Source: Lachnospiraceae bacterium (GTDB taxonomy: Bacteria; Bacillota; Clostridia; Lachnospirales; Lachnospiraceae). Taken from it: a DNA stretch of 64,000 nt. The position numbers and the translations under genes were made by a program. Position 1 is the stretch's first letter, and each line of letters starts with the position of its first letter. Location of the stretch: NCBI GenBank assembly GCA_017500935.1, contig JAFVXW010000085.1, forward strand, positions 1-64,000. Reading direction: 5' to 3'. The notes below the pieces were generated by a model. It worked only from the letters and a program-made list of their open reading frames with translations, did no database searches and was not told the origin of the DNA. Positions 1 through 64,000 of the stretch are shown piece after piece.

Positions 1-127
1 GGGACTTCCACGTATATAACGAGTTAACATTGATACCGAGATCTCTTGCTACCTTAGCAGCTGATTCTCCGGCTAAGACACGCTTTACAGCCTGTTCTTT
101 AAATTCTGCACTGTACTTATTGGACAT
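1..127 (-). CDS. IS3-family transposase OrfA, N-terminal part (cut by window edge)
   Basis: The minus-strand reading from the ATG at 127 gives 42 residues starting MSNKYSAEFKEQAVKRV, followed by a helix-turn-helix that ends in SLYTWK. This is the signature of the HTH_Tnp_1 / IS3 OrfA N-terminus, which binds the element's ends. A good ribosome binding site (GGAGGG) lies 6 bases upstream of the ATG. The gene runs off the left edge, so it cannot be said whether OrfA is intact or whether OrfB follows. Family assignment is from sequence pattern. Confidence 0.8.
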   Translation of the reverse strand, partial: MSNKYSAEFKEQAVKRVLAGESAAKVARDLGINVNSLYTWKS

Positions 128-195
128 AATCAATCCCTCCTGTTGGTTTGATTATACCATTCATTCCACGTGTCTATCAAATGGGGTATAAGTCA
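1..195 (-). mobile_element. Partial IS3-family insertion sequence, 5' end
   Basis: The left edge holds the start of a transposase OrfA gene read leftwards out of the window. Upstream of it (128-195) is a short non-coding stretch; on the minus strand it begins TGACTTATACCCC, which fits the TG-type end of an IS3-family element. The outer boundary near 195 is inferred because the other inverted repeat lies outside the window. Confidence 0.6.
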
Positions 196-395
196 CCGTA
201 CATAATGCTTCAAATTCGGGTTATTTACTGCATTTCTCAAACTTTCATTTACTGCTGGTGGCCGTACTTGAACGCAGAAGCCTCCGGAAAATGCTGAAAG
301 AAAGGGGCCTTCAGAGTGCTTGCATAGGGAGTGCAAAAAAGTGTAAACAATATTATAAATCTTTAAGAAGATTATTGCTAAACGGTTTATTAGCT

Positions 396-1115
396 TTAAT
401 CTGCAAGACTATGAAGTGCTCGGGTCAAAGAGGACGCATTCTCATATCCTACTAATGCCGCTGTCTGTGCTACTGTTTTACCCTTGGCAATATATTCTCG
501 TGCCCGCAACAGGCGGTATCTTTTCAGATACGCATAAGGAGTCTGTCCCACTTCATTTTTAAATCTTCGAATAAAATAATTTTCTTCCAAATGCGAAAAT
601 GCTGCCAATTGAGCAATTGTGATATATTCCGCATAGTGTTGATGAATATAATTTTGTACTTCACACACCACAGTGTCCGTACTAAATGGTAAAGGTTTCC
701 TATTCCAAAGCAGCCTCAGCAGTAAATCCAACACAGAATATAAAATATCCATATGATCCCTTTTCACAGAAACGCTGAGTATATCCATCAACTGAACCAT
801 CTTCATAATCTCCGGATATTCAATAGCTTCATAGATAATCGGAGATTTCGAAATAATCGGCGGCATGGAAACAAAATCAAAATATATGTGATCGATTGGC
901 TCCTCAGAATCCGTTTCAAATCGCGCCTGTAGATTATAAGGAAACAGATATATCTTCCCGGGAATAAAATCCTTCATACACCCATTCTCTTGATATCTTC
1001 CTTTTCCACTTTTGATATAATACAAACGCTGCATCTCAATAGAGGATTTCAGTCTCCATTCCTCCGGTGCTGTAGTATTACCAAATGTATCAATCCAAAG
1101 AGTAAATTTTTCCAT
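396..1115 (-). CDS. AraC-family transcriptional regulator, C-terminus short
   Basis: The 239-residue protein has an N-terminal cupin-like sensing region (about 1-130) and a C-terminal double helix-turn-helix (about 140-235), with the usual AraC pattern IAQLAAFSHLEENYFIRRFK followed by the conserved GQTPYAYLKRYRL. It is divergent from the GH29 fucosidase gene, so it probably senses a sugar and activates that gene and perhaps the locus to the right. AAAGGA sits 7 bases before the ATG. Odd: most family members continue about 10-15 residues past the point where this protein ends (RALHSLAD), so the last helix looks clipped, possibly linked to the IS end 200 bases away. Not tested for function. Confidence 0.85.
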   Translation of the reverse strand: MEKFTLWIDTFGNTTAPEEWRLKSSIEMQRLYYIKSGKGRYQENGCMKDFIPGKIYLFPYNLQARFETDSEEPIDHIYFDFVSMPPIISKSPIIYEAIEYPEIMKMVQLMDILSVSVKRDHMDILYSVLDLLLRLLWNRKPLPFSTDTVVCEVQNYIHQHYAEYITIAQLAAFSHLEENYFIRRFKNEVGQTPYAYLKRYRLLRAREYIAKGKTVAQTAALVGYENASSLTRALHSLAD

Positions 1116-1184
1116 TCCCCATTCCTTTCAAAAGTCTATTTTGGTTATGTTCATAAAGATTTTTGTTATATACAAACCGGCTAT

Positions 1185-1214
1185 TTGTCAATATCCTATT
1201 AATATCAATAATAA
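1185..1214 (+). promoter_or_regulatory. Possible promoter of the GH29 gene
   Basis: TTGTCA (1185-1190) and TAATAA (1209-1214) are 18 bases apart in an AT-rich stretch between the divergent AraC and GH29 genes. The -10 is poor, which would suit an activator-dependent promoter. Weak evidence. Confidence 0.3.
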
Positions 1215-1246
1215 TTGTCAAGTTGATTTTGGAAAGGATGAGGAAT

Positions 1247-2245
1247 ATGAATGGCAAAGAATGGTTCAAAGAAGCAAAATACGGGATGATGATCCATTGG
1301 GGGTTATACAGTATTCTCGCAGGTGAATGGAAAGGTCATCGAATGGGTGGAATCGGCGAATGGATCCAGCAATACTATCGTATTCCCAAGGCTGAATATG
1401 AACAGCTGGCCAAGGTATTCAATCCCATTTATTTTGATGCAGAGGAGTGGGTAAAACTGGCACAGGATTCCGGAATGAAATACATGGTGATAACTGCCAA
1501 GCATCATGAAGGATTCTGTATGTATCATACCAAAGTGGATCGCTATAACATTGTAGATGCCACACCTTTTGGACGTGATGTAATAGGAGAGCTTTCTGAG
1601 GCATGTTACAAACATGGCATGAAATTAGGGCTTTACTATTCTCAGGATCTTGACTGGCACGAACCAAACGGCGGCGGTTGGGAAAGAGGAAAAACCTGGG
1701 CGGGAGCAACCGGCAACCCCGGTGATGCTTATTGGGTGAATAACTGGGATTTCCCAAATGATGGCCAGAAGAACTATACACAGTGTTTTGAAGATAAGAT
1801 TAAACCTCAGGTGACAGAGTTAATGACCAGGTATGGTGATATCTGCCTTATCTGGTTCGATACTCCAAGTTCTATTTCTCCGGCACAGAGTCAAGAATTG
1901 TACGATCTGGTAAAACATTATCAGCCGGAATGCCTTGTGAATTCCAGAATTGGAAACGGCCTGGGTGACTATTGCTCCACTGGAGATAACGAAGTAGATT
2001 TCGATCCCAGTACTAAGGATTTCCCATTATTTGAATGCCCGGCAACCTTAAATGATACCTGGGGCTACAAGTCTTTTGATAATAATTGGAAATCCAGAGA
2101 ACAGGTTCTTGGTCTGCTGGATCGTTTAAATGCCCGTGGCATCAACTATCTTCTGAATGTAGGACCGGATGCACTTGGACGCATTCCAGGACCTGCCCAG
2201 AATATTTTCCGCGCGGTAGGTGAACATATTCATAATTTAAAATAG
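1247..2245 (+). CDS. GH29 alpha-L-fucosidase, catalytic domain only
   Basis: This 332-residue protein removes terminal alpha-L-fucose by a retaining mechanism. It is a GH29 TIM barrel: it opens with NGKEWFKEAKYGMMIHWGLYS, has the ITAKHHEGFCM segment, and carries the likely nucleophile Asp205 in IWFDTP. The ATG at 1247 is chosen because GGAAAGG lies 9 bases upstream; the earlier ATG at 1238 abuts that site. There is no signal peptide, so the enzyme is cytoplasmic. At 332 residues it is shorter than typical GH29 enzymes, because the C-terminal beta-sandwich domain is missing. It stands alone on the plus strand, divergent from AraC. Family is clear; the exact linkage cleaved is unknown. Confidence 0.9.
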   Translation: MNGKEWFKEAKYGMMIHWGLYSILAGEWKGHRMGGIGEWIQQYYRIPKAEYEQLAKVFNPIYFDAEEWVKLAQDSGMKYMVITAKHHEGFCMYHTKVDRYNIVDATPFGRDVIGELSEACYKHGMKLGLYYSQDLDWHEPNGGGWERGKTWAGATGNPGDAYWVNNWDFPNDGQKNYTQCFEDKIKPQVTELMTRYGDICLIWFDTPSSISPAQSQELYDLVKHYQPECLVNSRIGNGLGDYCSTGDNEVDFDPSTKDFPLFECPATLNDTWGYKSFDNNWKSREQVLGLLDRLNARGINYLLNVGPDALGRIPGPAQNIFRAVGEHIHNLK

Positions 2246-2363
2246 GTTTTATACACAAAATAAATCTCAACAACAATGCACTCCATCTGCTGTGGAACAT
2301 AACGCACACTAGAGTCTATATGACAAAATATTTTTTTGATATTATTCCGGCAGATATTACGCT

Positions 2364-2395
2364 AGAGAGCGCCCGAAAAGAACTGCTCTCTTTTT
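2364..2395 (+). terminator. Intrinsic terminator after GH29 gene
   Basis: AGAGAGC (2364-2370) pairs with GCTCTCT (2385-2391) around a 14-base loop and is followed by Ts. It lies between the convergent fucosidase and GH28-like genes. An outer CCGGCA/TGCCGG pair could extend the structure. Confidence 0.65.
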
Positions 2396-2431
2396 GCCGG
2401 ATGCACACATACTGCTCCGGAAACATTCATT

Positions 2432-3568
2432 TTAAATGCTGATCGTAACCGGCTCATTATCCTCATACAGCGCATTGGTATGAAGATGATTGATCGTGCC
2501 GCAGTTTCTGAAGAAACGCATTGGTTCTCCTGTATGATTTTCTGTCGTGATATTCTCCAGTATCATCTGCTCGATCACTGTATTTTCACGTACCAATATG
2601 GTATCGATCGGTATCACATATTCCACACGATGCAGATCTGCAATCTTCAATGCTTTTATGTAAAGTTCATCATCAATAAATATCAGCGGATATACATAGG
2701 AATCCTCCGGCTTATTATAAACCGGCAGCCGTACTGCCTTGCTGGCGTAAATATTATCCAAAGTAATTCCATCAAAACATCCCACACCGCCTGTAAAGGG
2801 ACATCTGGTAATTCCAATGCAATACTGGAAATAGGTTCCATATACATTTGTGATATGAATGTTTTTTACAGGATATTTATCACTGCCGGAATAAAGACGC
2901 ACCGCACTGTGACAATCCTCTGCATAAATACCGTCAACTGTAACATTGGTGATCGGTCCGCCGGAACCTTCATCTGCATTTATCGCCACAAGATCATCGT
3001 AACAGGCACCCTGCAGATTTGTAATATGGCCATAATGACAGTTACCATTCAGATGAACGCCGTCCATATTCGTGGCAAGCGGATTTCCATAGTTAAAATC
3101 AAAAACAATGTTGTCCACTGTAAAATAGGATACAGTGTCTAACGTGATCGCAAACGTGATCACATCCTTCATCGTTAAGGAATTTATGCGAAGTCCCTTA
3201 ATATTTTTGAAGAAAATGGCAAATCCGTTATAATCTGGATTTTCGCTCTTTTCTTCCAGACCTAACCAGGGATTGGGAGACTGCTCCAAATTGTTATAAT
3301 TCCAGATTCCGCCTTCGATCTCGATATTTTTCAGGCATATTTCGCTCTCTTTATTCGTCAGCATATAACAGTCTGATTTAGGCATCAGCTTCACTTCCGC
3401 AAACCTGGGAAGCACAAGCTTAAAATTGCCCGGAAGTTCCAGCGGTTTTGAAATAAGATAACATTCTTCCGGCTGCGGAAGTGTTAAAATTCCTTTTGTT
3501 GAGTCAATCAGTTCCTGAATTGCCAATGTATCATCATGAATACCGTCACCATAAAGTTTATAATGCAT
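2432..3568 (-). CDS. GH28-like beta-helix glycosidase (polygalacturonase superfamily)
   Basis: The 378-residue protein is a right-handed parallel beta-helix of the pectate lyase / GH28 type. It starts with the typical KLYGDGIHDDTLAIQELID, then shows helix coils and the active-site pair NMDG (167-170) and DD (191-192) in YDDLVAINADE, which match the catalytic aspartates of GH28. GH28 enzymes hydrolyse galacturonide or rhamnogalacturonan linkages. No signal peptide is visible, so it would work on imported oligosaccharides. It is last in the minus-strand row, 22 bases after the SGNH gene, with AGGAG 6 bases before the ATG. Substrate cannot be fixed from sequence. Confidence 0.75.
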   Translation of the reverse strand: MHYKLYGDGIHDDTLAIQELIDSTKGILTLPQPEECYLISKPLELPGNFKLVLPRFAEVKLMPKSDCYMLTNKESEICLKNIEIEGGIWNYNNLEQSPNPWLGLEEKSENPDYNGFAIFFKNIKGLRINSLTMKDVITFAITLDTVSYFTVDNIVFDFNYGNPLATNMDGVHLNGNCHYGHITNLQGACYDDLVAINADEGSGGPITNVTVDGIYAEDCHSAVRLYSGSDKYPVKNIHITNVYGTYFQYCIGITRCPFTGGVGCFDGITLDNIYASKAVRLPVYNKPEDSYVYPLIFIDDELYIKALKIADLHRVEYVIPIDTILVRENTVIEQMILENITTENHTGEPMRFFRNCGTINHLHTNALYEDNEPVTISI

Positions 3569-3590
3569 AAAATTCTCCTGTCATTTATCA

Positions 3591-4598
3591 TCATCTTTGC
3601 ATCATAGCAGCTGTCAGATTGGCTGTAATTTCTTCTACACCGTAAATACTGGGATGCGTCAGATCCCCGCATACACCGCGCGAGGATGTAAGCAGAGCCG
3701 AGCCATCCAGATAAACGGTATTGGGCAGTTTCAGTTCGCCGATCACCTTCCGCACGATCTGTCTGTAAGCTGCTGCTTTTTTGTCACCCAAAATGTCGCT
3801 GTAACAGAAAAACACATCCATACAAAAGAAGATTTTATCAGGATGCGCTCCCGCAATGGCCGAAATGAAATATCTGACTCTTCTTTCAAACTCCTCATCT
3901 GAAAGATCCATCACATTGATTCCCATTTCCAGCGTTGCAAAGTCAAAATCATCTCTGGAGGCAATATAGTCTGCAGCACATTTTTCCAGCCTTGCAGAAC
4001 CGGCCAGTCCCATATTGATCAGATCAGCTCCCATATTTTGTGCCACCCGGTTCACCCAGGTATAAGCCTGCGGTACACACAGGCTGCCAAAGGTAATAGA
4101 AGACCCATATGCCAGAAAACGCTTTGCCGGCACATCCTGCGGATCGGGCGGCTCAATATCCCCTTCAATCTCATATATATTTATCTTTGCTCCCGGAAGG
4201 ATTACTCTCACAAGCCGGGGAGAAAAAAGCATCTTATGCTCTGCATGAATCCTTTCCAGTGCTTCCATATTTTCAGGCGGCGGGATCATGATGTCAGTAG
4301 GTGTTTCAAAGATCTGTTTGGTACAGTCCGTCCAACCTGCCGCAATATCCCCGTAAAAGACCTCCGCACTGGCACAGGCTCTTGTCTGTGCAGACTCTCC
4401 CGTGCTCAGTCGGATCCGCACACTGTCTGAACGGATTCGGAATCGGATCTCTGTACCGCTGCCGCACTGATTCATGGCCTGTCCCTGTACACTCATACCA
4501 TCGGCAACTGCCTTTGGATAGCGCAGCATGGCATATCCTCTGCCTTCTTCCTCCACAAGCTCTGCTACATTATATAGTTCAGCCGATTTCCAGATCAT
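3591..4598 (-). CDS. SGNH/GDSL-type carbohydrate esterase
   Basis: The 335-residue protein has an N-terminal beta-sandwich-like region (about 1-150) and an SGNH hydrolase domain (about 160-335). Block I is YGSSIT with catalytic Ser167; block V is DLTH with Asp312 and His315. This two-domain layout resembles CE2-type acetyl esterases and other bacterial SGNH esterases that strip acetyl or similar groups from sugars. It lies 18 bases after the GH95 gene and 22 bases before the GH28-like gene, so it probably deacylates the same glycan. No signal peptide. The ester removed is unknown. Confidence 0.8.
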   Translation of the reverse strand: MIWKSAELYNVAELVEEEGRGYAMLRYPKAVADGMSVQGQAMNQCGSGTEIRFRIRSDSVRIRLSTGESAQTRACASAEVFYGDIAAGWTDCTKQIFETPTDIMIPPPENMEALERIHAEHKMLFSPRLVRVILPGAKINIYEIEGDIEPPDPQDVPAKRFLAYGSSITFGSLCVPQAYTWVNRVAQNMGADLINMGLAGSARLEKCAADYIASRDDFDFATLEMGINVMDLSDEEFERRVRYFISAIAGAHPDKIFFCMDVFFCYSDILGDKKAAAYRQIVRKVIGELKLPNTVYLDGSALLTSSRGVCGDLTHPSIYGVEEITANLTAAMMQR

Positions 4599-4616
4599 AT
4601 ATATCCCCCATTCCTT

Positions 4617-7073
4617 TTATGTAAACTTAATTACATATTCTTTCCCCGCTATTGTATCAAAAGATAATACCTCTCCTTCCATCCGATATTCTTCGATTCC
4701 AGGATCACCTATCATCTTCTGTCCTTTCGGAACACAGATTCTGCAGTTTTTTCCACAGCGGGAATAAATTTTCATGCTGGTCAGCTTATGGTTTTCCCAG
4801 TAAATGTCCGTTACAAATCCATTGCGCCCTGCAATTCCTGTCATGGAACCTGTCTCCAGTTCTGACGGAAGAGCGGCCAGCGGCGTGATCACTCCATCAC
4901 TGTCCTGATAAAACAGCTCTGCTATGGCGGATATCAGACAGATCTGTGCATCCACCTGCATGACCTTATGACCCGGAAACCACGGAATACCATATCCTTT
5001 GTTCTCATAATCATTGGTAGCCATCATCATATTATCCAGCATAAACGGCAGCAACAGGTAAATCCGTTCAAAAGCTTCCTGACTCCGCCCATATCTGGCC
5101 ATAATCTGTGCATCCCATGCAAATGAAAAAGAAGTGGAAGCTCCTTTGCCCGCCGCCAGGCGTCTGGCAAGCAATTTTTCCAGACCGTCACATACATCGG
5201 GCATACTTCTTTTGTTGATATAGCTGCCCGGGCAGAACGAAACCCATGGTGAACGGTGCCGATGTCCCGGTTCTGTTTCTTCATGTTTTTGCGTCCACTC
5301 TGTGATACAACCCTCTTCATCGATCGGAAGCTCCCTTATTTTTTCAAGCAGCTTCGCATATTTCTCTGCTGTCTGCGGTTTTTCCAGCTGCTGTGCCGCT
5401 GTCATGACATGCGCAAACAATTCTTTGGTCAGGGAAAGATCGATCGTGGATGCTGAAGAAAGCCACTGTATCTTTCCATCCTCTATAAGTCCCATTTCCG
5501 GTGAAGCTCCAAAGGGATAGGTCAGTTTTCCCTCCTCTTCAACAAGCATTTCCTCCAGAAACTCTGCTGCACTCAAAAAGACAGGATATATCCGTTTCAA
5601 TAACTTATCACTCATGTCATGCTCATAATAGATCCAGAGAATCTGCATCAGCCATGCAGTAGCTGTCAGCCAGGTCGCACCTACATTATCTGTGTTTCCC
5701 AACACATTTGGATCACAGCATCCATTAAAAGCAATTCCTCCGGCACCATAAAGCTGTTTTGCACGCTGCCGCGCCTGCCCCGAAAGGCGTTCTATCCATT
5801 CTAAATAAGGTTCATACCATTCTATGAGTCCGGCACTCACCAACGGCCAGTAGCACATCTCAATATTTAAGTCGGTATGATAATCACTATCCCATGCAGG
5901 ACGGGTATCCCGATTCCAAATTCCCTGCAGATTGATCGGAGCCTTGGATACTGCCCCTTCAGGCTGAGGCATACCGGATGCAATAGCAATATAGCGGGCT
6001 GCATTATACATCAGCTCCGTCATAAACGCCGTCATTACACCAGTCTCCAACGCTTCCTGTATGCGCATCGGTGTCGTTTTCTCAGGTTTTTCATCAACTC
6101 CTGCTCCCAACCGCAGGCAGACACGGTCATAAAAAGAAGAAAAATGCTTTCTGTGTATTTGTTCCATTTCCAAAAAAGCAGGTGTTTTTCCGGTCTTTTC
6201 CATGCAGTACGATACAGGGTCATCGGTTTCATCATCTACTGCGATCCCAATTATCAGTGTCACTTCATCGCAGCTGTCAAAATAAAATGACGGTCCCCGG
6301 GAAAAATTCACTGAAGTATCCCTGTCAAACACATACTCCAGACCGAATTTCTTTTCGGGCATTTCTTCATTTTCTGTTCCATAGGTACGTTTTCCCATGG
6401 TAATGCGGCCATTTTTATGCAGTATGCGGACTGCACCGCCAAATTTCCTTCCTTCTTCAAATGCAGCAGAAATGGTAAGATATCCATATCCGGCATCCCC
6501 TGTCACACTGCATTCCGGATCCAGAATACGTGATAAGGACACCTCTCCCGTAAGCCGTCCCGGTGCAGAAGCTGTCAGATGCATTACCACTACACCGCTA
6601 TCATAAGAACAAAAGGAGGTTCTGTGATATCTGATATCACCGCTGACAAATTCTGTACACACCACTCCATGTCTCATATCCAGACCGCGGCGATACTCTG
6701 TGATGTTTTCCGAGGGCAGAGCCATGTTCAGATACAGATCAAATGCCGGAACAAACGGATTTATATAGATCGCATTTCCCGTATACGCCACTGTTTCCTC
6801 CAACAGCTTTTCAGCCTCTGCCCACCTGTCCTGCATAGCCAGTTCTTTGATTTCCGGCATGTCCTGATATGTCTGAAATTCAGGACTCTTCAGATAGGAT
6901 CTCCATAAGCGGTCATGGTTAAGCGCCACCATCTCTTTTTGTGGATCGCAATATACCATTGCACCCAGCCTTCCATTGCTAATTGGATAGGCTTCTGCCC
7001 AATCAGAAGCTGGTTTGGTATCCCAGATAAATGAGGAGGATGCTGCATTTTCAAAATAATCTGTTTTTTTCAT
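4617..7073 (-). CDS. GH95 alpha-L-fucosidase or related glycosidase
   Basis: This 818-residue protein matches GH95 end to end: N-terminal beta-sandwich with EAYPISNGRLGAMVYCDP and LNHDRLW, an (alpha/alpha)6 barrel with the general acid Glu526 in GASPEMG, and a C-terminal beta domain. GH95 enzymes are inverting and mostly remove alpha-1,2-fucose or L-galactose. Odd: where the Bifidobacterium enzyme has an Asn-x-Asn pair that activates water, this protein reads Asp401-Leu-Asn403 (DLNIEMCYW). The ATG at 7073 is preferred over the TTG at 7079 because AGAGG is 8 bases from it. It has its own promoter (7132-7160), no signal peptide, and heads the 3-gene tail of the locus. Confidence 0.85.
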   Translation of the reverse strand: MKKTDYFENAASSSFIWDTKPASDWAEAYPISNGRLGAMVYCDPQKEMVALNHDRLWRSYLKSPEFQTYQDMPEIKELAMQDRWAEAEKLLEETVAYTGNAIYINPFVPAFDLYLNMALPSENITEYRRGLDMRHGVVCTEFVSGDIRYHRTSFCSYDSGVVVMHLTASAPGRLTGEVSLSRILDPECSVTGDAGYGYLTISAAFEEGRKFGGAVRILHKNGRITMGKRTYGTENEEMPEKKFGLEYVFDRDTSVNFSRGPSFYFDSCDEVTLIIGIAVDDETDDPVSYCMEKTGKTPAFLEMEQIHRKHFSSFYDRVCLRLGAGVDEKPEKTTPMRIQEALETGVMTAFMTELMYNAARYIAIASGMPQPEGAVSKAPINLQGIWNRDTRPAWDSDYHTDLNIEMCYWPLVSAGLIEWYEPYLEWIERLSGQARQRAKQLYGAGGIAFNGCCDPNVLGNTDNVGATWLTATAWLMQILWIYYEHDMSDKLLKRIYPVFLSAAEFLEEMLVEEEGKLTYPFGASPEMGLIEDGKIQWLSSASTIDLSLTKELFAHVMTAAQQLEKPQTAEKYAKLLEKIRELPIDEEGCITEWTQKHEETEPGHRHRSPWVSFCPGSYINKRSMPDVCDGLEKLLARRLAAGKGASTSFSFAWDAQIMARYGRSQEAFERIYLLLPFMLDNMMMATNDYENKGYGIPWFPGHKVMQVDAQICLISAIAELFYQDSDGVITPLAALPSELETGSMTGIAGRNGFVTDIYWENHKLTSMKIYSRCGKNCRICVPKGQKMIGDPGIEEYRMEGEVLSFDTIAGKEYVIKFT

Positions 7074-7131
7074 TACCAATACCTCTGCTTTTCCGGCGTC
7101 AACGTTATATTTACTGCCAATTTATAGATAA

Positions 7132-7160
7132 ATTATAAACCTTGCATTTCTATAACTCAA
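7132..7160 (-). promoter_or_regulatory. Promoter for GH95-SGNH-GH28 segment
   Basis: On the minus strand TTGAGT (7160-7155), a 17-base spacer and TATAAT (7137-7132) form a good vegetative promoter. It lies just downstream of a terminator that ends the upstream pair of genes, so the three distal genes can be transcribed on their own. Confidence 0.7.
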
Positions 7161-7221
7161 TTACAGGAATGATACATTTTTTCCTTCCTATGCATTTTTT
7201 AAGATTTCATTCCGGCAATAG

Positions 7222-7264
7222 AAAAAAGCGGAAGGGGCTGTCAGTTAACCGACACTCCCTTATT
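7222..7264 (-). terminator. Intrinsic terminator after the unassigned glycosidase gene
   Basis: On the minus strand AAGGGAGTGTCGG pairs, with a two-base mismatch and a G-T pair, with CTGACAGCCCCTT across a TTAA loop. The stem is followed by CCGC and a run of six Ts. Confidence 0.65.
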
Positions 7265-7297
7265 TTCCTTCAACTGTCAAAGATGAGATTATTACAG

Positions 7298-9289
7298 TTA
7301 TATACTTAAGATTACCCCCTCAAAAGGTTTTATCTGCGGAATTGTAAAATACTGATACTCATTTCCTTCATAAGAAACGGTATGATCCGCCTGCAGAGTC
7401 TTTTCTCCCTCATACATTGTATATAACACTGCCGTATTCTTCTTCGTCCTCACTGCCACCGAAACTTCATACAGATCATCATTTCCTGTATTAAACTGCG
7501 TCACGCAAAGACGTCCGTCCCCGCAAAGAGTAATGTTATGTACTCTTTTATAATTATCCGTAAAGGAAGGAAGCGTTCCTTTTGACAGCCAGACAAACAG
7601 CCTGTTTAGCTGTATGGTCTTTTGGTAATCAGATACCCATTCAAACGGATAATACCCGGCGATACAGATTCTTCCGCCAAGCGCATTTTCAAACACGCCG
7701 CAGGCACAGTCACATAATACACGTTCATGATAATCGATCAGTCTTGAAAGTACCTGACATTTTGGTGACTGAGGGATCAAAGCGGTACTATTTCCAATAT
7801 TGAAAGCCTGACGGCAGTTACGAATGCCACCCACAATTTTTTCATTAAACGGATGCCCGATATATTGTTCCCTGGCATCCACCGGAATTTCCTCTCCTGC
7901 CTCAAAACCAAGCAGATCACCAAATCCTCTTGCCCACAGATAACGGAGTGCCAAAGCATCCATATATACGCCGCCGCTGAGGACTTTCAAAATCTCATCA
8001 TCATTCATAACAGCAGCAGCCTGACCGGTCAGCAGTGTTACCGGTGCATGTTCTTTGTGAAATGCCTGCGGAAGTCCAAAAAGAAACATTTCCCTGGCGT
8101 AAGCCGCATACATTCCGCCGTACATGGCAGAAAATTCGCCCTCCGGTACTGCTGCCTGTGAATCAATCCTCCATCCGGTGTGAATCCCTGTCGGTACCAG
8201 ATCAAAAAGCAGCTCCTGTTCTTTCCGGTAAAACGCAACAAGGCTATTGATCGCGCGCAAATGCGGAATAATAGTATCCAGAGATTCCTTCGTTTCCGAC
8301 GGCAGGATATTGAATGCTGCACCGCTGCATCCAACCGTCATGCTCATAGCCGCTTCCATAGCTGTCGATTTCGGTGTCTTTTTCAGCAGCTGATATGGGA
8401 AATTTTCAATTTCAGACTGTACAATCGTCACATACTCCGGAAGATAAGCATTCTGTCTCCCCAATTCTTCCTTTTTACTTACGATGCTGTCGTATGAAAA
8501 ATCATCATAGGCACCGCCGCCCGGTCTCCACATGATTTCATGTGTTCCTCCTGCCGACAGCGCCTGTGCATATCGGGCAAACTGATATCCTTCAAAATAT
8601 CGTTCACCTGTCATAAATCCAAGAGTAATATGCGGATCGATCGCATATACCGTGTCAGCGATCACGGCAAAAAGCTCACAAATAGCATCACTGTTATGAT
8701 CCAGCCATAATTTTCGCAATGCAGTATTGTTTTCATTAAGAGCCGCACGCAAAGTCTCTCTTGTATAAGTGAATCCATTTTTTTCATTAAAGGCCTTTAT
8801 ACAGCCATCACAAAAGCATCCATTTCCAATCGGCATATGTCCGTATCGTATATCATCATCGATCCAGATAAAATCCGGATGGGTGTTTGCCATCATGGTA
8901 TAACAGGGGACTATGTACTCTTTCAGTAACTTCCCGTTTCGCATGCAATAGCTGCCCTGACACACTTCTCCTTTGATATTGGTCATATAGGTATATTGAT
9001 CCTTCAGCCCTGCCCCCAAGTCTTCACAATGATGCCCGATCGTAGTCAGATGATTTATCCCTGCCGAAAATCCAGCCTCACGGATCATTTCCAGACGCTT
9101 TTCGATAATAGCCAGACGTTCTGCAAAAGTCTGCAGCGTCATCGGGATATGGGTTGTGGTGGTGAACAATGCCATCTGTGTGATTCCGCACGGATATTCG
9201 CCAAGCAGACGGAGCAAATGCTCAAGCTGATCCTCATGCAGCCAGTTTTCAACCGCGACACGAATCGAATGCAAATTTCTTTTTGTCAT
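7298..9289 (-). CDS. Unassigned glycoside hydrolase, TIM-barrel (GH42-like layout)
   Basis: The 663-residue protein is not one I can place in a numbered family. It starts with a barrel-like region holding paired acidic and aromatic motifs: FIWIDDDIRYGH followed by GCFCDGCIKAFNEKNG, a Cys pair placed as in GH42 beta-galactosidases, then a middle segment resembling a trimerisation (glutamine-amidotransferase-like) domain with GGVYMDALALRYL, and a C-terminal beta domain. The start at 9289 is chosen because AAGGAG lies 10 bases before it; an upstream in-frame start would overlap the preceding gene. It sits between two GH95-type genes and has no signal peptide. Role as a cytoplasmic glycosidase is inferred from fold and context only. 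Confidence 0.6.
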   Translation of the reverse strand: MTKRNLHSIRVAVENWLHEDQLEHLLRLLGEYPCGITQMALFTTTTHIPMTLQTFAERLAIIEKRLEMIREAGFSAGINHLTTIGHHCEDLGAGLKDQYTYMTNIKGEVCQGSYCMRNGKLLKEYIVPCYTMMANTHPDFIWIDDDIRYGHMPIGNGCFCDGCIKAFNEKNGFTYTRETLRAALNENNTALRKLWLDHNSDAICELFAVIADTVYAIDPHITLGFMTGERYFEGYQFARYAQALSAGGTHEIMWRPGGGAYDDFSYDSIVSKKEELGRQNAYLPEYVTIVQSEIENFPYQLLKKTPKSTAMEAAMSMTVGCSGAAFNILPSETKESLDTIIPHLRAINSLVAFYRKEQELLFDLVPTGIHTGWRIDSQAAVPEGEFSAMYGGMYAAYAREMFLFGLPQAFHKEHAPVTLLTGQAAAVMNDDEILKVLSGGVYMDALALRYLWARGFGDLLGFEAGEEIPVDAREQYIGHPFNEKIVGGIRNCRQAFNIGNSTALIPQSPKCQVLSRLIDYHERVLCDCACGVFENALGGRICIAGYYPFEWVSDYQKTIQLNRLFVWLSKGTLPSFTDNYKRVHNITLCGDGRLCVTQFNTGNDDLYEVSVAVRTKKNTAVLYTMYEGEKTLQADHTVSYEGNEYQYFTIPQIKPFEGVILSI

Positions 9290-9293
9290 AAAA

Positions 9294-11864
9294 TCAATAC
9301 TCCTTTTCGGTTCCAAGTTTGGCATTTCCTAAAAATTTCACATCCATGTTTCGTTCATAAACCCTTGTAACAGAGATCTTATCTGCATTTTTCGTTCTCA
9401 CGATGATCTGCTGTCCGGTATAAGTATCCAATGCGTAAACGCCAGCTTTTTCCGTCACTTCCAGTAACTCTTCGGTTTTGGCATCTGTAAACAGCAGTTT
9501 ACCGTTTACATGCTCTGCAGCCAGAGACATACTGCCGCCGCGGATACAGTCAATCCGCACTTCACATTCTCCATTCTGATATGCGGCTTCCACCAGACGT
9601 CCATCCATGGCTGCCAGTTTAAATGTTACCCCGGTTTCCTTGCGGATTGCCGGGAACAGCCGAATAACACCATCATAACTCTGCAAAAGCATTTCATTGA
9701 CTGCTGTTGCCAGAATTGGCAAAGTTTCATAATCAAAATGACGGAATTTCCAGGCAGGAGAGGTTGTCATTTCGCCGGTATTTAAGTTTCTCAATCTGTT
9801 CTTTTTAAAGAAACCGCTATTCGCACCGCCCTGCGCATTTCCTTCACCGGGATCATACGGTCCATAGGTACCAAAGCCCTGAGGGTAGATCATCCAGGTT
9901 GAAATTGTCTGTTCAAACTGCCGCTCCAGATATTCTGCCATTCCCATGCGCGCCAGATAGATCGGCATCATACACCAGCCCATACACATACCGTAATCTT
10001 CTGATTTCTGGTCCGTAATAACCTGCGGATGCAGACAGATACTGTTATAGATCAGTTTATAAAGATCGCTTTCTTTATCTTTGATCCCAATCATTCCGGA
10101 CGGAAACAAAGGTGCCATCTCCGTATCCGGAAAACCGTAATAACTTCTCTTGGGATTTCCAAAAGTCTTACGTACCTTTTGGTTTCCAAATACATTTTGC
10201 TCTACTCCCGGATCTGACAGCCCTTCTACATGCTGAGGATTACAGCCCGTACTTAACACCCGGTCGATCAACGGTTTTGTTCCTTTGCCGATTCCGTGAA
10301 GAAACTTACCGTTTTTATCCAGTTCATCCTCCAAAAATTCTGCCGTCTGATAAGGCACGTGCTTTTCCAGGCGATCCCGATACTCTTTGGCTTCCTCTTC
10401 TGATAAATAGGGAAGCAGCGTCGTAAACAATGCCCTGATCATAGCCAGGTCAGTGATACTGTCATCCACCAAAAATATCGGTGACTCATATCCTTCTGTA
10501 CTGTAAATATGATAATAGCCGTCAGCCGCCATTTTTAACTGATCCATATAAAATTCCGCGGTTTTGTACATCACCGGGAGCGCCGACTCTTTCAGGAAAT
10601 TTTCATCTCCGGTATAACGATAGTGCCGATACATTCCAAGTGCAATTTGTGCACCACAGGTACAGTTATCCTTCGTTGAAGGATTGAGACGCCCTTTCCA
10701 GTCACTGACATCTGTATAAAAAGCTCCCTTGCTGTGTTTGATATTTCTGGCAAATTCCTGTGCCAAAGGAAGCTGTCCGGCACGAAAATCATAATACGGC
10801 TTCATAAGCTCCGCATGATTGGCCGCTTCCATAGGAAACGAAGAAAGCTGCATATTATAATGGAAAAAACAGTTCCAGGGTAGATGATCATGAAATGCTC
10901 CCCAAACACCATTCCAATTATTTGCCGGGTATTTTCCCTTGGATTGACTGTTTGCATAATACAGACACAAATACCAGAGATTTTCCAGATAATCCTGTTT
11001 TTCCGGCAGGGAAACATAAGATTTCTCCCAGAAATCTTCCCACACTTTTGTATGTTCCCTGTAAATCTCTTCTGCTCCTGCTGCCTCTGCATCCCGGATC
11101 TGTTTTAATGCTTCCGCTTTTGCCTGATCAAGCGACTCTTCCGACACTGCAACTGTAATATAATAATCCTGTTTTACAGACTCTGTACCCGCAAAATTTG
11201 TCTCCAATCCATGTGAACCGGTAACCTTCTGCTCATACCCGGTTCCTGCAGCCGCTTTTACGGCGATGCAAAAATTGTTTCCTCTCAGTTTCTGTGCGAT
11301 GCACATACAGCCGTCTTCCAAAAAGCTTTCTGTCCCGTCAAGTCCGATCGAGGTATCATCCCGAAACTGTGAATACCAGTACATGAAGGTGCGGCTTCCC
11401 CAACGGCTTAATTCTGCCCGTACAGGCATTACTTCCTGATATTTCATATCAATACTTAATACCGTTACATTCTGTTTTTCCGAAGAAAATGCCCTGATCT
11501 TCGTTTTCGCAAATGGTGTTTCCCCATCAATACAGGCAGACGCATCTGCCAACGACAGCCTTGCTTCAAAACGATTCTGATAAATTGTCTCAAATACCGG
11601 TGCATGAAAACAGATATCCAGTTTTGCTCCATTGAGGCATACTGCGGCTGTCTCGCAGGTTCCCTGACAATATGTTTCTCCTTCAGCCACATCATCAATC
11701 AGGTCAGTGTGATTGATCTGCACATGCAGAGTGTCTTCCGACAGCCATAACAGGCAGCCGCTGGACCCGTTTCCGATCGGAAGCCCGTAGGAAAAGTCAC
11801 AGACCGGAGCCCTGAAAACTACATCATGATGTGCAAGGATTTTTCTCATTTGAATGCTGTCCAT
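9294..11864 (-). CDS. GH95-like (alpha/alpha)6-barrel glycosidase
   Basis: This 856-residue protein begins like GH95 enzymes (SYGLPIGNGSSGCLLWLSED) and ends with ETLPILATAVNEMLLQSYDG and VIRLFPAI, the GH95-type barrel end. In between, the water-activating region reads HYNMQLSSF rather than the GH95 consensus, and overall it is closer to the DUF5703-type relatives. It is probably a glycosidase with a different linkage preference from its neighbour at 4617-7073. AGGAGG lies 6 bases before the ATG, and it is the first gene of the minus-strand row, divergent from the AraC gene at 12037. No signal peptide. Family call is by pattern; substrate is unknown. Confidence 0.7.
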   Translation of the reverse strand: MDSIQMRKILAHHDVVFRAPVCDFSYGLPIGNGSSGCLLWLSEDTLHVQINHTDLIDDVAEGETYCQGTCETAAVCLNGAKLDICFHAPVFETIYQNRFEARLSLADASACIDGETPFAKTKIRAFSSEKQNVTVLSIDMKYQEVMPVRAELSRWGSRTFMYWYSQFRDDTSIGLDGTESFLEDGCMCIAQKLRGNNFCIAVKAAAGTGYEQKVTGSHGLETNFAGTESVKQDYYITVAVSEESLDQAKAEALKQIRDAEAAGAEEIYREHTKVWEDFWEKSYVSLPEKQDYLENLWYLCLYYANSQSKGKYPANNWNGVWGAFHDHLPWNCFFHYNMQLSSFPMEAANHAELMKPYYDFRAGQLPLAQEFARNIKHSKGAFYTDVSDWKGRLNPSTKDNCTCGAQIALGMYRHYRYTGDENFLKESALPVMYKTAEFYMDQLKMAADGYYHIYSTEGYESPIFLVDDSITDLAMIRALFTTLLPYLSEEEAKEYRDRLEKHVPYQTAEFLEDELDKNGKFLHGIGKGTKPLIDRVLSTGCNPQHVEGLSDPGVEQNVFGNQKVRKTFGNPKRSYYGFPDTEMAPLFPSGMIGIKDKESDLYKLIYNSICLHPQVITDQKSEDYGMCMGWCMMPIYLARMGMAEYLERQFEQTISTWMIYPQGFGTYGPYDPGEGNAQGGANSGFFKKNRLRNLNTGEMTTSPAWKFRHFDYETLPILATAVNEMLLQSYDGVIRLFPAIRKETGVTFKLAAMDGRLVEAAYQNGECEVRIDCIRGGSMSLAAEHVNGKLLFTDAKTEELLEVTEKAGVYALDTYTGQQIIVRTKNADKISVTRVYERNMDVKFLGNAKLGTEKEY

Positions 11865-11916
11865 GTGTTTCCTCCTAATCGTATTTCACATTTTTCTGCC
11901 ATTTATTCTTGTCCTT

Positions 11917-11945
11917 ATTATAACTTTCTTTTTCTGGATAATTCT
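11917..11945 (-). promoter_or_regulatory. Probable activator-dependent promoter of the glycosidase row
   Basis: A perfect TATAAT (11922-11917, minus strand) has no recognisable -35 at 17 bases (AGAATT). A good -10 with a poor -35 next to a divergent AraC gene fits activation by that regulator. Confidence 0.45.
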
Positions 11946-11975
11946 GTTTTTTTAGTGCAGAAAACAACAATTTTA

Positions 11976-12004
11976 TGTACAAAACTATTCTTTTGTCTTA
12001 TAAT
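11976..12004 (+). promoter_or_regulatory. Promoter of the second AraC gene
   Basis: TGTACA (11976-11981) and TATAAT (11999-12004) are 17 bases apart and lie 33 bases before the gene's start codon. Confidence 0.6.
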
Positions 12005-12036
12005 CAGCTTGTGATCGATGAAAGGAAAAACTGCCT

Positions 12037-12867
12037 GTGAAATATTTTCAATCCCACCTTACCTGCATGAAAAATAACGAGATCACCATTGATCTCCCAT
12101 CCGGTTATCCAAATTCTGAATATCCCAACAGTGACGATTTTGGATATCATGACTTTTATGAAATTGAGTTTTTTCTGGAAGGTGAAGGTATTCATTATCT
12201 GAACGCCATCCCTTATAAGATTTGTCCCGGCTATTTTTATCTGTTGTTTCCAGGTGACTATCACCGCATGCAGATTCCCGAAGACAAGTATTATCACTTT
12301 TACAATTTAAAATTCACTCTCCCTGCATCGAATCCGGAATTAATGCAGGAAATCAGAAAATATCCCGGACCCTGCAGCGTCTATCTGTCCCCGGATCAGA
12401 TACCCCTTATGGAGAAGGAATTTTTTCTTTTACATTCAGGACTCCGCGACAGAAAATATTCTGACCGTCTTGCCGGCAACATCGTGGAACGTATCTGTAT
12501 CCTGCTTTTGGATTTTTTAAGCAGCAGAACCGATAACGTGCAAAGTTCCCCGGTAGATCGCCGCATTTTCCTGATCATCGATTACATTGAAAAAAACTAC
12601 ACTCATGAAATTTCTCTTGCTGAACTTGCCAGGATAGCGGATCTTTCTGAAAATTATCTTGGGATCTTTTTCAAAAAAATAACCGGAACAAAGCTGACAG
12701 AATATATCAACCAGCAACGTATCCTGCATGCCATCCAACTGTTGGGAAATACCAATATGTCTATTAAGGAAGTGGCATATCACACCGGTTTCGGTTCCCC
12801 CGAATATATGTCACGAATTTTTAAAAAGCATAAATTTTCTACACCGAAATCTTATCAGATACGTTAG
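12037..12867 (+). CDS. AraC-family transcriptional regulator
   Basis: The 276-residue protein has an N-terminal cupin (about 20-130: FFLEGEGIHYLNAIP, YLLFPGDYHRM) and a C-terminal AraC double HTH (about 175-275) with SLAELARIADLSENYLGIFF and the end motif IKEVAYHTGFGSPEYMSRIF. It starts with GTG; GAAAGGA lies about 10 bases upstream, and the next ATG (12067) lacks such a site. It is divergent from the five-gene glycosidase row, so it is the likely sugar-responsive activator of that row. The cupin would bind the inducer, whose identity is not visible. Confidence 0.9.
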   Translation: MKYFQSHLTCMKNNEITIDLPSGYPNSEYPNSDDFGYHDFYEIEFFLEGEGIHYLNAIPYKICPGYFYLLFPGDYHRMQIPEDKYYHFYNLKFTLPASNPELMQEIRKYPGPCSVYLSPDQIPLMEKEFFLLHSGLRDRKYSDRLAGNIVERICILLLDFLSSRTDNVQSSPVDRRIFLIIDYIEKNYTHEISLAELARIADLSENYLGIFFKKITGTKLTEYINQQRILHAIQLLGNTNMSIKEVAYHTGFGSPEYMSRIFKKHKFSTPKSYQIR

Positions 12868-12901
12868 ACCAAATATCCGTATCCGATACCGCAAAAAAGA
12901 G

Positions 12902-12950
12902 GTAAAAAAAAATCGAGTATTCATAACCAAGTATGTTATGAACACTCGAT
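12902..12950 (-). terminator. Intrinsic terminator of tRNA-Leu
   Basis: On the minus strand ATCGAGTGTTCATAAC pairs with GTTATGAATACTCGAT across a 7-base loop, with one mismatch, and is followed by nine Ts. It begins directly after the tRNA. Confidence 0.85.
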
Positions 12951-12954
12951 ACAA

Positions 12955-13035
<81 letters not shown>

Positions 13036-13093
13036 TATTCCGGGCGCATCTGCATGCGCCCGTATTCCACAGCCTGATCAAGACTGCCTGTTT

Positions 13094-13123
13094 ATTATAC
13101 ACAACACCTTACTGCTGCGTCAA
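13094..13123 (-). promoter_or_regulatory. Promoter of tRNA-Leu
   Basis: On the minus strand TTGACG (13123-13118), 18 bases, then TATAAT (13099-13094). It starts right after the stop codon of the MORN gene. A GC-rich hairpin (13042-13061, GGGCGCAT arms) lies between promoter and tRNA and would be removed with the 5' leader. Confidence 0.7.
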
Positions 13124-13127
13124 GCTG

Positions 13128-14249
13128 TTATTCCAGAAGCTGTGTGATACCTCTGTCCTTATTGTCCCTGACTGCCAGCCACAGATAATGATCCTCGTCT
13201 TTGCTGTTGCGGCAGACGGGAACCTCAATTTTGTTGGTTCCGGAGCCGTAGGGACTCCAGATACCCATATCGGCCAGACCGTTCCATTCTTCCTGCGTGC
13301 CATTATTGTCAAGAGTGGTCAGATACATCTCTCCGCTGTAAAGACCGTCTTTAAAGGTTCCGATCACGTTCTGGATATAATAACCGCTTTCTGCCGCCTG
13401 ACTCATGTTCAGGTCTACATGCTCCTGCCCGAAACCGTTGGGAAGGTCATTTGCCCATTCACCCATGTACATATGTACCTGATAGGCACGGTCGGAAACC
13501 GTATCATTGTCGTAATAGACATATTTCTTAAACCATTCGCCCTGTCCCTGGCGCTTGCCGTCTGCCCAGCTGCCATAATAGTATTCGTGATCTGCATAGA
13601 CTGCAAGGCCAATGCCGTGGGGCTGACCGGATGCATTCCGCTCCCCGTAATAGTAAAAAGTATTCTGATCCACAATGCTGTCTGACATCTTCCGGTACCA
13701 TGCCAGCCCCGCCAGATCTTCCACTGCTTCCATATGTCCTTCTTCCCAGTAAGCAGCCATTTCCACAAGCATCTCCTCGTTGGTCTTTTTCACACCTTCG
13801 ATGCCTGCGTAAGGGTTATTGCTGCTGACAGAGCCTTCCGGAATCTTCCAGTCTGCAGGGATAGAGGCAACATTTTCTTTTTTCTCTGCGATCTTGTTCT
13901 CAGAAATCTGTGTTTCATGATCCTGGAAGATCACATTCTTATTTTTTGCGGTATCGATCTCCAGTGTTTGCTTACTGCTGTCACTTTCGTTTTCCTTTAC
14001 CTGTGCTGTATTCTCTGTTTTTGCCGTCTCCTCTGTTTTGGCAAAATCCCCTGCATCCGCCTCCTGTGTCTGCGTCATACCGTCTTCTGCCGTTTCCTCT
14101 GTCTGTGTATAGGAAACAGTCTCTGCAGGAATCTCCTGCTCCCGCTGTTTATCCCGCATAGACAGACGCACTGCACAAATAATAATGATCATAACCAGAA
14201 AAAGAGCGATGGCCGCAACCGGTATCAGGTCTTTTTTCTTTTCATCCAT
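13128..14249 (-). CDS. Membrane-anchored MORN-repeat protein
   Basis: The 373-residue protein has a short cytoplasmic start (MDEKKKD), one membrane helix (about 9-28), a long Glu/Thr-rich low-complexity linker (about 35-130) and an extracytoplasmic C-terminal half with MORN repeats such as YYGSWADGKRQGQGEW and YMGEWANDLPNGFGQE. MORN repeats form an elongated beta sheet that usually binds lipids or proteins; no enzyme motif is visible. GGAGG lies 7 bases before the ATG. It stands alone, divergent from the LtaS-like gene, with the tRNA downstream. Function unknown; a surface scaffold is a guess. Confidence 0.75.
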   Translation of the reverse strand: MDEKKKDLIPVAAIALFLVMIIIICAVRLSMRDKQREQEIPAETVSYTQTEETAEDGMTQTQEADAGDFAKTEETAKTENTAQVKENESDSSKQTLEIDTAKNKNVIFQDHETQISENKIAEKKENVASIPADWKIPEGSVSSNNPYAGIEGVKKTNEEMLVEMAAYWEEGHMEAVEDLAGLAWYRKMSDSIVDQNTFYYYGERNASGQPHGIGLAVYADHEYYYGSWADGKRQGQGEWFKKYVYYDNDTVSDRAYQVHMYMGEWANDLPNGFGQEHVDLNMSQAAESGYYIQNVIGTFKDGLYSGEMYLTTLDNNGTQEEWNGLADMGIWSPYGSGTNKIEVPVCRNSKDEDHYLWLAVRDNKDRGITQLLE

Positions 14250-14390
14250 AAGTTTACCTCCATTATATTAGAGTTATTGTAGCATACGCTTTCCATTTTT
14301 CCCATATGATTTTTCTTAAGAAAAACGAAAGACCGCTTCCTTTTTTTATCTATATGCGTAAAATACAGGTATCATCACATCGTCTGTGAC

Positions 14391-14420
14391 TTGACATCAA
14401 AAGTTACGCTGATTTATGAT
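14391..14420 (+). promoter_or_regulatory. Promoter for the LtaS-like / YfhO-like pair
   Basis: TTGACA (14391-14396), 18-base spacer, TATGAT (14415-14420), 56 bases before the start codon. It is one of the closest matches to consensus in the window. Confidence 0.75.
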
Positions 14421-14476
14421 ACTTTTTATATGGAATATTCTTTCCTGTACGATCAGCCATTATACCAAGGAGAACT

Positions 14477-16336
14477 ATGAGCAGCAGAAACCGAAAACTG
14501 ATTTCCCAAAATGACATAAAAATACCCCGCCGGTCTTTTCGCCAGCCGTTGTTAAAGTTTATCAAAAAATTACCGCAATTTTTATCTATCCTGTTCCTTT
14601 TTTTATGCCCGATCGCCGACTTTTTACTGCTGGAAGCCTATTCCCATGATCCCTTTGAGACCATGAAAGCAGTCCCGATCGTCATGAATATCGTTTTATT
14701 TGAGCTTTTGTCCCTGTTTTTGCTGGCACTTACATCTAGCATCAGGATCAGCCTTTTGATTGAAACAGTCTTTTGCGCCCTTTACGGACTCATCAATTAT
14801 TTTGTGCTGGAATTTCGCGGTACCCCCATCCAGCCCTGGGATCTGCTTTCGGTCAAAACCGCTGCCAGCGTTGCTGAGCATTACACATATTCACTGGACA
14901 AAAATGCGGCCCTGACACTGGCCGGATTTGTACTGCTGGCTGCTGCAGCTTTTTTTACAAAGGGCCGTATGAAAAGCTTACGCCTGCGACTGGCCGTTTT
15001 TGCCTTATGCGGTCTGGCTTTGTTTGGATATACCAAAATGCTGCATAACGAAACCATTGTACAGACCAGACTGCGCCTGTATGACAAACTCTTTACCCCC
15101 ACTGCCATTCAGAAAAAAAACGGTACTCTGACTGCTTTTTTAATGGAAACCCAGTATATGAATGTCCAGAAGCCCGAAGATTATGACAAAGAAGAGGCCA
15201 AATCCCTGCTTTCTTCTTACGATTCCTCAGCTTTACAGGACACCGCTGCACAGACACAGCCCAATATCATTGTCATTATGAATGAGGCGTTTTCAGATCC
15301 CGCTGTTTTGGGTGAATTTGAAACCAACAAAGACTACATGCCCTTTGTGCGCAGTATGCTTTCCGGTGCCGAAAACACGATTTCCGGTCACATGTACGTT
15401 TCTGTCAAAGGCGGCAACACCGCCAACACGGAATTTGAATATCTGACCGGTTCTTCCATGGCATTTCTGCCCTACGGCAGTGTCCCTTACCAGCAGTATA
15501 TTCATGACAGCCTGCCGACGATGGTCTCCCATCTGTCAGACCTTGGCTACCGCACGGTTGCCATGCATCCTTACGGTGCTTCCGGCTGGGAACGCGACCA
15601 GGTATATCCGCTGCTTGGTTTTGATGAATCCTACTTTCTCAACCACTACAAGGACGCTGCCCGCGTGCGCAAATATATCAGCGATGAAGGCGATTATGAA
15701 AAGCTGATCCGGCTTTTTGAAGAAAAAAAAGACGGCGAACCGCTCTTTTTATTCAATATCACCATGCAGAACCACTCCTCCTACAGCGACTGGGCAGATT
15801 ACGACAACTTTACACCTGATATTACGGTAAACAACTCTTCCTCCAAACTCCTGCCCGCATATCTTTCCCTGATCCATCTTTCCGATCAGGCCATTGAAAA
15901 GCTGATCGGGTATTTTTCACAGCAGGAGGAAGACACGGTTGTGGTGTTCTTTGGAGACCATCAGCCCACAGATTCCATTGTGAATCCGGTTTTAAAGCTC
16001 CATGGAAAAAGCTGTGCAGAGCTGTCCGAGACAGAAGAAGCAGAGCGTTTTAAGGTTCCGTTCTTTATCTGGGCCAATTATGATATCGAAGAAAAAACCA
16101 ATCTGGAGAGCAGCCCCAATTACCTTGGCTTAAAAACTCTGCAGACAGCCGGACTTTCGCTGCCTGCCTATTATTCCTTCCTTGCCGGTCAGGAACAGTC
16201 TGCCCCGGTTGTCAGTGCTTCTGCCGTAAAACTCTCTGACAATACCCTGACAGATGCCAAAGAACAAAAAGATCTGCTCAATTCCTACCAGACCCTGCAG
16301 TATTATCTGCTGTTTGATCACAAAGAAAAGGAGTGA
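14477..16336 (+). CDS. LTA synthase-family membrane sulfatase/phosphotransferase
   Basis: The 619-residue protein has about five N-terminal membrane helices (to about 200) and an extracellular sulfatase-fold domain (about 260-570). It carries NIIVIMNEAFSD, the nucleophile region GGNTANTEFEYLTG with the catalytic Thr, and the metal-binding FFGDHQPT. Family members (LtaS, and phosphoglycerol transferases) move glycerol phosphate or a similar group from a lipid donor to a surface polymer. AAGGAG lies 4 bases before the ATG. The stop codon is 5 bases before the next gene's start, so the two are co-transcribed. Which polymer it modifies is not clear. Confidence 0.85.
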   Translation: MSSRNRKLISQNDIKIPRRSFRQPLLKFIKKLPQFLSILFLFLCPIADFLLLEAYSHDPFETMKAVPIVMNIVLFELLSLFLLALTSSIRISLLIETVFCALYGLINYFVLEFRGTPIQPWDLLSVKTAASVAEHYTYSLDKNAALTLAGFVLLAAAAFFTKGRMKSLRLRLAVFALCGLALFGYTKMLHNETIVQTRLRLYDKLFTPTAIQKKNGTLTAFLMETQYMNVQKPEDYDKEEAKSLLSSYDSSALQDTAAQTQPNIIVIMNEAFSDPAVLGEFETNKDYMPFVRSMLSGAENTISGHMYVSVKGGNTANTEFEYLTGSSMAFLPYGSVPYQQYIHDSLPTMVSHLSDLGYRTVAMHPYGASGWERDQVYPLLGFDESYFLNHYKDAARVRKYISDEGDYEKLIRLFEEKKDGEPLFLFNITMQNHSSYSDWADYDNFTPDITVNNSSSKLLPAYLSLIHLSDQAIEKLIGYFSQQEEDTVVVFFGDHQPTDSIVNPVLKLHGKSCAELSETEEAERFKVPFFIWANYDIEEKTNLESSPNYLGLKTLQTAGLSLPAYYSFLAGQEQSAPVVSASAVKLSDNTLTDAKEQKDLLNSYQTLQYYLLFDHKEKE

Positions 16337-16341
16337 TCCTG

Positions 16342-18897
16342 ATGACACCTAAAAAATCAACTCCCGGTCAGCTGATTCGGCAATACCGTATATGCATCTG
16401 CTCGTTTCTGCTGCCCTTTCTTTCCATGATGCTTATTTTTATCAGCAATGAGATCTTCCCCTTCGGAGACCAGAGCTTTATGCATTCGGACATGTACCAT
16501 CAGTACGTGCCCTTTCTGCAGGAATTTACCCGCAAGGTCCGCGAAGGAGAATCCCTTGCCTATTCCTGGAACATCGGACTTGGTTCCAACTATCTGGCAC
16601 TGTTTATCTACTACTGTGCAAGCCCTTTTAACTGGCTGGCACTGCTTTTGCCCCCTGCGTATCTCATCGAATTTATGAGTTATATGGTGGTCTTTAAGAT
16701 CGGTCTTGCCGGATTTACCTTTTCTTTTTATCTCAAAAAACATTTCCAGACAGACAGCTGGGCAGTTGTGTTTTTCTCCCTGTTTTATGCCATGTCCGGA
16801 TTTGTGGCAGCATACAACTGGAACGTGATGTGGATGGACTGCCTGTTTTTGGCCCCCCTTGTGATCCTTGGTCTGGAATCTTTGGTAAAAGAAGGAAAAT
16901 GCCGTCTTTACTGCATCAGCCTTGCCCTTTGCATCCTGTCCAACTATTATCTGTCCATTATGCTCTGCATCTTTTTATGCCTGTATTTTCTGGTTTTGCT
17001 GGCACAGACCTCCTTTGGAACCGGTCTGGTTTCCGGTTTTAAGCAGATTTTAAAAACTGCAGGCCGATTTGCATTGTATTCTGTTCTGGCAGGCGGTATT
17101 TCCTGCATCCTATTGCTGCCGGAGCTTGCCGCACTTTCAGCTTCCGAATATACCCAGTTTAATTTCCCTGACACGGTGAAATTCTACTTTTCCCTGTTTG
17201 ATATGCTGGCTCGCCATGCTACCGGTGTGCAGGCAGAAGCAGGTCTTGACCACTGGCCCAATATTTTCTGTTCCAGTGCGGTATTTTTCCTGATCCCGCT
17301 CTATGTCCTCAATCAGAAAATACCTGTCCGCCAAAAAGTCAGCCAGCTGCTTTTATGTATTTTTATCCTGTTTGGTTTTTCCACAAATCTGCTCAATTAC
17401 ATCTGGCATGGCTTCAACTATCCCAACTCCCTGCCGGCCCGCCAGTCCTTCCTGTATATTTTTTTGGTGCTGACCATGTGCTTTGAAGCAGTTCACAAGC
17501 TGGAGGGTTTTACGGTTAAACAGCTGATGCAGTCCTTTGGATTTGGTCTGGGATTTTTGTTTCTGGCTGATAAGCTTGTGACCGATGATGCCTTTACCAG
17601 AACCGTATTTGTGGTGAGCATGATGCTGGCTGGCCTGTATCTTCTGTTTTTGTATCTTTACAAAACCCATTCCGATACGCTGATCCGGCAGTTTATCGTA
17701 CTTGCACTGCTTGTGATCACCACCTTTGAGGCCACCTACCACATGTCCTCCACCAGCGTTTCTACCACCAGCCGCAGCAAATATCTGGATCCCCTTGCCG
17801 CCTATGAATCGCTGGCAGACCAGATCCGTATACAGGATCCCGGCTTTTACCGTTTTGAAAAAACAAGCCGCACCACCAAAAACGACGGTGCGCTGGCAGA
17901 CTATCCCACTGCCTCCTGCTTTTCTTCCACGGCAAACGCGCGGGCAGGCAACTGGTATGACCGCATGGGACTTGCCGACAGCAAAGTTTTTTACTGTTCC
18001 GACGGTCTGACCCCTTTTTCTGCTGCCCTGCTGAACGTAAAATATATGTTTTCAAAGTCCGCCGATGAAGATACTGCTCTTTACACCCTGATTGCTGAAG
18101 AAAACGGCATTTATCTGTACCGCTGCCGCTACACGCTGCCCGCCGGTTTTGTACTGCCTGCCGGATGTGATATAGCTTCCGAAAACTTTACGAAAAACAC
18201 CGCTGATCCGCTGGAGCTGCAGAATCAGATGGGACTTAGCGTTTATGATTCTGCTGTCATGTATGAACCGGTTTCTGTCACCAACGAAGGCACCAAAGCC
18301 ACTCTCACTGCTGATACTGCCGGACATTACTACGCCAACTCCCAAAACAGCAAAGTGGACACTGTCAAAATGGAATCCGAAAGCGGTAATAAAACTTACA
18401 AAAAAGTAAAATATGACTACATTTTGGATCTGGGATATCAGGAAGCAGGCAATACCGTCACCCTGACCAACTCCGGTGACGACGCGCTTAAGCTGGTAGC
18501 TTACAGGTTAAACACCGATGCCCTTTCCATTGTACTGCAAACCCTTTCAGAGACACCTTTTACAATCACAGACTTTGATGCCACCTCTTTAACCGGACAG
18601 GTAACACTTTCCGAAAGCGGTACGCTTGTGCTGCCCGTTGCCTATGAATCCGGCTGGACCCTATATGCAGACGGCAAAGAAACCGAACCTGCCAGCTTTG
18701 ATGAACTGTTCATTTCCACGCAGCTTTCCGCCGGAACCCATGAAATTGAGCTTGTCTTTTTCCCCAAAGGCCTGCGTCTCGGAATCGCGGTCAGCCTGCT
18801 TTGCCTGACACTGTTTGTTCTGATTCAGTTTGTTTGTGTTCCCGGAAAAATGCGCTCATGCAAAACATCTGTGATGCACTCTGCTAAAATGCATTGA
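16342..18897 (+). CDS. YfhO-family multi-pass membrane protein
   Basis: The 851-residue protein has a dozen or so membrane helices over its first 500 residues, an extracytoplasmic beta-rich region (about 510-810) and one more helix near the C-terminus. The early segment GDQSFMHSDMYHQYVPF is typical of the YfhO family, which resembles GT-C glycosyltransferases; YfhO of Bacillus and Listeria is linked to glycosylation of lipoteichoic acid. The ATG at 16342 is chosen over an upstream GTG because AAGGAG is 9 bases from it. The direct coupling to an LtaS-like gene suggests both act on one surface polymer. The promoter of asnA overlaps its stop codon. Confidence 0.8.
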   Translation: MTPKKSTPGQLIRQYRICICSFLLPFLSMMLIFISNEIFPFGDQSFMHSDMYHQYVPFLQEFTRKVREGESLAYSWNIGLGSNYLALFIYYCASPFNWLALLLPPAYLIEFMSYMVVFKIGLAGFTFSFYLKKHFQTDSWAVVFFSLFYAMSGFVAAYNWNVMWMDCLFLAPLVILGLESLVKEGKCRLYCISLALCILSNYYLSIMLCIFLCLYFLVLLAQTSFGTGLVSGFKQILKTAGRFALYSVLAGGISCILLLPELAALSASEYTQFNFPDTVKFYFSLFDMLARHATGVQAEAGLDHWPNIFCSSAVFFLIPLYVLNQKIPVRQKVSQLLLCIFILFGFSTNLLNYIWHGFNYPNSLPARQSFLYIFLVLTMCFEAVHKLEGFTVKQLMQSFGFGLGFLFLADKLVTDDAFTRTVFVVSMMLAGLYLLFLYLYKTHSDTLIRQFIVLALLVITTFEATYHMSSTSVSTTSRSKYLDPLAAYESLADQIRIQDPGFYRFEKTSRTTKNDGALADYPTASCFSSTANARAGNWYDRMGLADSKVFYCSDGLTPFSAALLNVKYMFSKSADEDTALYTLIAEENGIYLYRCRYTLPAGFVLPAGCDIASENFTKNTADPLELQNQMGLSVYDSAVMYEPVSVTNEGTKATLTADTAGHYYANSQNSKVDTVKMESESGNKTYKKVKYDYILDLGYQEAGNTVTLTNSGDDALKLVAYRLNTDALSIVLQTLSETPFTITDFDATSLTGQVTLSESGTLVLPVAYESGWTLYADGKETEPASFDELFISTQLSAGTHEIELVFFPKGLRLGIAVSLLCLTLFVLIQFVCVPGKMRSCKTSVMHSAKMH

Positions 18898-18922
18898 CAA
18901 AGTACCCGTCTGGTATTACGAT
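18894..18922 (+). promoter_or_regulatory. Promoter of asnA
   Basis: TTGACA (18894-18899), 17 bases, TACGAT (18917-18922). The -35 overlaps the TGA stop of the preceding gene, so asnA can be transcribed independently. Confidence 0.7.
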
Positions 18923-18969
18923 AGGGAAATATAAAAAGTGCCAATCACGGCACCAGAAATGAGGAGTTT

Positions 18970-19980
18970 ATGGAAAATATATATATCCCCGAAGGCTATC
19001 GCCCTGATTTAAGCCTTCACGACACCCAGGTTGCCATCAAAACTGTTAAGGACTTCTTTCAGAGCCTTCTGATCGAGCATTTAAATCTCCAGCGTGTTTC
19101 CGCACCTTTATTTGTCGATCCGGCATCCGGCTTAAACGACAACTTAAACGGCTACGAGCGCCCCGTATCCTTTGGCATCAAGGAACAGAACGACTATGAA
19201 GTGGAAGTTGTGCACTCTCTTGCAAAATGGAAACGTTACGCTTTAAAAGAATACGGCTTTGCCCCCGGCGAAGGTCTTTACACCGATATGAATGCGATCC
19301 GCCGCGATGAAGTCACCGACAACATCCACTCTATCTTTGTGGATCAGTGGGACTGGGAAAAGATCATCACAAAAAAAGAGCGTACTCTGGATGTGCTGAT
19401 GCAGACTGTCCGCGACATTTACAAAACCCTGCGCAAGACAGAGCTTTACATGACCATCCAGTATGACTACATCGAAGAAATCCTGCCCAAGCAGATTTTC
19501 TTCATCACCACCCAGGAGCTTCTGGATCTGTATCCGGATAAGACACCCAAGGAGCGTGAATATCTGATCACCAAAGAAAAAGGCGCTGTCTGCCTGATGC
19601 AGATCGGCGACAAGCTCTCCAACGGTGAGCGCCACGACGGTCGTGCGCCCGACTATGACGACTGGGCTTTAAATGCAGACATTCTGGTTTACTATCCCGT
19701 TCTGGATATCGCACTGGAGCTTTCCTCCATGGGTATCCGTGTAGACAAGGAAGCACTTTTATCCCAGCTTGACAAAGCAGGCTGCCCGGAACGTATTGAA
19801 CTGCCCTTCCAGAAAGCAGTCCTGCACGAAGCCGTTCCCTACACCATCGGCGGCGGTATCGGCCAATCCCGTATCTGTATGTTTTTCTTAAGAAAAGCCC
19901 ATATCGGCGAAGTACAGTGTTCTATCTGGCCTGCCGATATCAGAAGATATGCTGCAGAGCATAATGTGCCGCTTTTGTAA
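18970..19980 (+). CDS. asnA: Aspartate-ammonia ligase (asparagine synthetase A)
   Basis: This 336-residue cytoplasmic enzyme makes asparagine from aspartate, ammonia and ATP. It matches AsnA over its whole length, related to class II aminoacyl-tRNA synthetases: SAPLFVDPASGLNDNLNGYE, ERPVSFGIKEQN, the motif-2-like DMNAIRRDE, and the C-terminal GGGIGQSRICMFFLRK. Length equals the family norm. GAGGAG lies 5 bases before the ATG. It is followed by a strong bidirectional terminator, so it is probably monocistronic. Confidence 0.97.
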   Translation: MENIYIPEGYRPDLSLHDTQVAIKTVKDFFQSLLIEHLNLQRVSAPLFVDPASGLNDNLNGYERPVSFGIKEQNDYEVEVVHSLAKWKRYALKEYGFAPGEGLYTDMNAIRRDEVTDNIHSIFVDQWDWEKIITKKERTLDVLMQTVRDIYKTLRKTELYMTIQYDYIEEILPKQIFFITTQELLDLYPDKTPKEREYLITKEKGAVCLMQIGDKLSNGERHDGRAPDYDDWALNADILVYYPVLDIALELSSMGIRVDKEALLSQLDKAGCPERIELPFQKAVLHEAVPYTIGGGIGQSRICMFFLRKAHIGEVQCSIWPADIRRYAAEHNVPLL

Positions 19981-19993
19981 TTCATGTTTTGTT

Positions 19994-20023
19994 AAAAAAA
20001 AGGAGCCGAGGCTCCTTTTTTTA
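19994..20023. terminator. Bidirectional terminator between asnA and the HAD-CPBP gene
   Basis: AGGAGCC/GGCTCCT stem flanked by seven As on one side and seven Ts on the other, so it can stop transcripts from both convergent genes. It overlaps the stop codon of the minus-strand gene. Confidence 0.9.
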
Positions 20024-21607
20024 TACTTCTCTGTTTGCACTTTTCTGCCATCTGACCATCAGAATCAGACAGATCACTCCCACAGCCAACATAAAAATGC
20101 AGGGCAGCGGCATCACAAACGCTGCGCCAAACTCCGTGCAGTCCAGAAGCAGATACACAAACAGGTTGGCAACCCCATGCATCAGAATCGGGATCAGAAG
20201 AGTGCCGTAAAGTTCATAGCTCCATGCAAACACACAGCCCAGCAGTGTTGCATACACACCCTGTACCAGATTTCCATGGAACAGCCCGAACAGAAAACCG
20301 GACAAAACAATGGCCGCCGGCACCGGCATTGCTTTTTTTAAGCTGCCATAAACCAGCCCGCGGAAGATCAGTTCCTCTCCCAGCGGCGCCAGAATACCAA
20401 AGGATATGATTCCCAGCCATATGGGTGTCTCCATCTGCAACTCCGCTACCTCCTGAAAAGCCGGAGAATACTTATACAGTTCCGTAAGTGTAATGGCACC
20501 GTTTAATCCCATTGCAAAAGCAGCTGATAAAATCACCAGCGGGATCAGGGAAAGACCGTCAATCTTTCTTACCGGTCTGATCTGGATTTTCCTGTTCCAC
20601 ACACCAAAACAAGCCAGAAACGCTGCCAGAATCCCTGCAGCATTACCTGCATTCAGCCAGAAATCCTCTGCGCTGACACCGCCGATGGAGCGATATCCGT
20701 TCAGCCCAATTCCGGCCACCGTCACGATCGTTGTCACAAAGGTGGTGATCACAAGATACATTCCCATCGCCAGCGCACTCATGCCCAGAGCTTTTAATAT
20801 ACGTCTGCCGGGGCCGTCCTTTCGCACTGGCTGGCCGTTGAAATTCCTGTACTGCTGCGCGCTGTACTGGTGCACCCTGCTTTCCTGTGTGCTGTTTCCC
20901 TGTGCACTGTACTGCTGCGTCCTGTTTCTCGCAGACGCCTCTCCGACACTGCATCCAAAGAGCACCCTTCCCAGCTGCTGCACATCATGCACCAGTAAAT
21001 CAGGTTTTGCCGCTTCCAGTTCACCGGCCGGTGCATATCCGTAACTGACTGCAACCGCATGGGCTCCCACAGTTCTGGCACCTTCCACATCAAACCGTCT
21101 GTCTCCCACCATGACCACATCATTGGTATTGTGCGCACCCAGATTGGACAGTTGGCGCATCACCTCTGCAAGCACATCTTCTTTTTTCTCGCGTGTGCCG
21201 TTTAATTCACTTCCCACCACAATTTCAAAATACTGCCGGATTCCAAAATAAACCAGAATCTCCTCCACAAACACCTGCGGCTTGCTGGAAGCGATGGCAA
21301 GATGCGCTCCCGCCGCTTTCAAATCCCGCAGAAGTGCAGTAATTCCCGGATACAGTTCATTTTCAAATTTACCCACCGCAGAAAAACGCTCTCTGTATTT
21401 ATCAACGGCAGCCTGCGCCTGCTGCGGCGAAAAACCGTAAAACTGCATAAAGCTGTCTCGAAGCGGCGGTCCGATAAAAGGTGTTAAGCGGTTTAAGTCC
21501 GGCTCATAAATGCCAAAACTCTGAAGGGCATACTGCACACTTTTTGTAATTCCCTCTTTGGGATCACTGATGGTTCCGTCCAGATCAAAAAGTATATATG
21601 AAAACAT
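20021..21607 (-). CDS. HAD phosphatase fused to CPBP membrane protease
   Basis: A 528-residue, two-part protein. Residues 1-215 form a HAD-superfamily phosphatase of the phosphoglycolate phosphatase type: Asp8-Leu-Asp10 in FDLDGTIS, the IASSKPQ segment, and the metal site VMVGDRRFDVEGA. Residues 216-270 are a Gln/Ser/Tyr-rich linker with YSAQ repeated. Residues 280-528 hold about seven membrane helices with CPBP (CAAX/Abi) protease motifs: Glu411-Glu412 with Arg416, FGLFH with His444, and HGVAN with His477 and Asn481. One uninterrupted frame covers both halves, and AAAGGAG is 8 bases before the ATG. Each family is common; this pairing is not one I know. The joint function is unknown. Confidence 0.9.
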   Translation of the reverse strand: MFSYILFDLDGTISDPKEGITKSVQYALQSFGIYEPDLNRLTPFIGPPLRDSFMQFYGFSPQQAQAAVDKYRERFSAVGKFENELYPGITALLRDLKAAGAHLAIASSKPQVFVEEILVYFGIRQYFEIVVGSELNGTREKKEDVLAEVMRQLSNLGAHNTNDVVMVGDRRFDVEGARTVGAHAVAVSYGYAPAGELEAAKPDLLVHDVQQLGRVLFGCSVGEASARNRTQQYSAQGNSTQESRVHQYSAQQYRNFNGQPVRKDGPGRRILKALGMSALAMGMYLVITTFVTTIVTVAGIGLNGYRSIGGVSAEDFWLNAGNAAGILAAFLACFGVWNRKIQIRPVRKIDGLSLIPLVILSAAFAMGLNGAITLTELYKYSPAFQEVAELQMETPIWLGIISFGILAPLGEELIFRGLVYGSLKKAMPVPAAIVLSGFLFGLFHGNLVQGVYATLLGCVFAWSYELYGTLLIPILMHGVANLFVYLLLDCTEFGAAFVMPLPCIFMLAVGVICLILMVRWQKSANREV

Positions 21608-21695
21608 TGCATTCTCTCCTTTGCTGTTTTTCTATCATATCAGAAAATGCATCTGTATTCCATGAATTTTCTGTGAAATAAACAAAAACTTACAA

Positions 21696-21724
21696 TTGAC
21701 AAAAATAAAAAGCTGTTTTATATT
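21696..21724 (+). promoter_or_regulatory. Promoter of the TPP riboswitch-thiT transcript
   Basis: TTGACA (21696-21701), 17 bases, TATATT (21719-21724), a close match to consensus just before the aptamer. Confidence 0.8.
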
Positions 21725-21737
21725 ATGTTTCATAAAT

Positions 21738-21826
21738 AAAAGCCAGGGGAGCTATTGCTGAGATTGAATCCTGACGGATTCTGACCCTCACTACCTGAAC
21801 CGGATAATACCGGCGTAGGGAGGCAT
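21738..21826 (+). ncRNA. TPP riboswitch (THI element) aptamer
   Basis: The conserved blocks of the thiamine pyrophosphate aptamer are present in order: AGGGGAGCT, GCTGAGAT, the variable arm ATCCTGACGGATT, TGACCCT, and ACCTGAACCGGATAATACCG followed by GCGTAGGGAGGCA. It lies about 155 bases upstream of a thiamine transporter gene, with a hairpin between them, so ligand binding should switch thiT off when thiamine is plentiful. Confidence 0.97.
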
Positions 21827-21950
21827 GTTTGTAAAAAGAAAAGTCTGTTATTTTGACAGGGAGAGTGTTTTGTACCCGCACAATGGTACATCACATTTCA
21901 TAGCTGTACAGACGAATTGTATGATTTTCCTTATTTACAGACAGCGATTA

Positions 21951-21981
21951 CCCCTCCTGTGCGCAACAAGGAGGTTTTTTT
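21951..21981 (+). terminator. Riboswitch expression platform: hairpin that also holds the thiT ribosome binding site
   Basis: CCTCC (21953-21957) pairs with GGAGG (21970-21974), followed by seven Ts running up to the ATG at 21982. GGAGG is also the Shine-Dalgarno sequence of thiT. The same hairpin can therefore act as a terminator and as a block on ribosome binding. The stem is short (5-6 pairs). The region 21827-21950 probably contains the alternative pairing; I did not resolve it. Confidence 0.6.
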
Positions 21982-22659
21982 ATGTCCAATTTCTTTGCAT
22001 CTGCCATCACCGATGAGTGGGGCACATCCTATCAGCTGACCGGCGCAGGCTACACTGCTCTGGTACTTTGTATGCTGATCTTTCTTTTACTTGCCTGCTA
22101 TATCGGCAGCACACTCCGTCAGCCTAAATTTTCCACAAGACAGCTGGTATTTTCTGCCATGGCCATCGCTGCTGCCATGGTCACATCCTACTTAAAGATC
22201 TTTAAGGCACCCATGGGCGGCTCCGTGACATTATTTTCCATGCTCTTTATCTGTCTGACCGGATATTGGTACGGACTGCGCACAGGCCTTATGACTGCCA
22301 TTGCCTACGGCTTGATGCAGCTGATCGCAGATCCTTACATCATCAGTTTCCCCCAGATGCTCACCGATTATGTCTTTGCATTCGGTGCGCTGGGACTGTC
22401 CGGACTGTTTTCCGGCAGCAAAAACGGACTGATCAAAGGCTATCTTGCCGGTATCCTTGGCCGCTATTTCTTCGCATTTTTATCCGGCATGATCTTCTTT
22501 GGAACCTATGCGGCGGATTACGGTATGACAGCACCGGTTTACTCACTGCTTTATAACGGTTCCTACATCGCCAGTGAAGCCATACTCACACTGTTTGTGC
22601 TTTCTTTGCCGCCCGTCAAAAAAGTTATGGGTCAGCTGAAGATTATGGCGCAGGAATAA
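21982..22659 (+). CDS. thiT: ThiT, thiamine-binding S-component of an ECF transporter
   Basis: This 225-residue protein has six membrane helices of the ThiT family: ATSYLKIFKAPMGG-like segment (VTSYLKIFKAPMGGSVTLFS), WYGLRTGLMTAIAYGLMQ and the DPYIISFPQMLTDYVFAFG stretch with thiamine-contacting residues. ThiT captures thiamine outside the cell and needs the shared EcfA/A'/T energising module, which is not in this window. It is preceded by a TPP riboswitch, which supports the substrate. An N-terminal helix (about 24-45) precedes the core, making it a little longer than usual. Followed by a terminator; monocistronic. Confidence 0.95.
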   Translation: MSNFFASAITDEWGTSYQLTGAGYTALVLCMLIFLLLACYIGSTLRQPKFSTRQLVFSAMAIAAAMVTSYLKIFKAPMGGSVTLFSMLFICLTGYWYGLRTGLMTAIAYGLMQLIADPYIISFPQMLTDYVFAFGALGLSGLFSGSKNGLIKGYLAGILGRYFFAFLSGMIFFGTYAADYGMTAPVYSLLYNGSYIASEAILTLFVLSLPPVKKVMGQLKIMAQE

Positions 22660-22670
22660 AAGCCATTCAA

Positions 22671-22697
22671 AAAGGGAATGCCGCCGGCATTCCCTTT
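22671..22697. terminator. Bidirectional terminator between thiT and aldose epimerase
   Basis: Near-perfect AAAGGGAATGCCG / CGGCATTCCCTTT hairpin between convergent genes. The U-run is better on the minus strand (TTTTTGAA). Confidence 0.8.
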
Positions 22698-22716
22698 CCA
22701 TAAAAAAACAACCTAT

Positions 22717-23589
22717 TTACTGAATCTGAATGGTCCAGACATTCTCATATTCTTCGCCTGCAGGCAGGGACAGAAGGCTGGGCTGGGTTGCCAGATCTTC
22801 CACCACATCCTGTCTGGAAGGAAGGGAAGTCCAGGGTTCGATGCAGACATAAGGAGCATCGGTGAAAGGCATATGCCAGATTCCCAGATAATCCATGGTC
22901 GGATATTCCACATGAACGGATTTGGTGCCTTTGTCAGATTTCAAGGTAATACCCTTGCTCATGCCAGTAAGTACGATGGCATCATCATCAAACATATTGT
23001 GTGCCATAGGGATGCAGCTGCCTTCTGCGAGTGCAAAGGGCTGGTCGTCGCCGTTTAAGAAACAGGTCTTGGTAAAGCCGATGCGTACAGGCTCTGCATC
23101 GGTATCAAACTGCAGATAATAATCTTCAAAGCCAAGTCCTTCTTCCAAAGGAACATTAAAGCCGGGATGTCCGCCAACACCGAAATACATGGTCTTATCG
23201 TCATTGTTCTTAACAGCAAACTTCACTTCCAGCTTGTCGCCAGCCAGAGTGTATGCCACTTTGAAGCCGAACTGATAAGGATATTTTTCCAGTGTTTCTG
23301 CGTTTTCCTTAAGACCAAGCACAATGCTGTCAGCGGTCTGGGATTCAACGGTCAGCTCTGTGTAATTGACAAAACCGTGAATGGTCATGTTATAGGTCTG
23401 ACCGTCCAGAGTGTACTTTCCGTCAGTCAGTCTTGCAATATAAGGAAACAGGTTGAATGCTCTGTCTCCCCAGTACTTTGCATCGCCCTGCCAGAGATAT
23501 TCGGTGCCGTCTTTTACGATAGACCAGATTTCACCGCCTCTGGAATTGATCTCCACCTTTAAAGTGTCGTTCTGAATTGTATAAATCAT
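22717..23589 (-). CDS. Aldose 1-epimerase family protein (LacX-like)
   Basis: The 290-residue cytoplasmic protein has the galactose mutarotase beta-sandwich. It opens with TIQNDTLKVEINSRGGEIWS, and carries IHGFVNYTELTV and VGGHPGFNVP, where the two His are in the positions of the catalytic pair of mutarotases; ICIEPWTS near the end (YVCIEPWTSLP) is also typical of the LacX branch. Mutarotases interconvert alpha and beta anomers of sugars; LacX-type members are often near sugar genes but their substrate is uncertain. The ATG at 23589 is chosen because AAGGAGGGG precedes it by 8 bases. Alone, convergent with thiT. Confidence 0.88.
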   Translation of the reverse strand: MIYTIQNDTLKVEINSRGGEIWSIVKDGTEYLWQGDAKYWGDRAFNLFPYIARLTDGKYTLDGQTYNMTIHGFVNYTELTVESQTADSIVLGLKENAETLEKYPYQFGFKVAYTLAGDKLEVKFAVKNNDDKTMYFGVGGHPGFNVPLEEGLGFEDYYLQFDTDAEPVRIGFTKTCFLNGDDQPFALAEGSCIPMAHNMFDDDAIVLTGMSKGITLKSDKGTKSVHVEYPTMDYLGIWHMPFTDAPYVCIEPWTSLPSRQDVVEDLATQPSLLSLPAGEEYENVWTIQIQ

Positions 23590-23741
23590 ATAAAAACCCC
23601 TCCTTCGTGCTGTTTTCATCACGTTTCCTTAGTCTGCACCATCGGTATCCAGACCTTTTTCTTATTATATCATGCCGCATTCTCTTTGCAACAGACGTTT
23701 TGGCTATTTAGGTGACAGTATACTGAAATCCTTCTTCCCCA

Positions 23742-26700
23742 TCAAAGAAAAATCTCTTCCTGTAAGGCCAGAGAATAAATGATCCTTTCCTTCACCGGTT
23801 TCTGCCAAAGCCGTACCAGCGCCTGCTCATAATAATCCAGCTGTACCCGATAGCGTTCTGTAAGCTCCTGCGCTGAATTTACCCGGTCTGTTTTATAATC
23901 CACCAGCACCAGCGCATCATCCTCTTCAAAAAAGACGTCGATGATACCCTGAATCAAAACCGTTTCTTCCTCCGGCAGCTCCGGTTTTAACTGTTTTGCA
24001 GAAATACCCAGTACAAACGGCTGCTCCTGATACAAAACCCCTTTTCGCTGCGCATCAGCCATGCGCTTTGCAAGGCCGCTCTGTAAAAATTGCCGGATCT
24101 TCGCCGGATTGACAGCCTGCGCATAGCTTTCCTTTAAAGAACCGCTCTGTTTTTGCCGTTCAATTTCCTGCGCCACTTCCCCGATACTCCAATCTGCCGG
24201 TTCGTCCTTTTTCGCAAACGGAAAACATTCCAGCACTCTGTGATAGGCACTGCCGCGCACGGTTCCGGAAATATCCTCCTCTTTTTCAGAAATAAATTTA
24301 GGAAGATAAGGGATCACTTCGGGTTCTGCAAACAGCTCTGCTCCCGGCTGGGCTTCTTCCTGCATCGCTGCTTTTTTCAATTCTGAAACCGTGGTTTTTA
24401 CAAACAGATCCTTTAAATTTTCATGGGCATAAACAGCTGAGAGTCTGCTGTTTAAGGCCTGTATATCCTCCTGATCCAGTCCCTCATATGCAGGATTGAA
24501 AAAAAGTCTTTCCTGAAGCTGCATACGATGGGTCAATACATTTACTTCTGCAGCCGTCTGAGCTGATGTATGCATCAGAGTCAGCTTTCTGCCGCACTGC
24601 TGCCACACAGGCAAAATCCAGTCATAAAAACTGCCGCCTTCCATCAGCTGCGCCGCAGACTGTGCCTGCAGCAGGGCCTCGCCCTTTCTGCTGCCAAAAG
24701 CCATTGTACAGATTCCTTCCGGATTTTCCTCCGGAAGCTTATCCGCTTTGCAGGATGCGGTCATGATCAGTTTTTCCTGCGGTCTTGTCATGGCAACATA
24801 CAAAACACGCAGTTCCTCTCCCAGACTGTCCATGCGCAGTTTTCTTGAAAGCACCGCTTTTTTGACAGTTGTCTTTCTGGTACGTGCAACAGGGTCAATA
24901 CAGTCACAGGCAAGTCCCAGATCCATATCCCAGATCACAGCGCCTGCACCGTCCTGTCTGTTAAAATGCTTGGAAAGTCCGCTGACAAAGCAGATGGGAA
25001 ATTCCAGACCTTTGCTCTTATGAATACTCATAATACGTACAATGTCTGCATTTTCATCCATTGCTCCCGCTGTACCAAAATCCACATCGTATTTTTCCAG
25101 CTGCTCCATATACCGTACAAAATGGAACAGTCCTGTATAACTTGTTTTTTCATAGCTTTCCGCTCTGGCAAGCAGCATCTCCACATTCAGACGCCGCTGC
25201 GCACCGCCGGGCATGGCCGTCACCATATACAGATATCCGGTTTCTTCCAGAAAACGTTCCAAAAGCGTATGAATCGGCAGATACACTGCCATTTTGCGAT
25301 AGCGTTCGATCAGTCCCAGCAGCTCTGCGCATTTATCTGCCAGCTCCTGCCCTTCCTGCACCGATGCGTCCTTCGACACAGCCGCCTCTGATGTTACAGT
25401 CTCTGACACTGCTGCCTCTGCCATCTGTACCATGCAGTCATACAATGTTTTTTTGCCGTTTTTGTCCATACTTTTAAGCAGGGCAATCTGTGTATCCGTA
25501 AATCCGGCATAAGGACTGTGCAGCACGCCAAACATGGGAATATCCTGCAGCGGATTGTTTAATACCCTGAGAAAATGCAGCACATTCTGTACTTCCTGCG
25601 CCGCAAAATATCCTGTTTTGCTGGTCACATGCACCGGAATCTGCTCATTTGTCAGAACCTCCGAAAACACTTCATCCCAGCCGGAAGGTGCACGCAGCAA
25701 GATCACGATATCGCCAAATCTTGCCGGACGCAAAAGACCTGTTTTTTCATCCCGCACAGGCAGTCTGCCCACCAGACTTTTGATCCGCGCCGCAATCGCC
25801 AAAGCCTCCGCCTGTTTCTCGTCATCACCGTCTACAAGGGGTGCGATCAAAAGCTCCGGCTCGTAGGGATCCGGCCGCAGGGTATCAGAGTCTTCTGCCT
25901 TTACCTCTTCTGTCTCCGGTACCGGGTATTCTGCCCCCGGATCCAGCGCGGCTTCCTGATCATACTCCACGCCGCCAAGCCCTTTGTGCATCAGTCTGAA
26001 AAATACATCATTGACACAATCGGTCACCTGCCTGCGGCTTCTGAAATTCTTTTTTAAGTCTACACGGACACAGTCGCCGTCATTTTTTTGATACGTATCG
26101 AATTTTTCCAAAAACAGCTCCGGGCGGGCCAGACGGAATTTGTAAATACTCTGCTTGACATCTCCTACCATAAAGCGGTTGAAAATGCCGTCATCCTCCC
26201 CGGAAACACTTTTTAACAGATACTCCTGCACCAGATTGCTGTCCTGGTATTCGTCGATCAAAATCTCCTGAAAATGCTCTCTGTACGCCAGTGCCGCAGC
26301 AGATGGCAAAACGCTTCCGTCTTGCTGCCTGTGCAGCAGAATCTGCAGGGCCATATGCTCCATATCATGAAAATCCAGAAGATTCTTTTCCCGCTTCTTA
26401 GCCTCCAGCTTTTCCATAAAGGCAAGCGTCAAATCCGTCAGTCCCTGCAGCGTCCGGGAGGCATCCCGCATATCCTCTGCCCACTGTGCAGGTGAAGCAT
26501 AGAAAAACTTCTCGGTCAGTTCTTTTACGATATGCTTAACCCGCTCGCGGTTCTTTTTGACCTGTTCTTTGTACTCTTCCAATACAGATGAATCTTTTTT
26601 AGCCGCCAGACGGGCATAGGATACCGCATTCAACGCTATATACATTTTTTCCGGATCGGCTGCTGATTTTTCCAGCGCTTCCAGAAGTTCCCTGTCAGCC

Positions 26701-27446
26701 TCCAGTGCCGGTGCATACATATAAGGACCGGCGGGCAGATCGCAGATTTTCATACTCTCCTGCGTGATCCGCAGCGCCTCTTTTAAAAGCCCCTGCACCA
26801 TGTCCGCCATCACCGGATACCAGTCGCTTTCCTGAATGCTTTGTGCTTCATAATCATTGCGGTGCATCAAAAGCCACTCTTTGGGCCAGGGATAGCTCAT
26901 GGCAAAGTTATACAAAGAAAGAATCATTTCTTCCAGCTGCTTTTCCCTGCCGCCTGCAGCCAGACACTCCACGCAGTGCAGAAATGCCGGATTTTTTTCT
27001 AAAAATGCCTCTTCCAGCAGATTTTCCAGCACATCCTGGCGCAGAAGCTTCATTTCGCCCTCATCTGCCGTCCGAAAATCCGGGTCCAGTCCGATATCCT
27101 GAAAATGATTGCGGATCAGATACAGACAAAAACTGTCTATCGTGGTGATCTGCGCATTGTGCAGCAGCAAAAGCTGTCTCTGCAGATGCAGATTTTCCGG
27201 TTCCAGCTCAATGCGGGCATGCAAAACCTTGCTGATACGCTCCCGCATCTGTGCCGCTGCGGCATTGGTAAAGGTTACGATCAGCATCCTGTCGATATCT
27301 GCCGGATTATTGCTGTCGCATATCTTTGTCAGGATACGTTCCACCAACACCGCTGTTTTTCCGGAACCGGCAGCCGCGGATACCAAAATATTACAATTGC
27401 GTAGGTCAATGACTCTCTGCTGATCATCCGTAAATTTCACTGCCAT
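23742..27446 (-). CDS. addA: AddA helicase-nuclease subunit
   Basis: AddA (1234 residues) is the UvrD-type helicase and nuclease half of AddAB, which resects double-strand DNA ends up to Chi for recombination repair. Visible motifs: Walker A AAAGSGKT (24-31), motif II IDEYQDSN, VGDVKQSIYKFR, KKNFRSR, motif V-like IMSIHKSKGLEFP, VAMTRPQEKL (motif VI), and the C-terminal nuclease LVDYKTDRV with Asp1183 and Lys1185. The ATG at 27446 is chosen because AAAGGAGG lies 7 bases upstream; upstream in-frame residues are only the tail of addB read in another frame. It overlaps the end of addB by 23 bases, so the two are translationally coupled. Length is typical. Confidence 0.97.
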   Translation of the reverse strand: MAVKFTDDQQRVIDLRNCNILVSAAAGSGKTAVLVERILTKICDSNNPADIDRMLIVTFTNAAAAQMRERISKVLHARIELEPENLHLQRQLLLLHNAQITTIDSFCLYLIRNHFQDIGLDPDFRTADEGEMKLLRQDVLENLLEEAFLEKNPAFLHCVECLAAGGREKQLEEMILSLYNFAMSYPWPKEWLLMHRNDYEAQSIQESDWYPVMADMVQGLLKEALRITQESMKICDLPAGPYMYAPALEADRELLEALEKSAADPEKMYIALNAVSYARLAAKKDSSVLEEYKEQVKKNRERVKHIVKELTEKFFYASPAQWAEDMRDASRTLQGLTDLTLAFMEKLEAKKREKNLLDFHDMEHMALQILLHRQQDGSVLPSAAALAYREHFQEILIDEYQDSNLVQEYLLKSVSGEDDGIFNRFMVGDVKQSIYKFRLARPELFLEKFDTYQKNDGDCVRVDLKKNFRSRRQVTDCVNDVFFRLMHKGLGGVEYDQEAALDPGAEYPVPETEEVKAEDSDTLRPDPYEPELLIAPLVDGDDEKQAEALAIAARIKSLVGRLPVRDEKTGLLRPARFGDIVILLRAPSGWDEVFSEVLTNEQIPVHVTSKTGYFAAQEVQNVLHFLRVLNNPLQDIPMFGVLHSPYAGFTDTQIALLKSMDKNGKKTLYDCMVQMAEAAVSETVTSEAAVSKDASVQEGQELADKCAELLGLIERYRKMAVYLPIHTLLERFLEETGYLYMVTAMPGGAQRRLNVEMLLARAESYEKTSYTGLFHFVRYMEQLEKYDVDFGTAGAMDENADIVRIMSIHKSKGLEFPICFVSGLSKHFNRQDGAGAVIWDMDLGLACDCIDPVARTRKTTVKKAVLSRKLRMDSLGEELRVLYVAMTRPQEKLIMTASCKADKLPEENPEGICTMAFGSRKGEALLQAQSAAQLMEGGSFYDWILPVWQQCGRKLTLMHTSAQTAAEVNVLTHRMQLQERLFFNPAYEGLDQEDIQALNSRLSAVYAHENLKDLFVKTTVSELKKAAMQEEAQPGAELFAEPEVIPYLPKFISEKEEDISGTVRGSAYHRVLECFPFAKKDEPADWSIGEVAQEIERQKQSGSLKESYAQAVNPAKIRQFLQSGLAKRMADAQRKGVLYQEQPFVLGISAKQLKPELPEEETVLIQGIIDVFFEEDDALVLVDYKTDRVNSAQELTERYRVQLDYYEQALVRLWQKPVKERIIYSLALQEEIFL

Positions 27447-30400
27447 CTGCCGCCTCCTTTCTGATGCGCACAAGTGCCTCATCGTCATCCAATTCTTCCA
27501 GTCTGCGCATTTCATGGCCGAAAAGCTTTCTGTCAAATCCGCAGACCTTTTTATAAGCACACCATTCGCAGGCATTCTGTTTGCCCTGCTCATAGGGATT
27601 CAATGCAATATCTCCTTCGAGAATCTTTCTGCCGGCCTCTTTGATCTTTAAGTTGGCAAACGCAGTCATACTCTTAAAATCCTCCGGCTCCAGCACACTT
27701 GATCTTGCCGAAAAAGAACCGTTTTTGTTGCGTTCCACCGGAATCACATCAGAACGCCCTGTCAGTCCTTCATCCAGCCCTTCTGCCGCTTCCGGGTCGG
27801 CACTCACCACACCGGTGGGGCGCAGCGCCTTTTTGATCTGCGCATCGATCTGTTCTTCCGTCAGGTTTTCACTGCCAAGATCGATCAAAGGATCCTGTAC
27901 CCGGTAATACAGCATGGCCGCCGGCAGTACCTGTTTGTCCGGATATTTTCTGGCTGTAAGCTCCAGGCCCGCACTTAAATAAACCACCAGCTGCAGCTGC
28001 AGACCGTGATAGAGTGCCGCCAGCGAAAAATCCCTGCTGCCAGATTTATAATCCATGACTTTTACATAAACCCTGTCCTCTTTCCGGCACACATCCACAC
28101 GGTCGATCCGTCCCCGCAGACGCATTTTTTCCGAATCAGACAGTGCAATGCTGACTGCATCCAGATTTTCCAGCACAGAAAAGGACACTTCAAACTGCTC
28201 CGGCACAAAACTGCCTTTTTTTAGCTGATACTGCATGGTTGCCACCGTACGCTTTAAAATCCGCTTGATGCGCACGATCATATAAGCATTTCTGGCAGTA
28301 TCATACAAAATCGTATTATGATAAGCGGCACTGTAGCTGTCCACCGCCTCATCCACCAGCCGTTCTCCCGCTTCTTTGGGGAAATCAAACCAGGTATAAC
28401 CGTTTTCCGTCAGTTTTTCCGAAAAAATCTCCAGCACGCCATGGAACAGATTTCCCAGATCAGAAGCTTCAAAACTGTATTCCTCCTGCTCCTTCAGCTG
28501 CAGACCGTAGCGCAGAAAATGCGCATAGGCACAGGATGCATACTGTTCCAGCCTTGAAACACTGCCTGAAAGTGTATGTCCGTAAAGTGCCGTTGCCACC
28601 GCCTTTCCAAGGGGTGTCGCCTGATAGGCGTAAAAAGCTTCGCGGCTCAAAGTCATGCCAAAATCCCGGTAAGCGGAATCCCGCATAAAAAATTGGTGCA
28701 GTGCCATAAATTCCTGCTCCTGCCTGCTGTCTGCTTCCATTTCCCCATCGGCATAGCTTCTTAACCAGTCTGCATAAATGCTGCGCCCGTCCTTTAAGGT
28801 CTGGATCTTATCCCAGCCCCGCTCTTTTTCTGTGTGGATAACCGGCATACCGGGATACATTTTCCGGATCTGCTCGATCAAAAAACTGGGCCGCAGGCTT
28901 TTTCCTTCCTGATTTAACCGGGAATAGGAAAGCCAGAGCATATCCGAAGGCTTTGTCATATTCAGATACAGATAAAAACGCTGGATATACATCTGCTGAC
29001 GCGGCGTGGGGGCAAGCTCTTTTCCGGAGCTCATCAAAAACTCTCGGTCCAGATCCGAGATCAGCCCGCCTTTCTGGGAGGCTCTGGGAATATATCCGTC
29101 ATTGACACCGGCAAAAAAGAGCACCTTAATCTGTTTTAAGCGGGTACGCTCCATATCACCTGCCATAACGCGGTCCACATTCTGCGGAATGGTTCCCACT
29201 TTAATCTCCTCAAAACCCGCCTCCAGAATTTTGGAAAAGGTCTCTATATCTGCCTGCTCGTCACCGGTCAGCGCCACAATCTGATCCAGCAGATCCATAA
29301 CAAGACGGTAAATCTGCGCATACTCTCTGGCGCGCACCATATCCCCTTCTGCCTGAAAGCTTTGCTCATACTGCTTAATTTTTTCCTGTACACGGCTGTT
29401 TACGATAAAGGTATACAGCGCCTGTGCAAAATCCTTCATTTTACGGCAGGGCAAAAACAGCGGCTCCATCTGTGCGACCAGCCGTTTACGCAGCCGGTTC
29501 ATCTCCTCCAGCTCTTCTATTTTGTCTAAAAAACGTTCAGAAGGATAGACAAACAGATTTTCCCATTTTTTCCGTCCCTGAATCCCCATCTCACGTACAT
29601 AGGTTTCGAGCCGGTCCGTTTCTTCCATGGTAAAATCCGCCAGACCGCTGCGCAGATAATGAAAAACCGCCTCATAACGGTATCCTGTCAGCCTTACCTG
29701 CAGTGCGCTCTTGATAAATTCAATAAAGGGATTGTGCACAATGCCTCTGGTCCGGTCCATATAAACCGGAATGTTGTATTCCCAAAAAGTCTGCTCAAGA
29801 CTGGAAGCATAGGCCTCCAGATCACCGCAGATCACCGCGATATCCCGGTAGCAATACCCTTTCTCGCGTACCAGACGGCTGATCTCAATACAAATCTGGC
29901 GCATCTCTTCCTTCTGGGAGGGTGCCTCCAGTATGCGGATCGCACTCTGGGCAGCTTCTGCTTCCGCTGCATCTGCGCTGTCTGATCTGTCCCCCTTTTC
30001 ATCGGGCTGCCAGATTTTGACAGGATACCGGAATAAATGCCGTTCCAGATGTCCGATCATGGGACTTTTTGCAAAACGCGGCATTTTCTTTGGCGTAAGC
30101 ACCACATCCTGCCCCCGTTCTGCGCCAATCTGCCGTGCACAAACAAGCAGTGACTGTACTGTTTTTTTACTCAGAGCAAACAGCTCCTGCTCTCCGCTGA
30201 CAGCCCGTCCGACCTCCTGCGCATCTATCGTCACCGTAAAGATCACTTCTTTTGCAAGCTGCAGAAGCTGGCTGATGACACGCATCTGCACCGGTGTAAA
30301 ACCGGTAAAACCGTCAAACACGATCACACTGTCTTTGATCAGCTCTGATTTTGGCAGCAGAGACGCCAGCACCTCCAGCGACTCTTCCGTTGTCAGAAAT

Positions 30401-30918
30401 TTATCTTTAATATAGGATAAAAATCCCTCATAAATCACCTGCAGATCCTGCAGTTTCTGATGGAGCTGTCCGCGCTTTTTTGCATACTCTGTCAGCTTCC
30501 GCAGTTCATCTGCATTGATTCCGTACTGCATAAACTCAGAAAGCGCACTTTTTACCTCATGGACATAGCCGGTCTTATGCAGATTTCCGCCGATCAGCGG
30601 TATCTGATCCGCCTGTTCTCCGGCCACCCTGCGCACGATCAGGCTCTTTCCGGTATCATCAAGCATGGGTCTGTCAGCCCCGCCGACCTCCTCAAAAATA
30701 CGGTGGGTCAGACGGCCAAAGCTTAACACATCGATACTCATGATGCCTTTGTTTTCATGCATATTGACAAGATCCATCTGGGTCTGCATGGTAAACTGAT
30801 CCGGCACAATGAGAAAAAAACGTCCCCCGGGCTCAGCCTTGGATCTGTTTATCAAGTCCTGACAGACATATGTACTTTTTCCCGCTCCGCTGGCACCAAA
30901 CACAAAAGACAGAGACAT
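27424..30918 (-). CDS. addB: AddB nuclease subunit
   Basis: AddB (1164 residues) is the partner of AddA. It has a Walker A GASGAGKST (8-16), an inactivated helicase-like core, and a C-terminal RecB-type nuclease domain with the iron-sulfur cluster cysteines: one in YASCAYAHFLRYGL and three in CEWCAYKKVCGF near the end. The nuclease motif VKVMDYKSGSRDF supplies Asp and Lys. AddB cleaves the 5' strand and in Bacillus recognises Chi. AAGGAGG is 5-6 bases before the ATG. It is the first gene of the addB-addA operon, the usual Firmicutes order. Confidence 0.97.
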   Translation of the reverse strand: MSLSFVFGASGAGKSTYVCQDLINRSKAEPGGRFFLIVPDQFTMQTQMDLVNMHENKGIMSIDVLSFGRLTHRIFEEVGGADRPMLDDTGKSLIVRRVAGEQADQIPLIGGNLHKTGYVHEVKSALSEFMQYGINADELRKLTEYAKKRGQLHQKLQDLQVIYEGFLSYIKDKFLTTEESLEVLASLLPKSELIKDSVIVFDGFTGFTPVQMRVISQLLQLAKEVIFTVTIDAQEVGRAVSGEQELFALSKKTVQSLLVCARQIGAERGQDVVLTPKKMPRFAKSPMIGHLERHLFRYPVKIWQPDEKGDRSDSADAAEAEAAQSAIRILEAPSQKEEMRQICIEISRLVREKGYCYRDIAVICGDLEAYASSLEQTFWEYNIPVYMDRTRGIVHNPFIEFIKSALQVRLTGYRYEAVFHYLRSGLADFTMEETDRLETYVREMGIQGRKKWENLFVYPSERFLDKIEELEEMNRLRKRLVAQMEPLFLPCRKMKDFAQALYTFIVNSRVQEKIKQYEQSFQAEGDMVRAREYAQIYRLVMDLLDQIVALTGDEQADIETFSKILEAGFEEIKVGTIPQNVDRVMAGDMERTRLKQIKVLFFAGVNDGYIPRASQKGGLISDLDREFLMSSGKELAPTPRQQMYIQRFYLYLNMTKPSDMLWLSYSRLNQEGKSLRPSFLIEQIRKMYPGMPVIHTEKERGWDKIQTLKDGRSIYADWLRSYADGEMEADSRQEQEFMALHQFFMRDSAYRDFGMTLSREAFYAYQATPLGKAVATALYGHTLSGSVSRLEQYASCAYAHFLRYGLQLKEQEEYSFEASDLGNLFHGVLEIFSEKLTENGYTWFDFPKEAGERLVDEAVDSYSAAYHNTILYDTARNAYMIVRIKRILKRTVATMQYQLKKGSFVPEQFEVSFSVLENLDAVSIALSDSEKMRLRGRIDRVDVCRKEDRVYVKVMDYKSGSRDFSLAALYHGLQLQLVVYLSAGLELTARKYPDKQVLPAAMLYYRVQDPLIDLGSENLTEEQIDAQIKKALRPTGVVSADPEAAEGLDEGLTGRSDVIPVERNKNGSFSARSSVLEPEDFKSMTAFANLKIKEAGRKILEGDIALNPYEQGKQNACEWCAYKKVCGFDRKLFGHEMRRLEELDDDEALVRIRKEAADGSEIYG

Positions 30919-30976
30919 GATTTCCTCCTTCTTGTATACCAGACGGTGCTGTCAGCGCCGCCTGATCAGACAACAA

Positions 30977-31018
30977 AGGATCTTTTTGGTCCGTTATCAA
31001 ACTGCCAGAAAAGATCCT
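30977..31018 (-). terminator. Possible terminator after DUF6062 gene
   Basis: AGGATCTTTT pairs with AAAAGATCCT around a loop of about 20 bases. On the minus strand it is followed by TTGTTG, a weak U-run. It lies just after the stop codon of the DUF6062 gene. Confidence 0.45.
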
Positions 31019-31027
31019 CCCTTACAC

Positions 31028-31792
31028 TTACTTATTCATCTTATAAACCGGATCGCCGGGATAGCCGCCGCGCAGCTTCTGCATACCGCGCTGCACCGCA
31101 TCTTTGGAATTTTTCCAGTCCGCATCCTTGTTCAGATAGTCAAATTTTTCAATGAGCCAGTCCACATCACCGGACATCCTTTCCATGTTGGTTTTCATCA
31201 CTTCAAAGATGATCGGGAAAAAGCTTTCCATTTCCTTATCGCTCATGAGCGCAGTGGCCCCGGTACACATTTCACCGAAATGATGCAGACAAAATCCCTT
31301 GCTCTTTTTGACTTTTTCCACAAACTGAGGATCATTTTTAAACAGATAATAAAAAGTATCCAGATAACGCTCATATTCACTGCCGAAACGGTCACAGATA
31401 TAGCAGGTGCTTTCCTTCTGAGTCACCCACTGGCCGATGGAATTCTCTGCGGAAGACTTTTTAAAGCGGTCCATCAGGGTATTTTTGCCGCCGACAGGCT
31501 TAAAACGCTTGAACTCGGTTTCCATCTCCCGGAGTGTCTTTTTGTAATAGGTCTTTAAGATCCATCCACTGCCCAGTGTATTGCCGTAATCAAACATCTT
31601 CTTTAAATGGGCACGGCAGAAACCTTCCCTGTCGGTGTCGTCTCTGGTATCACTTTCCATGTAGGAAGCACAGGAGCCCAGCACATAATCCAGAAGATTC
31701 TGCTCTACTTTGCGCTCGATAAAGCAAAACGGACATTCTTCATTGGCATCCACCGCGTCATTTAACGGTATTGTGTAAAGTTTTTCTTTCAT
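31028..31792 (-). CDS. DUF6062 family Cys-rich protein
   Basis: The 254-residue soluble protein of unknown function has four Cys motifs spaced along it: ECPFCFIERK near the N-terminus, GFCRAHLKKM, TCYICDRFGSEYER in the middle, and GFCLHHFGEM. The repeated C-x-x-C plus C-x-x-H pattern suggests a bound metal, probably zinc, in a helical scaffold. Its start overlaps the TetR stop by 4 bases, so the regulator and this protein are translationally coupled and probably work together. I recognise the family as DUF6062, common in Lachnospiraceae, but no biochemical role is known to me. Confidence 0.75.
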   Translation of the reverse strand: MKEKLYTIPLNDAVDANEECPFCFIERKVEQNLLDYVLGSCASYMESDTRDDTDREGFCRAHLKKMFDYGNTLGSGWILKTYYKKTLREMETEFKRFKPVGGKNTLMDRFKKSSAENSIGQWVTQKESTCYICDRFGSEYERYLDTFYYLFKNDPQFVEKVKKSKGFCLHHFGEMCTGATALMSDKEMESFFPIIFEVMKTNMERMSGDVDWLIEKFDYLNKDADWKNSKDAVQRGMQKLRGGYPGDPVYKMNK

Positions 31793-32445
31793 ATCATCAA
31801 TCCCCCCGGTATGGTATCCTTACGTGTACGGCTTTCGGGCCTTTTCCCCTCTGCCATATGCTGTATCATATCTATATAACTGCTAACTTCTGCAAATAAT
31901 CTTTCCGGTGTAAAATCATAGCGAAGCGACTGCTCCCGGGTGATCCCGGCGATGGTGTAGCGCACCATCCGCTGTATTCTGTATGCCTCTCCAAACTGTT
32001 CCAATCTGCTGTAATCGGCCTGCGCCATATAGGCATCCATCCGGTGCATATAATCGCTGCGCTTATCTCCGATCGCCTCTGCTGCCTCCGGCGCATCCTC
32101 CTCCAGACATACATTGATAAACTGCTGCATATACGGATACAGCTTCATCACCTGCATCCGCGCCTGTTCCATCTGCCGGATCAGTTCAAAAAAGCCTGTT
32201 TCGCCTCTTCTGACTGTCTGCGACATCTCAAGCAGCATAAAACGTGTACTGAAATCAAATAAAAATGCGTATAAACCGATCTTACTATTGAAATAATGAA
32301 ATAAAAGCCCTTTGCTGATTCCTGCCTCTTTGACGATGTCATCCGTACTGGCATGTTTGTATCCGGACAGAGCAAATACCTTCAGTGCAGCATTGATCAT
32401 GCGGCTTTGCTTTTCAGGCTTTAACTCAAAAAACTTATCGTTCAT
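31789..32445 (-). CDS. TetR/AcrR-family transcriptional regulator
   Basis: The 218-residue protein begins with a TetR HTH: KQSRMINAALKVFALSGYKH, TDDIVKEAGISKGLLFHYF, FNSKIGLYAFLFD. The rest (about 60-218) is the helical ligand-binding and dimerisation domain, with no recognisable ligand signature. The ATG at 32445 is chosen as it fits the family's N-terminus; the upstream reading is AT-rich leader. The Shine-Dalgarno is weak (GAAGTGG). It forms an operon with the DUF6062 gene and is divergent from the acidic Cys-rich gene, so it may regulate either. A palindrome lies in its own promoter. Confidence 0.9.
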   Translation of the reverse strand: MNDKFFELKPEKQSRMINAALKVFALSGYKHASTDDIVKEAGISKGLLFHYFNSKIGLYAFLFDFSTRFMLLEMSQTVRRGETGFFELIRQMEQARMQVMKLYPYMQQFINVCLEEDAPEAAEAIGDKRSDYMHRMDAYMAQADYSRLEQFGEAYRIQRMVRYTIAGITREQSLRYDFTPERLFAEVSSYIDMIQHMAEGKRPESRTRKDTIPGGLMI

Positions 32446-32489
32446 CTTACCACTTCTTTTGTTTAAAATTTTGTCTGCAATTATAAATA

Positions 32490-32499
32490 ATGATATCAT
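32490..32499. promoter_or_regulatory. Candidate TetR operator palindrome
   Basis: A perfect ATGATATCAT palindrome lies just upstream of a minus-strand TATAAT in front of the TetR gene, the classical place for an autorepressor site. TetR operators are usually longer, so this may be only the core. Confidence 0.35.
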
Positions 32500-32552
32500 A
32501 CCAAATAATGCTGTTCAACCGGTAAGTTTAGACTTTTTTTACACATATTCTC

Positions 32553-32581
32553 TTTTCAATTCTGTGAATTCGTATTACAAT
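32553..32581 (+). promoter_or_regulatory. Promoter of the acidic Cys-rich gene
   Basis: TTTTCA (32553-32558), 17 bases, TACAAT (32576-32581), 29 bases before the start codon. Confidence 0.55.
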
Positions 32582-32610
32582 AAAAGAAAAAATATCTGGA
32601 GGTTTTTATC

Positions 32611-33525
32611 ATGGCTAAAAATTTCGGAAAATTATTTGCATTTGCTGCGATCGCAGGCGCTGCAGCAGCAGGCACTTACTATTATTTACAGAAAAAGAAC
32701 GGCGCACCCGTTTGCAGTGATGCATGTGATGCTGATACCTGCACCGGCTGTGCAGATGACATCTGCGAAGATGCTGATTTTGTGGAAGTTCCTGTGGAGG
32801 AGGATGCTGCAGAAGCAGCTTTTGAAGAATCTGATTTTGCAGATTCCGATTTCGATGAGGATGACTTTGAAGACGAATCTGATTTTGTGGATGAATCCGT
32901 AAAGGAACGCATTTTCCGCAAAGGCACCAATGAACAGGGACACACCTATGTAACCCTTGACTTAAAGGCTGCACAGCATAAAGCTGTTAATATTTATGAT
33001 AATGTTGCTTCCAAAGTAACCGACACCGTTACCAAGATCAAAAACAGCAACGAATACAACAATGTAACCACAAAGATCTCTGATACCGTTACCAAGGTTA
33101 AAAACAGCAACGAATATCAGAACATGGGCAGTCAGCTTGAAAACGCCCTCAACAAAGTGCGCGAGGCCACCGAAAAAGCTGCCGGCAAAGTGGAAGAAAA
33201 ATTAAAATCCACCGCACATGTGGCAGAGGATATCTGCGAAGACGCTGCTGAGGCTGCTGAAGACATCATCGAAGATGCAGCTGAAATTGTGGAAGATGTA
33301 TGCGAAGAAGCTGCTGAAGCAGTGGAAGAAGCCTGCGAATGCAACTGCAACTGCACTTGTGAAGCAGCTGAAGAAACCTGCGAATGTGCAGAAGAAGCTT
33401 GCTGCGGCGAAGCTGCTGCCGAAACCTGCACCTGCAGTGAAGAGCCCTGCTGCTGCGATGTTGCTGCAGAGGAAGCAATCCCCATGGATGAGGCTGATAA
33501 AAAGGAAGAGGAATTTTCCCTGTAA
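32611..33525 (+). CDS. Acidic Cys-rich membrane-anchored protein, metallothionein-like tail
   Basis: I do not recognise a described family. The 304-residue protein has one N-terminal membrane helix or uncleaved signal (about 6-26, FGKLFAFAAIAGAAAAGTYY), then five cysteines in CSDAC and CTGC patterns, a very acidic stretch (about 57-95), a basic-neutral amphipathic helical region (about 108-200) containing a 20-residue tandem duplication, and an Ala/Glu/Cys tail (about 205-290) with 16 cysteines in CECNCNCTC, CEC, CC, CTC and CCC clusters. The tail looks metal-binding. The helical middle resembles LEA or YtxH-type stress proteins. GGAGG lies 8 bases before the ATG, and a strong terminator follows. 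Monocistronic and divergent from the TetR gene. Confidence 0.8.
   Translation: MAKNFGKLFAFAAIAGAAAAGTYYYLQKKNGAPVCSDACDADTCTGCADDICEDADFVEVPVEEDAAEAAFEESDFADSDFDEDDFEDESDFVDESVKERIFRKGTNEQGHTYVTLDLKAAQHKAVNIYDNVASKVTDTVTKIKNSNEYNNVTTKISDTVTKVKNSNEYQNMGSQLENALNKVREATEKAAGKVEEKLKSTAHVAEDICEDAAEAAEDIIEDAAEIVEDVCEEAAEAVEEACECNCNCTCEAAEETCECAEEACCGEAAAETCTCSEEPCCCDVAAEEAIPMDEADKKEEEFSL
33001..33120 (+). repeat. 60-bp in-frame tandem duplication inside the Cys-rich gene
   Basis: Bases 33001-33060 and 33061-33120 are two adjacent, diverged copies of one 60-bp unit; both end in AAAAACAGCAACGAATA plus a short tail. Each encodes 20 residues of the form DTVTKxKNSNEY. The unit length is a multiple of three, so the frame is kept. 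Confidence 0.85.
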
Positions 33526-33548
33526 TTAACGGAAATGGATACAATATT

Positions 33549-33580
33549 CGAGGCTGAGCTTAAAGCTCAGCCTCGTTTTT
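33549..33580 (+). terminator. Intrinsic terminator after the Cys-rich gene
   Basis: CGAGGCTGAGCTT pairs with AAGCTCAGCCTCG with almost no loop, followed by five Ts. Confidence 0.9.
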
Positions 33581-33641
33581 GCCTGGTTTCATGCAGATTT
33601 ATGAAAATAGCACTTTTTGCATGTATATGTTATGTAAACAA

Positions 33642-34020
33642 ACATGTAAATTAGCTCAAAACAAGCTTTTTACATGTTTATTTTTTGGTCCCAACATGTA
33701 AAATAACAAATTCTGACTCTTTTACATGTCACTTCAACTCGCTCTAACATGTAAATCTCTAAAAATCAAGACTTTTGCATGTCAAACTTTCCTTCCCCCA
33801 AGATATACAACATGTAAAATCTCAAAAATCAAGCTTTTTACATGCTGATACCCATTATGTGTACACGAAGGAGTCAAAAAAACATGCTTCTTACATGTTG
33901 GACCCCCTGTGTGTACACGCAGAAATCCCAAAAAACATGCTTCTTACATGTTGGCCCCCTAAACATGTACACGCAGGACATCCCAAAAACAGCTTCTTTA
34001 CATGTTGACGCCAAATATTG
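33642..34020. repeat. Degenerate tandem array of ACATGT-containing palindromic repeats
   Basis: This is the main gene-free stretch over 300 bases (33526-34059). ACATGT or one-base variants occur at 33642, 33672, 33694, 33724, 33747, 33777, 33810, 33840, 33882, 33893, 33935, 33946, 33963 and 34000. In the first four units the two copies are exactly 30 bases apart and form inverted repeats, ACATGTAAA ... TTTACATGT; units recur every 52-63 bases. The later units are a variant with ACATGCTTCTTACATGTTGG, period 53, plus GTGTACACGCAG. The unit is not a multiple of three, so it is not a coding repeat. No function is known to me. Confidence 0.85.
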
Positions 34021-34059
34021 ACGCCAAATCTCGCCGCCCCAACTTTCCCAAAACCTATT

Positions 34060-35472
34060 CTATATCCCCCACGCCTTCCTTAAAAACGAAATCCCTTTCA
34101 CAATCTCCTCCTGCGTCAAGCCGCCGAATCCCAGCAGAATAGTCGCTTTCCACGCCTTTTCCTGTTCCAAAGAAAGCGGCTGCACAAGTGCCCCTTTCAT
34201 GCCATAGACCCGCACGCCTGCTCCGGCAGCAGCCGCGATCAGTTCTTCTTCACTCCTGCCCTGCCTGTCTGTCAGCAAAATATGCAGACCCGCATTTTCT
34301 CCGGACAGCACAAAATCCTTCTGAAAATCCTTTAACTGTTCCAGCAGCACTTCATGTTTTTCCTTATAGAGCTTGCGCATACGGTTTAAATGCCGTTCAA
34401 AAGCGCCGTCCCTGATAAATTCATTTAAGATCGTCTGATCGATTCTGGACACTGTGGAAGAAAAGAAAGAATAATTTTCTTCATACCGGCGCAGCAGCTG
34501 CTTGGGAAGTACCATGTAGCTGACACGGATCGCAGGTGCAATGGACTTGGAAACCGTTCCGATATATACCACCTTTCCGGTCTGGTCAGAGGCCTGCAGC
34601 GAGGGAATCGGTTTTCCTCTGTAACGGAATTCACTGTCATAATCGTCCTCAATAATATAGCGGTCCGTTGCGTGACTTGCCCAGTTTAACAGCTCCATAC
34701 GTCTGCCAATGGGCATGACCACACCGCGGGGATACTGATGGGAAGGCATGACATATACAGCATTGGCATCTGTTTTTTTCAGTTCATCCACACTGATTCC
34801 GTTTTCGTCTGCAGAAACTGTCAAAAGCTTTTTTGCCAAAAGTCCCAGAATCTTCCAGGCACGCGGATAGGTAGGATTTTCAAAGGCGATCACACTATCC
34901 CTTCCCAAAATATACCCAAGCAGAGTCAGCAGATAATCATTTCCGGCTCCCACAATGATCTGCTCTGCGCTGCAGTTGACGCCGCGGGATGCATGCAGAT
35001 AGCGGGCGATCGTCTCCCGAAGTGCCAGATCTCCTTTGGGCTCTCCCAGAGAAAAGGTTTCACTTTTATCCTGTGAAAGTGTGTTTTTGGTAATTTTACG
35101 CCAGGTTTCAAAAGGAAACACACGCATGTCAATGGCATTGGGAGAAAAATCAAATGCACAGGTATTTGTCCGCAAAGCAGATTCCGGCTTATGTTTTTCT
35201 TTGCTGCCGTCAATCCGGTAAAGCTCCTCCACCTGCGCCACATAGTAACCCTTATAGGGAACAGATTCGATATAGCCTTCTGACAACAGCTGCTCGTAAG
35301 CCAGTTCCACCGTAGCCCGCGACACCTGCAGGTATGCTGCCAGATAACGGGTGGACGGCAGTTTTTCGCCGCATAAAAGCCGTCCGGTTCTGATTTCCTC
35401 CCGGATATGCTGATAAATCTGCTCATACAGATGACTGCCGTCATAACGCAGTTCGATAACCAGATCCTGCAT
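34060..35472 (-). CDS. MocR/GabR-type regulator (GntR HTH fused to aminotransferase fold)
   Basis: The 470-residue protein has a GntR winged helix (about 10-75: HLYEQIYQHIREEIRTGRLL, LPSTRYLAAYLQVSRATV) joined by a linker to a class I aminotransferase-like domain (about 110-470) with the PLP lysine in GTVSKSIAPAIR and the YIIEDDYDSEFRY motif. MocR regulators use PLP-bound amino compounds as effectors; PdxR and GabR are examples, but the target here is not visible, since no aminotransferase or PLP gene is adjacent. The ATG at 35472 is preferred because AAGGAG is 6 bases upstream; longer starts run into a hairpin. It lies between the ACATGT array and glnS. Confidence 0.92.
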   Translation of the reverse strand: MQDLVIELRYDGSHLYEQIYQHIREEIRTGRLLCGEKLPSTRYLAAYLQVSRATVELAYEQLLSEGYIESVPYKGYYVAQVEELYRIDGSKEKHKPESALRTNTCAFDFSPNAIDMRVFPFETWRKITKNTLSQDKSETFSLGEPKGDLALRETIARYLHASRGVNCSAEQIIVGAGNDYLLTLLGYILGRDSVIAFENPTYPRAWKILGLLAKKLLTVSADENGISVDELKKTDANAVYVMPSHQYPRGVVMPIGRRMELLNWASHATDRYIIEDDYDSEFRYRGKPIPSLQASDQTGKVVYIGTVSKSIAPAIRVSYMVLPKQLLRRYEENYSFFSSTVSRIDQTILNEFIRDGAFERHLNRMRKLYKEKHEVLLEQLKDFQKDFVLSGENAGLHILLTDRQGRSEEELIAAAAGAGVRVYGMKGALVQPLSLEQEKAWKATILLGFGGLTQEEIVKGISFLRKAWGI

Positions 35473-35550
35473 AAAAAACTCCTTTTTTTCCAAAACAGGT
35501 ATTGCCTGCGATTGCCCCAAAAGCCGCCTGCACCATACCCGCCTGTACAA

Positions 35551-35590
35551 GCACAGCCGCACCCGGTATACCGGGCACGGCTGCTTTTTT
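35551..35590. terminator. Strong hairpin between glnS and the MocR gene
   Basis: GCACAGCCGCACCCGGTA pairs with the following TACCGGGCACGGCTGC. Six Ts follow on the plus strand, but the flanking genes are on the minus strand, where the following run (TGCTTGT) is poor. It may end glnS transcripts weakly or stop antisense transcripts. Confidence 0.55.
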
Positions 35591-35614
35591 GCGTCTTATA
35601 TCTTTTTTTCCGTA

Positions 35615-37303
35615 TTATTTAGGTAACTTAAAGGAGCTCTTTAAGGAAACAATACGGTTAAATACCGGTGCGCCGGGTTTGGAATCCTTGTAGTCCACAG
35701 TAAAGAAGCCCTGTCTTACAAACTGGAAGCTTTCAAATTCCTTTGCTTCAGCAAGGGAAGGTTCCAGATATGCGATCTTTTCGGTCAGGGAGTTGGGATT
35801 TAAGTTCAGGCTGCCGTCTTCGTTGTATACGCCCTTTTCTTCGTCGATGATGTTCTCATACAGACGAACCTTGGCTTCCAGAGCGGTCTGTGCTGCAACC
35901 CAGTGAATGGTTCCCTTAACCTTACGGCCTTCAAATCCACTGCCGGACTTGGTTTCAGGATCGTAGGTACAATGTACAACAGTAATGTTGCCGTTTTCAT
36001 CCTTTTCAAAACCGGTACAGGTTACAAAGTATGCGTTCATCAGGCGTACTTCATTGCCAGGGAAGAGACGGAAATACTTTTTGGGAGGTACTTCCATGAA
36101 GTCTTCGCGTTCAATGTAAAGTTCACGGCCGAAAGGCACTTTTCTGGAGCCCAGCTCTTCATTTTCAAGATTGTTGGGAGCATCCAGATATTCGATCTCG
36201 CCTTCGGGATAGTTGTCGATCACAAGTTTAATGGGATCGATAACTGCCATTACGCGGGATTTTTTCAGTTTTAAGTCTTCGCGGATGCAGTATTCCAGCA
36301 TTGCATAGTCAACAGAGGAATTGCTCTTGGAAACGCCGCACAGCTCTACAAACATCTTGATGGATTCAGGAGTAAAGCCTCTTCTTCTGAGGGCCGCGAT
36401 GGAAACCAGTCTGGGATCATCCCAGCCGTCAACGATGCCGTTTTCAACCATCTTCTTGATGTAACGCTTACCGGTTACCACATTGGTCAGATACATCTTT
36501 GCAAACTCGATCTGCTTGGGAGGATTTACATATTCCAGTTCTCTTACCACCCAGTCATACAGAGGTCTGTGATCTTCAAATTCCAGTGTACAGATGGAGT
36601 GGGTAATGCCTTCGATCGCATCCTCGATGGGATGTGCAAAGTCATACATGGGATAAATGCACCATGTATCACCGGTGTTGTGGTGGGTCATATGAGCCAC
36701 ACGGTAGATAACCGGATCACGCATATTGATATTAGGGCTTGCCATATCGATACGCGCACGCAGAACCTTGGTGCCGTCCTCATACACACCGTTTTTCATT
36801 TCTTCAAACAGGCGCAGGTTTTCTTCGATACTTCTGGAAGAATAGGGATCTTCCTTACCGGGCTCGGTCAGAGTACCGCGGTATTCCCTGATCTGTTCAG
36901 CAGTCAGGTCGGAAACATACGCTTTGCCTTTCTTGATCAGCTTCACAGCGCCTTCATACATTTCGCCGAAATAATCGGAAGCAAAGAAAAGTCTGTCTTC
37001 CCAGTCAGCACCCAGCCACTGGATATCCTTCTTGATGGATTCCACGAATTCAATCTTTTCCTTGGTGGGGTTGGTATCGTCAAAACGCATGTTGAACTTA
37101 CCGTTATACTTCTGGGCAAGTCCATAGTTTAACAGAATACTCTTGGCATGTCCGATATGCAGATAACCATTGGGTTCGGGCGGAAATCTGGTGTGTACGG
37201 TATCATAAACACCCTCCGCAAGATCCTTGTCGATGATCTGCTCAATAAAATTCTTTGATACGACTTCTTTGTTTTCTTCTACAGCCGGATTTTCTTTACA
37301 CAT
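35615..37303 (-). CDS. glnS: Glutaminyl-tRNA synthetase
   Basis: This 562-residue class I synthetase charges tRNA-Gln directly. It has the HIGH site in [15 protein letters not shown], the DDTNP motif, and the ribosomal L25-like anticodon-binding C-terminal half. The KMSKS-equivalent loop reads [10 protein letters not shown], a relaxed version. Length is normal. The ATG at 37303 is the only start compatible with the conserved N-terminus [14 protein letters not shown], but the nearest Shine-Dalgarno (AAGGAGG, 37347-37341) is 37 bases away; a short out-of-frame mini-ORF (37313-37296) overlaps the start. Direct GlnRS is seen in part of the Clostridia and usually coexists with GatCAB. Confidence 0.96.
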
Positions 37304-37447
37304 ATTTTTTCATAGCCGCTGCCGTAAATGCAGACAGTCTCCTCCTTCTGAAAAATTACATAGTTATGCATTTTTTCTATATTATCATAATTTACCCTGC
37401 AATGACAAGATTTACATATAAATATTCTATATGATTTATGCAAAATA

Positions 37448-37456
37448 TGTTATAAT
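37448..37456 (+). promoter_or_regulatory. Extended -10 promoter of the DUF975 gene
   Basis: TGTTATAAT is an extended -10 element with no clear -35, 42 bases before the start codon. Confidence 0.4.
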
Positions 37457-37497
37457 ATATCTGCTTTCCAATATGATAAAAGCAGGAGGTAATGATT

Positions 37498-38172
37498 ATG
37501 AACAGAAGTTTATTAAAACTGGACGCAAAAGATGCCATGCGTTTTGCCAATCCCCATCCTGTGCTGGTCACACTGGCATTTCTTGCTATTTCCTTTGCAG
37601 GCAGCCTTATTCTGACTGCATTCAATGTGATCCAGACACTTTCCTCACCCACCGGTGACCCCGGAGTGCTCGGACTTCTCATTTATATGGTCCTGACGGT
37701 CATCTTTTCTCTGGTGCTTGGTGCGATCCAGTACGGTTATTATGTATACAGCCTGAAGGTCTTCAAAAAAGAAAACACCGGTGTTATGGAACTGTTTTCC
37801 CACTTCCCGATGATGTTAAAAGTTCTGGGACTTTCTCTTTACATGGGACTGTTCATCTGGCTTTGGAGCCTTTTATTCATCATCCCCGGTATCATTGCCG
37901 CGCTGCGCTATTCCCAGGCCTTTTATGTGCTGGCAGAAAATCCCGATATGAGTATCCGCGACTGCGTCATAGAAAGCAAACTGCTGATGAAAGGCCATCT
38001 CTGGGAATTTATCATACTTGGCCTTTCCTTTATCTTATGGATTTTGCTGGCTCTTATCACATTTGGTATCGGTTATCTTTATGTAGTTCCCTATATGCAG
38101 ATCACCATGGCAGGTTACTATTTAAGCTTAAAACCGGCGCCTTGTGAACAGGAAACTTTTACCCAATTCTGA
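37498..38172 (+). CDS. DUF975 family membrane protein
   Basis: The 224-residue protein has about six membrane helices and matches the DUF975 family of Firmicutes integral membrane proteins of unknown function: FSHFPMMLKVLGLSLYMGLF, IPGIIAALRYSQAFYVLAENP and a C-terminal helix pair ending in TMAGYYLSL. The DNP-like ENPDMSIRDCVIESKLLMKGH segment is the family signature. ATG 37498 is preferred to 37492 because AGGAGG is 8 bases from it. It has its own promoter and terminator and no related neighbour. Confidence 0.82.
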   Translation: MNRSLLKLDAKDAMRFANPHPVLVTLAFLAISFAGSLILTAFNVIQTLSSPTGDPGVLGLLIYMVLTVIFSLVLGAIQYGYYVYSLKVFKKENTGVMELFSHFPMMLKVLGLSLYMGLFIWLWSLLFIIPGIIAALRYSQAFYVLAENPDMSIRDCVIESKLLMKGHLWEFIILGLSFILWILLALITFGIGYLYVVPYMQITMAGYYLSLKPAPCEQETFTQF

Positions 38173-38240
38173 CAATAATGCCCGATGCTTATGCTGCGTG
38201 ACTGCCGCGGTTTCTTAAAACCAATGACCCAAAACAGATA

Positions 38241-38276
38241 CAGACCAGACACTTTCTGAATGTCTGGTCTGTTTTT
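38241..38276 (+). terminator. Intrinsic terminator after the DUF975 gene
   Basis: CAGACCAGACA / TGTCTGGTCTG perfect stem, 9-base loop, followed by five Ts. Confidence 0.9.
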
Positions 38277-38306
38277 ATATTACCTGCTATACAATAATAT
38301 TACTTT

Positions 38307-39461
38307 TTATTTCCGCAGCAGTCTGGTCTTATACCGGAATACATCCGTTCCGTTATGATTGTTCAATATTGAAAAGCGATTGGAGGCAAGGATATTGGGC
38401 GGCACATCCTTATCGTCAGAAATGATCGCATTATAATGGTTTCCCCAGACAACTCCATCGCGATAAACAATTTCAGGTTCTGACCAGTGAATCAGGTCTT
38501 TTGACACACAAATCTGCATCACCTTACGTTTTTCATCCATACCGGGCAGTTTCATCATATCACTGGATTTCATAATGGGCTTGCTGGTCATGATATACAT
38601 TTGTTCCGGAACACTGTATACCACGCGGGGATGCCATGCGTCCTTAACGATCAGACTTTCCTTTCCAAGATTGCCTGCTTCCGAGAAGCTGCCGTCATAA
38701 TACTTTACAAAATCACCCATATTTCCGTCTGTGCGTTTGCGGCATCTTGCCACATAAGCATCACAAGTTTGCCAGATTTTTCCGTTTTCATCTGCCAGAT
38801 TCATGGTGATAATATTGTAAAAAAGGTAAATATAATCACCTTCCGGTTCAATAAAGACGGAAAAATCACCGCTGCCAAACCGGACAATATCACCCTTTTG
38901 TCCCAGCGCATTGCCCGCTCCCGGATTATACCACTCTGTAAAAGCTGCTTCTTCTCCTGTCAGCACCCACCTGTCAAAATTCCAGGTCTTTCCTTCGTCA
39001 TCAGAATGCATCAGTCCGACATGCCGGAAATCAGAATCATATTTTGGCTCTGTACAGAGTCCAAAAGCATCATAGGCGGTTCCGCGTCCATTCCATCCGG
39101 TTTCATTGTGGAACCAGCAAAAGAAGCGGTGTGTATTGGGGCATATGTAAAGTCCAAAGGGCCAGATGCTGCCGCGGGGCAGGATACCCTCCGGATAGCG
39201 GATTCCTAAAAAAGCATATTCTGCATGACCGATGCTGAAATTGGTTTCAATGGGCCACATCTTCTGCATATCATCCAGTGATGTGCCGCAAAACATGGCA
39301 ATATGTCCCATATGAGAGTGACCGCTCATAGCCCAGAGCTGACCGTCTGTATCACGGTACATCGGTGTGGTGCCGTCCTGAAATACCCCGTTTTTATTCA
39401 TAAACGGCGTTTCCATTTGTTCCCCGATCTCCAATTGATAGTGTTCAAAAAAAGATTCCAT
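38307..39461 (-). CDS. Beta-propeller glycosidase-like protein (sialidase/GH43-type fold)
   Basis: The 384-residue cytoplasmic protein contains repeated propeller-type elements: TPMYRDTDGQLWAMSGH, an Asp-box-like HSDDEGKTWNFDRW as in sialidases, GDFSVFIEPEGDYIYLFY, and VSKDLIHWSEPE as in GH43 and GH32 enzymes. These place it among sugar-cleaving beta-propellers, but I cannot name the family or the catalytic acids. The ATG at 39461 is chosen because GGAGGGG lies 7 bases upstream. It sits next to a decayed DUF401 permease gene (28 bases upstream), which suggests a former sugar-uptake unit. No signal peptide. Confidence 0.6.
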   Translation of the reverse strand: MESFFEHYQLEIGEQMETPFMNKNGVFQDGTTPMYRDTDGQLWAMSGHSHMGHIAMFCGTSLDDMQKMWPIETNFSIGHAEYAFLGIRYPEGILPRGSIWPFGLYICPNTHRFFCWFHNETGWNGRGTAYDAFGLCTEPKYDSDFRHVGLMHSDDEGKTWNFDRWVLTGEEAAFTEWYNPGAGNALGQKGDIVRFGSGDFSVFIEPEGDYIYLFYNIITMNLADENGKIWQTCDAYVARCRKRTDGNMGDFVKYYDGSFSEAGNLGKESLIVKDAWHPRVVYSVPEQMYIMTSKPIMKSSDMMKLPGMDEKRKVMQICVSKDLIHWSEPEIVYRDGVVWGNHYNAIISDDKDVPPNILASNRFSILNNHNGTDVFRYKTRLLRK

Positions 39462-39489
39462 TCTGTTTCCCCTCCATTTATTCATATTT

Positions 39490-40145
39490 TCACAGAAGAT
39501 TCCAGATCAGATAATACCCTACTGCAAATACCACTGTTGTCGCTACTGCCGGCAGAGTCTTTTTAATACCTGTCAGCTGCGATACCTGAAAACGGTTGCA
39601 AACAATATATAATACCAAAATGATGCCTGCTGCCGCATAAATAGGCATTTTTAATAAAACCACCATCAAAATGATGGTTAAGATCGGCCATAAACCAATG
39701 AAAATGTCCTTTACATCCGCTGCTTTGTTTCCGGATACTGCTTCTCCTGTGGAAACTGGCACTTTTCCGCCGATGCCTTTACGATATCACCGGCAATAAA
39801 TGCCGCATTGGGTGTGGGCAGCATACCGATAAAGATCGGCGCTGCGGCACAGTTGACCCAGCGATTGTTAAACAAAGAGCTTAAGCCTTTCTGTGCTCTG
39901 TTGATGGCACCGCGCTCTCCCATCAGTTTCTGCAGAAAAGTGATGATATACATGACCAGGATCAGCTGCAGCGTACTCCAGGAAACACATGCCTTTACGA
40001 TACTCTGAAGTCCCTGTCTGACAGGAATCAGATATAAAATCCATGCAGCCGCTGCTCCCACAAGAATGGCAAGATACATGGGCTTCTTTTTTGCGACCAA
40101 AAACATAACCGCTAAAAAGACGATCAATAACTTAACGATTTCCAT
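39490..40145 (-). pseudogene. DUF401 family permease, internally deleted and frameshifted
   Basis: From the ATG at 40145 (GGAGAAAAT upstream) the reading matches the start of DUF401 integral membrane proteins: MEIVKLLIVFLAVMFLVAKK, TLQLILVMYIITFLQKLMGE, RAQKGLSSLFNNR and FIGMLPTPNAAF. It then runs into a stop at 39711 after KCQFPQEKQ. A second frame (39490-39762) picks up with the later membrane segment IFIGLWPILTIILMVVLLKM. Family members are about 400 residues; here only about 235 remain in two frames, so a large middle part is lost at about 39740-39765. It can no longer make a normal permease. It lies next to the propeller glycosidase. Confidence 0.75.
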
Positions 40146-40173
40146 ATATTTTCTCCGGATAGTTTTTTAAATA

Positions 40174-40294
40174 GTGTGCGCCTTGCGCACACTCTGCGCC
40201 GAGCGCGGTTGCCGTCAGGCAACAATTACCGCGCGCGCGAGTGCGCATATACGTGTTTTATACAATAGGAACCGAAGTTTCCTATTGTATAAAA
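40174..40294. repeat. Cluster of intergenic hairpins
   Basis: Three tight palindromes follow one another: GTGTGCGC/GCGCACAC with a 3-base loop (40174-40192), GGTTGCC/GGCAAC within a GC-rich frame that includes a CGCGCGCG run (about 40205-40245), and a 16-base perfect arm pair TTTTATACAATAGGAA / TTCCTATTGTATAAAA (40256-40294). They look like a mobile-type intergenic repeat rather than a single terminator. They sit between purH and the DUF401 pseudogene. Confidence 0.75.
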
Positions 40295-40326
40295 ACGCCG
40301 CTCTCCTTAAAAAGAGCGGCGTTTTC
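40290..40326 (-). terminator. Intrinsic terminator of the purO-purH operon
   Basis: AACGCCGCTC / GAGCGGCGTT stem with a 10-base loop and a T-run on the minus strand, 15 bases after the purH stop. Confidence 0.85.
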
Positions 40327-40339
40327 AACATTCATGAAA

Positions 40340-41518
40340 TTAGTGGTGGAACAGACGGATGCCGGTAAATACCATTGCCATATTGTACTTGTTGCAGCAA
40401 TCGATCACAACATCGTCACGAACAGAGCCGCCGGGCTGTGCAATGTATTTTACACCGCTCTTCTTTGCTCTTTCGATATTGTCGGAGAAGGGGAAGAACG
40501 CATCGGAACCAAGGGTTACGTTTTCAAGCTTATCCAGCCATGCTCTCTTTTCTTCTCTGGTGAATACTTCAGGTTTTACTTTGAATCTGGTCTGCCATAC
40601 GCCTTCAGCCAGAACATCTTCGTATTCATCACCCATGTAAACGTCGATCGCATTGTCTCTGTCTGCACGGCCAAGACCGTCTACAAACTGCAGGCCAAGA
40701 ACCTGTGGAGACTGACGCAGCCACCAGTTATCAGCCTTCTGACCGGCCAGTCTGGTGCAGTGGATTCTGGACTGCTGTCCGGCACCGATACCGATTGCCT
40801 GACCGTCTTTTACATAGCATACGGAATTGGACTGGGTATATTTTAAGGTAATCAGGGCGATCTTCATATCGATCACTGCTGCTTCAGGAACTTCCTTATT
40901 TTCAGTTACGAAGTTAGAAAGCAGCTCAGCATCGATGTTGAGTTCGTTTCTGCCCTGTTCAAAGGTGATGCCGTAAACCTGTTTTCTTTCCAGCTGTGCA
41001 GGCACATAGGAAGGATCGATCTGGATCACGTTATATTTGCCGTTTTTCTTTGCTCTTAAAATTGCAAGTGCCTCTTCGGTATAGCCGGGAGCGATTACGC
41101 CGTCGGAAACTTCTCTCTTGATCAGTTTTGCGGTATCAACGTCACAAACATCGGAAAGCGCAATGAAATCACCGAAGGAAGACATTCTGTCTGCGCCTCT
41201 TGCTCTTGCGTATGCACATGCCAGAGCAGAAAGCTCGCCAAGGTCATCTACCCAGTAAATCTTTGCCAGGGTTTCATCCAGAGGAAGACCTACTGCTGCA
41301 CCTGCGGGAGATACATGCTTAAAAGAGGTTGCTGCAGGAAGACCGGTTGCTTTTTTCAGTTCGGAAACCAGCTGCCAGCCGTTGAAAGCATCCAGGAAGT
41401 TGATGTAGCCGGGATTGCCGGAAAGGACGGTTACAGGAAGTTCGCTTCCGTCTTCCATGAAGATGCGGGAAGGCTTCTGGTTGGGGTTACAGCCGTATTT
41501 TAAAGAAATTTCGTTCAT
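40340..41518 (-). CDS. purH: AICAR formyltransferase (PurH C-terminal activity as a separate protein)
   Basis: The 392-residue enzyme formylates AICAR with 10-formyl-THF, the ninth step of IMP synthesis. It matches only the transformylase part of bifunctional PurH: KYGCNPNQKPSRIF, the catalytic Lys-His region SFKHVSPAGAAVG, YARARGADRMSSFGD, and the end GGSVRDDVVIDCCNKYNM. The N-terminal IMP cyclohydrolase (MGS) domain is absent and its job falls to the PurO-type protein encoded 11 bases upstream. AAGGAG is 7 bases before the ATG. Controlled with purO by a ZTP riboswitch. Confidence 0.95.
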   Translation of the reverse strand: MNEISLKYGCNPNQKPSRIFMEDGSELPVTVLSGNPGYINFLDAFNGWQLVSELKKATGLPAATSFKHVSPAGAAVGLPLDETLAKIYWVDDLGELSALACAYARARGADRMSSFGDFIALSDVCDVDTAKLIKREVSDGVIAPGYTEEALAILRAKKNGKYNVIQIDPSYVPAQLERKQVYGITFEQGRNELNIDAELLSNFVTENKEVPEAAVIDMKIALITLKYTQSNSVCYVKDGQAIGIGAGQQSRIHCTRLAGQKADNWWLRQSPQVLGLQFVDGLGRADRDNAIDVYMGDEYEDVLAEGVWQTRFKVKPEVFTREEKRAWLDKLENVTLGSDAFFPFSDNIERAKKSGVKYIAQPGGSVRDDVVIDCCNKYNMAMVFTGIRLFHH

Positions 41519-41529
41519 GATCTGACTCC

Positions 41530-42243
41530 TTAGTTGTTCTTGTTGATGATTCTGGTTTCGTATTCGCCGGTAGCGATGTCAATGAAACGAACAAACAGGG
41601 AAACCTTGTTTTCTTCGTTTAAATTGGTCCATACCATTTCGGTAAATCTGTCGATATCGCCGTCGATCTCAACCAGCTTGGGTTCGCCTTCAAAGCTGGG
41701 AAGGGGATTGCCGTCATGCATATAGGTGTGAATGAAACGGCCTTCGCCTGCCTTGGGATTTTCATAGGTATAGGTATATCTGTTGCAGCCGGAGGGATCG
41801 CCGTTATTGCTCTTTAAGATGGACATTGCATAGTGATAAACACCGTCCTTAACCTGCATAATGCCGGAAATACGAGGGGTGTAGTTGGGGCCGTCGGGCT
41901 CAAATTCACGGCATCTTAAGGACTGCTCAAAAGTCAGACCGTTTGCGCGGCCGTCATAAACAGTATCGGTCTGGTCACCGTTTGTTACGATGGTTTCATC
42001 GCCAAGTACACGTACAGGCGCATAAATGATCAGGCTGGGATCTTCAAGCTTGGAAGGATCAAAAGCCTGGGTTCTGATACCCTGTCCTTCTTCTGCAAAA
42101 ATTCTGTTTCTGGAATTGGAGCTTCTGCCCATGATAAAATAAGCGGTCACAGCCTTTTTACCATCAGCGGTTCTTCCGATCACGATACCGCGGCCGGGAT
42201 AAGCATTGTTGTTGAGTTCTTCTGCCAGTTTGAGCATCTGCAT
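41530..42243 (-). CDS. purO: IMP cyclohydrolase, PurO type
   Basis: The 237-residue protein closes FAICAR to IMP, the last step of purine synthesis. It matches the PurO (archaeal-type IMP cyclohydrolase) family: NNNAYPGRGIVIGRTADG, AYFIMGRSSNSRNRIF, and SGIMQVKDGVYHYAMSILKS. This family is unrelated to the MGS domain of ordinary PurH. The ATG at 42243 is chosen because AAGGAG is 9 bases upstream; further in-frame codons belong to the riboswitch leader. First gene of a purO-purH operon behind a ZTP riboswitch, which senses the substrate-related ZMP/ZTP. Confidence 0.93.
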   Translation of the reverse strand: MQMLKLAEELNNNAYPGRGIVIGRTADGKKAVTAYFIMGRSSNSRNRIFAEEGQGIRTQAFDPSKLEDPSLIIYAPVRVLGDETIVTNGDQTDTVYDGRANGLTFEQSLRCREFEPDGPNYTPRISGIMQVKDGVYHYAMSILKSNNGDPSGCNRYTYTYENPKAGEGRFIHTYMHDGNPLPSFEGEPKLVEIDGDIDRFTEMVWTNLNEENKVSLFVRFIDIATGEYETRIINKNN

Positions 42244-42323
42244 TTTGGTTTTCTCCTTTTTGTGTAAGTTGAGCGGGAGGCGGGAGCTTTGTATCTGCAT
42301 AAATTTAGCTTAAAACGCACGAA

Positions 42324-42364
42324 ACCGCCTGAATACCCACTAAAACAGTCAGCACCCAGGCGGT
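42324..42364 (-). terminator. Riboswitch-controlled terminator upstream of purO
   Basis: On the minus strand ACCGCCTG (42364-42357) pairs with CAGGCGGT (42331-42324), followed by TTTCGTGCGTTTT. The 5' arm is the same CCGCC that the ZTP aptamer uses for its pseudoknot, so the terminator and the ligand-bound aptamer exclude each other. Confidence 0.8.
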
Positions 42365-42428
42365 CGATTTCCAGTATAAACGCGCTCCCCGTGGTGAACT
42401 CCACTGATCCGCCAGTTGCACGTCCTGA
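42349..42428 (-). ncRNA. ZTP riboswitch (pfl motif) aptamer
   Basis: On the minus strand the conserved parts are in order: CAGGACGTGCAACTGGCGG, a variable hairpin GTGGAGTTCACCAC, the invariant CGGGGAGCG, a linker, and ACCGCCTGGGTGC. CTGGCGG (42415-42409) can pair with CCGCCTG (42363-42357) as the pseudoknot. These match the pfl/ZTP consensus, which binds ZMP and ZTP and turns on one-carbon and purine genes. Its place before purO-purH fits. Confidence 0.93.
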
Positions 42429-42432
42429 TTTA

Positions 42433-42461
42433 ACTATACTTGACATGCCTGAAAATGGCAA
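42433..42461 (-). promoter_or_regulatory. Promoter of the ZTP riboswitch-purO-purH operon
   Basis: On the minus strand TTGCCA (42461-42456), 17 bases, TATAGT (42438-42433), a few bases before the aptamer. Confidence 0.75.
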
Positions 42462-42488
42462 GTCCTTTTTTTAATACACGATATCTGA

Positions 42489-42983
42489 TCAATCTGTAAA
42501 TACTTTTCTGGGATATACGTTTCTTATCGCCTGTACAAATTCATCGTTAGGCTCAAAAATCACTTTTCTGTTGCCTCTGTAAAGCATCACATAGCGCTTG
42601 TCAGGCTGACTTTCGATACCGCTGGAATAATCTGTTACCTTAAACTCACGGTTCTTATAAGAATCCAGATGCCAGGACTTGATGGGAGCAAAAATTTCCA
42701 TCTCGTTTAAGTCAAAGGTATCAACCTTTTTGCGCTTGGACTGATTCATGATTCTGTCAATGGTGATCTCTCTGTCCACATAGAGATATTCAAATTCCTG
42801 TTTTGCATAATGTCCTGCAAAATAAAAGCCAACACAGCCAAGCAGCGCCAAAAGCAGACAGATCCAGATCATGGAGCTTAATAAAAAGCAGATCACAACA
42901 AAGCCTGCCATAACTCCCTTCAAGATAACAAGTACCGTGGATGGTTTACGGGATACCAGGCATTCCACATATGTTTCGTTCAT
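42489..42983 (-). CDS. DUF6106 family membrane protein
   Basis: The 164-residue protein has a short N-terminal segment (MNETYVECLVSRKPS), two close membrane helices (about 17-60) and a soluble C-terminal part with a PH-like beta pattern (YLYVDREITIDRIMNQSKRK, KVIFEPNDEF). It matches the DUF6106 family as I remember it; no function is known. The ATG at 42983 is chosen for GGTGGAA nearby and because it fits the conserved N-terminus. Divergent from the membrane-anchored protein gene at 43190, with about 200 bases between. Confidence 0.6.
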   Translation of the reverse strand: MNETYVECLVSRKPSTVLVILKGVMAGFVVICFLLSSMIWICLLLALLGCVGFYFAGHYAKQEFEYLYVDREITIDRIMNQSKRKKVDTFDLNEMEIFAPIKSWHLDSYKNREFKVTDYSSGIESQPDKRYVMLYRGNRKVIFEPNDEFVQAIRNVYPRKVFTD

Positions 42984-43189
42984 AGCAAATTCCACCTTTT
43001 CCTGCCGTTTTGCAAACGGCATAATATCACTTTTCTTATCATAGTACATCTACTTGTATTTTTCAAGGTACAGGGGGATGAAGTTTAGAAATTTTTCACT
43101 TTTGTTCTGTTTCCTTTCGTTGACTCCTTCCGCCGAAAAGCTTATTATGGTGTATATGAAAAAAAAGATTTTGCCAAGGAGGAACTGTT

Positions 43190-43867
43190 ATGGCAGCCGG
43201 AAATTCAGTCTTTGATGAGATCATGGAACAGCACAAACTCATGAAAGGCAGACCCTTAAAAGAACAGATTGAATATTATGTGGGATATTATTGGAAAATG
43301 GCACTGGTGACAGCAGCTGCGCTGGGTATTCTGATCAGCTTTATTTATTCTGCAGTCACTGCAAAAGAAGAGGCACTGTGTATTTTATTTGTCAACACCT
43401 TTATCAAAGACGATGTGGACATGCAGGCATACGGCGCTGAACTGACAGAACTTCTTGCACTGGATCCCGATGATTATTCCATTAATATCCAGAAAGATCT
43501 GTGGATCGACTATGAGAACATGGACGAGATTTCCTCAGCCAACATTCAGAAGCTTCTGGTACTGCACGCAGCAGCTGCCATTGACGGCATGATCGTCAAT
43601 GACACCTATCTGGATGCCAATGCCGACAGCGGTATTTTAGGAGACCTTTCAGAGGTTCTTCCGCCCGAACTGATGGAAAAGTATAAAGACCGCATCATTT
43701 ATGTTGATTCCTCCATCGATGAAAAGGGTGAATATCCCGCACTGCTTGATGTCAGTGACGCTTCCATCATGGAATCCCCCACTCTTCCGGCATACTTCTG
43801 CCTGTCCCAGGTAACACCGCATCCGGAAAACACGATTGCTTTCCTGGAATATCTGCTTGGAGAATAA
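43190..43867 (+). CDS. Membrane-anchored protein of unknown function
   Basis: The 225-residue protein has a cytoplasmic N-terminus (about 1-35, including EQIEYYVGYYWK), one membrane helix (about 36-57, MALVTAAALGILISFIYSAV) and an extracytoplasmic domain rich in Asp and Glu. I see no catalytic motif. The YYVGYYWK-TM arrangement recurs in small Lachnospiraceae proteins of unknown role. AGGAGG is 7 bases before the ATG. A terminator follows; convergent with dapF. Confidence 0.75.
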   Translation: MAAGNSVFDEIMEQHKLMKGRPLKEQIEYYVGYYWKMALVTAAALGILISFIYSAVTAKEEALCILFVNTFIKDDVDMQAYGAELTELLALDPDDYSINIQKDLWIDYENMDEISSANIQKLLVLHAAAAIDGMIVNDTYLDANADSGILGDLSEVLPPELMEKYKDRIIYVDSSIDEKGEYPALLDVSDASIMESPTLPAYFCLSQVTPHPENTIAFLEYLLGE

Positions 43868-43882
43868 ATATTTCACAACGTC

Positions 43883-43934
43883 AAAAGGTGCAGCATCCGT
43901 GGTATATAACCACACCACAGAGACTGCACCTTTT
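43883..43934. terminator. Bidirectional terminator before dapF
   Basis: AAAAGGTGCAG / CTGCACCTTTT perfect arms around a long loop containing a smaller GTGGT/ACCAC hairpin. Lies between two convergent genes. Confidence 0.75.
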
Positions 43935-43941
43935 ATCATTC

Positions 43942-44787
43942 TTAATATTCTATCTCACCATCAAACACAAACTCTGCAGGGCCGGTCATAAATACATGAC
44001 CGGTCTTTTCATCCCAGTCAATGATCACTTCACCGCCCAGCACACGGACTGTCACATGACGGTCTGTGCGGCCGTTCAATACACAGGCAACCGCAGTTGC
44101 GCAGCATCCGGTACCGCAGGCAAGGGTTTCTCCGGTTCCTCTCTCCCAGACACGCATACTGACATGCGCCCTGTCTGTCACTTCCACAAATTCTGTATTG
44201 GTTCTTCTGGGAAAACGCTCATGGTTTTCAAAATAAGGGCCAATGGCTTCAATATCCATATTTTTTACATCATCCCAAAATACAACCGCATGGGGATTTC
44301 CCATGGATACGCAGGTCATATGATAGGTCTGGTCCAGTACCTGAATTTCTTCGTCCACCACCTGCTCATTTGTGCTTTTTACCGGAACCAGATCCGCCTG
44401 CAGGATGGGCTCTCCCATATCCACTTTTACCAGTGTGGTGACACCGTTTTCCACAGTCAGATCCATATATTTGATCTTTCCGCCGCTGATAATGGAAAAC
44501 CGGGTCTGATCTGTCAGCCCCTTGTCATGCACATATTTGGCAACGCAGCGGATGCCGTTTCCGCACATTTCAGATCTGCTTCCGTCCGCATTAAACATCT
44601 CCATTTCAAAATCCGCTTCCTTAGACGGATTGATAAAGATCACGCCGTCGCTGCCGATCCCGAAATGTCTGTCACTGACAAAACGGACAAAATCCGCCTT
44701 TTTTTCCTGTGGGATCAGCTGCGTAAAACCATTGATATACACATAATCATTGCCGCAGCCATGCATTTTTGTAAACTGAATTTTCAT
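43942..44787 (-). CDS. dapF: Diaminopimelate epimerase
   Basis: The 281-residue enzyme converts LL- to meso-diaminopimelate for lysine and peptidoglycan synthesis. It has both catalytic cysteines in their motifs, MCGNGIRC and ACGTGCCATAVA, the start KMHGCGNDYVY, and GNPHAVVFWDD. Length is normal. The ATG at 44787 is preferred to a GTG four codons upstream, which overlaps the AGGAG site. Divergent from the gene at 44870 and not in a larger lysine operon here. Confidence 0.97.
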   Translation of the reverse strand: MKIQFTKMHGCGNDYVYINGFTQLIPQEKKADFVRFVSDRHFGIGSDGVIFINPSKEADFEMEMFNADGSRSEMCGNGIRCVAKYVHDKGLTDQTRFSIISGGKIKYMDLTVENGVTTLVKVDMGEPILQADLVPVKSTNEQVVDEEIQVLDQTYHMTCVSMGNPHAVVFWDDVKNMDIEAIGPYFENHERFPRRTNTEFVEVTDRAHVSMRVWERGTGETLACGTGCCATAVACVLNGRTDRHVTVRVLGGEVIIDWDEKTGHVFMTGPAEFVFDGEIEY

Positions 44788-44869
44788 AATATTCTTCACT
44801 CCTGTTATGGTCTATTCACGGTATCCTCTGCGTAAACTGGAATAATCAATCAAATGGAAGGATACCTCC

Positions 44870-45322
44870 ATGAATTCAAAAACCAAGATCATCGTGCTGC
44901 ATTTAAAAGAACTGGTATACACAGGTATCTTTATCCTGCTGGGCATATTTCTGACCGTTCTTGTACTTGTCATGTTCTGGCCGCAAAAAACAGGCGCAAA
45001 GCCCTCCACCGGCGTCGAAACACCCCGGTATCAGCCCGGCAAATATACGACCACCCTTCAGATCGGTGATTCCTGTCTGGATGTGGAGGTGGTTGTGGAT
45101 GCCTCCTGTATCACCTCCGTGCGTCTGGAAAATCTGACGGAGGTGGTTTCCACCATGTATCCTTTGATGGAACCCTGTATGGAAACGCTGGCCCGGCAGA
45201 TTTTAAACACCCAGTCTCTTGAGGACCTTACGTATCCCGAAGAAAACCAGTATACCTCCCAGCTTCTGACAAAAGCAATCTCTGCAGCACTCAAAAAAGC
45301 AAAACTGCCCGACACTCCGTAA
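44870..45322 (+). CDS. Small membrane-anchored protein, FMN-binding-like domain
   Basis: The 150-residue protein has an N-terminal membrane helix (about 16-40, VYTGIFILLGIFLTVLVLVM) and an outer domain with PGKYTTTLQIGDSCLDVEVVVD followed by SCITSVRLEN, a pattern like the FMN-binding (RnfG/NosR-type) fold, but without the threonine flavinylation motif. No function can be assigned. GGAAGG lies about 8 bases before the ATG. Its stop lies within the terminator of the convergent nadE operon. Confidence 0.7.
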   Translation: MNSKTKIIVLHLKELVYTGIFILLGIFLTVLVLVMFWPQKTGAKPSTGVETPRYQPGKYTTTLQIGDSCLDVEVVVDASCITSVRLENLTEVVSTMYPLMEPCMETLARQILNTQSLEDLTYPEENQYTSQLLTKAISAALKKAKLPDTP

Positions 45323-45333
45323 AGTACGGGCAG
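45298..45333 (-). terminator. Terminator of the nadE operon
   Basis: On the minus strand CTGCCCG (45333-45327) pairs with CGGGCAG (45311-45305), followed by TTTTGC. It overlaps the last codons of the convergent gene at 44870-45322. Confidence 0.65.
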
Positions 45334-45351
45334 TCAAAACGCTGTATACTT

Positions 45352-47262
45352 TTAAATAGTTTCCAGCTCTTTCTGCCATGCCGCCATGCTGGCATCGGAA
45401 GGCATCCTTAAGTCGCCTCTGGGGGATACGCCCACAGTACCGACCTTAGGGCCGTCCGGCAGACAGGAACGCTTAAACTGCTGTGTAAAGAAACGTCTGC
45501 AGAAGGTCTTTAACCATTTTCTGATCACTTCTTCCTCATAAATACCTGCAAAGGTATAAAGAGCCATTCTGAAAATCTTCTTCGGGCCGAAACCAAAACG
45601 CAGCATATAGTACAGGAAGAAATCATGCAGTTCGTAAGGACCTACCAGATCCTCTGTCTTCTGGCTGATGCTGCCGTCCACAGGCGGAAGCAGTTCGGGG
45701 CTTACGGGAGTGTCGAGTACATCCAGTAAAACCGCTGCCAGTTCTTTGCTTTCACAGGTATCTGCATAATGCTGTACCAGATGACGCACCAGTGTCTTGG
45801 GAATACTGCCGTTGACACCGTACATGGACATATGATCGCCGTTGTAGGTAGCCCAGCCAAGCGCCAGTTCTGACATATCACCCGTACCGATCACCATACC
45901 GCCGATCTGGTTTGCCAGATCCATCAGTACCTGCGTGCGTTCTCTGGCCTGACTGTTTTCAAAGGTCACATCATGCTTGTCAGGGTCCTGTCCGATATCA
46001 CGGAAATGGGTGTTGACGGCATCCTTGATATTCACTTCTCTTAAAACAGCGCCCAGTGTGGTTGCCATCTTGCAGGCATTTTCATAGGTTCTGTTGGTGG
46101 TTCCAAAACAGGGCATTGTCACTGCCAGAATACTGGAACGTTCAATTCCCAGCAGATCACATGCTTTTGCAGTCACCAAAAGAGCCAGGGTAGAATCAAG
46201 ACCGCCTGAAACACCTACCACTGCTGATTTGCAGAAGGTGTGTTCCATGCGCTTTTTCAGACCGTAAGCCTGAATTGTCAGGATTTCTTCACAGCGTTTT
46301 GCACGCTCTGCAGGATCCTGCGGGATAAAAGGCATCTGCGCAAATTTACGGGTAAGAGCAGTCTCTTCCACAGTAAATGCCACAGAGATCACTTCATATT
46401 CATCGTTATTAGCTGCCGCAAAAGAAGAATTTCTTCTTCTGTCAAAACGCAGCTTCTGGATATCGAGTTCGGTACATAAAACACCGGTTTCAAAGGGTTT
46501 GGACTGTGCGATCACTCTGCCGTTTTCTGCGATCATATTCTGTCCGCCAAACACAAGATCCTGTGTGGATTCCCCTTCTCCTGCCGCTGCGCAGATATAG
46601 CCCAGATGCAGTCTTGCGCTGGTCACTTCCAGAAGCTTCTGACGGTAAGCGTCTCTTCCTACCACGGCATCCACTGCAGACAGATTCACGATCACATTGG
46701 CACCGGCAAGTGCATGTGCAGATGTTGTCTGTTCTGCTGCCCAGAGATCCTCACAGATTTCACAGGCAACGGTAAGTCCGTTTACACCGCTTATGGAAAA
46801 CAAAATATTTCTGCCAAAGGAAACCTGTGTGCCTTCAAACCAGAAATCCTCTGCCCAGCCCTCTCCGGGGGTAAAATAACGTGCTTCGCCAAATTCCGCA
46901 TAATCGGGAAGCTGCTTTTTGGGAATGAATGCAAGCACTTTTCCGTTCTGTACAACAGCTGCCACATTATAGAGCTTACTGTCTTTTTCCAGAGGAAGAC
47001 CCACAAACACAAGCGCATCATGACCTGCTGTCGCTGCCATAACAGATACAAGTGCTTCTTTTGCTTCTTCCAGAAGGGTATCCTGCCAGAACAGATCACC
47101 GCAGGTATAGCCTGTCAGACAAAGTTCAGGAAACACAATGATTTTTGCACCCGCTGCATACGCTTCTTTTAACTGCTCACAGACTGCCTGTGCATTGAAT
47201 GCAGGATCTGCAACCTTAATCTTTGGAGTTGCTGCTGCAGCCTTTACAAATCCCTGTCTCAT
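45352..47262 (-). CDS. nadE: Glutamine-dependent NAD+ synthetase
   Basis: The 636-residue enzyme amidates NaAD to NAD+ with ammonia from glutamine. Residues 1-270 are a nitrilase-type amidase (FPELCLTGYTCGD Glu, KKQLP Lys, and CEICEDLW Cys); residues 330-600 are the ATP-pyrophosphatase synthetase with SGGLDSTLAL and GTGDMSELALGW. Length matches the two-domain form. GAGG lies 5 bases before the ATG. It starts 2 bases after hslO and is the last gene of a four-gene minus-strand row. Confidence 0.96.
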   Translation of the reverse strand: MRQGFVKAAAATPKIKVADPAFNAQAVCEQLKEAYAAGAKIIVFPELCLTGYTCGDLFWQDTLLEEAKEALVSVMAATAGHDALVFVGLPLEKDSKLYNVAAVVQNGKVLAFIPKKQLPDYAEFGEARYFTPGEGWAEDFWFEGTQVSFGRNILFSISGVNGLTVACEICEDLWAAEQTTSAHALAGANVIVNLSAVDAVVGRDAYRQKLLEVTSARLHLGYICAAAGEGESTQDLVFGGQNMIAENGRVIAQSKPFETGVLCTELDIQKLRFDRRRNSSFAAANNDEYEVISVAFTVEETALTRKFAQMPFIPQDPAERAKRCEEILTIQAYGLKKRMEHTFCKSAVVGVSGGLDSTLALLVTAKACDLLGIERSSILAVTMPCFGTTNRTYENACKMATTLGAVLREVNIKDAVNTHFRDIGQDPDKHDVTFENSQARERTQVLMDLANQIGGMVIGTGDMSELALGWATYNGDHMSMYGVNGSIPKTLVRHLVQHYADTCESKELAAVLLDVLDTPVSPELLPPVDGSISQKTEDLVGPYELHDFFLYYMLRFGFGPKKIFRMALYTFAGIYEEEVIRKWLKTFCRRFFTQQFKRSCLPDGPKVGTVGVSPRGDLRMPSDASMAAWQKELETI

Positions 47263-47264
47263 AA

Positions 47265-48143
47265 TTACCTCGCTTTCTGATAGATCGCTTTTAAGTCTTC
47301 CACACTGAATACATAATTTTTGCCGCAGAAATGGCAGTTTACTTCGATATCTTTTCCATCTTCGATCATTTCGGTCAGATCTTTTCTGCCGACAGAGATC
47401 AGTGCCTTTTCCACTCTGTCCTTGCTGCAGTTACAGGTAAAGCTGCAGGGCTGTCTGTCATTGATCTCCACATCAAATCCGTCCAGTACACGCTCCAGCA
47501 TCTGCTCAGGTGTCATTCCCTGATCCAATAGTGCAGTTACGGAAGTAATGTTCATCAGATTATGCTCCAGTTTGGAGATCACTTCTTCCTCCGCAAAGGG
47601 CATCAGCTGAATGATAAAGCCTCCGGCACGCTTTACGGTATTATCTGTATTCATCAAAACACCAAGTCCCACACTGGAAGGGGTCTGTTCGGATGTTGCA
47701 AAATAATAGGTCAGGTCATCACCGATCTCGCCGGTCTGTAACACAGTCTGTCCAACATAAGGCTCTTTTAAGCCCATATCCTTGATAATACAAAGCATAC
47801 CGTTTCCGACGATACCGCCCACGTCCAGTTTGCCCTTTGCATTGGCGGGCAGGATTACCTGAGGTTCGATCGCATAGCCTTTAACATGACCTTCCATGTT
47901 GGCGGTAACAGTCATGCCCTTTACCGGGCCGGAGCCCTTGATCTGCAAAGTCAGAAGGTCTTTGGGAGATTTCAACATGGAACCCATCATCACACCGGCA
48001 GTCAGAAGTCTTCCCAGCGCCGCAGTCACCACGGGGCTGGTATTGTGCGCCTGTCTTGCCGTTTCCACTGTCTCCAAAGTTGTTGCCGCAAACGCACGGA
48101 TCTGCGCATTTGCCGCGGTTGCTCGTACCATATAGTCACTCAT
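47265..48143 (-). CDS. hslO: Hsp33 redox-regulated chaperone
   Basis: The 292-residue cytoplasmic chaperone is activated by oxidation, when its zinc-binding cysteines form disulfides. The four cysteines are in the expected C-terminal places: FTCNCSKDR and VNCHFCGKNY. The core domain motifs GRLLTAGVMMGSMLK and GGIVGNGMLCIIKDMG are clear. Full length. AAGGAG is about 9 bases before the ATG. It lies 18 bases after the methyltransferase gene and just before nadE. Confidence 0.97.
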   Translation of the reverse strand: MSDYMVRATAANAQIRAFAATTLETVETARQAHNTSPVVTAALGRLLTAGVMMGSMLKSPKDLLTLQIKGSGPVKGMTVTANMEGHVKGYAIEPQVILPANAKGKLDVGGIVGNGMLCIIKDMGLKEPYVGQTVLQTGEIGDDLTYYFATSEQTPSSVGLGVLMNTDNTVKRAGGFIIQLMPFAEEEVISKLEHNLMNITSVTALLDQGMTPEQMLERVLDGFDVEINDRQPCSFTCNCSKDRVEKALISVGRKDLTEMIEDGKDIEVNCHFCGKNYVFSVEDLKAIYQKAR

Positions 48144-48161
48144 TGTTTTTTGTCTCCTTTA

Positions 48162-48923
48162 TCAAATACAGGACTTGCCCTGTTCTCTTGCGATCACATA
48201 AATACGTTCGCTCTGTTCATGCACAGGCCCGTGGGTCTCTGCATCCATTGCATCCACAAAAATCATGCCCGCCTCTTCCACCAGAGCTCTCATGGTTTCC
48301 AGTGTGTAACCGCGCTGATAATGTGTTTCGGTAAATTTACGGTACCGGTCATCCTCTTCTTTTACAAAAATAGTCAGATCATATTCGTTGATCTGATCCT
48401 CCGGTTCATAAAAATTCTCCCAGATAAAGCTGCAGTCTTCGCGGTTTTCCGCAATGGTGGCATCACCGATCACTTCCGCGTATTTGTACACGGTATTAAA
48501 ATCAAAGATAAAAATACCGTCGGGGTCCAGATAATTGTTTACCAGCTCAAAGGTTTCCAGAATATCCTCTTCCTCCAGAAGATAATTGACGGAATCGCAG
48601 ACACAAACCACTGCCTTTACCGTACCGTAAAGCTCAAATTCGCGCATATCCTGCTGCAGATATAAAATCGGATAACCGGACTGCTCTCTTTTTTCCATGG
48701 CAACAGAAAGCATCTGATCAGACATGTCAATGCCGATCATATCATATCCTTTCTGCGCAAGCAGTTCAGTCATGGTCCCGGTACCGCATCCAAGATCCAG
48801 CAAAAGACCTTCTTTGATGCCGTTTTTCTGCAGTGTTTCTGTCAGGAACTCACACCATTCTTCATAAGGGGTTTCGTCCATAAAAGTATCATATACATAA
48901 GAAAAATCAGAATATGCGTCCAT
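48162..48923 (-). CDS. Class I SAM-dependent methyltransferase
   Basis: The 253-residue protein has a Rossmann-type methyltransferase core: motif I LLDLGCGTGTMTELLA, the acidic loop GIDMSDQMLSVA, and CDSVNYLL. It opens with YSDFSYVYDTFMDETPYEEW, typical of a broad Firmicutes subgroup of small-molecule methyltransferases. Substrate unknown. The ATG at 48923 is chosen because AGAGGAG is 6 bases upstream. It is between an acyltransferase gene (33 bases) and hslO, likely in one operon. Confidence 0.85.
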   Translation of the reverse strand: MDAYSDFSYVYDTFMDETPYEEWCEFLTETLQKNGIKEGLLLDLGCGTGTMTELLAQKGYDMIGIDMSDQMLSVAMEKREQSGYPILYLQQDMREFELYGTVKAVVCVCDSVNYLLEEEDILETFELVNNYLDPDGIFIFDFNTVYKYAEVIGDATIAENREDCSFIWENFYEPEDQINEYDLTIFVKEEDDRYRKFTETHYQRGYTLETMRALVEEAGMIFVDAMDAETHGPVHEQSERIYVIAREQGKSCI

Positions 48924-48956
48924 TATTTTCTCCTCTTTTAAAAACACAGCTTCACC

Positions 48957-49811
48957 TTATCCAGCCCTTTTTGCAAAATACATCCAGAATCTGCTGTTTT
49001 CAAAGGCAGACAGCAGTATTTTTGATACACGCAGCCAGAATGCGATTCCGGTCACTGCTGTCAGATAAGGAATCACAGGGCCGTTTGCAAAGCCGTTGCA
49101 CCAGGCAACGCTCACAGCCACCCCTGCACAAAACGCATTCAAAAGAAGCTGGATCACCAGAATAATACCAAAATACCAGCCATTTGACAATGTATCCTTC
49201 TGCTCCAGCTTCTCTTTGTAGAGCTTACCCATCTCAAAGCAGGGCAGCATATACATCAGTCTTCCCGGAATCCGGTACCAGTCATACACATAACCATTGG
49301 CTGAAAGCCATACCACCAAAAATCCCAGACACAGATATAATCCCTGAATCACCCATTCATTCCGGATCTTCAAATATTCCAGACATTTACGGATCACCAC
49401 ATTGGCAGCCTGCACCAAAAACAGCGCCGGAACAAACCATGCCGGTGCATTATAGGAAAACTGATGTCCCGATAAAAACGGCTCCACAAGCAGTGTCCAC
49501 ACAGACGGTTCATTTCCGATGAAAAATCCACACTGCCGCAGCAAAACCACCGCAATACCATAGAACAGATTCCATAAAAAATACGGAAGCAGCAGATGCT
49601 TTGCTTTTTTCAGAATATATTTTCCCGGCTTTTCCTGCGCTTCCTCTTTATAAAAATAGCCGGAAACAAACAGAAAAAGGGCGATATGAAAGGAATAATA
49701 AGGAAGCAGTCCGCCAAATGTCAAAAGCGGCTCATTCACATGTCCCATGACCACAAGAAGCATTGCGATCGCAGAAAGCAGGACAAACTGTTTGTTGCTG
49801 CGCGTATGCAT
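48957..49811 (-). CDS. Acyltransferase-3 family membrane protein
   Basis: The 284-residue protein has about eight to ten membrane helices of the acyltransferase-3 type (OatA, NodX relatives): LLVVMGHVNEPLL, the FHIALFLFVSGYFYKEE segment, and a KHLLLPYFLWNLFY helix. The catalytic-type His in MGH is present. The family transfers acetyl or succinyl groups to sugars at the membrane. Slightly shorter than the usual 330-plus residues, with the last helices missing. AGGAG is 6 bases before the ATG. First gene of the row toward nadE. Confidence 0.85.
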   Translation of the reverse strand: MHTRSNKQFVLLSAIAMLLVVMGHVNEPLLTFGGLLPYYSFHIALFLFVSGYFYKEEAQEKPGKYILKKAKHLLLPYFLWNLFYGIAVVLLRQCGFFIGNEPSVWTLLVEPFLSGHQFSYNAPAWFVPALFLVQAANVVIRKCLEYLKIRNEWVIQGLYLCLGFLVVWLSANGYVYDWYRIPGRLMYMLPCFEMGKLYKEKLEQKDTLSNGWYFGIILVIQLLLNAFCAGVAVSVAWCNGFANGPVIPYLTAVTGIAFWLRVSKILLSAFENSRFWMYFAKRAG

Positions 49812-49828
49812 GGTCGTCTCCTATCACA

Positions 49829-49858
49829 AGAAAGAACGGCGGATTGCCGTTCTTTCCT
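49829..49858. terminator. Terminator of the kdu-GH105 operon
   Basis: AAAGAACGGC / GCCGTTCTTT stem with a five-base loop after the GH105 stop codon; the minus-strand tail is TCTTGTG, a weak U-run. It lies between GH105 and the acyltransferase start. Confidence 0.6.
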
Positions 49859-49878
49859 TATTGTTATGCTGTAAATGA

Positions 49879-50901
49879 TCAGCAGTTTTCTGCTTCCAGT
49901 AAAAACAGAAGTGCCAAAGACTGGCCGTAAGGCTGTCTGTTGATCTTGATGCTGCGGTAGTAGTCCAGCGTATTTTCCAGACAGGTTCCTGCAGATACCT
50001 GTCCGCAGAAGCCTTCCTCGTCGATCAGACCGTTGATGGCGGGCAGTGCACGCAGTGCGCATGCTTTATAGCTTTCAGGCAGAAGTCCAAGGCGAACTGC
50101 TTTTAACATCGCATAAGCGATGCCGGAGGTTGCGGATGCTTCCTGATAAGAGCCTTCCATATCATCCACAAGGGTATGCCACATGCCGTCTGCATCCTGA
50201 TACTGTGCCAGGGTATCTGCCAGACTTTCCAGTGTGCCGTGCAGATACATGCGGATGGAACCGGGAAGATAGCCGTCTGCAAAATTCAGGATTTCCACAA
50301 GGCTTGCAATGATCCATGCATTGCATCTGCCCCAGTGTGCGCCTGCATAATGGTGCTTGCCGATGAAATTGTAACCATGGAAGTACAGACCGGTTTCTGT
50401 ATCTGCCAGATATTTGATATGTAATAAAAACTGTCTGATGCTCTCCTGCATGTAATCGTCGTTTTCAACCAGAATACCCATTCTTGCCATGAACAGTGCG
50501 CCCATGTAGAGAGTATCGCCCCAGAGCTGTCTGTCATTGTTGCTGTCTAAGGTCACATGCTGGAAACCGCCCTCTTCTGTGCGGAGCAGCTCTTCCATCG
50601 CATATTTTACGCCGCGCTCACAGCGTGCCAGATAGCTTTCCTTTTTGGTCTTTTCATACAGGAATGTCAGTGTTAAAAGGGGAGAAAGGCTGTTTACGTT
50701 CCAGATAGGCTCGCCTTTTTCAATCTGGGCATCAAACCAGCCGGTCAGATACTCAAAAACTTCCTGATCCTGGGTCTTTTCATAGTACAGATACAGACCG
50801 TAAAGTGCTACACCCTGAAACCAGTCCCAGATCTCCATCTGTTTTTTGCCGCTTTCGGATTCAGTCAGCGCAGAAATGATTTTCTTGATATTTGCGTTCA
50901 T
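49879..50901 (-). CDS. GH105/GH88-type unsaturated glycuronyl hydrolase
   Basis: The 340-residue protein is an (alpha/alpha)6 barrel of the YesR/YteR family, which removes unsaturated galacturonic or glucuronic acid from lyase products by hydrating the double bond. It carries QLWGDTLYMGALF with the catalytic-type Asp, the HYAGAHWGRCNAW motif and GSYQEASATSGIAYAML. No signal peptide, so it works in the cytoplasm. It starts 10 bases after kduD, with AAGGAG upstream, so the kduI-kduD-GH105 set makes a complete path from unsaturated oligouronide to KDG. Confidence 0.85.
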   Translation of the reverse strand: MNANIKKIISALTESESGKKQMEIWDWFQGVALYGLYLYYEKTQDQEVFEYLTGWFDAQIEKGEPIWNVNSLSPLLTLTFLYEKTKKESYLARCERGVKYAMEELLRTEEGGFQHVTLDSNNDRQLWGDTLYMGALFMARMGILVENDDYMQESIRQFLLHIKYLADTETGLYFHGYNFIGKHHYAGAHWGRCNAWIIASLVEILNFADGYLPGSIRMYLHGTLESLADTLAQYQDADGMWHTLVDDMEGSYQEASATSGIAYAMLKAVRLGLLPESYKACALRALPAINGLIDEEGFCGQVSAGTCLENTLDYYRSIKINRQPYGQSLALLFLLEAENC

Positions 50902-50911
50902 GCTCTTCTCC

Positions 50912-51718
50912 TTATTTGGGCTGCTTGCCGATGTATGCCAAAATACCGCCGTCTACATACAGTACATGACCGTTTACGAAGTTGGATGCGTCGGATGCCA
51001 AAAATACTGCAGGTCCCTGCAGATCATCGGTTTCACCCCATCTTGCAGCGGGAGTCTTGGAAATGATGAACTGGTCAAAAGGATGTCTGGAACCGTCTTC
51101 CTGCAGTTCACGTAAAGGTGCAGTCTGGGGAGTTGCGATATAACCGGGGCCGATACCGTTGCACTGGATGTTGTATTCGCCGTATTCGGAAGCGATGTTT
51201 CTGGTCAGCATCTTTAAACCGCCCTTTGCTGCCGCATAAGCAGATACAGTTTCACGTCCAAGCTCACTCATCATGGAGCAGATGTTGATGATCTTGCCAT
51301 GTCCTTTTTTGAGCATGGAAGGAATAACTGCCTTTGCCATGATAAAAGGAGCATTTAAGTCCACATCAATAACCTGACGAAACTGTTCTGCGGTCATCTC
51401 ATGCATGGGGATTCTCTTGATGATACCGGCATTGTTTACCAGAATATCGATCACACCGATCTCTTTTTCGATGGTTGCTACCATTTCATTGACAGCAGCT
51501 TCATCGGTAACGTCACACACAAAGCCGTGAGCCTCAATGCCGTCTTCTTTGTAAGAAGCAAGACCCTTGTCCACCAGCTCCTGATTGATATCGTTAAAAC
51601 AGATGGTTGCACCGGCTGCCGCATACGCTTTTGCGATCGCCATACCGATACCGTAAGAAGCGCCTGTTACCAGTGCGATCTTGCCTTCCAGGGAAAAGCT
51701 GTTCATATCAAATGCCAT
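50912..51718 (-). CDS. kduD: 2-deoxy-D-gluconate 3-dehydrogenase / gluconate 5-dehydrogenase type SDR
   Basis: The 268-residue NAD(P)-dependent SDR has the dinucleotide motif TGASYGIGMAIA, NNAGI, the catalytic Ser/Tyr/Lys set (CSMMSEL, YAAAKGG) and PGYIATP. It is the KduD/IdnO branch, which reduces 2,5-diketo-3-deoxygluconate to KDG. The ATG at 51718 is preferred because AAGGAG is 9 bases upstream. It lies between kduI (24 bases) and GH105, which supports KduD over gluconate 5-dehydrogenase. Confidence 0.88.
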   Translation of the reverse strand: MAFDMNSFSLEGKIALVTGASYGIGMAIAKAYAAAGATICFNDINQELVDKGLASYKEDGIEAHGFVCDVTDEAAVNEMVATIEKEIGVIDILVNNAGIIKRIPMHEMTAEQFRQVIDVDLNAPFIMAKAVIPSMLKKGHGKIINICSMMSELGRETVSAYAAAKGGLKMLTRNIASEYGEYNIQCNGIGPGYIATPQTAPLRELQEDGSRHPFDQFIISKTPAARWGETDDLQGPAVFLASDASNFVNGHVLYVDGGILAYIGKQPK

Positions 51719-51742
51719 GATGTCATTCTCCTTTTTCAAAAA

Positions 51743-52606
51743 TTACATTAATTCGGTATTTTTTACCGCGTCCATATCGGTAAATTCCTGATTTTCACCT
51801 ACCATGCCCCAGATAAAGGTATATGCCTGGGAGCCGCTGCCTGCGTGGATAGACCAGCTGGGGCAGATCACTGCTTCTTCATTGCGCATTACAATGTGGC
51901 GGGTTTCGGTGGGTTCGCCCATATAGTGCATAACAAATGCATTTTCAGGCATATCAAAATACAGATAAACTTCCATTCTTCTGTCGTGTGTATGACAGGG
52001 CATGGTGTTCCATACGCTGCCGGGATTCAATGCAGTCATACCCATTACCAGCTGGCAGCTTTCCACCTGACCGGGCAGGATGTATTTGTTGATCACACGG
52101 TCGTTGGATTCTTCCAGACAGCCAAGATGCACTTTATTCTCATCCTTGATGATCACAACGCCATCTTCGGGAGTGCCTTCTCTCTTGATCAAAACGGTGG
52201 GATATGCCTTATGTGCAGGTGCGCTGTTTAAGTAAAACTTGGCAGGAGCTTCGGGATTTACGCTCTTAAAGGAGATTTCCTTTGCACCCATACCAATGTA
52301 CATACCGTCTTTATGGATCACAGAATATTCTTTGCCGTCAACCACAACAACACCGTCGCCGCCGATATTGATCAGGCCAAGTTCTCTTCTCTGTAAAAAG
52401 TATTCCGCTCTCAGTTCATCACCTGCGGTCAGTTTTAATTCCTCATTGACAGGAGTTGCCGCACCGGTAATGATTCTGTCGATATGGCTGTAAACTAACT
52501 TGATCTGGTCTGCACAAAACAGATCCTGGATCAGAAATTCTTCTCTGAGTCTTTTTGTGTCATAGGTTTTTACGTCTCTGGGGGATACTGCAGTTCTTAA
52601 TTCCAT
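51743..52606 (-). CDS. kduI: 5-dehydro-4-deoxy-D-glucuronate isomerase
   Basis: The 287-residue cupin-fold, zinc-binding enzyme isomerises DKI, the product from unsaturated uronic acids, to DKII. It matches KduI throughout: RTAVSPRDVKTYDTKRLREEF at the start, the metal ligands in CHTHDRRMEVYLYF, and GEPTETRHIVMRNEEAVI. Length is the family norm. AGGAGG is 8 bases before the ATG. First gene of the kdu operon, divergent from the DUF4867 gene. Confidence 0.96.
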   Translation of the reverse strand: MELRTAVSPRDVKTYDTKRLREEFLIQDLFCADQIKLVYSHIDRIITGAATPVNEELKLTAGDELRAEYFLQRRELGLINIGGDGVVVVDGKEYSVIHKDGMYIGMGAKEISFKSVNPEAPAKFYLNSAPAHKAYPTVLIKREGTPEDGVVIIKDENKVHLGCLEESNDRVINKYILPGQVESCQLVMGMTALNPGSVWNTMPCHTHDRRMEVYLYFDMPENAFVMHYMGEPTETRHIVMRNEEAVICPSWSIHAGSGSQAYTFIWGMVGENQEFTDMDAVKNTELM

Positions 52607-52681
52607 TTAAAATACCTCCTGAAAATAAATGCTCATATGTTTACAGAGTCCGAAAAAGACCGGACTTCACCTTTTACTATC

Positions 52682-52710
52682 AGTATACTACATATGCAAT
52701 CCTGTGTCCT
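52682..52710 (-). promoter_or_regulatory. Promoter of the kduI operon
   Basis: On the minus strand AGGACA (52710-52705), 17 bases, TATACT (52687-52682). A small hairpin AGTCCG/CGGACT follows in the leader (about 52645-52665). Confidence 0.6.
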
Positions 52711-52787
52711 GTCTTTTTTTGCTCAAAATCCTGTTTTTTTTAACAAATTTCTCCTGCAGCCCCCAGTGTAAGTCTGCCGCAGGGTCG

Positions 52788-52816
52788 TTGACTTTTGCAG
52801 GTAAATATTATACGAT
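52788..52816 (+). promoter_or_regulatory. Promoter of the DUF4867 gene
   Basis: TTGACT (52788-52793), 17 bases, TACGAT (52811-52816). It is back to back with the kduI promoter, within a 267-base divergent intergenic region. Confidence 0.7.
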
Positions 52817-52873
52817 AGAAACAGGTAAAAACTACCCTTTTCCACTACATAACGTACAAGGAGGATACTTCCA

Positions 52874-53494
52874 ATGAACATTTTAAAAATTACAGATCCT
52901 GCATTCAGAAAATACGGAAAGATCGTGACTAATATTGATTTTTCCCAGCTGGTTGAAGCGCTGGCTTCCACACCCGCTCCTGACTCCGTTATTTATGAGC
53001 CTTCTGTGAAAGAGCTGGAAGCCCTTCCTGTATTTGCAGAAGTAACCACCAAAACCTACGGTGAACTTCCCATTCAGATCGGTTACTGCAACGGTCAGAA
53101 CTATCTGCTCAATGCACTGGAATATCATCGTTCCTCCGAGATCAATGTAGGCGGCACCGATGCGATCCTGATTCTTGGTTTACAGCAGGATATCACCGAT
53201 GATTTCACCTATGACACCGCAAAGTGCGAAGCATTCCTGCTTCCCAAGGGCTGTGCAGTTGAAATCTATGCAACCACTCTGCACTATGCACCCTGCAGCG
53301 TAGGCGACAGCAAGTTCCAGGTAGCGATCATTCTGCCCAAAGACACCAACCTTCCTCTGGACGATGCCCATGACAGAACCTGGGAAGACAAGCTGATCAC
53401 TGCTAAGAACAAATGGCTGATCGGTCATCCCGAAGGCGGTCTTGATGAAGGCGCACACATCGGTCTGATCGGCGAAAACCTCTGTGTAAAATAA
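52874..53494 (+). CDS. DUF4867 family protein
   Basis: The 206-residue cytoplasmic protein of unknown function matches DUF4867: PAFRKYGKIVTNIDFSQLVE, MPIQIGYCNGQN-type segment (LPIQIGYCNGQNYLLNALEYH), SEINVGGTDAILILG, and TLHYAPC. The beta-rich middle with HRSSEINV and LHYAPC, and its length, suggest a cupin-like fold resembling ureidoglycolate lyase-type enzymes. It is divergent from kduI with shared promoter space, which suggests a role in uronate or pectin sugar metabolism, perhaps another isomerase. That role is inference. Confidence 0.75.
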   Translation: MNILKITDPAFRKYGKIVTNIDFSQLVEALASTPAPDSVIYEPSVKELEALPVFAEVTTKTYGELPIQIGYCNGQNYLLNALEYHRSSEINVGGTDAILILGLQQDITDDFTYDTAKCEAFLLPKGCAVEIYATTLHYAPCSVGDSKFQVAIILPKDTNLPLDDAHDRTWEDKLITAKNKWLIGHPEGGLDEGAHIGLIGENLCVK

Positions 53495-53507
53495 TATCGC
53501 TATATCG

Positions 53508-53538
53508 AAAAGGCGGGGAATCATTCCCCGCCCTTTTT
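53508..53538 (+). terminator. Intrinsic terminator after the DUF4867 gene
   Basis: GGCGGGGAA / TTCCCCGCC stem, three-base loop, followed by CTTTTTA. Confidence 0.9.
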
Positions 53539-53595
53539 ATGTCTTTTTATGTTTCTCTTAATTTTTATGGCTGACAATATTTTATCGTCTTTGAC

Positions 53596-54669
53596 TTAGA
53601 TAAAGTCTTCCACTTTCCACTCATCATACCATCTGATACGGGGCATATCGCCGTCCCACTCAATGGGAAGCCATACATATGTCGCAATGCTTGTGTTCTC
53701 AGGATGAGGCAGAAGCTTTCCGGCAAGAGGCTGCGGCTTTTGCGGTTCGCGGTTGGGCACATAGTCTGCAAATTCTTCAATGAACACCTTTTCCATTGCT
53801 TCCATCTGCTCTTTGGTTTCAAAGCCGGGTACCCAGCGGTCAGCAAGTGCCATATAAAACTCTGTTCCGGGAACTTTAAGTACACAGGTAATCTGAGAGC
53901 CAAAGGAAGTACCTGATACATCATCCACATGAGGATCGCCAAGATCAACATATTCGCCATGGAAATCTTCAAAGGTACATACCTTGCTTCTGTTGGGATA
54001 ATAACCGGAAGTTCCGGAAGTAAACAGATACTTTTTGCCGTTTCTTTCCATATAGGAAGGAGCTTCTCTGGTAAAAGGAGGATATAATCCGTCAAAATGC
54101 TCGGAATATTCCACTGCCTCGGTATAAGTATCGCTTAAAGTTGCGGTTACCAGCTGGAAATGCGGACGTTCATAAATAAAATATGCTTTTTTGGTCTCCT
54201 GATCTACAACCAGTGAAAAGTCACCGCTGTCCATACCAAAGGGCTTGTAGATCTCATGAACCATCTCATAGGGTCCTAAAAAGTCATCCGCCTGCATAAC
54301 TGTCATAAACTGGCTGACAGTGCTTGCCATAACCTTTAACCATGCCACGTATTTACCGGTCTTTTCGCAGTAAATGATATGGGGTCTGTCCACCTGATAG
54401 GTAGGATGCAAAGGAGAATTCAGATCCTCTGACGGAGGAATGATCAGTCCCTTATCCTCCCAGTTGTACAGATCTTTGGAAGCATAGCAGCGCATACCCC
54501 AGTGCCAGATGGTATTGTCGGGGCCGCCGACTGTCTTTTCTTTGTTCTCACCATACCAATAATAAGTCTGATCCTTCTCACTGTAAAAAACGGAAAAACC
54601 GTGAGCCTGAATGGGTTTGCCTTCCGTATCCAGCCACACCTGACCGGGTTTGATACTGTTGTAACGCAT
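53596..54669 (-). CDS. GH43-type beta-propeller glycosidase
   Basis: The 357-residue protein is a five-bladed propeller of the GH43 kind: PIQAHGFSVFYSEKDQTYYW at the first blade (catalytic base region), CYASKDLYNWEDKG, QVDRPHIIYCEKTGKYVAW, a middle Asp in GMDSGDFSLVVDQ and the Glu in REAPSYMERNGKKYLF. It aligns with the subfamilies active on galactans and related pectin side chains; the exact substrate is open. The ATG at 54669 is chosen because AAGGAGG lies 7 bases upstream. No signal peptide. It follows the small export protein gene by 28 bases. Confidence 0.75.
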   Translation of the reverse strand: MRYNSIKPGQVWLDTEGKPIQAHGFSVFYSEKDQTYYWYGENKEKTVGGPDNTIWHWGMRCYASKDLYNWEDKGLIIPPSEDLNSPLHPTYQVDRPHIIYCEKTGKYVAWLKVMASTVSQFMTVMQADDFLGPYEMVHEIYKPFGMDSGDFSLVVDQETKKAYFIYERPHFQLVTATLSDTYTEAVEYSEHFDGLYPPFTREAPSYMERNGKKYLFTSGTSGYYPNRSKVCTFEDFHGEYVDLGDPHVDDVSGTSFGSQITCVLKVPGTEFYMALADRWVPGFETKEQMEAMEKVFIEEFADYVPNREPQKPQPLAGKLLPHPENTSIATYVWLPIEWDGDMPRIRWYDEWKVEDFI

Positions 54670-54697
54670 CTTTTGTCCTCCTTGTATGAGATTTTTT

Positions 54698-55195
54698 TTA
54701 CAGGATTGCGCCAAGCAAGCCATAACTTACAATAGACATGATAACCGTTGCCATTGCAATACCGATCAATTCAGACACAACTGCCTTCTTGATATCAATC
54801 TCCAGCAGAGCTGCGATCAGAGATCCTGTCCATGCACCGGTACCGGGAAGCGGTATGCCTACAAAAAGTGCCAGCCCCCAGAACTCGTAACGCTTGATGG
54901 AATCGCTCTTTCCCATTGCTCTGGTTTCCAGTTTCTCGATCATTTTAGTAAAGATCGGGATTTTTTTCATCCATTTAAAGATCTGTCTGATAAACAGAAG
55001 AATAAACGGAATCGGAATAATATTGCCGATGATACACAAAGGAATCGCTTTTATAAGCGGAACCTTTAAAAGAGACGCTACCAGCAAACCGCCTCGAAGT
55101 TCCAGAATCGGAACCATGGAAATGATAAATACCACTGCCTCTGCAGAAATAAACTCTCCCAGTGTCTGTGCAAACCAAATAGCCAACTGATCCAT
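54698..55195 (-). CDS. Small multidrug export-family membrane protein
   Basis: The 165-residue protein with four to five membrane helices matches the sm_multidrug_ex family (PF06695): ISMVPILELRGGLLVASLL, the GNIIPIPFILLFI helix, and ALFVGIPLPGTGAWTGSLIA, whose two copies of a small-residue loop are typical. Despite the name, the transported substrate is not established. Its start lies 2 bases after the hisC stop, so they are co-transcribed. AGGAG is 12 bases before the ATG. Confidence 0.85.
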   Translation of the reverse strand: MDQLAIWFAQTLGEFISAEAVVFIISMVPILELRGGLLVASLLKVPLIKAIPLCIIGNIIPIPFILLFIRQIFKWMKKIPIFTKMIEKLETRAMGKSDSIKRYEFWGLALFVGIPLPGTGAWTGSLIAALLEIDIKKAVVSELIGIAMATVIMSIVSYGLLGAIL

Positions 55196-55197
55196 AC

Positions 55198-56265
55198 TTA
55201 AACAAAACTCCTGTTCTTCATATATTCTTTCAAAAATGTGATCAGCGCGTCCATCTGTGCATCTGTGCCGATTGTGACACGCAGATACTGATCAATGCGC
55301 GGCTTTTTAAAATACCGCACAAAAATGCCTTCTTCTTTTAATGCAAGGAATAACTCTTCTGCATCGATCTGAGGATGTGTGACAAACAGGAAATTGGTCA
55401 TGGAATCAGGGAATTTGAAGCCCAGTTCTGCCATTTCTTTTTTGACACGTTCTCTGGTAGCAACAATTTTTCCTGTAATTTCCTTAAAGTAAAGATCATC
55501 TTCCACACAGGCCTTACCGCATGCAATGGTCAGATGGTTCATGGTATAGGAATTAAAGGAAAATTTGGCATCATTTAAGTATGCGATCAGCTTTTTGCTG
55601 CCGACTGCAAATCCGATACGCATTCCCGCCATGGCCCTGGACTTGGAAAAAGTCTGAACCACAAGCAGATTCTCATATTTTTCCACAAGCGGAATGGCAC
55701 TCACACCGCCAAAATCCACATAGGCTTCATCCACGATCACAACAGAATCCTGATTGGCCAAAACGATCTTCTCGATCATACCCAAATCGGCCATAAGACC
55801 TGTGGGCGCATTGGGATTGGCGATGATAATACCGCCGTTGTCCTGCAGATAATCGGATGCATCCAGCGAAAAATCATCCTTTAACGCACATTTTTTGTAG
55901 GGGATTCCAAAAAGCTCTGCCCATACATCATAAAAAGAATAAGTCACATCAGAAAACAGGATCGGTTTGCCGGCTGTAAAATATGTCAGAAACGCCATAG
56001 CCAGCACATCGTCTGAACCAACACCTACAAATACCTGATCTTTATCCACCTGATAATGATCAGCCAGTGCTTTTACCAGATCTGCCGCTGCCGGATCCGG
56101 ATACAGACGCAGTCTGTCTTCGTCAAATGCAGCAATTGCTTCTGCCACCTTAGGTGACGGCGGATACGGACATTCATTGGTATTTAATTTGATAATATCG
56201 GTACGGCGCGGCTGTTCACCGGGCGTGTAGGGTGTTACTTTACGTACTTTATCTTCCCAACTCAT
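55198..56265 (-). CDS. hisC: Histidinol-phosphate aminotransferase family protein
   Basis: The 355-residue PLP enzyme of aminotransferase class I/II has KLNTNECPYPPSP, GVGSDDVLAMAF, NPNAPTG, and the PLP lysine in QTFSKSRAMAGMRIGF. HisC moves an amino group between glutamate and imidazole acetol phosphate. No other his genes are nearby, so it might serve another pathway. The start is uncertain: ATG at 56265 has AAGGAG 12 bases upstream, while TTG at 56271 is 6 bases from it. Followed directly by the export protein gene. Confidence 0.85.
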   Translation of the reverse strand: MSWEDKVRKVTPYTPGEQPRRTDIIKLNTNECPYPPSPKVAEAIAAFDEDRLRLYPDPAAADLVKALADHYQVDKDQVFVGVGSDDVLAMAFLTYFTAGKPILFSDVTYSFYDVWAELFGIPYKKCALKDDFSLDASDYLQDNGGIIIANPNAPTGLMADLGMIEKIVLANQDSVVIVDEAYVDFGGVSAIPLVEKYENLLVVQTFSKSRAMAGMRIGFAVGSKKLIAYLNDAKFSFNSYTMNHLTIACGKACVEDDLYFKEITGKIVATRERVKKEMAELGFKFPDSMTNFLFVTHPQIDAEELFLALKEEGIFVRYFKKPRIDQYLRVTIGTDAQMDALITFLKEYMKNRSFV

Positions 56266-56346
56266 AGTCAAGTCATACTCCTTACTTCAATCTGTCCCGA
56301 CCATTATAATATGATTTTTACGGAAAGACAATCCAATTATCGGATT

Positions 56347-58650
56347 CTACAGACGAAATTCCATTTTTCCGGATACTTTCACGCTGATCCGGGACTGATT
56401 CTGTGCAGACTCGATGATCATTGTTTCTTCTTTGTTAAGAAACGCAAACAGCCAGCCGGGACAGAGTCTGTAACGGTCTGTTTCGCTTTTTTCTGTCATT
56501 TTCACAGGCAGAAGTACATACAGATCCTCTTCCTGTCTGCGGCAGATGCGCATACCAAGTAAGCGGTAACGGCCGTTTTCATCCTCTGTATAAACACGTA
56601 CCCCCATTAAAAGCAGGAAGCAAAGAAGTGCCAATACACTGCAAAGCAGTGCGCCGGAAACCGCAACAGCCGCGGTTTTGACAGGCTGTTTCTGCATGAC
56701 CTGCAAAAATGCGCTGCGGCCGGAAGCCTTCCGCTCCTCTTCTTTTACCACAATTTCTTCCAGTTCGATTTCTTCTGCCAAAGACTGGGGTTCGTCCTGC
56801 TCTATTTCCCTGAATTCCGTTTCTGCGTCGCCCTGTCCGAAATCATTCAGCATGTTTTTATCTGTCAAGTCATCCTCTTGTCTGTGATCCTCTTCTGACG
56901 CAGAGCCGGATTGCAGCTTTTTGGTATCGTCTTTTTTGGGAGAATCCTTTTCTTTTTTGGAAGTATTATCTTCTGTCTCGGGAATGTGTGTACCTGCCGG
57001 TGTCTCTTCTTTCATTTCTGTCAGCGTTTCCGTTTCTGTTTCCGGCTGCACGGTATCTGTGCTGTCCTGACCGCTGCCATTATCCTGTGAATCATTTCTG
57101 TCATCAGAACCACTGCCGTCATAGTCACCGCCGCCTTCTGCTCCGTCACCGCTTCCGGAATCAGAACCGCTGCCGGAGCCATTTCCGGAACCGTTTTCGC
57201 CCGAAGGCTGCTCCTGTTTCTTTTTCTCAACAGTCACACTGCATTCCGTGATGTTTCCATTATTATCCTTTACCAGAACCGTATAAGTTCCTTCTTCCTG
57301 TACCTCAAGTACCGTCTGATCGGTATACGTCACACCGCCATCCCAGGAATAAGGCGCATCCGAAAGACCGCTTCCTTCATCTATCGCTTCAACTGTGATC
57401 GTCACAATCTCTTTTCCGTCCCATTCCTCAGGGCTCATTTCCAGACTCACCACAGGCCCTGTCTTGTCAAGATTGGTTACCTCTGCTGTCTGTTCCGTAA
57501 TATTGCCAAGCTTATCCTTTACAAGCACGGGATAACTGCCGTTTTCTTCCACCCAAAAGCTGTCGACATCGGTCCAGGTCTGTCCGTTGTCATAGGAATA
57601 GGGCAAAGCTGCCAGACCGCAGCCTTCACTGCCGTCCTTTTGCGTATCTGCAGCAATCACCTGTACCGTAACCTCTGTCAAATTGGGGGTTTCATCCCAC
57701 AAAAAAGAAACTGTCGGTCCGGTAATATCGATATTGGTCACAGAGGCGGTTGTTTCTGTCACATTTCCAAGCTTATCTGTCAGTAAAACCGGATAAACAC
57801 CGCTGTCTTCACATACAAAAACGGTCTGATTTCCCCATTCACCGCCGTTAAAAGAAACCGGCATTTCCGCCAGACCGCAGCCTGCCGTACCGTCCGGCTG
57901 CAGATCCAGCATTTCAGAAAGGATCAATTTTGCGGGTTCTTTCGTCCATCCGGATGCCGGCTCCTGGCTGTATTGTGTCAGTACAGGGCCGGTAGTATCC
58001 ACATTGGAAACCTTGATCCCAATACGTGCCGCAGCGGTATCACTGTTCTCATCTGCCTGCAGTTCAAAGGTATAAGTCCCGTTTTCTGTTACCGTAAATA
58101 CATTTTCAGTACCTGCAGCGCCGTTCCAGACATAAGGAGTATCCGACAGCAAAATACCGTTTTCTTCCACATTTGCGCGCAGTTCCAGCTGTGTACACCA
58201 GTCGTCTGTCGTTTTTTCAATGGAAATAACAGCTGTCACCACATTGGTTTTGCCGCATACCAGTTCTAACTTACCGTTGCTGCAGGCAGAACCGGAGCTT
58301 TTTTGTCCGCATTTGGTACATCTCCATATTTTTCCTTTAGGACAATAGCAATGCCAGCATCCAAAGGGATACAGGTCATTAGGGTCCTCCCAATAACAGC
58401 CATGATTATCACATGGAATTGCCATACTGCATTCACACCCCTGCAGCATATAGTCGATTTCCTCACAGCTGCCGCCGCATCGGTCATCCCGGTAACAGGC
58501 ATCGGTATGCTTATGATAAACCTCAGCCCTGCTGTTTTCCTGCGCCCATACAGCTGCATAATTCATTCCTGCTCCCAGTAACACAAAAAGCATGAAAGCG
58601 ATAACGCTCCAGATACACATTCGTTTTTTTAATAAAAGTCCTTGTTTCAT
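56347..58650 (-). CDS. Receptor-like surface protein: Cys-rich head, Ig-like repeats, TM, cytoplasmic tail
   Basis: The 767-residue protein begins with a signal peptide (about 7-36). A Cys-rich region (about 40-135) follows, including HKHTDACYRDDRCGG and WRCTKCGQKS. Four Ig-like beta-sandwich repeats (about 140-500) each end in the pattern KDxxGNITExxxxVTNxD. Then comes a long Gly/Ser and Glu/Asp linker (about 500-650), one membrane helix (about 658-682) and an 85-residue cytoplasmic tail ending in SVKVSGKMEFRL. No LPXTG anchor. The ATG at 58650 has GGGAGG 5 bases upstream. This shape suits a sensor or adhesin linked to the inside. I know no named family for the whole. Confidence 0.75.
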   Translation of the reverse strand: MKQGLLLKKRMCIWSVIAFMLFVLLGAGMNYAAVWAQENSRAEVYHKHTDACYRDDRCGGSCEEIDYMLQGCECSMAIPCDNHGCYWEDPNDLYPFGCWHCYCPKGKIWRCTKCGQKSSGSACSNGKLELVCGKTNVVTAVISIEKTTDDWCTQLELRANVEENGILLSDTPYVWNGAAGTENVFTVTENGTYTFELQADENSDTAAARIGIKVSNVDTTGPVLTQYSQEPASGWTKEPAKLILSEMLDLQPDGTAGCGLAEMPVSFNGGEWGNQTVFVCEDSGVYPVLLTDKLGNVTETTASVTNIDITGPTVSFLWDETPNLTEVTVQVIAADTQKDGSEGCGLAALPYSYDNGQTWTDVDSFWVEENGSYPVLVKDKLGNITEQTAEVTNLDKTGPVVSLEMSPEEWDGKEIVTITVEAIDEGSGLSDAPYSWDGGVTYTDQTVLEVQEEGTYTVLVKDNNGNITECSVTVEKKKQEQPSGENGSGNGSGSGSDSGSGDGAEGGGDYDGSGSDDRNDSQDNGSGQDSTDTVQPETETETLTEMKEETPAGTHIPETEDNTSKKEKDSPKKDDTKKLQSGSASEEDHRQEDDLTDKNMLNDFGQGDAETEFREIEQDEPQSLAEEIELEEIVVKEEERKASGRSAFLQVMQKQPVKTAAVAVSGALLCSVLALLCFLLLMGVRVYTEDENGRYRLLGMRICRRQEEDLYVLLPVKMTEKSETDRYRLCPGWLFAFLNKEETMIIESAQNQSRISVKVSGKMEFRL

Positions 58651-58679
58651 AAAAACCTCCCTGAATTTTTCAATAACGC

Positions 58680-58714
58680 AAAAAGCCTGGCAGCTGCACC
58701 GGCAGCCAACAGGC
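58680..58714 (-). terminator. Hairpin with U-run in the leader of the receptor-like gene
   Basis: On the minus strand GCCTGTTGGCTGC pairs imperfectly with GCAGCTGCCAGGC, followed by TTTTTGCG, 30 bases before the start codon. It may be an attenuator or a read-through terminator of an upstream transcript. Confidence 0.5.
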
Positions 58715-58790
58715 ATTAAGTCAAAATAATTCATTCAGTGGTTTTGTAAAACTAATGTATCACAGCAATTTTAAAATAGCAAGTCTTTTG

Positions 58791-59789
58791 TCAGTTTCCG
58801 CGCATATTGGTATTGATCCTGTGCTCAGTCCCCAAGCCCAGCTGCAGCTGTGCAAGCAGCACAAACTCTTCCAGACACAGATTTTTTTCTGTTATGTAAG
58901 CAGCCGCTTCCTTACCGACATATCTAAAATGCCAGGATTCAAACTTGATCCCAGTCAACTCTTCCTTATCTGCAGGATAACGCAGAATAAATCCGTATTC
59001 TGCAGCATGCTCCTTTAACCAAATGGCCTCTTTGGTCTTAGCCTGCGCTGCATCCAGACTCTGATGGTCTTCGCCCACAATATCCAGCGCAAGTCCGGTA
59101 TGATGCTCACTGGTTCCGGCAAGGGCGATCTGTTCTCTCGCCTTAAAAAAAGCATCTGTATAGTTCATACCGCGCCGCATATAACGCTTCACCGCCGAAT
59201 CCATCAGCTGCTGCTGTTTTTTTACCTCCCGGTAAGAAGAACACACCATCAGCTTTAATCCCTCTTTTTTGGCATCCGCAAACATGGCATCCAGATCCTC
59301 TTTGATCCTGGCATCCACATACTGCCCCGGTGAAAACCATACCGTTTTTACAGAAAAATCCTTTTCCAGCGGATTGATCTCATTGACCAGCACATATCTC
59401 CAGTCATCCAGATTGACAAAAAAAGGAATTTTTTCTGTTGCATAGAGACTTCCATCCACATCCGCCAGCGTCACCACATCCTCCTGTATGGAAGCTTCCA
59501 GCTGCAGAGTCTGTTCTTTTAGCTGACTGATCTGTGCATCTGCCTCACTGAGCGCACTTTTAAATGCGGCTGCTTCCCGGATATTTTTTTCCTGCAGTTC
59601 CTGATAAGCAATAGACAGCCGTTCTTTCTTTGCTGCGCCCATGAGAACTCCTCCCAGACACAGCACGGTCATCATGATCGACATTGCTCTGTAAAATCTG
59701 TATTTTTTCAAAGAACAGGTGCCCTGTTCTATTTCTGCTTTTTCTCTTGTTTCCATTTTCTGCTCCAATTGCTTCATATAAAAATCCAT
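58791..59789 (-). CDS. VanY-type D-alanyl-D-alanine carboxypeptidase, membrane-anchored
   Basis: The 332-residue protein has a cytoplasmic start, one membrane helix (about 33-53), a coiled coil (about 60-105, IREAAAFKSALSEADAQISQ) and a C-terminal VanY zinc peptidase domain (about 150-310). Metal motifs are SEHHTGLALD (227-236, His229 and Asp236) and SWHFRYVG with His287. VanY enzymes trim the terminal D-Ala of peptidoglycan stems; the coiled coil may hold it to a partner. Start is at 59789, with weak Shine-Dalgarno, and a second in-frame ATG lies 12 bases on. Divergent from the deacetylase gene. Confidence 0.88.
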   Translation of the reverse strand: MDFYMKQLEQKMETREKAEIEQGTCSLKKYRFYRAMSIMMTVLCLGGVLMGAAKKERLSIAYQELQEKNIREAAAFKSALSEADAQISQLKEQTLQLEASIQEDVVTLADVDGSLYATEKIPFFVNLDDWRYVLVNEINPLEKDFSVKTVWFSPGQYVDARIKEDLDAMFADAKKEGLKLMVCSSYREVKKQQQLMDSAVKRYMRRGMNYTDAFFKAREQIALAGTSEHHTGLALDIVGEDHQSLDAAQAKTKEAIWLKEHAAEYGFILRYPADKEELTGIKFESWHFRYVGKEAAAYITEKNLCLEEFVLLAQLQLGLGTEHRINTNMRGN

Positions 59790-59903
59790 CGTTTATTATG
59801 CCGCAGCCTTTGTGCAGATTCAAGGGGTATTTTTTACAAAAAAACGAAAAAAATAAGCCCTGACAGCATATACTTTACCAAGCAACACTCCGGACTTTTA
59901 TGC

Positions 59904-60743
59904 ATGATCAGAGATTTTATCAAACTGCTTTCCAACAAATGTCAGCATTTCTATGTAAAAGAACGCCTCCAGAACACCATTCACAGCAAAGGATTCCAGA
60001 ATTTTTTATTCTTACTGGGAACGATTGCCTTCATTCAGGCCTGCTTTTTACTTGCACCTGAGTCTATGGCTGTATCCAGTTCCAGCAATGTAAACGGACG
60101 GGAGCTGCCCATTTACTGTGTGGAAACGGATTCCAAAAAGGTGGCTCTGAGCTTTGACGCTGCATGGGGCAACGATGACACTTCACAGATTCTTGAGATA
60201 TTAAAAAAACATAACGTCCATGCCACCTTTTTTATGACAGGCGGCTGGGTGGAAAACTATCCCGATGATGTAAAAAACATATATGCTGCCGGTCACGACC
60301 TTGGCAACCACAGTGAAAATCATAAAAATATGAGCCAGCTTTCCACCGCCCAGCAGGAAGAGGAGCTGATGAAAGTACATAACAAGGTCAGACAGTTGAC
60401 CGGGGTTGAGATGAATCTGTTTCGCCCGCCCTACGGTGATTATGACAACACCGTGATTCTGACTGCCAAAAAACTGGGCTATTATACCATTCAATGGGAT
60501 GTGGACTCCCTGGACTGGAAGGATTACGGCGTTGACTCTATCATAAGTACAGTCACACAGCATAAACATCTGGGAAACGGCAGTATCATTCTCTGTCACA
60601 ACGGTGCCAAATATACCGCCCAGGCACTGGATGCCATGCTGACAACACTAAAAAACAATGGTTATGAGATCGTTCCGGTTTCCGAGCTGATCATCCGGGA
60701 TGATTATCACATGAATGTGGAGGGAAGACAGATTGCGGACTGA
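59904..60743 (+). CDS. Polysaccharide deacetylase, PdaB-like sporulation type
   Basis: The 279-residue protein has one N-terminal membrane anchor (about 33-52) and an extracytoplasmic NodB deacetylase domain (about 75-270): SFDAAWGNDD (Asp85, Asp91), HATFFMTGGW, the metal histidines His136 and His140 in NHSENH, RPPYGDYD and the ILCHNGAKYT loop. The AAWGND variant of motif 1 is typical of PdaB, needed to maintain spores in Bacillus. The ATG at 59904 is in frame with the fold; no strong Shine-Dalgarno is seen. It lies 114 bases from the divergent VanY gene and is followed by a terminator. Confidence 0.85.
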   Translation: MIRDFIKLLSNKCQHFYVKERLQNTIHSKGFQNFLFLLGTIAFIQACFLLAPESMAVSSSSNVNGRELPIYCVETDSKKVALSFDAAWGNDDTSQILEILKKHNVHATFFMTGGWVENYPDDVKNIYAAGHDLGNHSENHKNMSQLSTAQQEEELMKVHNKVRQLTGVEMNLFRPPYGDYDNTVILTAKKLGYYTIQWDVDSLDWKDYGVDSIISTVTQHKHLGNGSIILCHNGAKYTAQALDAMLTTLKNNGYEIVPVSELIIRDDYHMNVEGRQIAD

Positions 60744-60751
60744 AAAACAAC

Positions 60752-60783
60752 CAGGGCCGCCGGTCATAAAACCGGCAGCCCTG
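60752..60783. terminator. Bidirectional terminator before the adenine deaminase gene
   Basis: CAGGGCCGCCGGT / ACCGGCAGCCCTG stem (one mismatch) with a 6-base loop. The minus-strand tail is GGTTGTTTTT; on the plus strand it is ATTTACTTTTT. It lies between convergent genes. Confidence 0.8.
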
Positions 60784-60812
60784 ATTTACTTTTTATTCCA
60801 TTCAATCCTCAA

Positions 60813-62579
60813 TTATTCAATCACTGCCAGAATCGGATCGATCACTTCCTGAGTCAGTACGTTGATAAAGCCAACGTCAGTGATGGAAAGGAAAGGAAGT
60901 GCTGCAAGGCAGATGAAGGATAAGAACATGTAAGGGATCGGAATCTGGGAGCCCATTTCATGTACATAGCCGATCAGCTCTTTCTTTTCTTCAGCCAGTT
61001 CTTCGCAGGACATATCGGTTAACAGACCGCATACAGGGTAAGGGATGCACTTTAATACTTCGCCGTTCTTAACTACGTTCTGTCCGCCGCCAACTTCGAT
61101 CAGGTTGTTGACTGCAACAGCCATATCTTCAAAATTGGTACCCATTACGATGATGTTGTGGTTGTCATGGCCTACGGAAGATGCGATCGCGCCTTCTTTT
61201 AAGTTAAAGCCGCCCATGAATGCCTTGCCGACGTTTCCGTTGATGCCGTAGCGTTCAACCTGTGCGATGTAGAGAACATCCTGTTCCAGATCACACTGTA
61301 CAACGCCGTCCACAACATTGAGTTCCACTTCTCTGCCCTGGGTGATCGGAATCCAGGGTAAGGTATCCATGCAGAGAACTTTTACCTTCTTAGCGCCTTC
61401 GGGAGCCATGATCTTGAAGCTGTCTGCGGTGATGGGATTCTTTAATGCGGTGGTATTTAACAGGCAGGGTTTGTGCTCAGCCTTAGGGTAGGATACAAGC
61501 ATCTTGCCGTTGTCAACGATTTCCTTACCGCCGGAGATAACGCTTAATACCTTAAAGTCTTCCGCGCCGGTGGTGATATTAATGTCTGCACGTTTGCCGG
61601 GAGCCAGACCGCCGATCTCGTCATCCAAATGGAATGCGCGTGCTGCATTTAAGGTTACCATCTGAATTGCGGTTACAAGGTCTGCACCGTAAGAGATCGC
61701 TCTCTTAACCGCATCGTCAAGGTGACCAAAGTTTGCGCCGTCAAGGGTATGTAAGTCGTCAGTGATGATGCTGACTCTGGAGGTGTCCAGTTTTGCTTCC
61801 AGGATCGCCTTCAAGCATGCTTCCATGTTGCGGGCTGCAGAACCTTCACGGATCATTAAGTGACAGCCTTTGCGCACTCTTTCCAGAGCATCTTCGGGTC
61901 CTAAGGATTCATGGTCGGTGGTAACACCTGCTGCCAATACTGCGTTCATGGCAGGGCCCTTCATATCTGCAAGATGGCCCTGATTGGTCATGCCGCGCTT
62001 GGAGTTTACCAGATCCATGGAATTCATCAGGTCAGGGAACTGTGCCAGAATGTAAGGTCCTACTACTTCGGAGATACCTACTGCATCTTTTCTTTCCAGT
62101 GCCTTTTTGATGATCTCGTAGTTAAACTGTCCTGCGCTGGTTTCCAGTCTGGGGGAGAAAGGAACATGGGAAGGAACCACGAAATAGAGCTTTAAATCGG
62201 TTTCAGCAGCTTCTTCCAGAACAGCTTCGATGCCTTCCAGACCTGCAACAACGCCGATTTCATGAAGGTCAGTCATGATCGCGGTGGTGCCGTGTTTTAA
62301 AACCAGTTCTGCAAAAGGACGGATGGAAAGGTTGGAGCTTTCGGGATGGATATGGCCGTCGATGAAACCGGGAGTCAGGTAATTTCCGCCTGCATCGATG
62401 ACTTTGGTGCCTTCACCGATCGCATAGTCCACGTCGCCTACCGCTGCGATCTTATCGCCTGCGATCGCTACGCCGCCTTCATAGATTTCCTTGGTGTACA
62501 CGTTTACGATCTTACCGTTTTTTACAACGATATCTGCAGGGGCCTGGCCGCCTGCAACTGCAATTAATTTTGCATCCAT
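60813..62579 (-). CDS. ade: Adenine deaminase
   Basis: The 588-residue metal-dependent amidohydrolase turns adenine into hypoxanthine for salvage. It shows DGHIHPESSNLS (metal His pair), TDLHEIGVV, PSHVPF, GHLADM, and SIITDDLHTLDGANFG, plus the GVGHDNHNIIVMG-like region SSVGHDNHNIIVMG of the C-terminal domain. Length matches Ade. ATG 62579 is chosen because AAGGAGG lies 8 bases upstream. It starts 20 bases after the stop of another amidohydrolase gene, so the two form an operon. Confidence 0.95.
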   Translation of the reverse strand: MDAKLIAVAGGQAPADIVVKNGKIVNVYTKEIYEGGVAIAGDKIAAVGDVDYAIGEGTKVIDAGGNYLTPGFIDGHIHPESSNLSIRPFAELVLKHGTTAIMTDLHEIGVVAGLEGIEAVLEEAAETDLKLYFVVPSHVPFSPRLETSAGQFNYEIIKKALERKDAVGISEVVGPYILAQFPDLMNSMDLVNSKRGMTNQGHLADMKGPAMNAVLAAGVTTDHESLGPEDALERVRKGCHLMIREGSAARNMEACLKAILEAKLDTSRVSIITDDLHTLDGANFGHLDDAVKRAISYGADLVTAIQMVTLNAARAFHLDDEIGGLAPGKRADINITTGAEDFKVLSVISGGKEIVDNGKMLVSYPKAEHKPCLLNTTALKNPITADSFKIMAPEGAKKVKVLCMDTLPWIPITQGREVELNVVDGVVQCDLEQDVLYIAQVERYGINGNVGKAFMGGFNLKEGAIASSVGHDNHNIIVMGTNFEDMAVAVNNLIEVGGGQNVVKNGEVLKCIPYPVCGLLTDMSCEELAEEKKELIGYVHEMGSQIPIPYMFLSFICLAALPFLSITDVGFINVLTQEVIDPILAVIE

Positions 62580-62599
62580 GGGTTTGTCCTCCTTCTGGG

Positions 62600-63970
62600 T
62601 CAACGGATTGTAGGGAATCTGTCCGGAAGTACGATTCCGGCACGTTTATAGATAGCTTCGGCATGAGCCTGTGCTTCTTTTACAATAACTTCTTCATCCA
62701 AAGTCAGCACCTTGCGGTCTCTCATCAGCCATTTGCCGTCACACATCGTGCTTTCGATATTGGTGGAATGCATTGCGGTAACCAGTGCCGCGATGGGGTC
62801 ATTGACCGGCATCATGGAAGGTCCGAAGGGATTGATGATGATCAGGTCGGCTTTCTTGCCCTCTTCCAGACTTCCGTAGAGATGATCGTCCAGAAGCGCT
62901 CTTGCGCCGTTCTTGGTTGCCATGCAAAGGATATCTGTGGAAGGCACAACTGTGGAATCCAGTCTCCAGCCTTTATGGATCAGGGAGGTCAGCCACATTT
63001 CGTCAACCATATCCATACGGTTGCTGGAAGAAGCGCCGTCTGTACCGATGGATACGCAAACGCCCTTTTCCAGCATCTGCGGGATCTTTGCAAAACCAAG
63101 CACACGCATTGCGGATGCCGGATTGTGAGACACCTTAACATCGTATTTTTTGAACAGATCGATTTCTTCGTTGGTCAGCCATACGGTATGCACTGCCAGA
63201 AGGTTCTTATCCAGAACACCGAGCTTGTGCAGATGGGTTACGGTATTTTCGCCGTATACTTCATTGGTGTAATCAATCTCGGATTTGGCTTCTGCCACAT
63301 GCATGTGGATGCCGACATTATACTTATCAGCCAGTTCCTTGGTCTTTACGATCAGATCATCGGTGTTGTTGAAAATGGTGCGAAGACCGAACCATACCTG
63401 TACTCTGCCGTCAGCAGTGTTATGATATTTTTCCAGATCTTCGATCTGTGCATCCAGCTCTTCCTGGGTGGTTTTCTGCCAGATTGCAGGTAAACCGGTG
63501 CCGCAGTCCATAACAGATTTTGCCAGTTTGCCGCGCAGACCGGACTGTGCCGTTGCCTTAGCCATGCCGCTTACAAACTGTCCGCCGGGCTCGGCAAAGC
63601 TCGTCACGCCGGATTTGATCAGTTCCAGGGAACACATTAATGTAGAGATGTAAGAATCCTCTTCGGTCATATTACTTTCAAAAGGCCACATTCTCTTATG
63701 AAGCCAGGTGATAAAATCCACATCATCGCCCACACCGCGGCTGATCTGCTGGGATGTATGTACATGTGTATTGACAAAACCCGGAAGAATATATTTTCCG
63801 TTTAAGTCGATCACTTCCGCATCGGGTCTTATCAGTGCAGGATCCACTTTTCCGACAGCTTTGATCTTATCATCTTCCACCAGAAGTTCTCCACAGGCAT
63901 ACACCTGGTTAATATCGTTCATAGTCAGGATATAACCATTTTTAAAGTAAGTCTGCTTTACAGTTTCCAT
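62600..63970 (-). CDS. Amidohydrolase of the Atz/Trz type (SAH/MTA or guanine deaminase-like)
   Basis: The 456-residue enzyme has the metal motif GFVNTHVHTSQQISRG, HMHVAEA with the third His, VHTVWLT with the fourth and SIGTDGASSSNRMDM with the metal Asp. This set is shared by S-adenosylhomocysteine/methylthioadenosine deaminase and SsnA or guanine deaminase relatives; I cannot separate them. GGAGGAG is 5 bases before the ATG. It is co-transcribed with adenine deaminase, so a purine-type substrate is likely. Confidence 0.85.
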   Translation of the reverse strand: METVKQTYFKNGYILTMNDINQVYACGELLVEDDKIKAVGKVDPALIRPDAEVIDLNGKYILPGFVNTHVHTSQQISRGVGDDVDFITWLHKRMWPFESNMTEEDSYISTLMCSLELIKSGVTSFAEPGGQFVSGMAKATAQSGLRGKLAKSVMDCGTGLPAIWQKTTQEELDAQIEDLEKYHNTADGRVQVWFGLRTIFNNTDDLIVKTKELADKYNVGIHMHVAEAKSEIDYTNEVYGENTVTHLHKLGVLDKNLLAVHTVWLTNEEIDLFKKYDVKVSHNPASAMRVLGFAKIPQMLEKGVCVSIGTDGASSSNRMDMVDEMWLTSLIHKGWRLDSTVVPSTDILCMATKNGARALLDDHLYGSLEEGKKADLIIINPFGPSMMPVNDPIAALVTAMHSTNIESTMCDGKWLMRDRKVLTLDEEVIVKEAQAHAEAIYKRAGIVLPDRFPTIR

Positions 63971-64000
63971 GTCTCTCCTCCTTTTTTTCGGTTAGTTTTA

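Follow-up and report, generated by a model that had tools for sequence, protein, structure and literature searches.

The 64,000-nt stretch of Lachnospiraceae DNA analysed here (hereafter the window) carries an array of ACATGT palindromes in the 534 bases that separate the stop of a Cys-rich gene (33525) from the stop of a mocR gene (34060). The protein encoded by the latter is PdxR-like and matches NCBIfam model NF052282 above its curated cut-off; its open reading frame was listed with a start at 35562, and searches were run with 34063-35490. Exact copies of ACATGT occur ten times and single-mismatch copies six times across 33591-34040. In 1000 dinucleotide-preserving shuffles of 33601-34030 (ca. 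430 bases), the exact motif appeared 0.37 times on average and three times at most, compared with ten copies in the actual sequence, so the array described for this gap in a first-pass annotation is real. When the array was compared with plasmid and phage sequences by distant BLAST, nothing matched, and an Rfam scan of 33500-34100 gave 13 matches, all well under their gathering scores.

When read in register, the array comprises 16 positions in eight units, 12 with at most one mismatch and four with two mismatches that were assigned by register. Successive intervals are 30, 23, 30, 22, 30, 23, 30, 33, 30, 23, 30, 22, 31, 23 and 31 bp. Spacings of 30 bp thus alternate with spacings of 22-23 bp, interrupted by a single 33, and the usual period is 53 bp. 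The fourth-last site lies at 33915 and was taken as 33916 in the pooled count given below. The earlier statement that four consecutive units have their two copies exactly 30 bases apart was borne out (33642/33672, 33694/33724, 33747/33777 and 33810/33840), with one mismatch on one side only in the third and fourth pairs. Not every copy fits the register: among 16 that are exact or carry a single mismatch, four fall outside it (33625, 33882, 33935 and the exact copy at 33963). The diverged upstream unit (33589/33619) and the regularity of the second interval are additions to that description. Units of the GTGTACACG subtype stay roughly in register with the rest of the array, their left in-register sites reading ACACGA or ACACGC at 33863, 33915 and 33969, each with two mismatches and assigned by register. 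Tandem Repeats Finder (TRF) reported a repeat with a period of 53, 3.6 copies and 78% matches at 33817-34007. The bases flanking the sites are mostly TTTACATGT.

Table 1. Coordinates of the array, its neighbours and the sister arrays (window positions unless a contig is named)
Feature	Position	Strand	Description
Cys-rich/acidic gene, 304 aa	32611..33525	+	Neighbour ending before the array
Terminator-like hairpin	33549..33580	+	12-pair stem and T run (consensus scan); between Cys-rich gene and array
Whole array	33589..34005	.	16 register positions, 8 units of ~53 bp
Unit a	33589..33624	.	Diverged TCATGC / GCATGT pair
Unit b	33642..33677	.	Two ACATGT, 30 bp apart
Unit c	33694..33729	.	Two ACATGT, 30 bp apart
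Unit d	33747..33782	.	ACATGT / GCATGT, 30 bp apart; the array's single 33-bp interval comes next
Unit e	33810..33845	.	ACATGT / ACATGC, 30 bp apart
Units f-h (second subtype)	33863..34005	.	Similar tandem copies (repeat family D2); left sites ACACGA/ACACGC inside or adjoining GTGTACACG (ACATGTACACG in the third unit); ACATGT as right site at 33893, 33946, 34000
mocR gene	34060..35472	-	PdxR-like, convergent with Cys-rich gene; start = ATG 35472
Array 2	contig C74, ~136.1-136.4 kb		Near stop of URO-D-like gene
Array 3	contig C86, ~64.3-64.6 kb		Near stop of prfA
Array 4	contig C84, ~96.3-96.5 kb		Near stop of Nudix gene

Sister arrays and conservation among relatives

Pattern searches located three further arrays in the same 3.56-Mb assembly (G000, 87 contigs), which makes four or more in this genome, as the patterns may have missed others. 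All four lie between listed open reading frames and within ca. 115 bp of some gene stop. Arrays 2, 3 and 4 also precede a gene, the listed start of which follows at ca. 115, 76 and 120 bp, unlike the window array, which sits between two gene ends. The genes downstream of the arrays have no common theme. The URO-D-like gene next to array 2 scores below the Pfam cut-off, and the gene beside array 3 is presumably prfA, a name that we assigned from its sequence.

The pooled arrays contain 42 register sites, 24 of them exact and 34 with at most one mismatch; the other eight carry two or three mismatches and were assigned by register. The 38 register intervals measure 29-31 bp in 20 cases, 22-23 bp in ten and 33 bp in eight, in alternation. 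A safer count, confined to intervals of at most 40 bp between adjacent exact sites, places 14 of 16 at 22-23, 30-31 or 33 bp, and the two exceptions (17 and 37 bp) surround the off-register site at 33963. The pair period is mostly 53 bp in arrays 1 (the window array) and 2 compared with 63 bp in arrays 3 and 4, corresponding to about five and six helical turns. The four loci are unrelated and have rows of 5 to 16 sites. Orientation, as judged from flanking bases, can be read clearly in the first two arrays but less so in arrays 3 and 4. Scattered matches with two or three mismatches elsewhere in the genome (C32 twice, C53, C63 and C84:92453) were taken as chance; a reversed control pattern gave 4 and 3 matches. 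The three-site 23-bp pattern with mismatches was run on this genome only.

Two other sequences were seen near the sister arrays. A palindrome-rich segment, CTGTCTGGCTTCGCC...GCGAGGTAGCG, occurs in two tandem copies near array 2 (L007, ca. 5890-6070) and is possibly another dispersed repeat. Between array 4 and the open reading frame at 1752 (L061), CGAACAAAAGTTCG lies upstream of a Y-family polymerase gene and is presumably a sequence of SOS-box type.

Whether the unit is a genome-wide repeat had been raised in the first-pass annotation. Three more arrays exist in this genome; the two patterns used found no array in 12 other genomes of the same genus. In the 33-bp search, three of these genomes (G005, G006 and G008) gave one near-identical two-mismatch match each, coding-like by eye and counted as misses. 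ACATGT was found within 600 bp 3' of mocR at none of seven orthologous loci (66-73% identity), compared with ten copies here. MocR and TetR had been suggested as binding partners. Neither is supported, as the array lies 3' of mocR, all seven orthologous loci are without ACATGT in those 600 bp and the sister arrays adjoin other genes.

Across 397 genomes of the family, a set in which the genus itself is represented by G000 and G009, an exact three-site match was found in five (G000, G027, G375, G358 and G370). The single loci in G358 and G370 were taken as chance or another repeat. A 21-bp GGACATGTCC repeat pattern matched 113 times in G027 and 79 times in G375, two species from one genus of the same family, and the flanks there (GGGGACATGTCC) differ from the TTTACATGT of the window array. 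In 26 distinct arrays of these two genomes, intervals are 20-21 bp in 64 cases and 29-31 bp in eight, with none between, at loci fetched with patterns that asked for roughly those same spacings. Comparison of six orthologous array pairs showed differences at 6 of 150 site positions versus 43 of 312 linker positions (Fisher p 0.001), or 0 of 120 versus 23 of 252 without one pair that differs in copy number; the loci had been retrieved by exact site patterns, which biases the comparison toward conserved sites. The earlier rule that an array missing from related strains would be a random satellite does not settle the matter, since two related geometries are common to four arrays whose linkers have almost nothing in common.

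Sites, linkers and folding

Site identity averages 77% over the 42 register sites. With all units included, linker identity in the 30-bp pairs is 52% within arrays, compared with 32% in shuffles, and 37% between arrays, compared with 31%; the site/linker contrast is favoured by the motif-based finding of the arrays. After trimming, by which four bases were removed from each end and the late units of array 1 excluded, linkers are 43% identical within arrays compared with 33% in shuffles (maximum of 500 shuffles, 40%), and 31% identical between arrays compared with 29% (maximum 33%). So the units of one array arose by tandem duplication; their linkers drifted, and sites and spacing were kept.

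Hairpin covariation was considered and rejected, as linkers pair with their own partner no better than with cross-pair controls. Over eight positions, complementarity in the 30-bp linkers was 0.38 for the own partner and 0.41 for other units of the same array; the corresponding values were 0.33 and 0.33 for the 22-23-bp linkers and 0.34 and 0.34 for the 33-bp linkers. By eye, a few pairs seem to be compensated; these were left uncounted and can be explained by a G that is shared at the inner A. The window array as a whole folds better than shuffled sequences (z of -6.5 on the plus and -7.1 on the minus strand), which does not decide the question because copies of one palindrome can always pair. 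When six 36-nt units of the window array were folded individually as DNA, four were beaten by 0-1 of 200 shuffles, and the units at 33589 and 33863 were matched by 33 and 37 of 200. The sign of the strand skew of the array equals the sign of the local skew at all four loci, as expected of neutral linker bases.

Conserved sites joined by linkers that lack pairing with their own partner favour duplex binding over hairpins. Of the readings proposed earlier, a multimeric protein-binding array fits and hairpin RNA is weakened by the unpaired linkers. The features that fit protein binding are the palindromic form of the sites, their almost constant spacing, the drift of the linkers and the 10-bp step from 53 to 63 bp. 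The helical-phase argument is suggestive only and draws on few independent events.

Y1 transposases and look-alike arrays

No Y1_Tnp domain (Pfam) was detected in the array-bearing genome, the assembly of which is 95% complete; seven of the 12 genomes searched have matches. A protein search with one Y1 gene matched 54 of 299 family genomes, this one not among them, and a search for a Y1 relic in the four array neighbourhoods found none (best E 0.09). G027 and G375 each gave a single Y1_Tnp gene, which is preceded by three sites and followed by four or five, all 21 bp apart. The Bacteroidales genome G434 (MAG RGIG5088) has arrays on eight contigs, mostly with 24/29-bp spacing and a period of 53, with linkers that by eye are unrelated on several contigs and alike on others (C59 and C219); its single detected Y1_Tnp gene sits between two arrays. 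Flanking on both sides was seen at four of 45 Y1 locus entries (L188, L189, L191 and L268), representing three genes from two lineages since L268 and L189 are one gene, and an array was contained in none of 29 control loci from the mocR search. Among 30 Y1 loci fetched with the G027 gene (that gene and 29 relatives, with upstream and downstream windows overlapping at a few short loci), such arrays were present at the G027 locus alone. In four other genomes with ACATGT arrays (G435, G437, G438 and G440) the Y1 gene is unflanked, and their arrays differ in spacing from the flanked ones. G432 and G433, whose spacing is closest to that of the window array (one locus each, exact pattern), gave no Y1 match.

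The NCBIfam model of the REP-associated tyrosine transposase matches both flanked Y1 proteins (2.5e-20 and 4.3e-8), under its cut-off. In an alignment of 29 Y1 proteins, Y1_Tnp was recognized in 27 and HTH_23 in nine (E 0.01), and several have ends that resemble an HTH when inspected by eye; the flanked proteins P0001, L189 and L191 matched none of the HTH families. Judging from their relatives, the flanked proteins probably belong to RAYT group 1, subclass 2.1 (TIRYTs).

All look-alike arrays were retrieved via ACATGT at set distances, so that their common core and, in part, their common spacing reflect how the matches were chosen. An array search across 17 genomes gave a match in 12. The scan of contig collections, which is no census, returned at least 97 stretches, and 80 loci were examined among the matches listed; these mix look-alikes (L083, L071, L142 and Acidobacteria) with other repeats, coding matches and one CRISPR-like array. 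Periods off whole turns, for example 23+23 or 24+24, occur in other ACATGT arrays. Several Acidobacteria MAGs (L134, L148, L072, L106 and others) have many ACATGT arrays with 31/33-bp alternation and a period of 64, and in G435 the one Y1 gene found does not adjoin them. In a Bacteroidales MAG, SRR5666658_bin.39 (G436), several contigs (L077, L079, L087, L088, L114, L123 and L141) bear 22-bp tandem arrays of ACATGT, and its genome gave no Y1_Tnp match.

Known repeat systems and interpretation

We compared the arrays with four known systems. BIMEs and RAYT transposases are described in PMC2817692, where the copy number of REP sequences is given as usually over 100 per genome. Like these elements, arrays of the window type are extragenic, palindromic, regularly spaced and of alternating orientation at several loci, and repeats flank the Y1 gene in G434, G027 and G375. 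In contrast, the window array contains neither GT[AG]G nor CGTC on either strand (GT[AG]G occurs 4, 2 and 3 times at any position in arrays 2, 3 and 4), stems are weak and linkers unpaired, the copy number is low (four loci and 42 register sites by the patterns used), and a cognate flanked RAYT went undetected in the genome. A literature search on REP in Lachnospiraceae yielded nothing on point, as judged by titles.

For TIRYT Y1 genes, PMC3733652 and PMC6006769 report a C-terminal HTH and flanking inverted repeats, some of them self-complementary and clustered. GGGGWSAS is present in some of these inverted repeats according to the 2013 paper (PMC3733652), and the 2018 survey states that REP-like sequences were not found for TnpA-Y1 subclass 2.1 (PMC6006769). 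The likeness to this TIRYT/TIRtron class (RAYT group 1, TnpA-Y1 subclass 2.1) is that GGGGACAT in G027 and G375 fits seven of the eight GGGGWSAS positions. The window array differs in that its flanks are without GGGG, GGGGWSAS is not found in it, and a Y1 gene between inverted repeats was not detected in its genome. We class the array as resembling REP/BIME and TIRYT elements, not as a member of either, because several of their defining features were not found in it.

A short palindromic motif at regular spacing also recalls CRISPR. However, the window repeat measures 6-10 bp, linkers within an array are related, no Rfam family reaches its threshold, and near-identical repeats with unrelated spacers are not what the window array shows. 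One CRISPR-like array was encountered in a Helicobacteraceae MAG (L137; 50 repeats, period ca. 65), the repeat of which contains ACATGT. Operator or iteron arrays share spaced palindromes and the position of arrays 2-4 upstream of a gene, and in phage contigs four ACATGT sites stand in a row next to a replication gene; the arrays of this genome differ in having 5-16 sites each and in occurring at four loci unrelated to one another, and the window array lies between gene ends. The phage rows were seen in IMG/VR contigs (L231, L242, L246, L253, L254, L258, L260, L264 and L237) as four ACATGT copies spaced 24/30/34 bp or mirrored. In L253 and L258 the row lies between a large gene and a 64-aa gene in an operator-like position; the large gene in L253 is a G2P-type replication protein by Pfam, and the 64-aa gene has no Pfam match above cut-off.

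Our preferred reading, to which we give a probability of roughly 0.4, is that the array may be a set of helix-phased duplex sites for a dimeric protein and an orphan BIME- or TIR-like cluster of RAYT/TIRYT type. A dimeric protein would bind double-stranded DNA, one dimer per ACATGT, with site pairs at 30 bp recurring at a period of 53 or 63 bp, close to five or six turns. The whole-turn period would place successive pairs on the same face of the helix and allow a cooperative nucleoprotein filament. In origin, the arrays would belong with the palindromic repeats that Y1 transposases of RAYT/TIRYT type have in clusters (BIMEs or TIR clusters), having grown by tandem duplication of units, and would share an ancestry with the look-alikes. 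Because no such transposase was detected here, the arrays would be orphans, and the protein that serves them is probably a different one or one since lost. Two links are weakest: the transposase, which is undetected in the genome itself, and the look-alikes, which were chosen by ACATGT at set distances. An extension that we regard as plainly unlikely is that group-1 Y1 (TIRYT-like) proteins recognize long helix-phased arrays of duplex palindromes via their C-terminal HTH, not single hairpins, and that such arrays outlive the gene and here, in its absence, are maintained by selection as an intergenic nucleoprotein scaffold of the chromosome.

A host nucleoid, segregation or regulatory protein might instead bind the phased ACATGT sites with no tie to a transposase, so that arrays 2-4 could be operators. 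This is somewhat on the unlikely side. The undetected transposase, the gene starts downstream of arrays 2-4 and the four-site rows (24/30/34 bp) that recur in phage contigs, with a G2P replication gene on one side and a 64-aa gene on the other, all speak for it. Against it, no candidate protein presents itself, sister species lack arrays by the patterns used, the window array is bounded by two gene ends, and the genes downstream have no theme in common. Because arrays 2-4 are also upstream of genes, we weighed this explanation up and the transposon-derived reading down. A working REP/BIME system, in which single-stranded hairpins are cut and moved by a RAYT encoded in the missing part of the assembly, seems very unlikely. 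Adjacent sites can form hairpins, four of six window units folding better than nearly all shuffles, and the last window units are tandem copies; against this stand the two units at 33589 and 33863 that fold unremarkably, the undetected Y1_Tnp with four loci found, linkers unpaired beyond the bases adjoining the sites, and linker homology between loci that is almost nil and gives no sign of recent copying.

We give a still slimmer chance to a decaying satellite, i.e. an old, functionless tandem repeat of a palindromic unit. Tandem descent is evident in the linker homology within arrays, the skew of the arrays follows the local sign at all four loci, and eight of the 42 register sites carry two or three mismatches. 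However, sites are 77% identical compared with 43% for trimmed within-array linkers (a contrast favoured by motif-based finding), and related geometry is kept in four arrays despite nearly unrelated linkers. Least probable of all is an RNA role, in which transcription of the array would give consecutive stem-loops that serve as a terminator or 3' stabilizer. The location near gene ends, the whole-array fold scores and a terminator-like hairpin with ACATGC arms next to array 2 (by eye) point towards it, but complementarity of own pairs is not above control, the Rfam matches all fall far under gathering score, and a distinct terminator-like hairpin already precedes the window array.

Should the reading as orphan, transposon-derived duplex sites be correct, the arrays would represent a repeat in which geometry is conserved instead of linker sequence. 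They would further be tied to a transposase group for which, in the 2018 survey (PMC6006769), no REP-like sequences were identified. Because the periods of 53 and 63 bp are one helical turn apart, duplex binding could be tested cleanly, and comparing arrays that have a Y1 gene with those that lack one may offer a route to asking how such arrays persist after gene loss.
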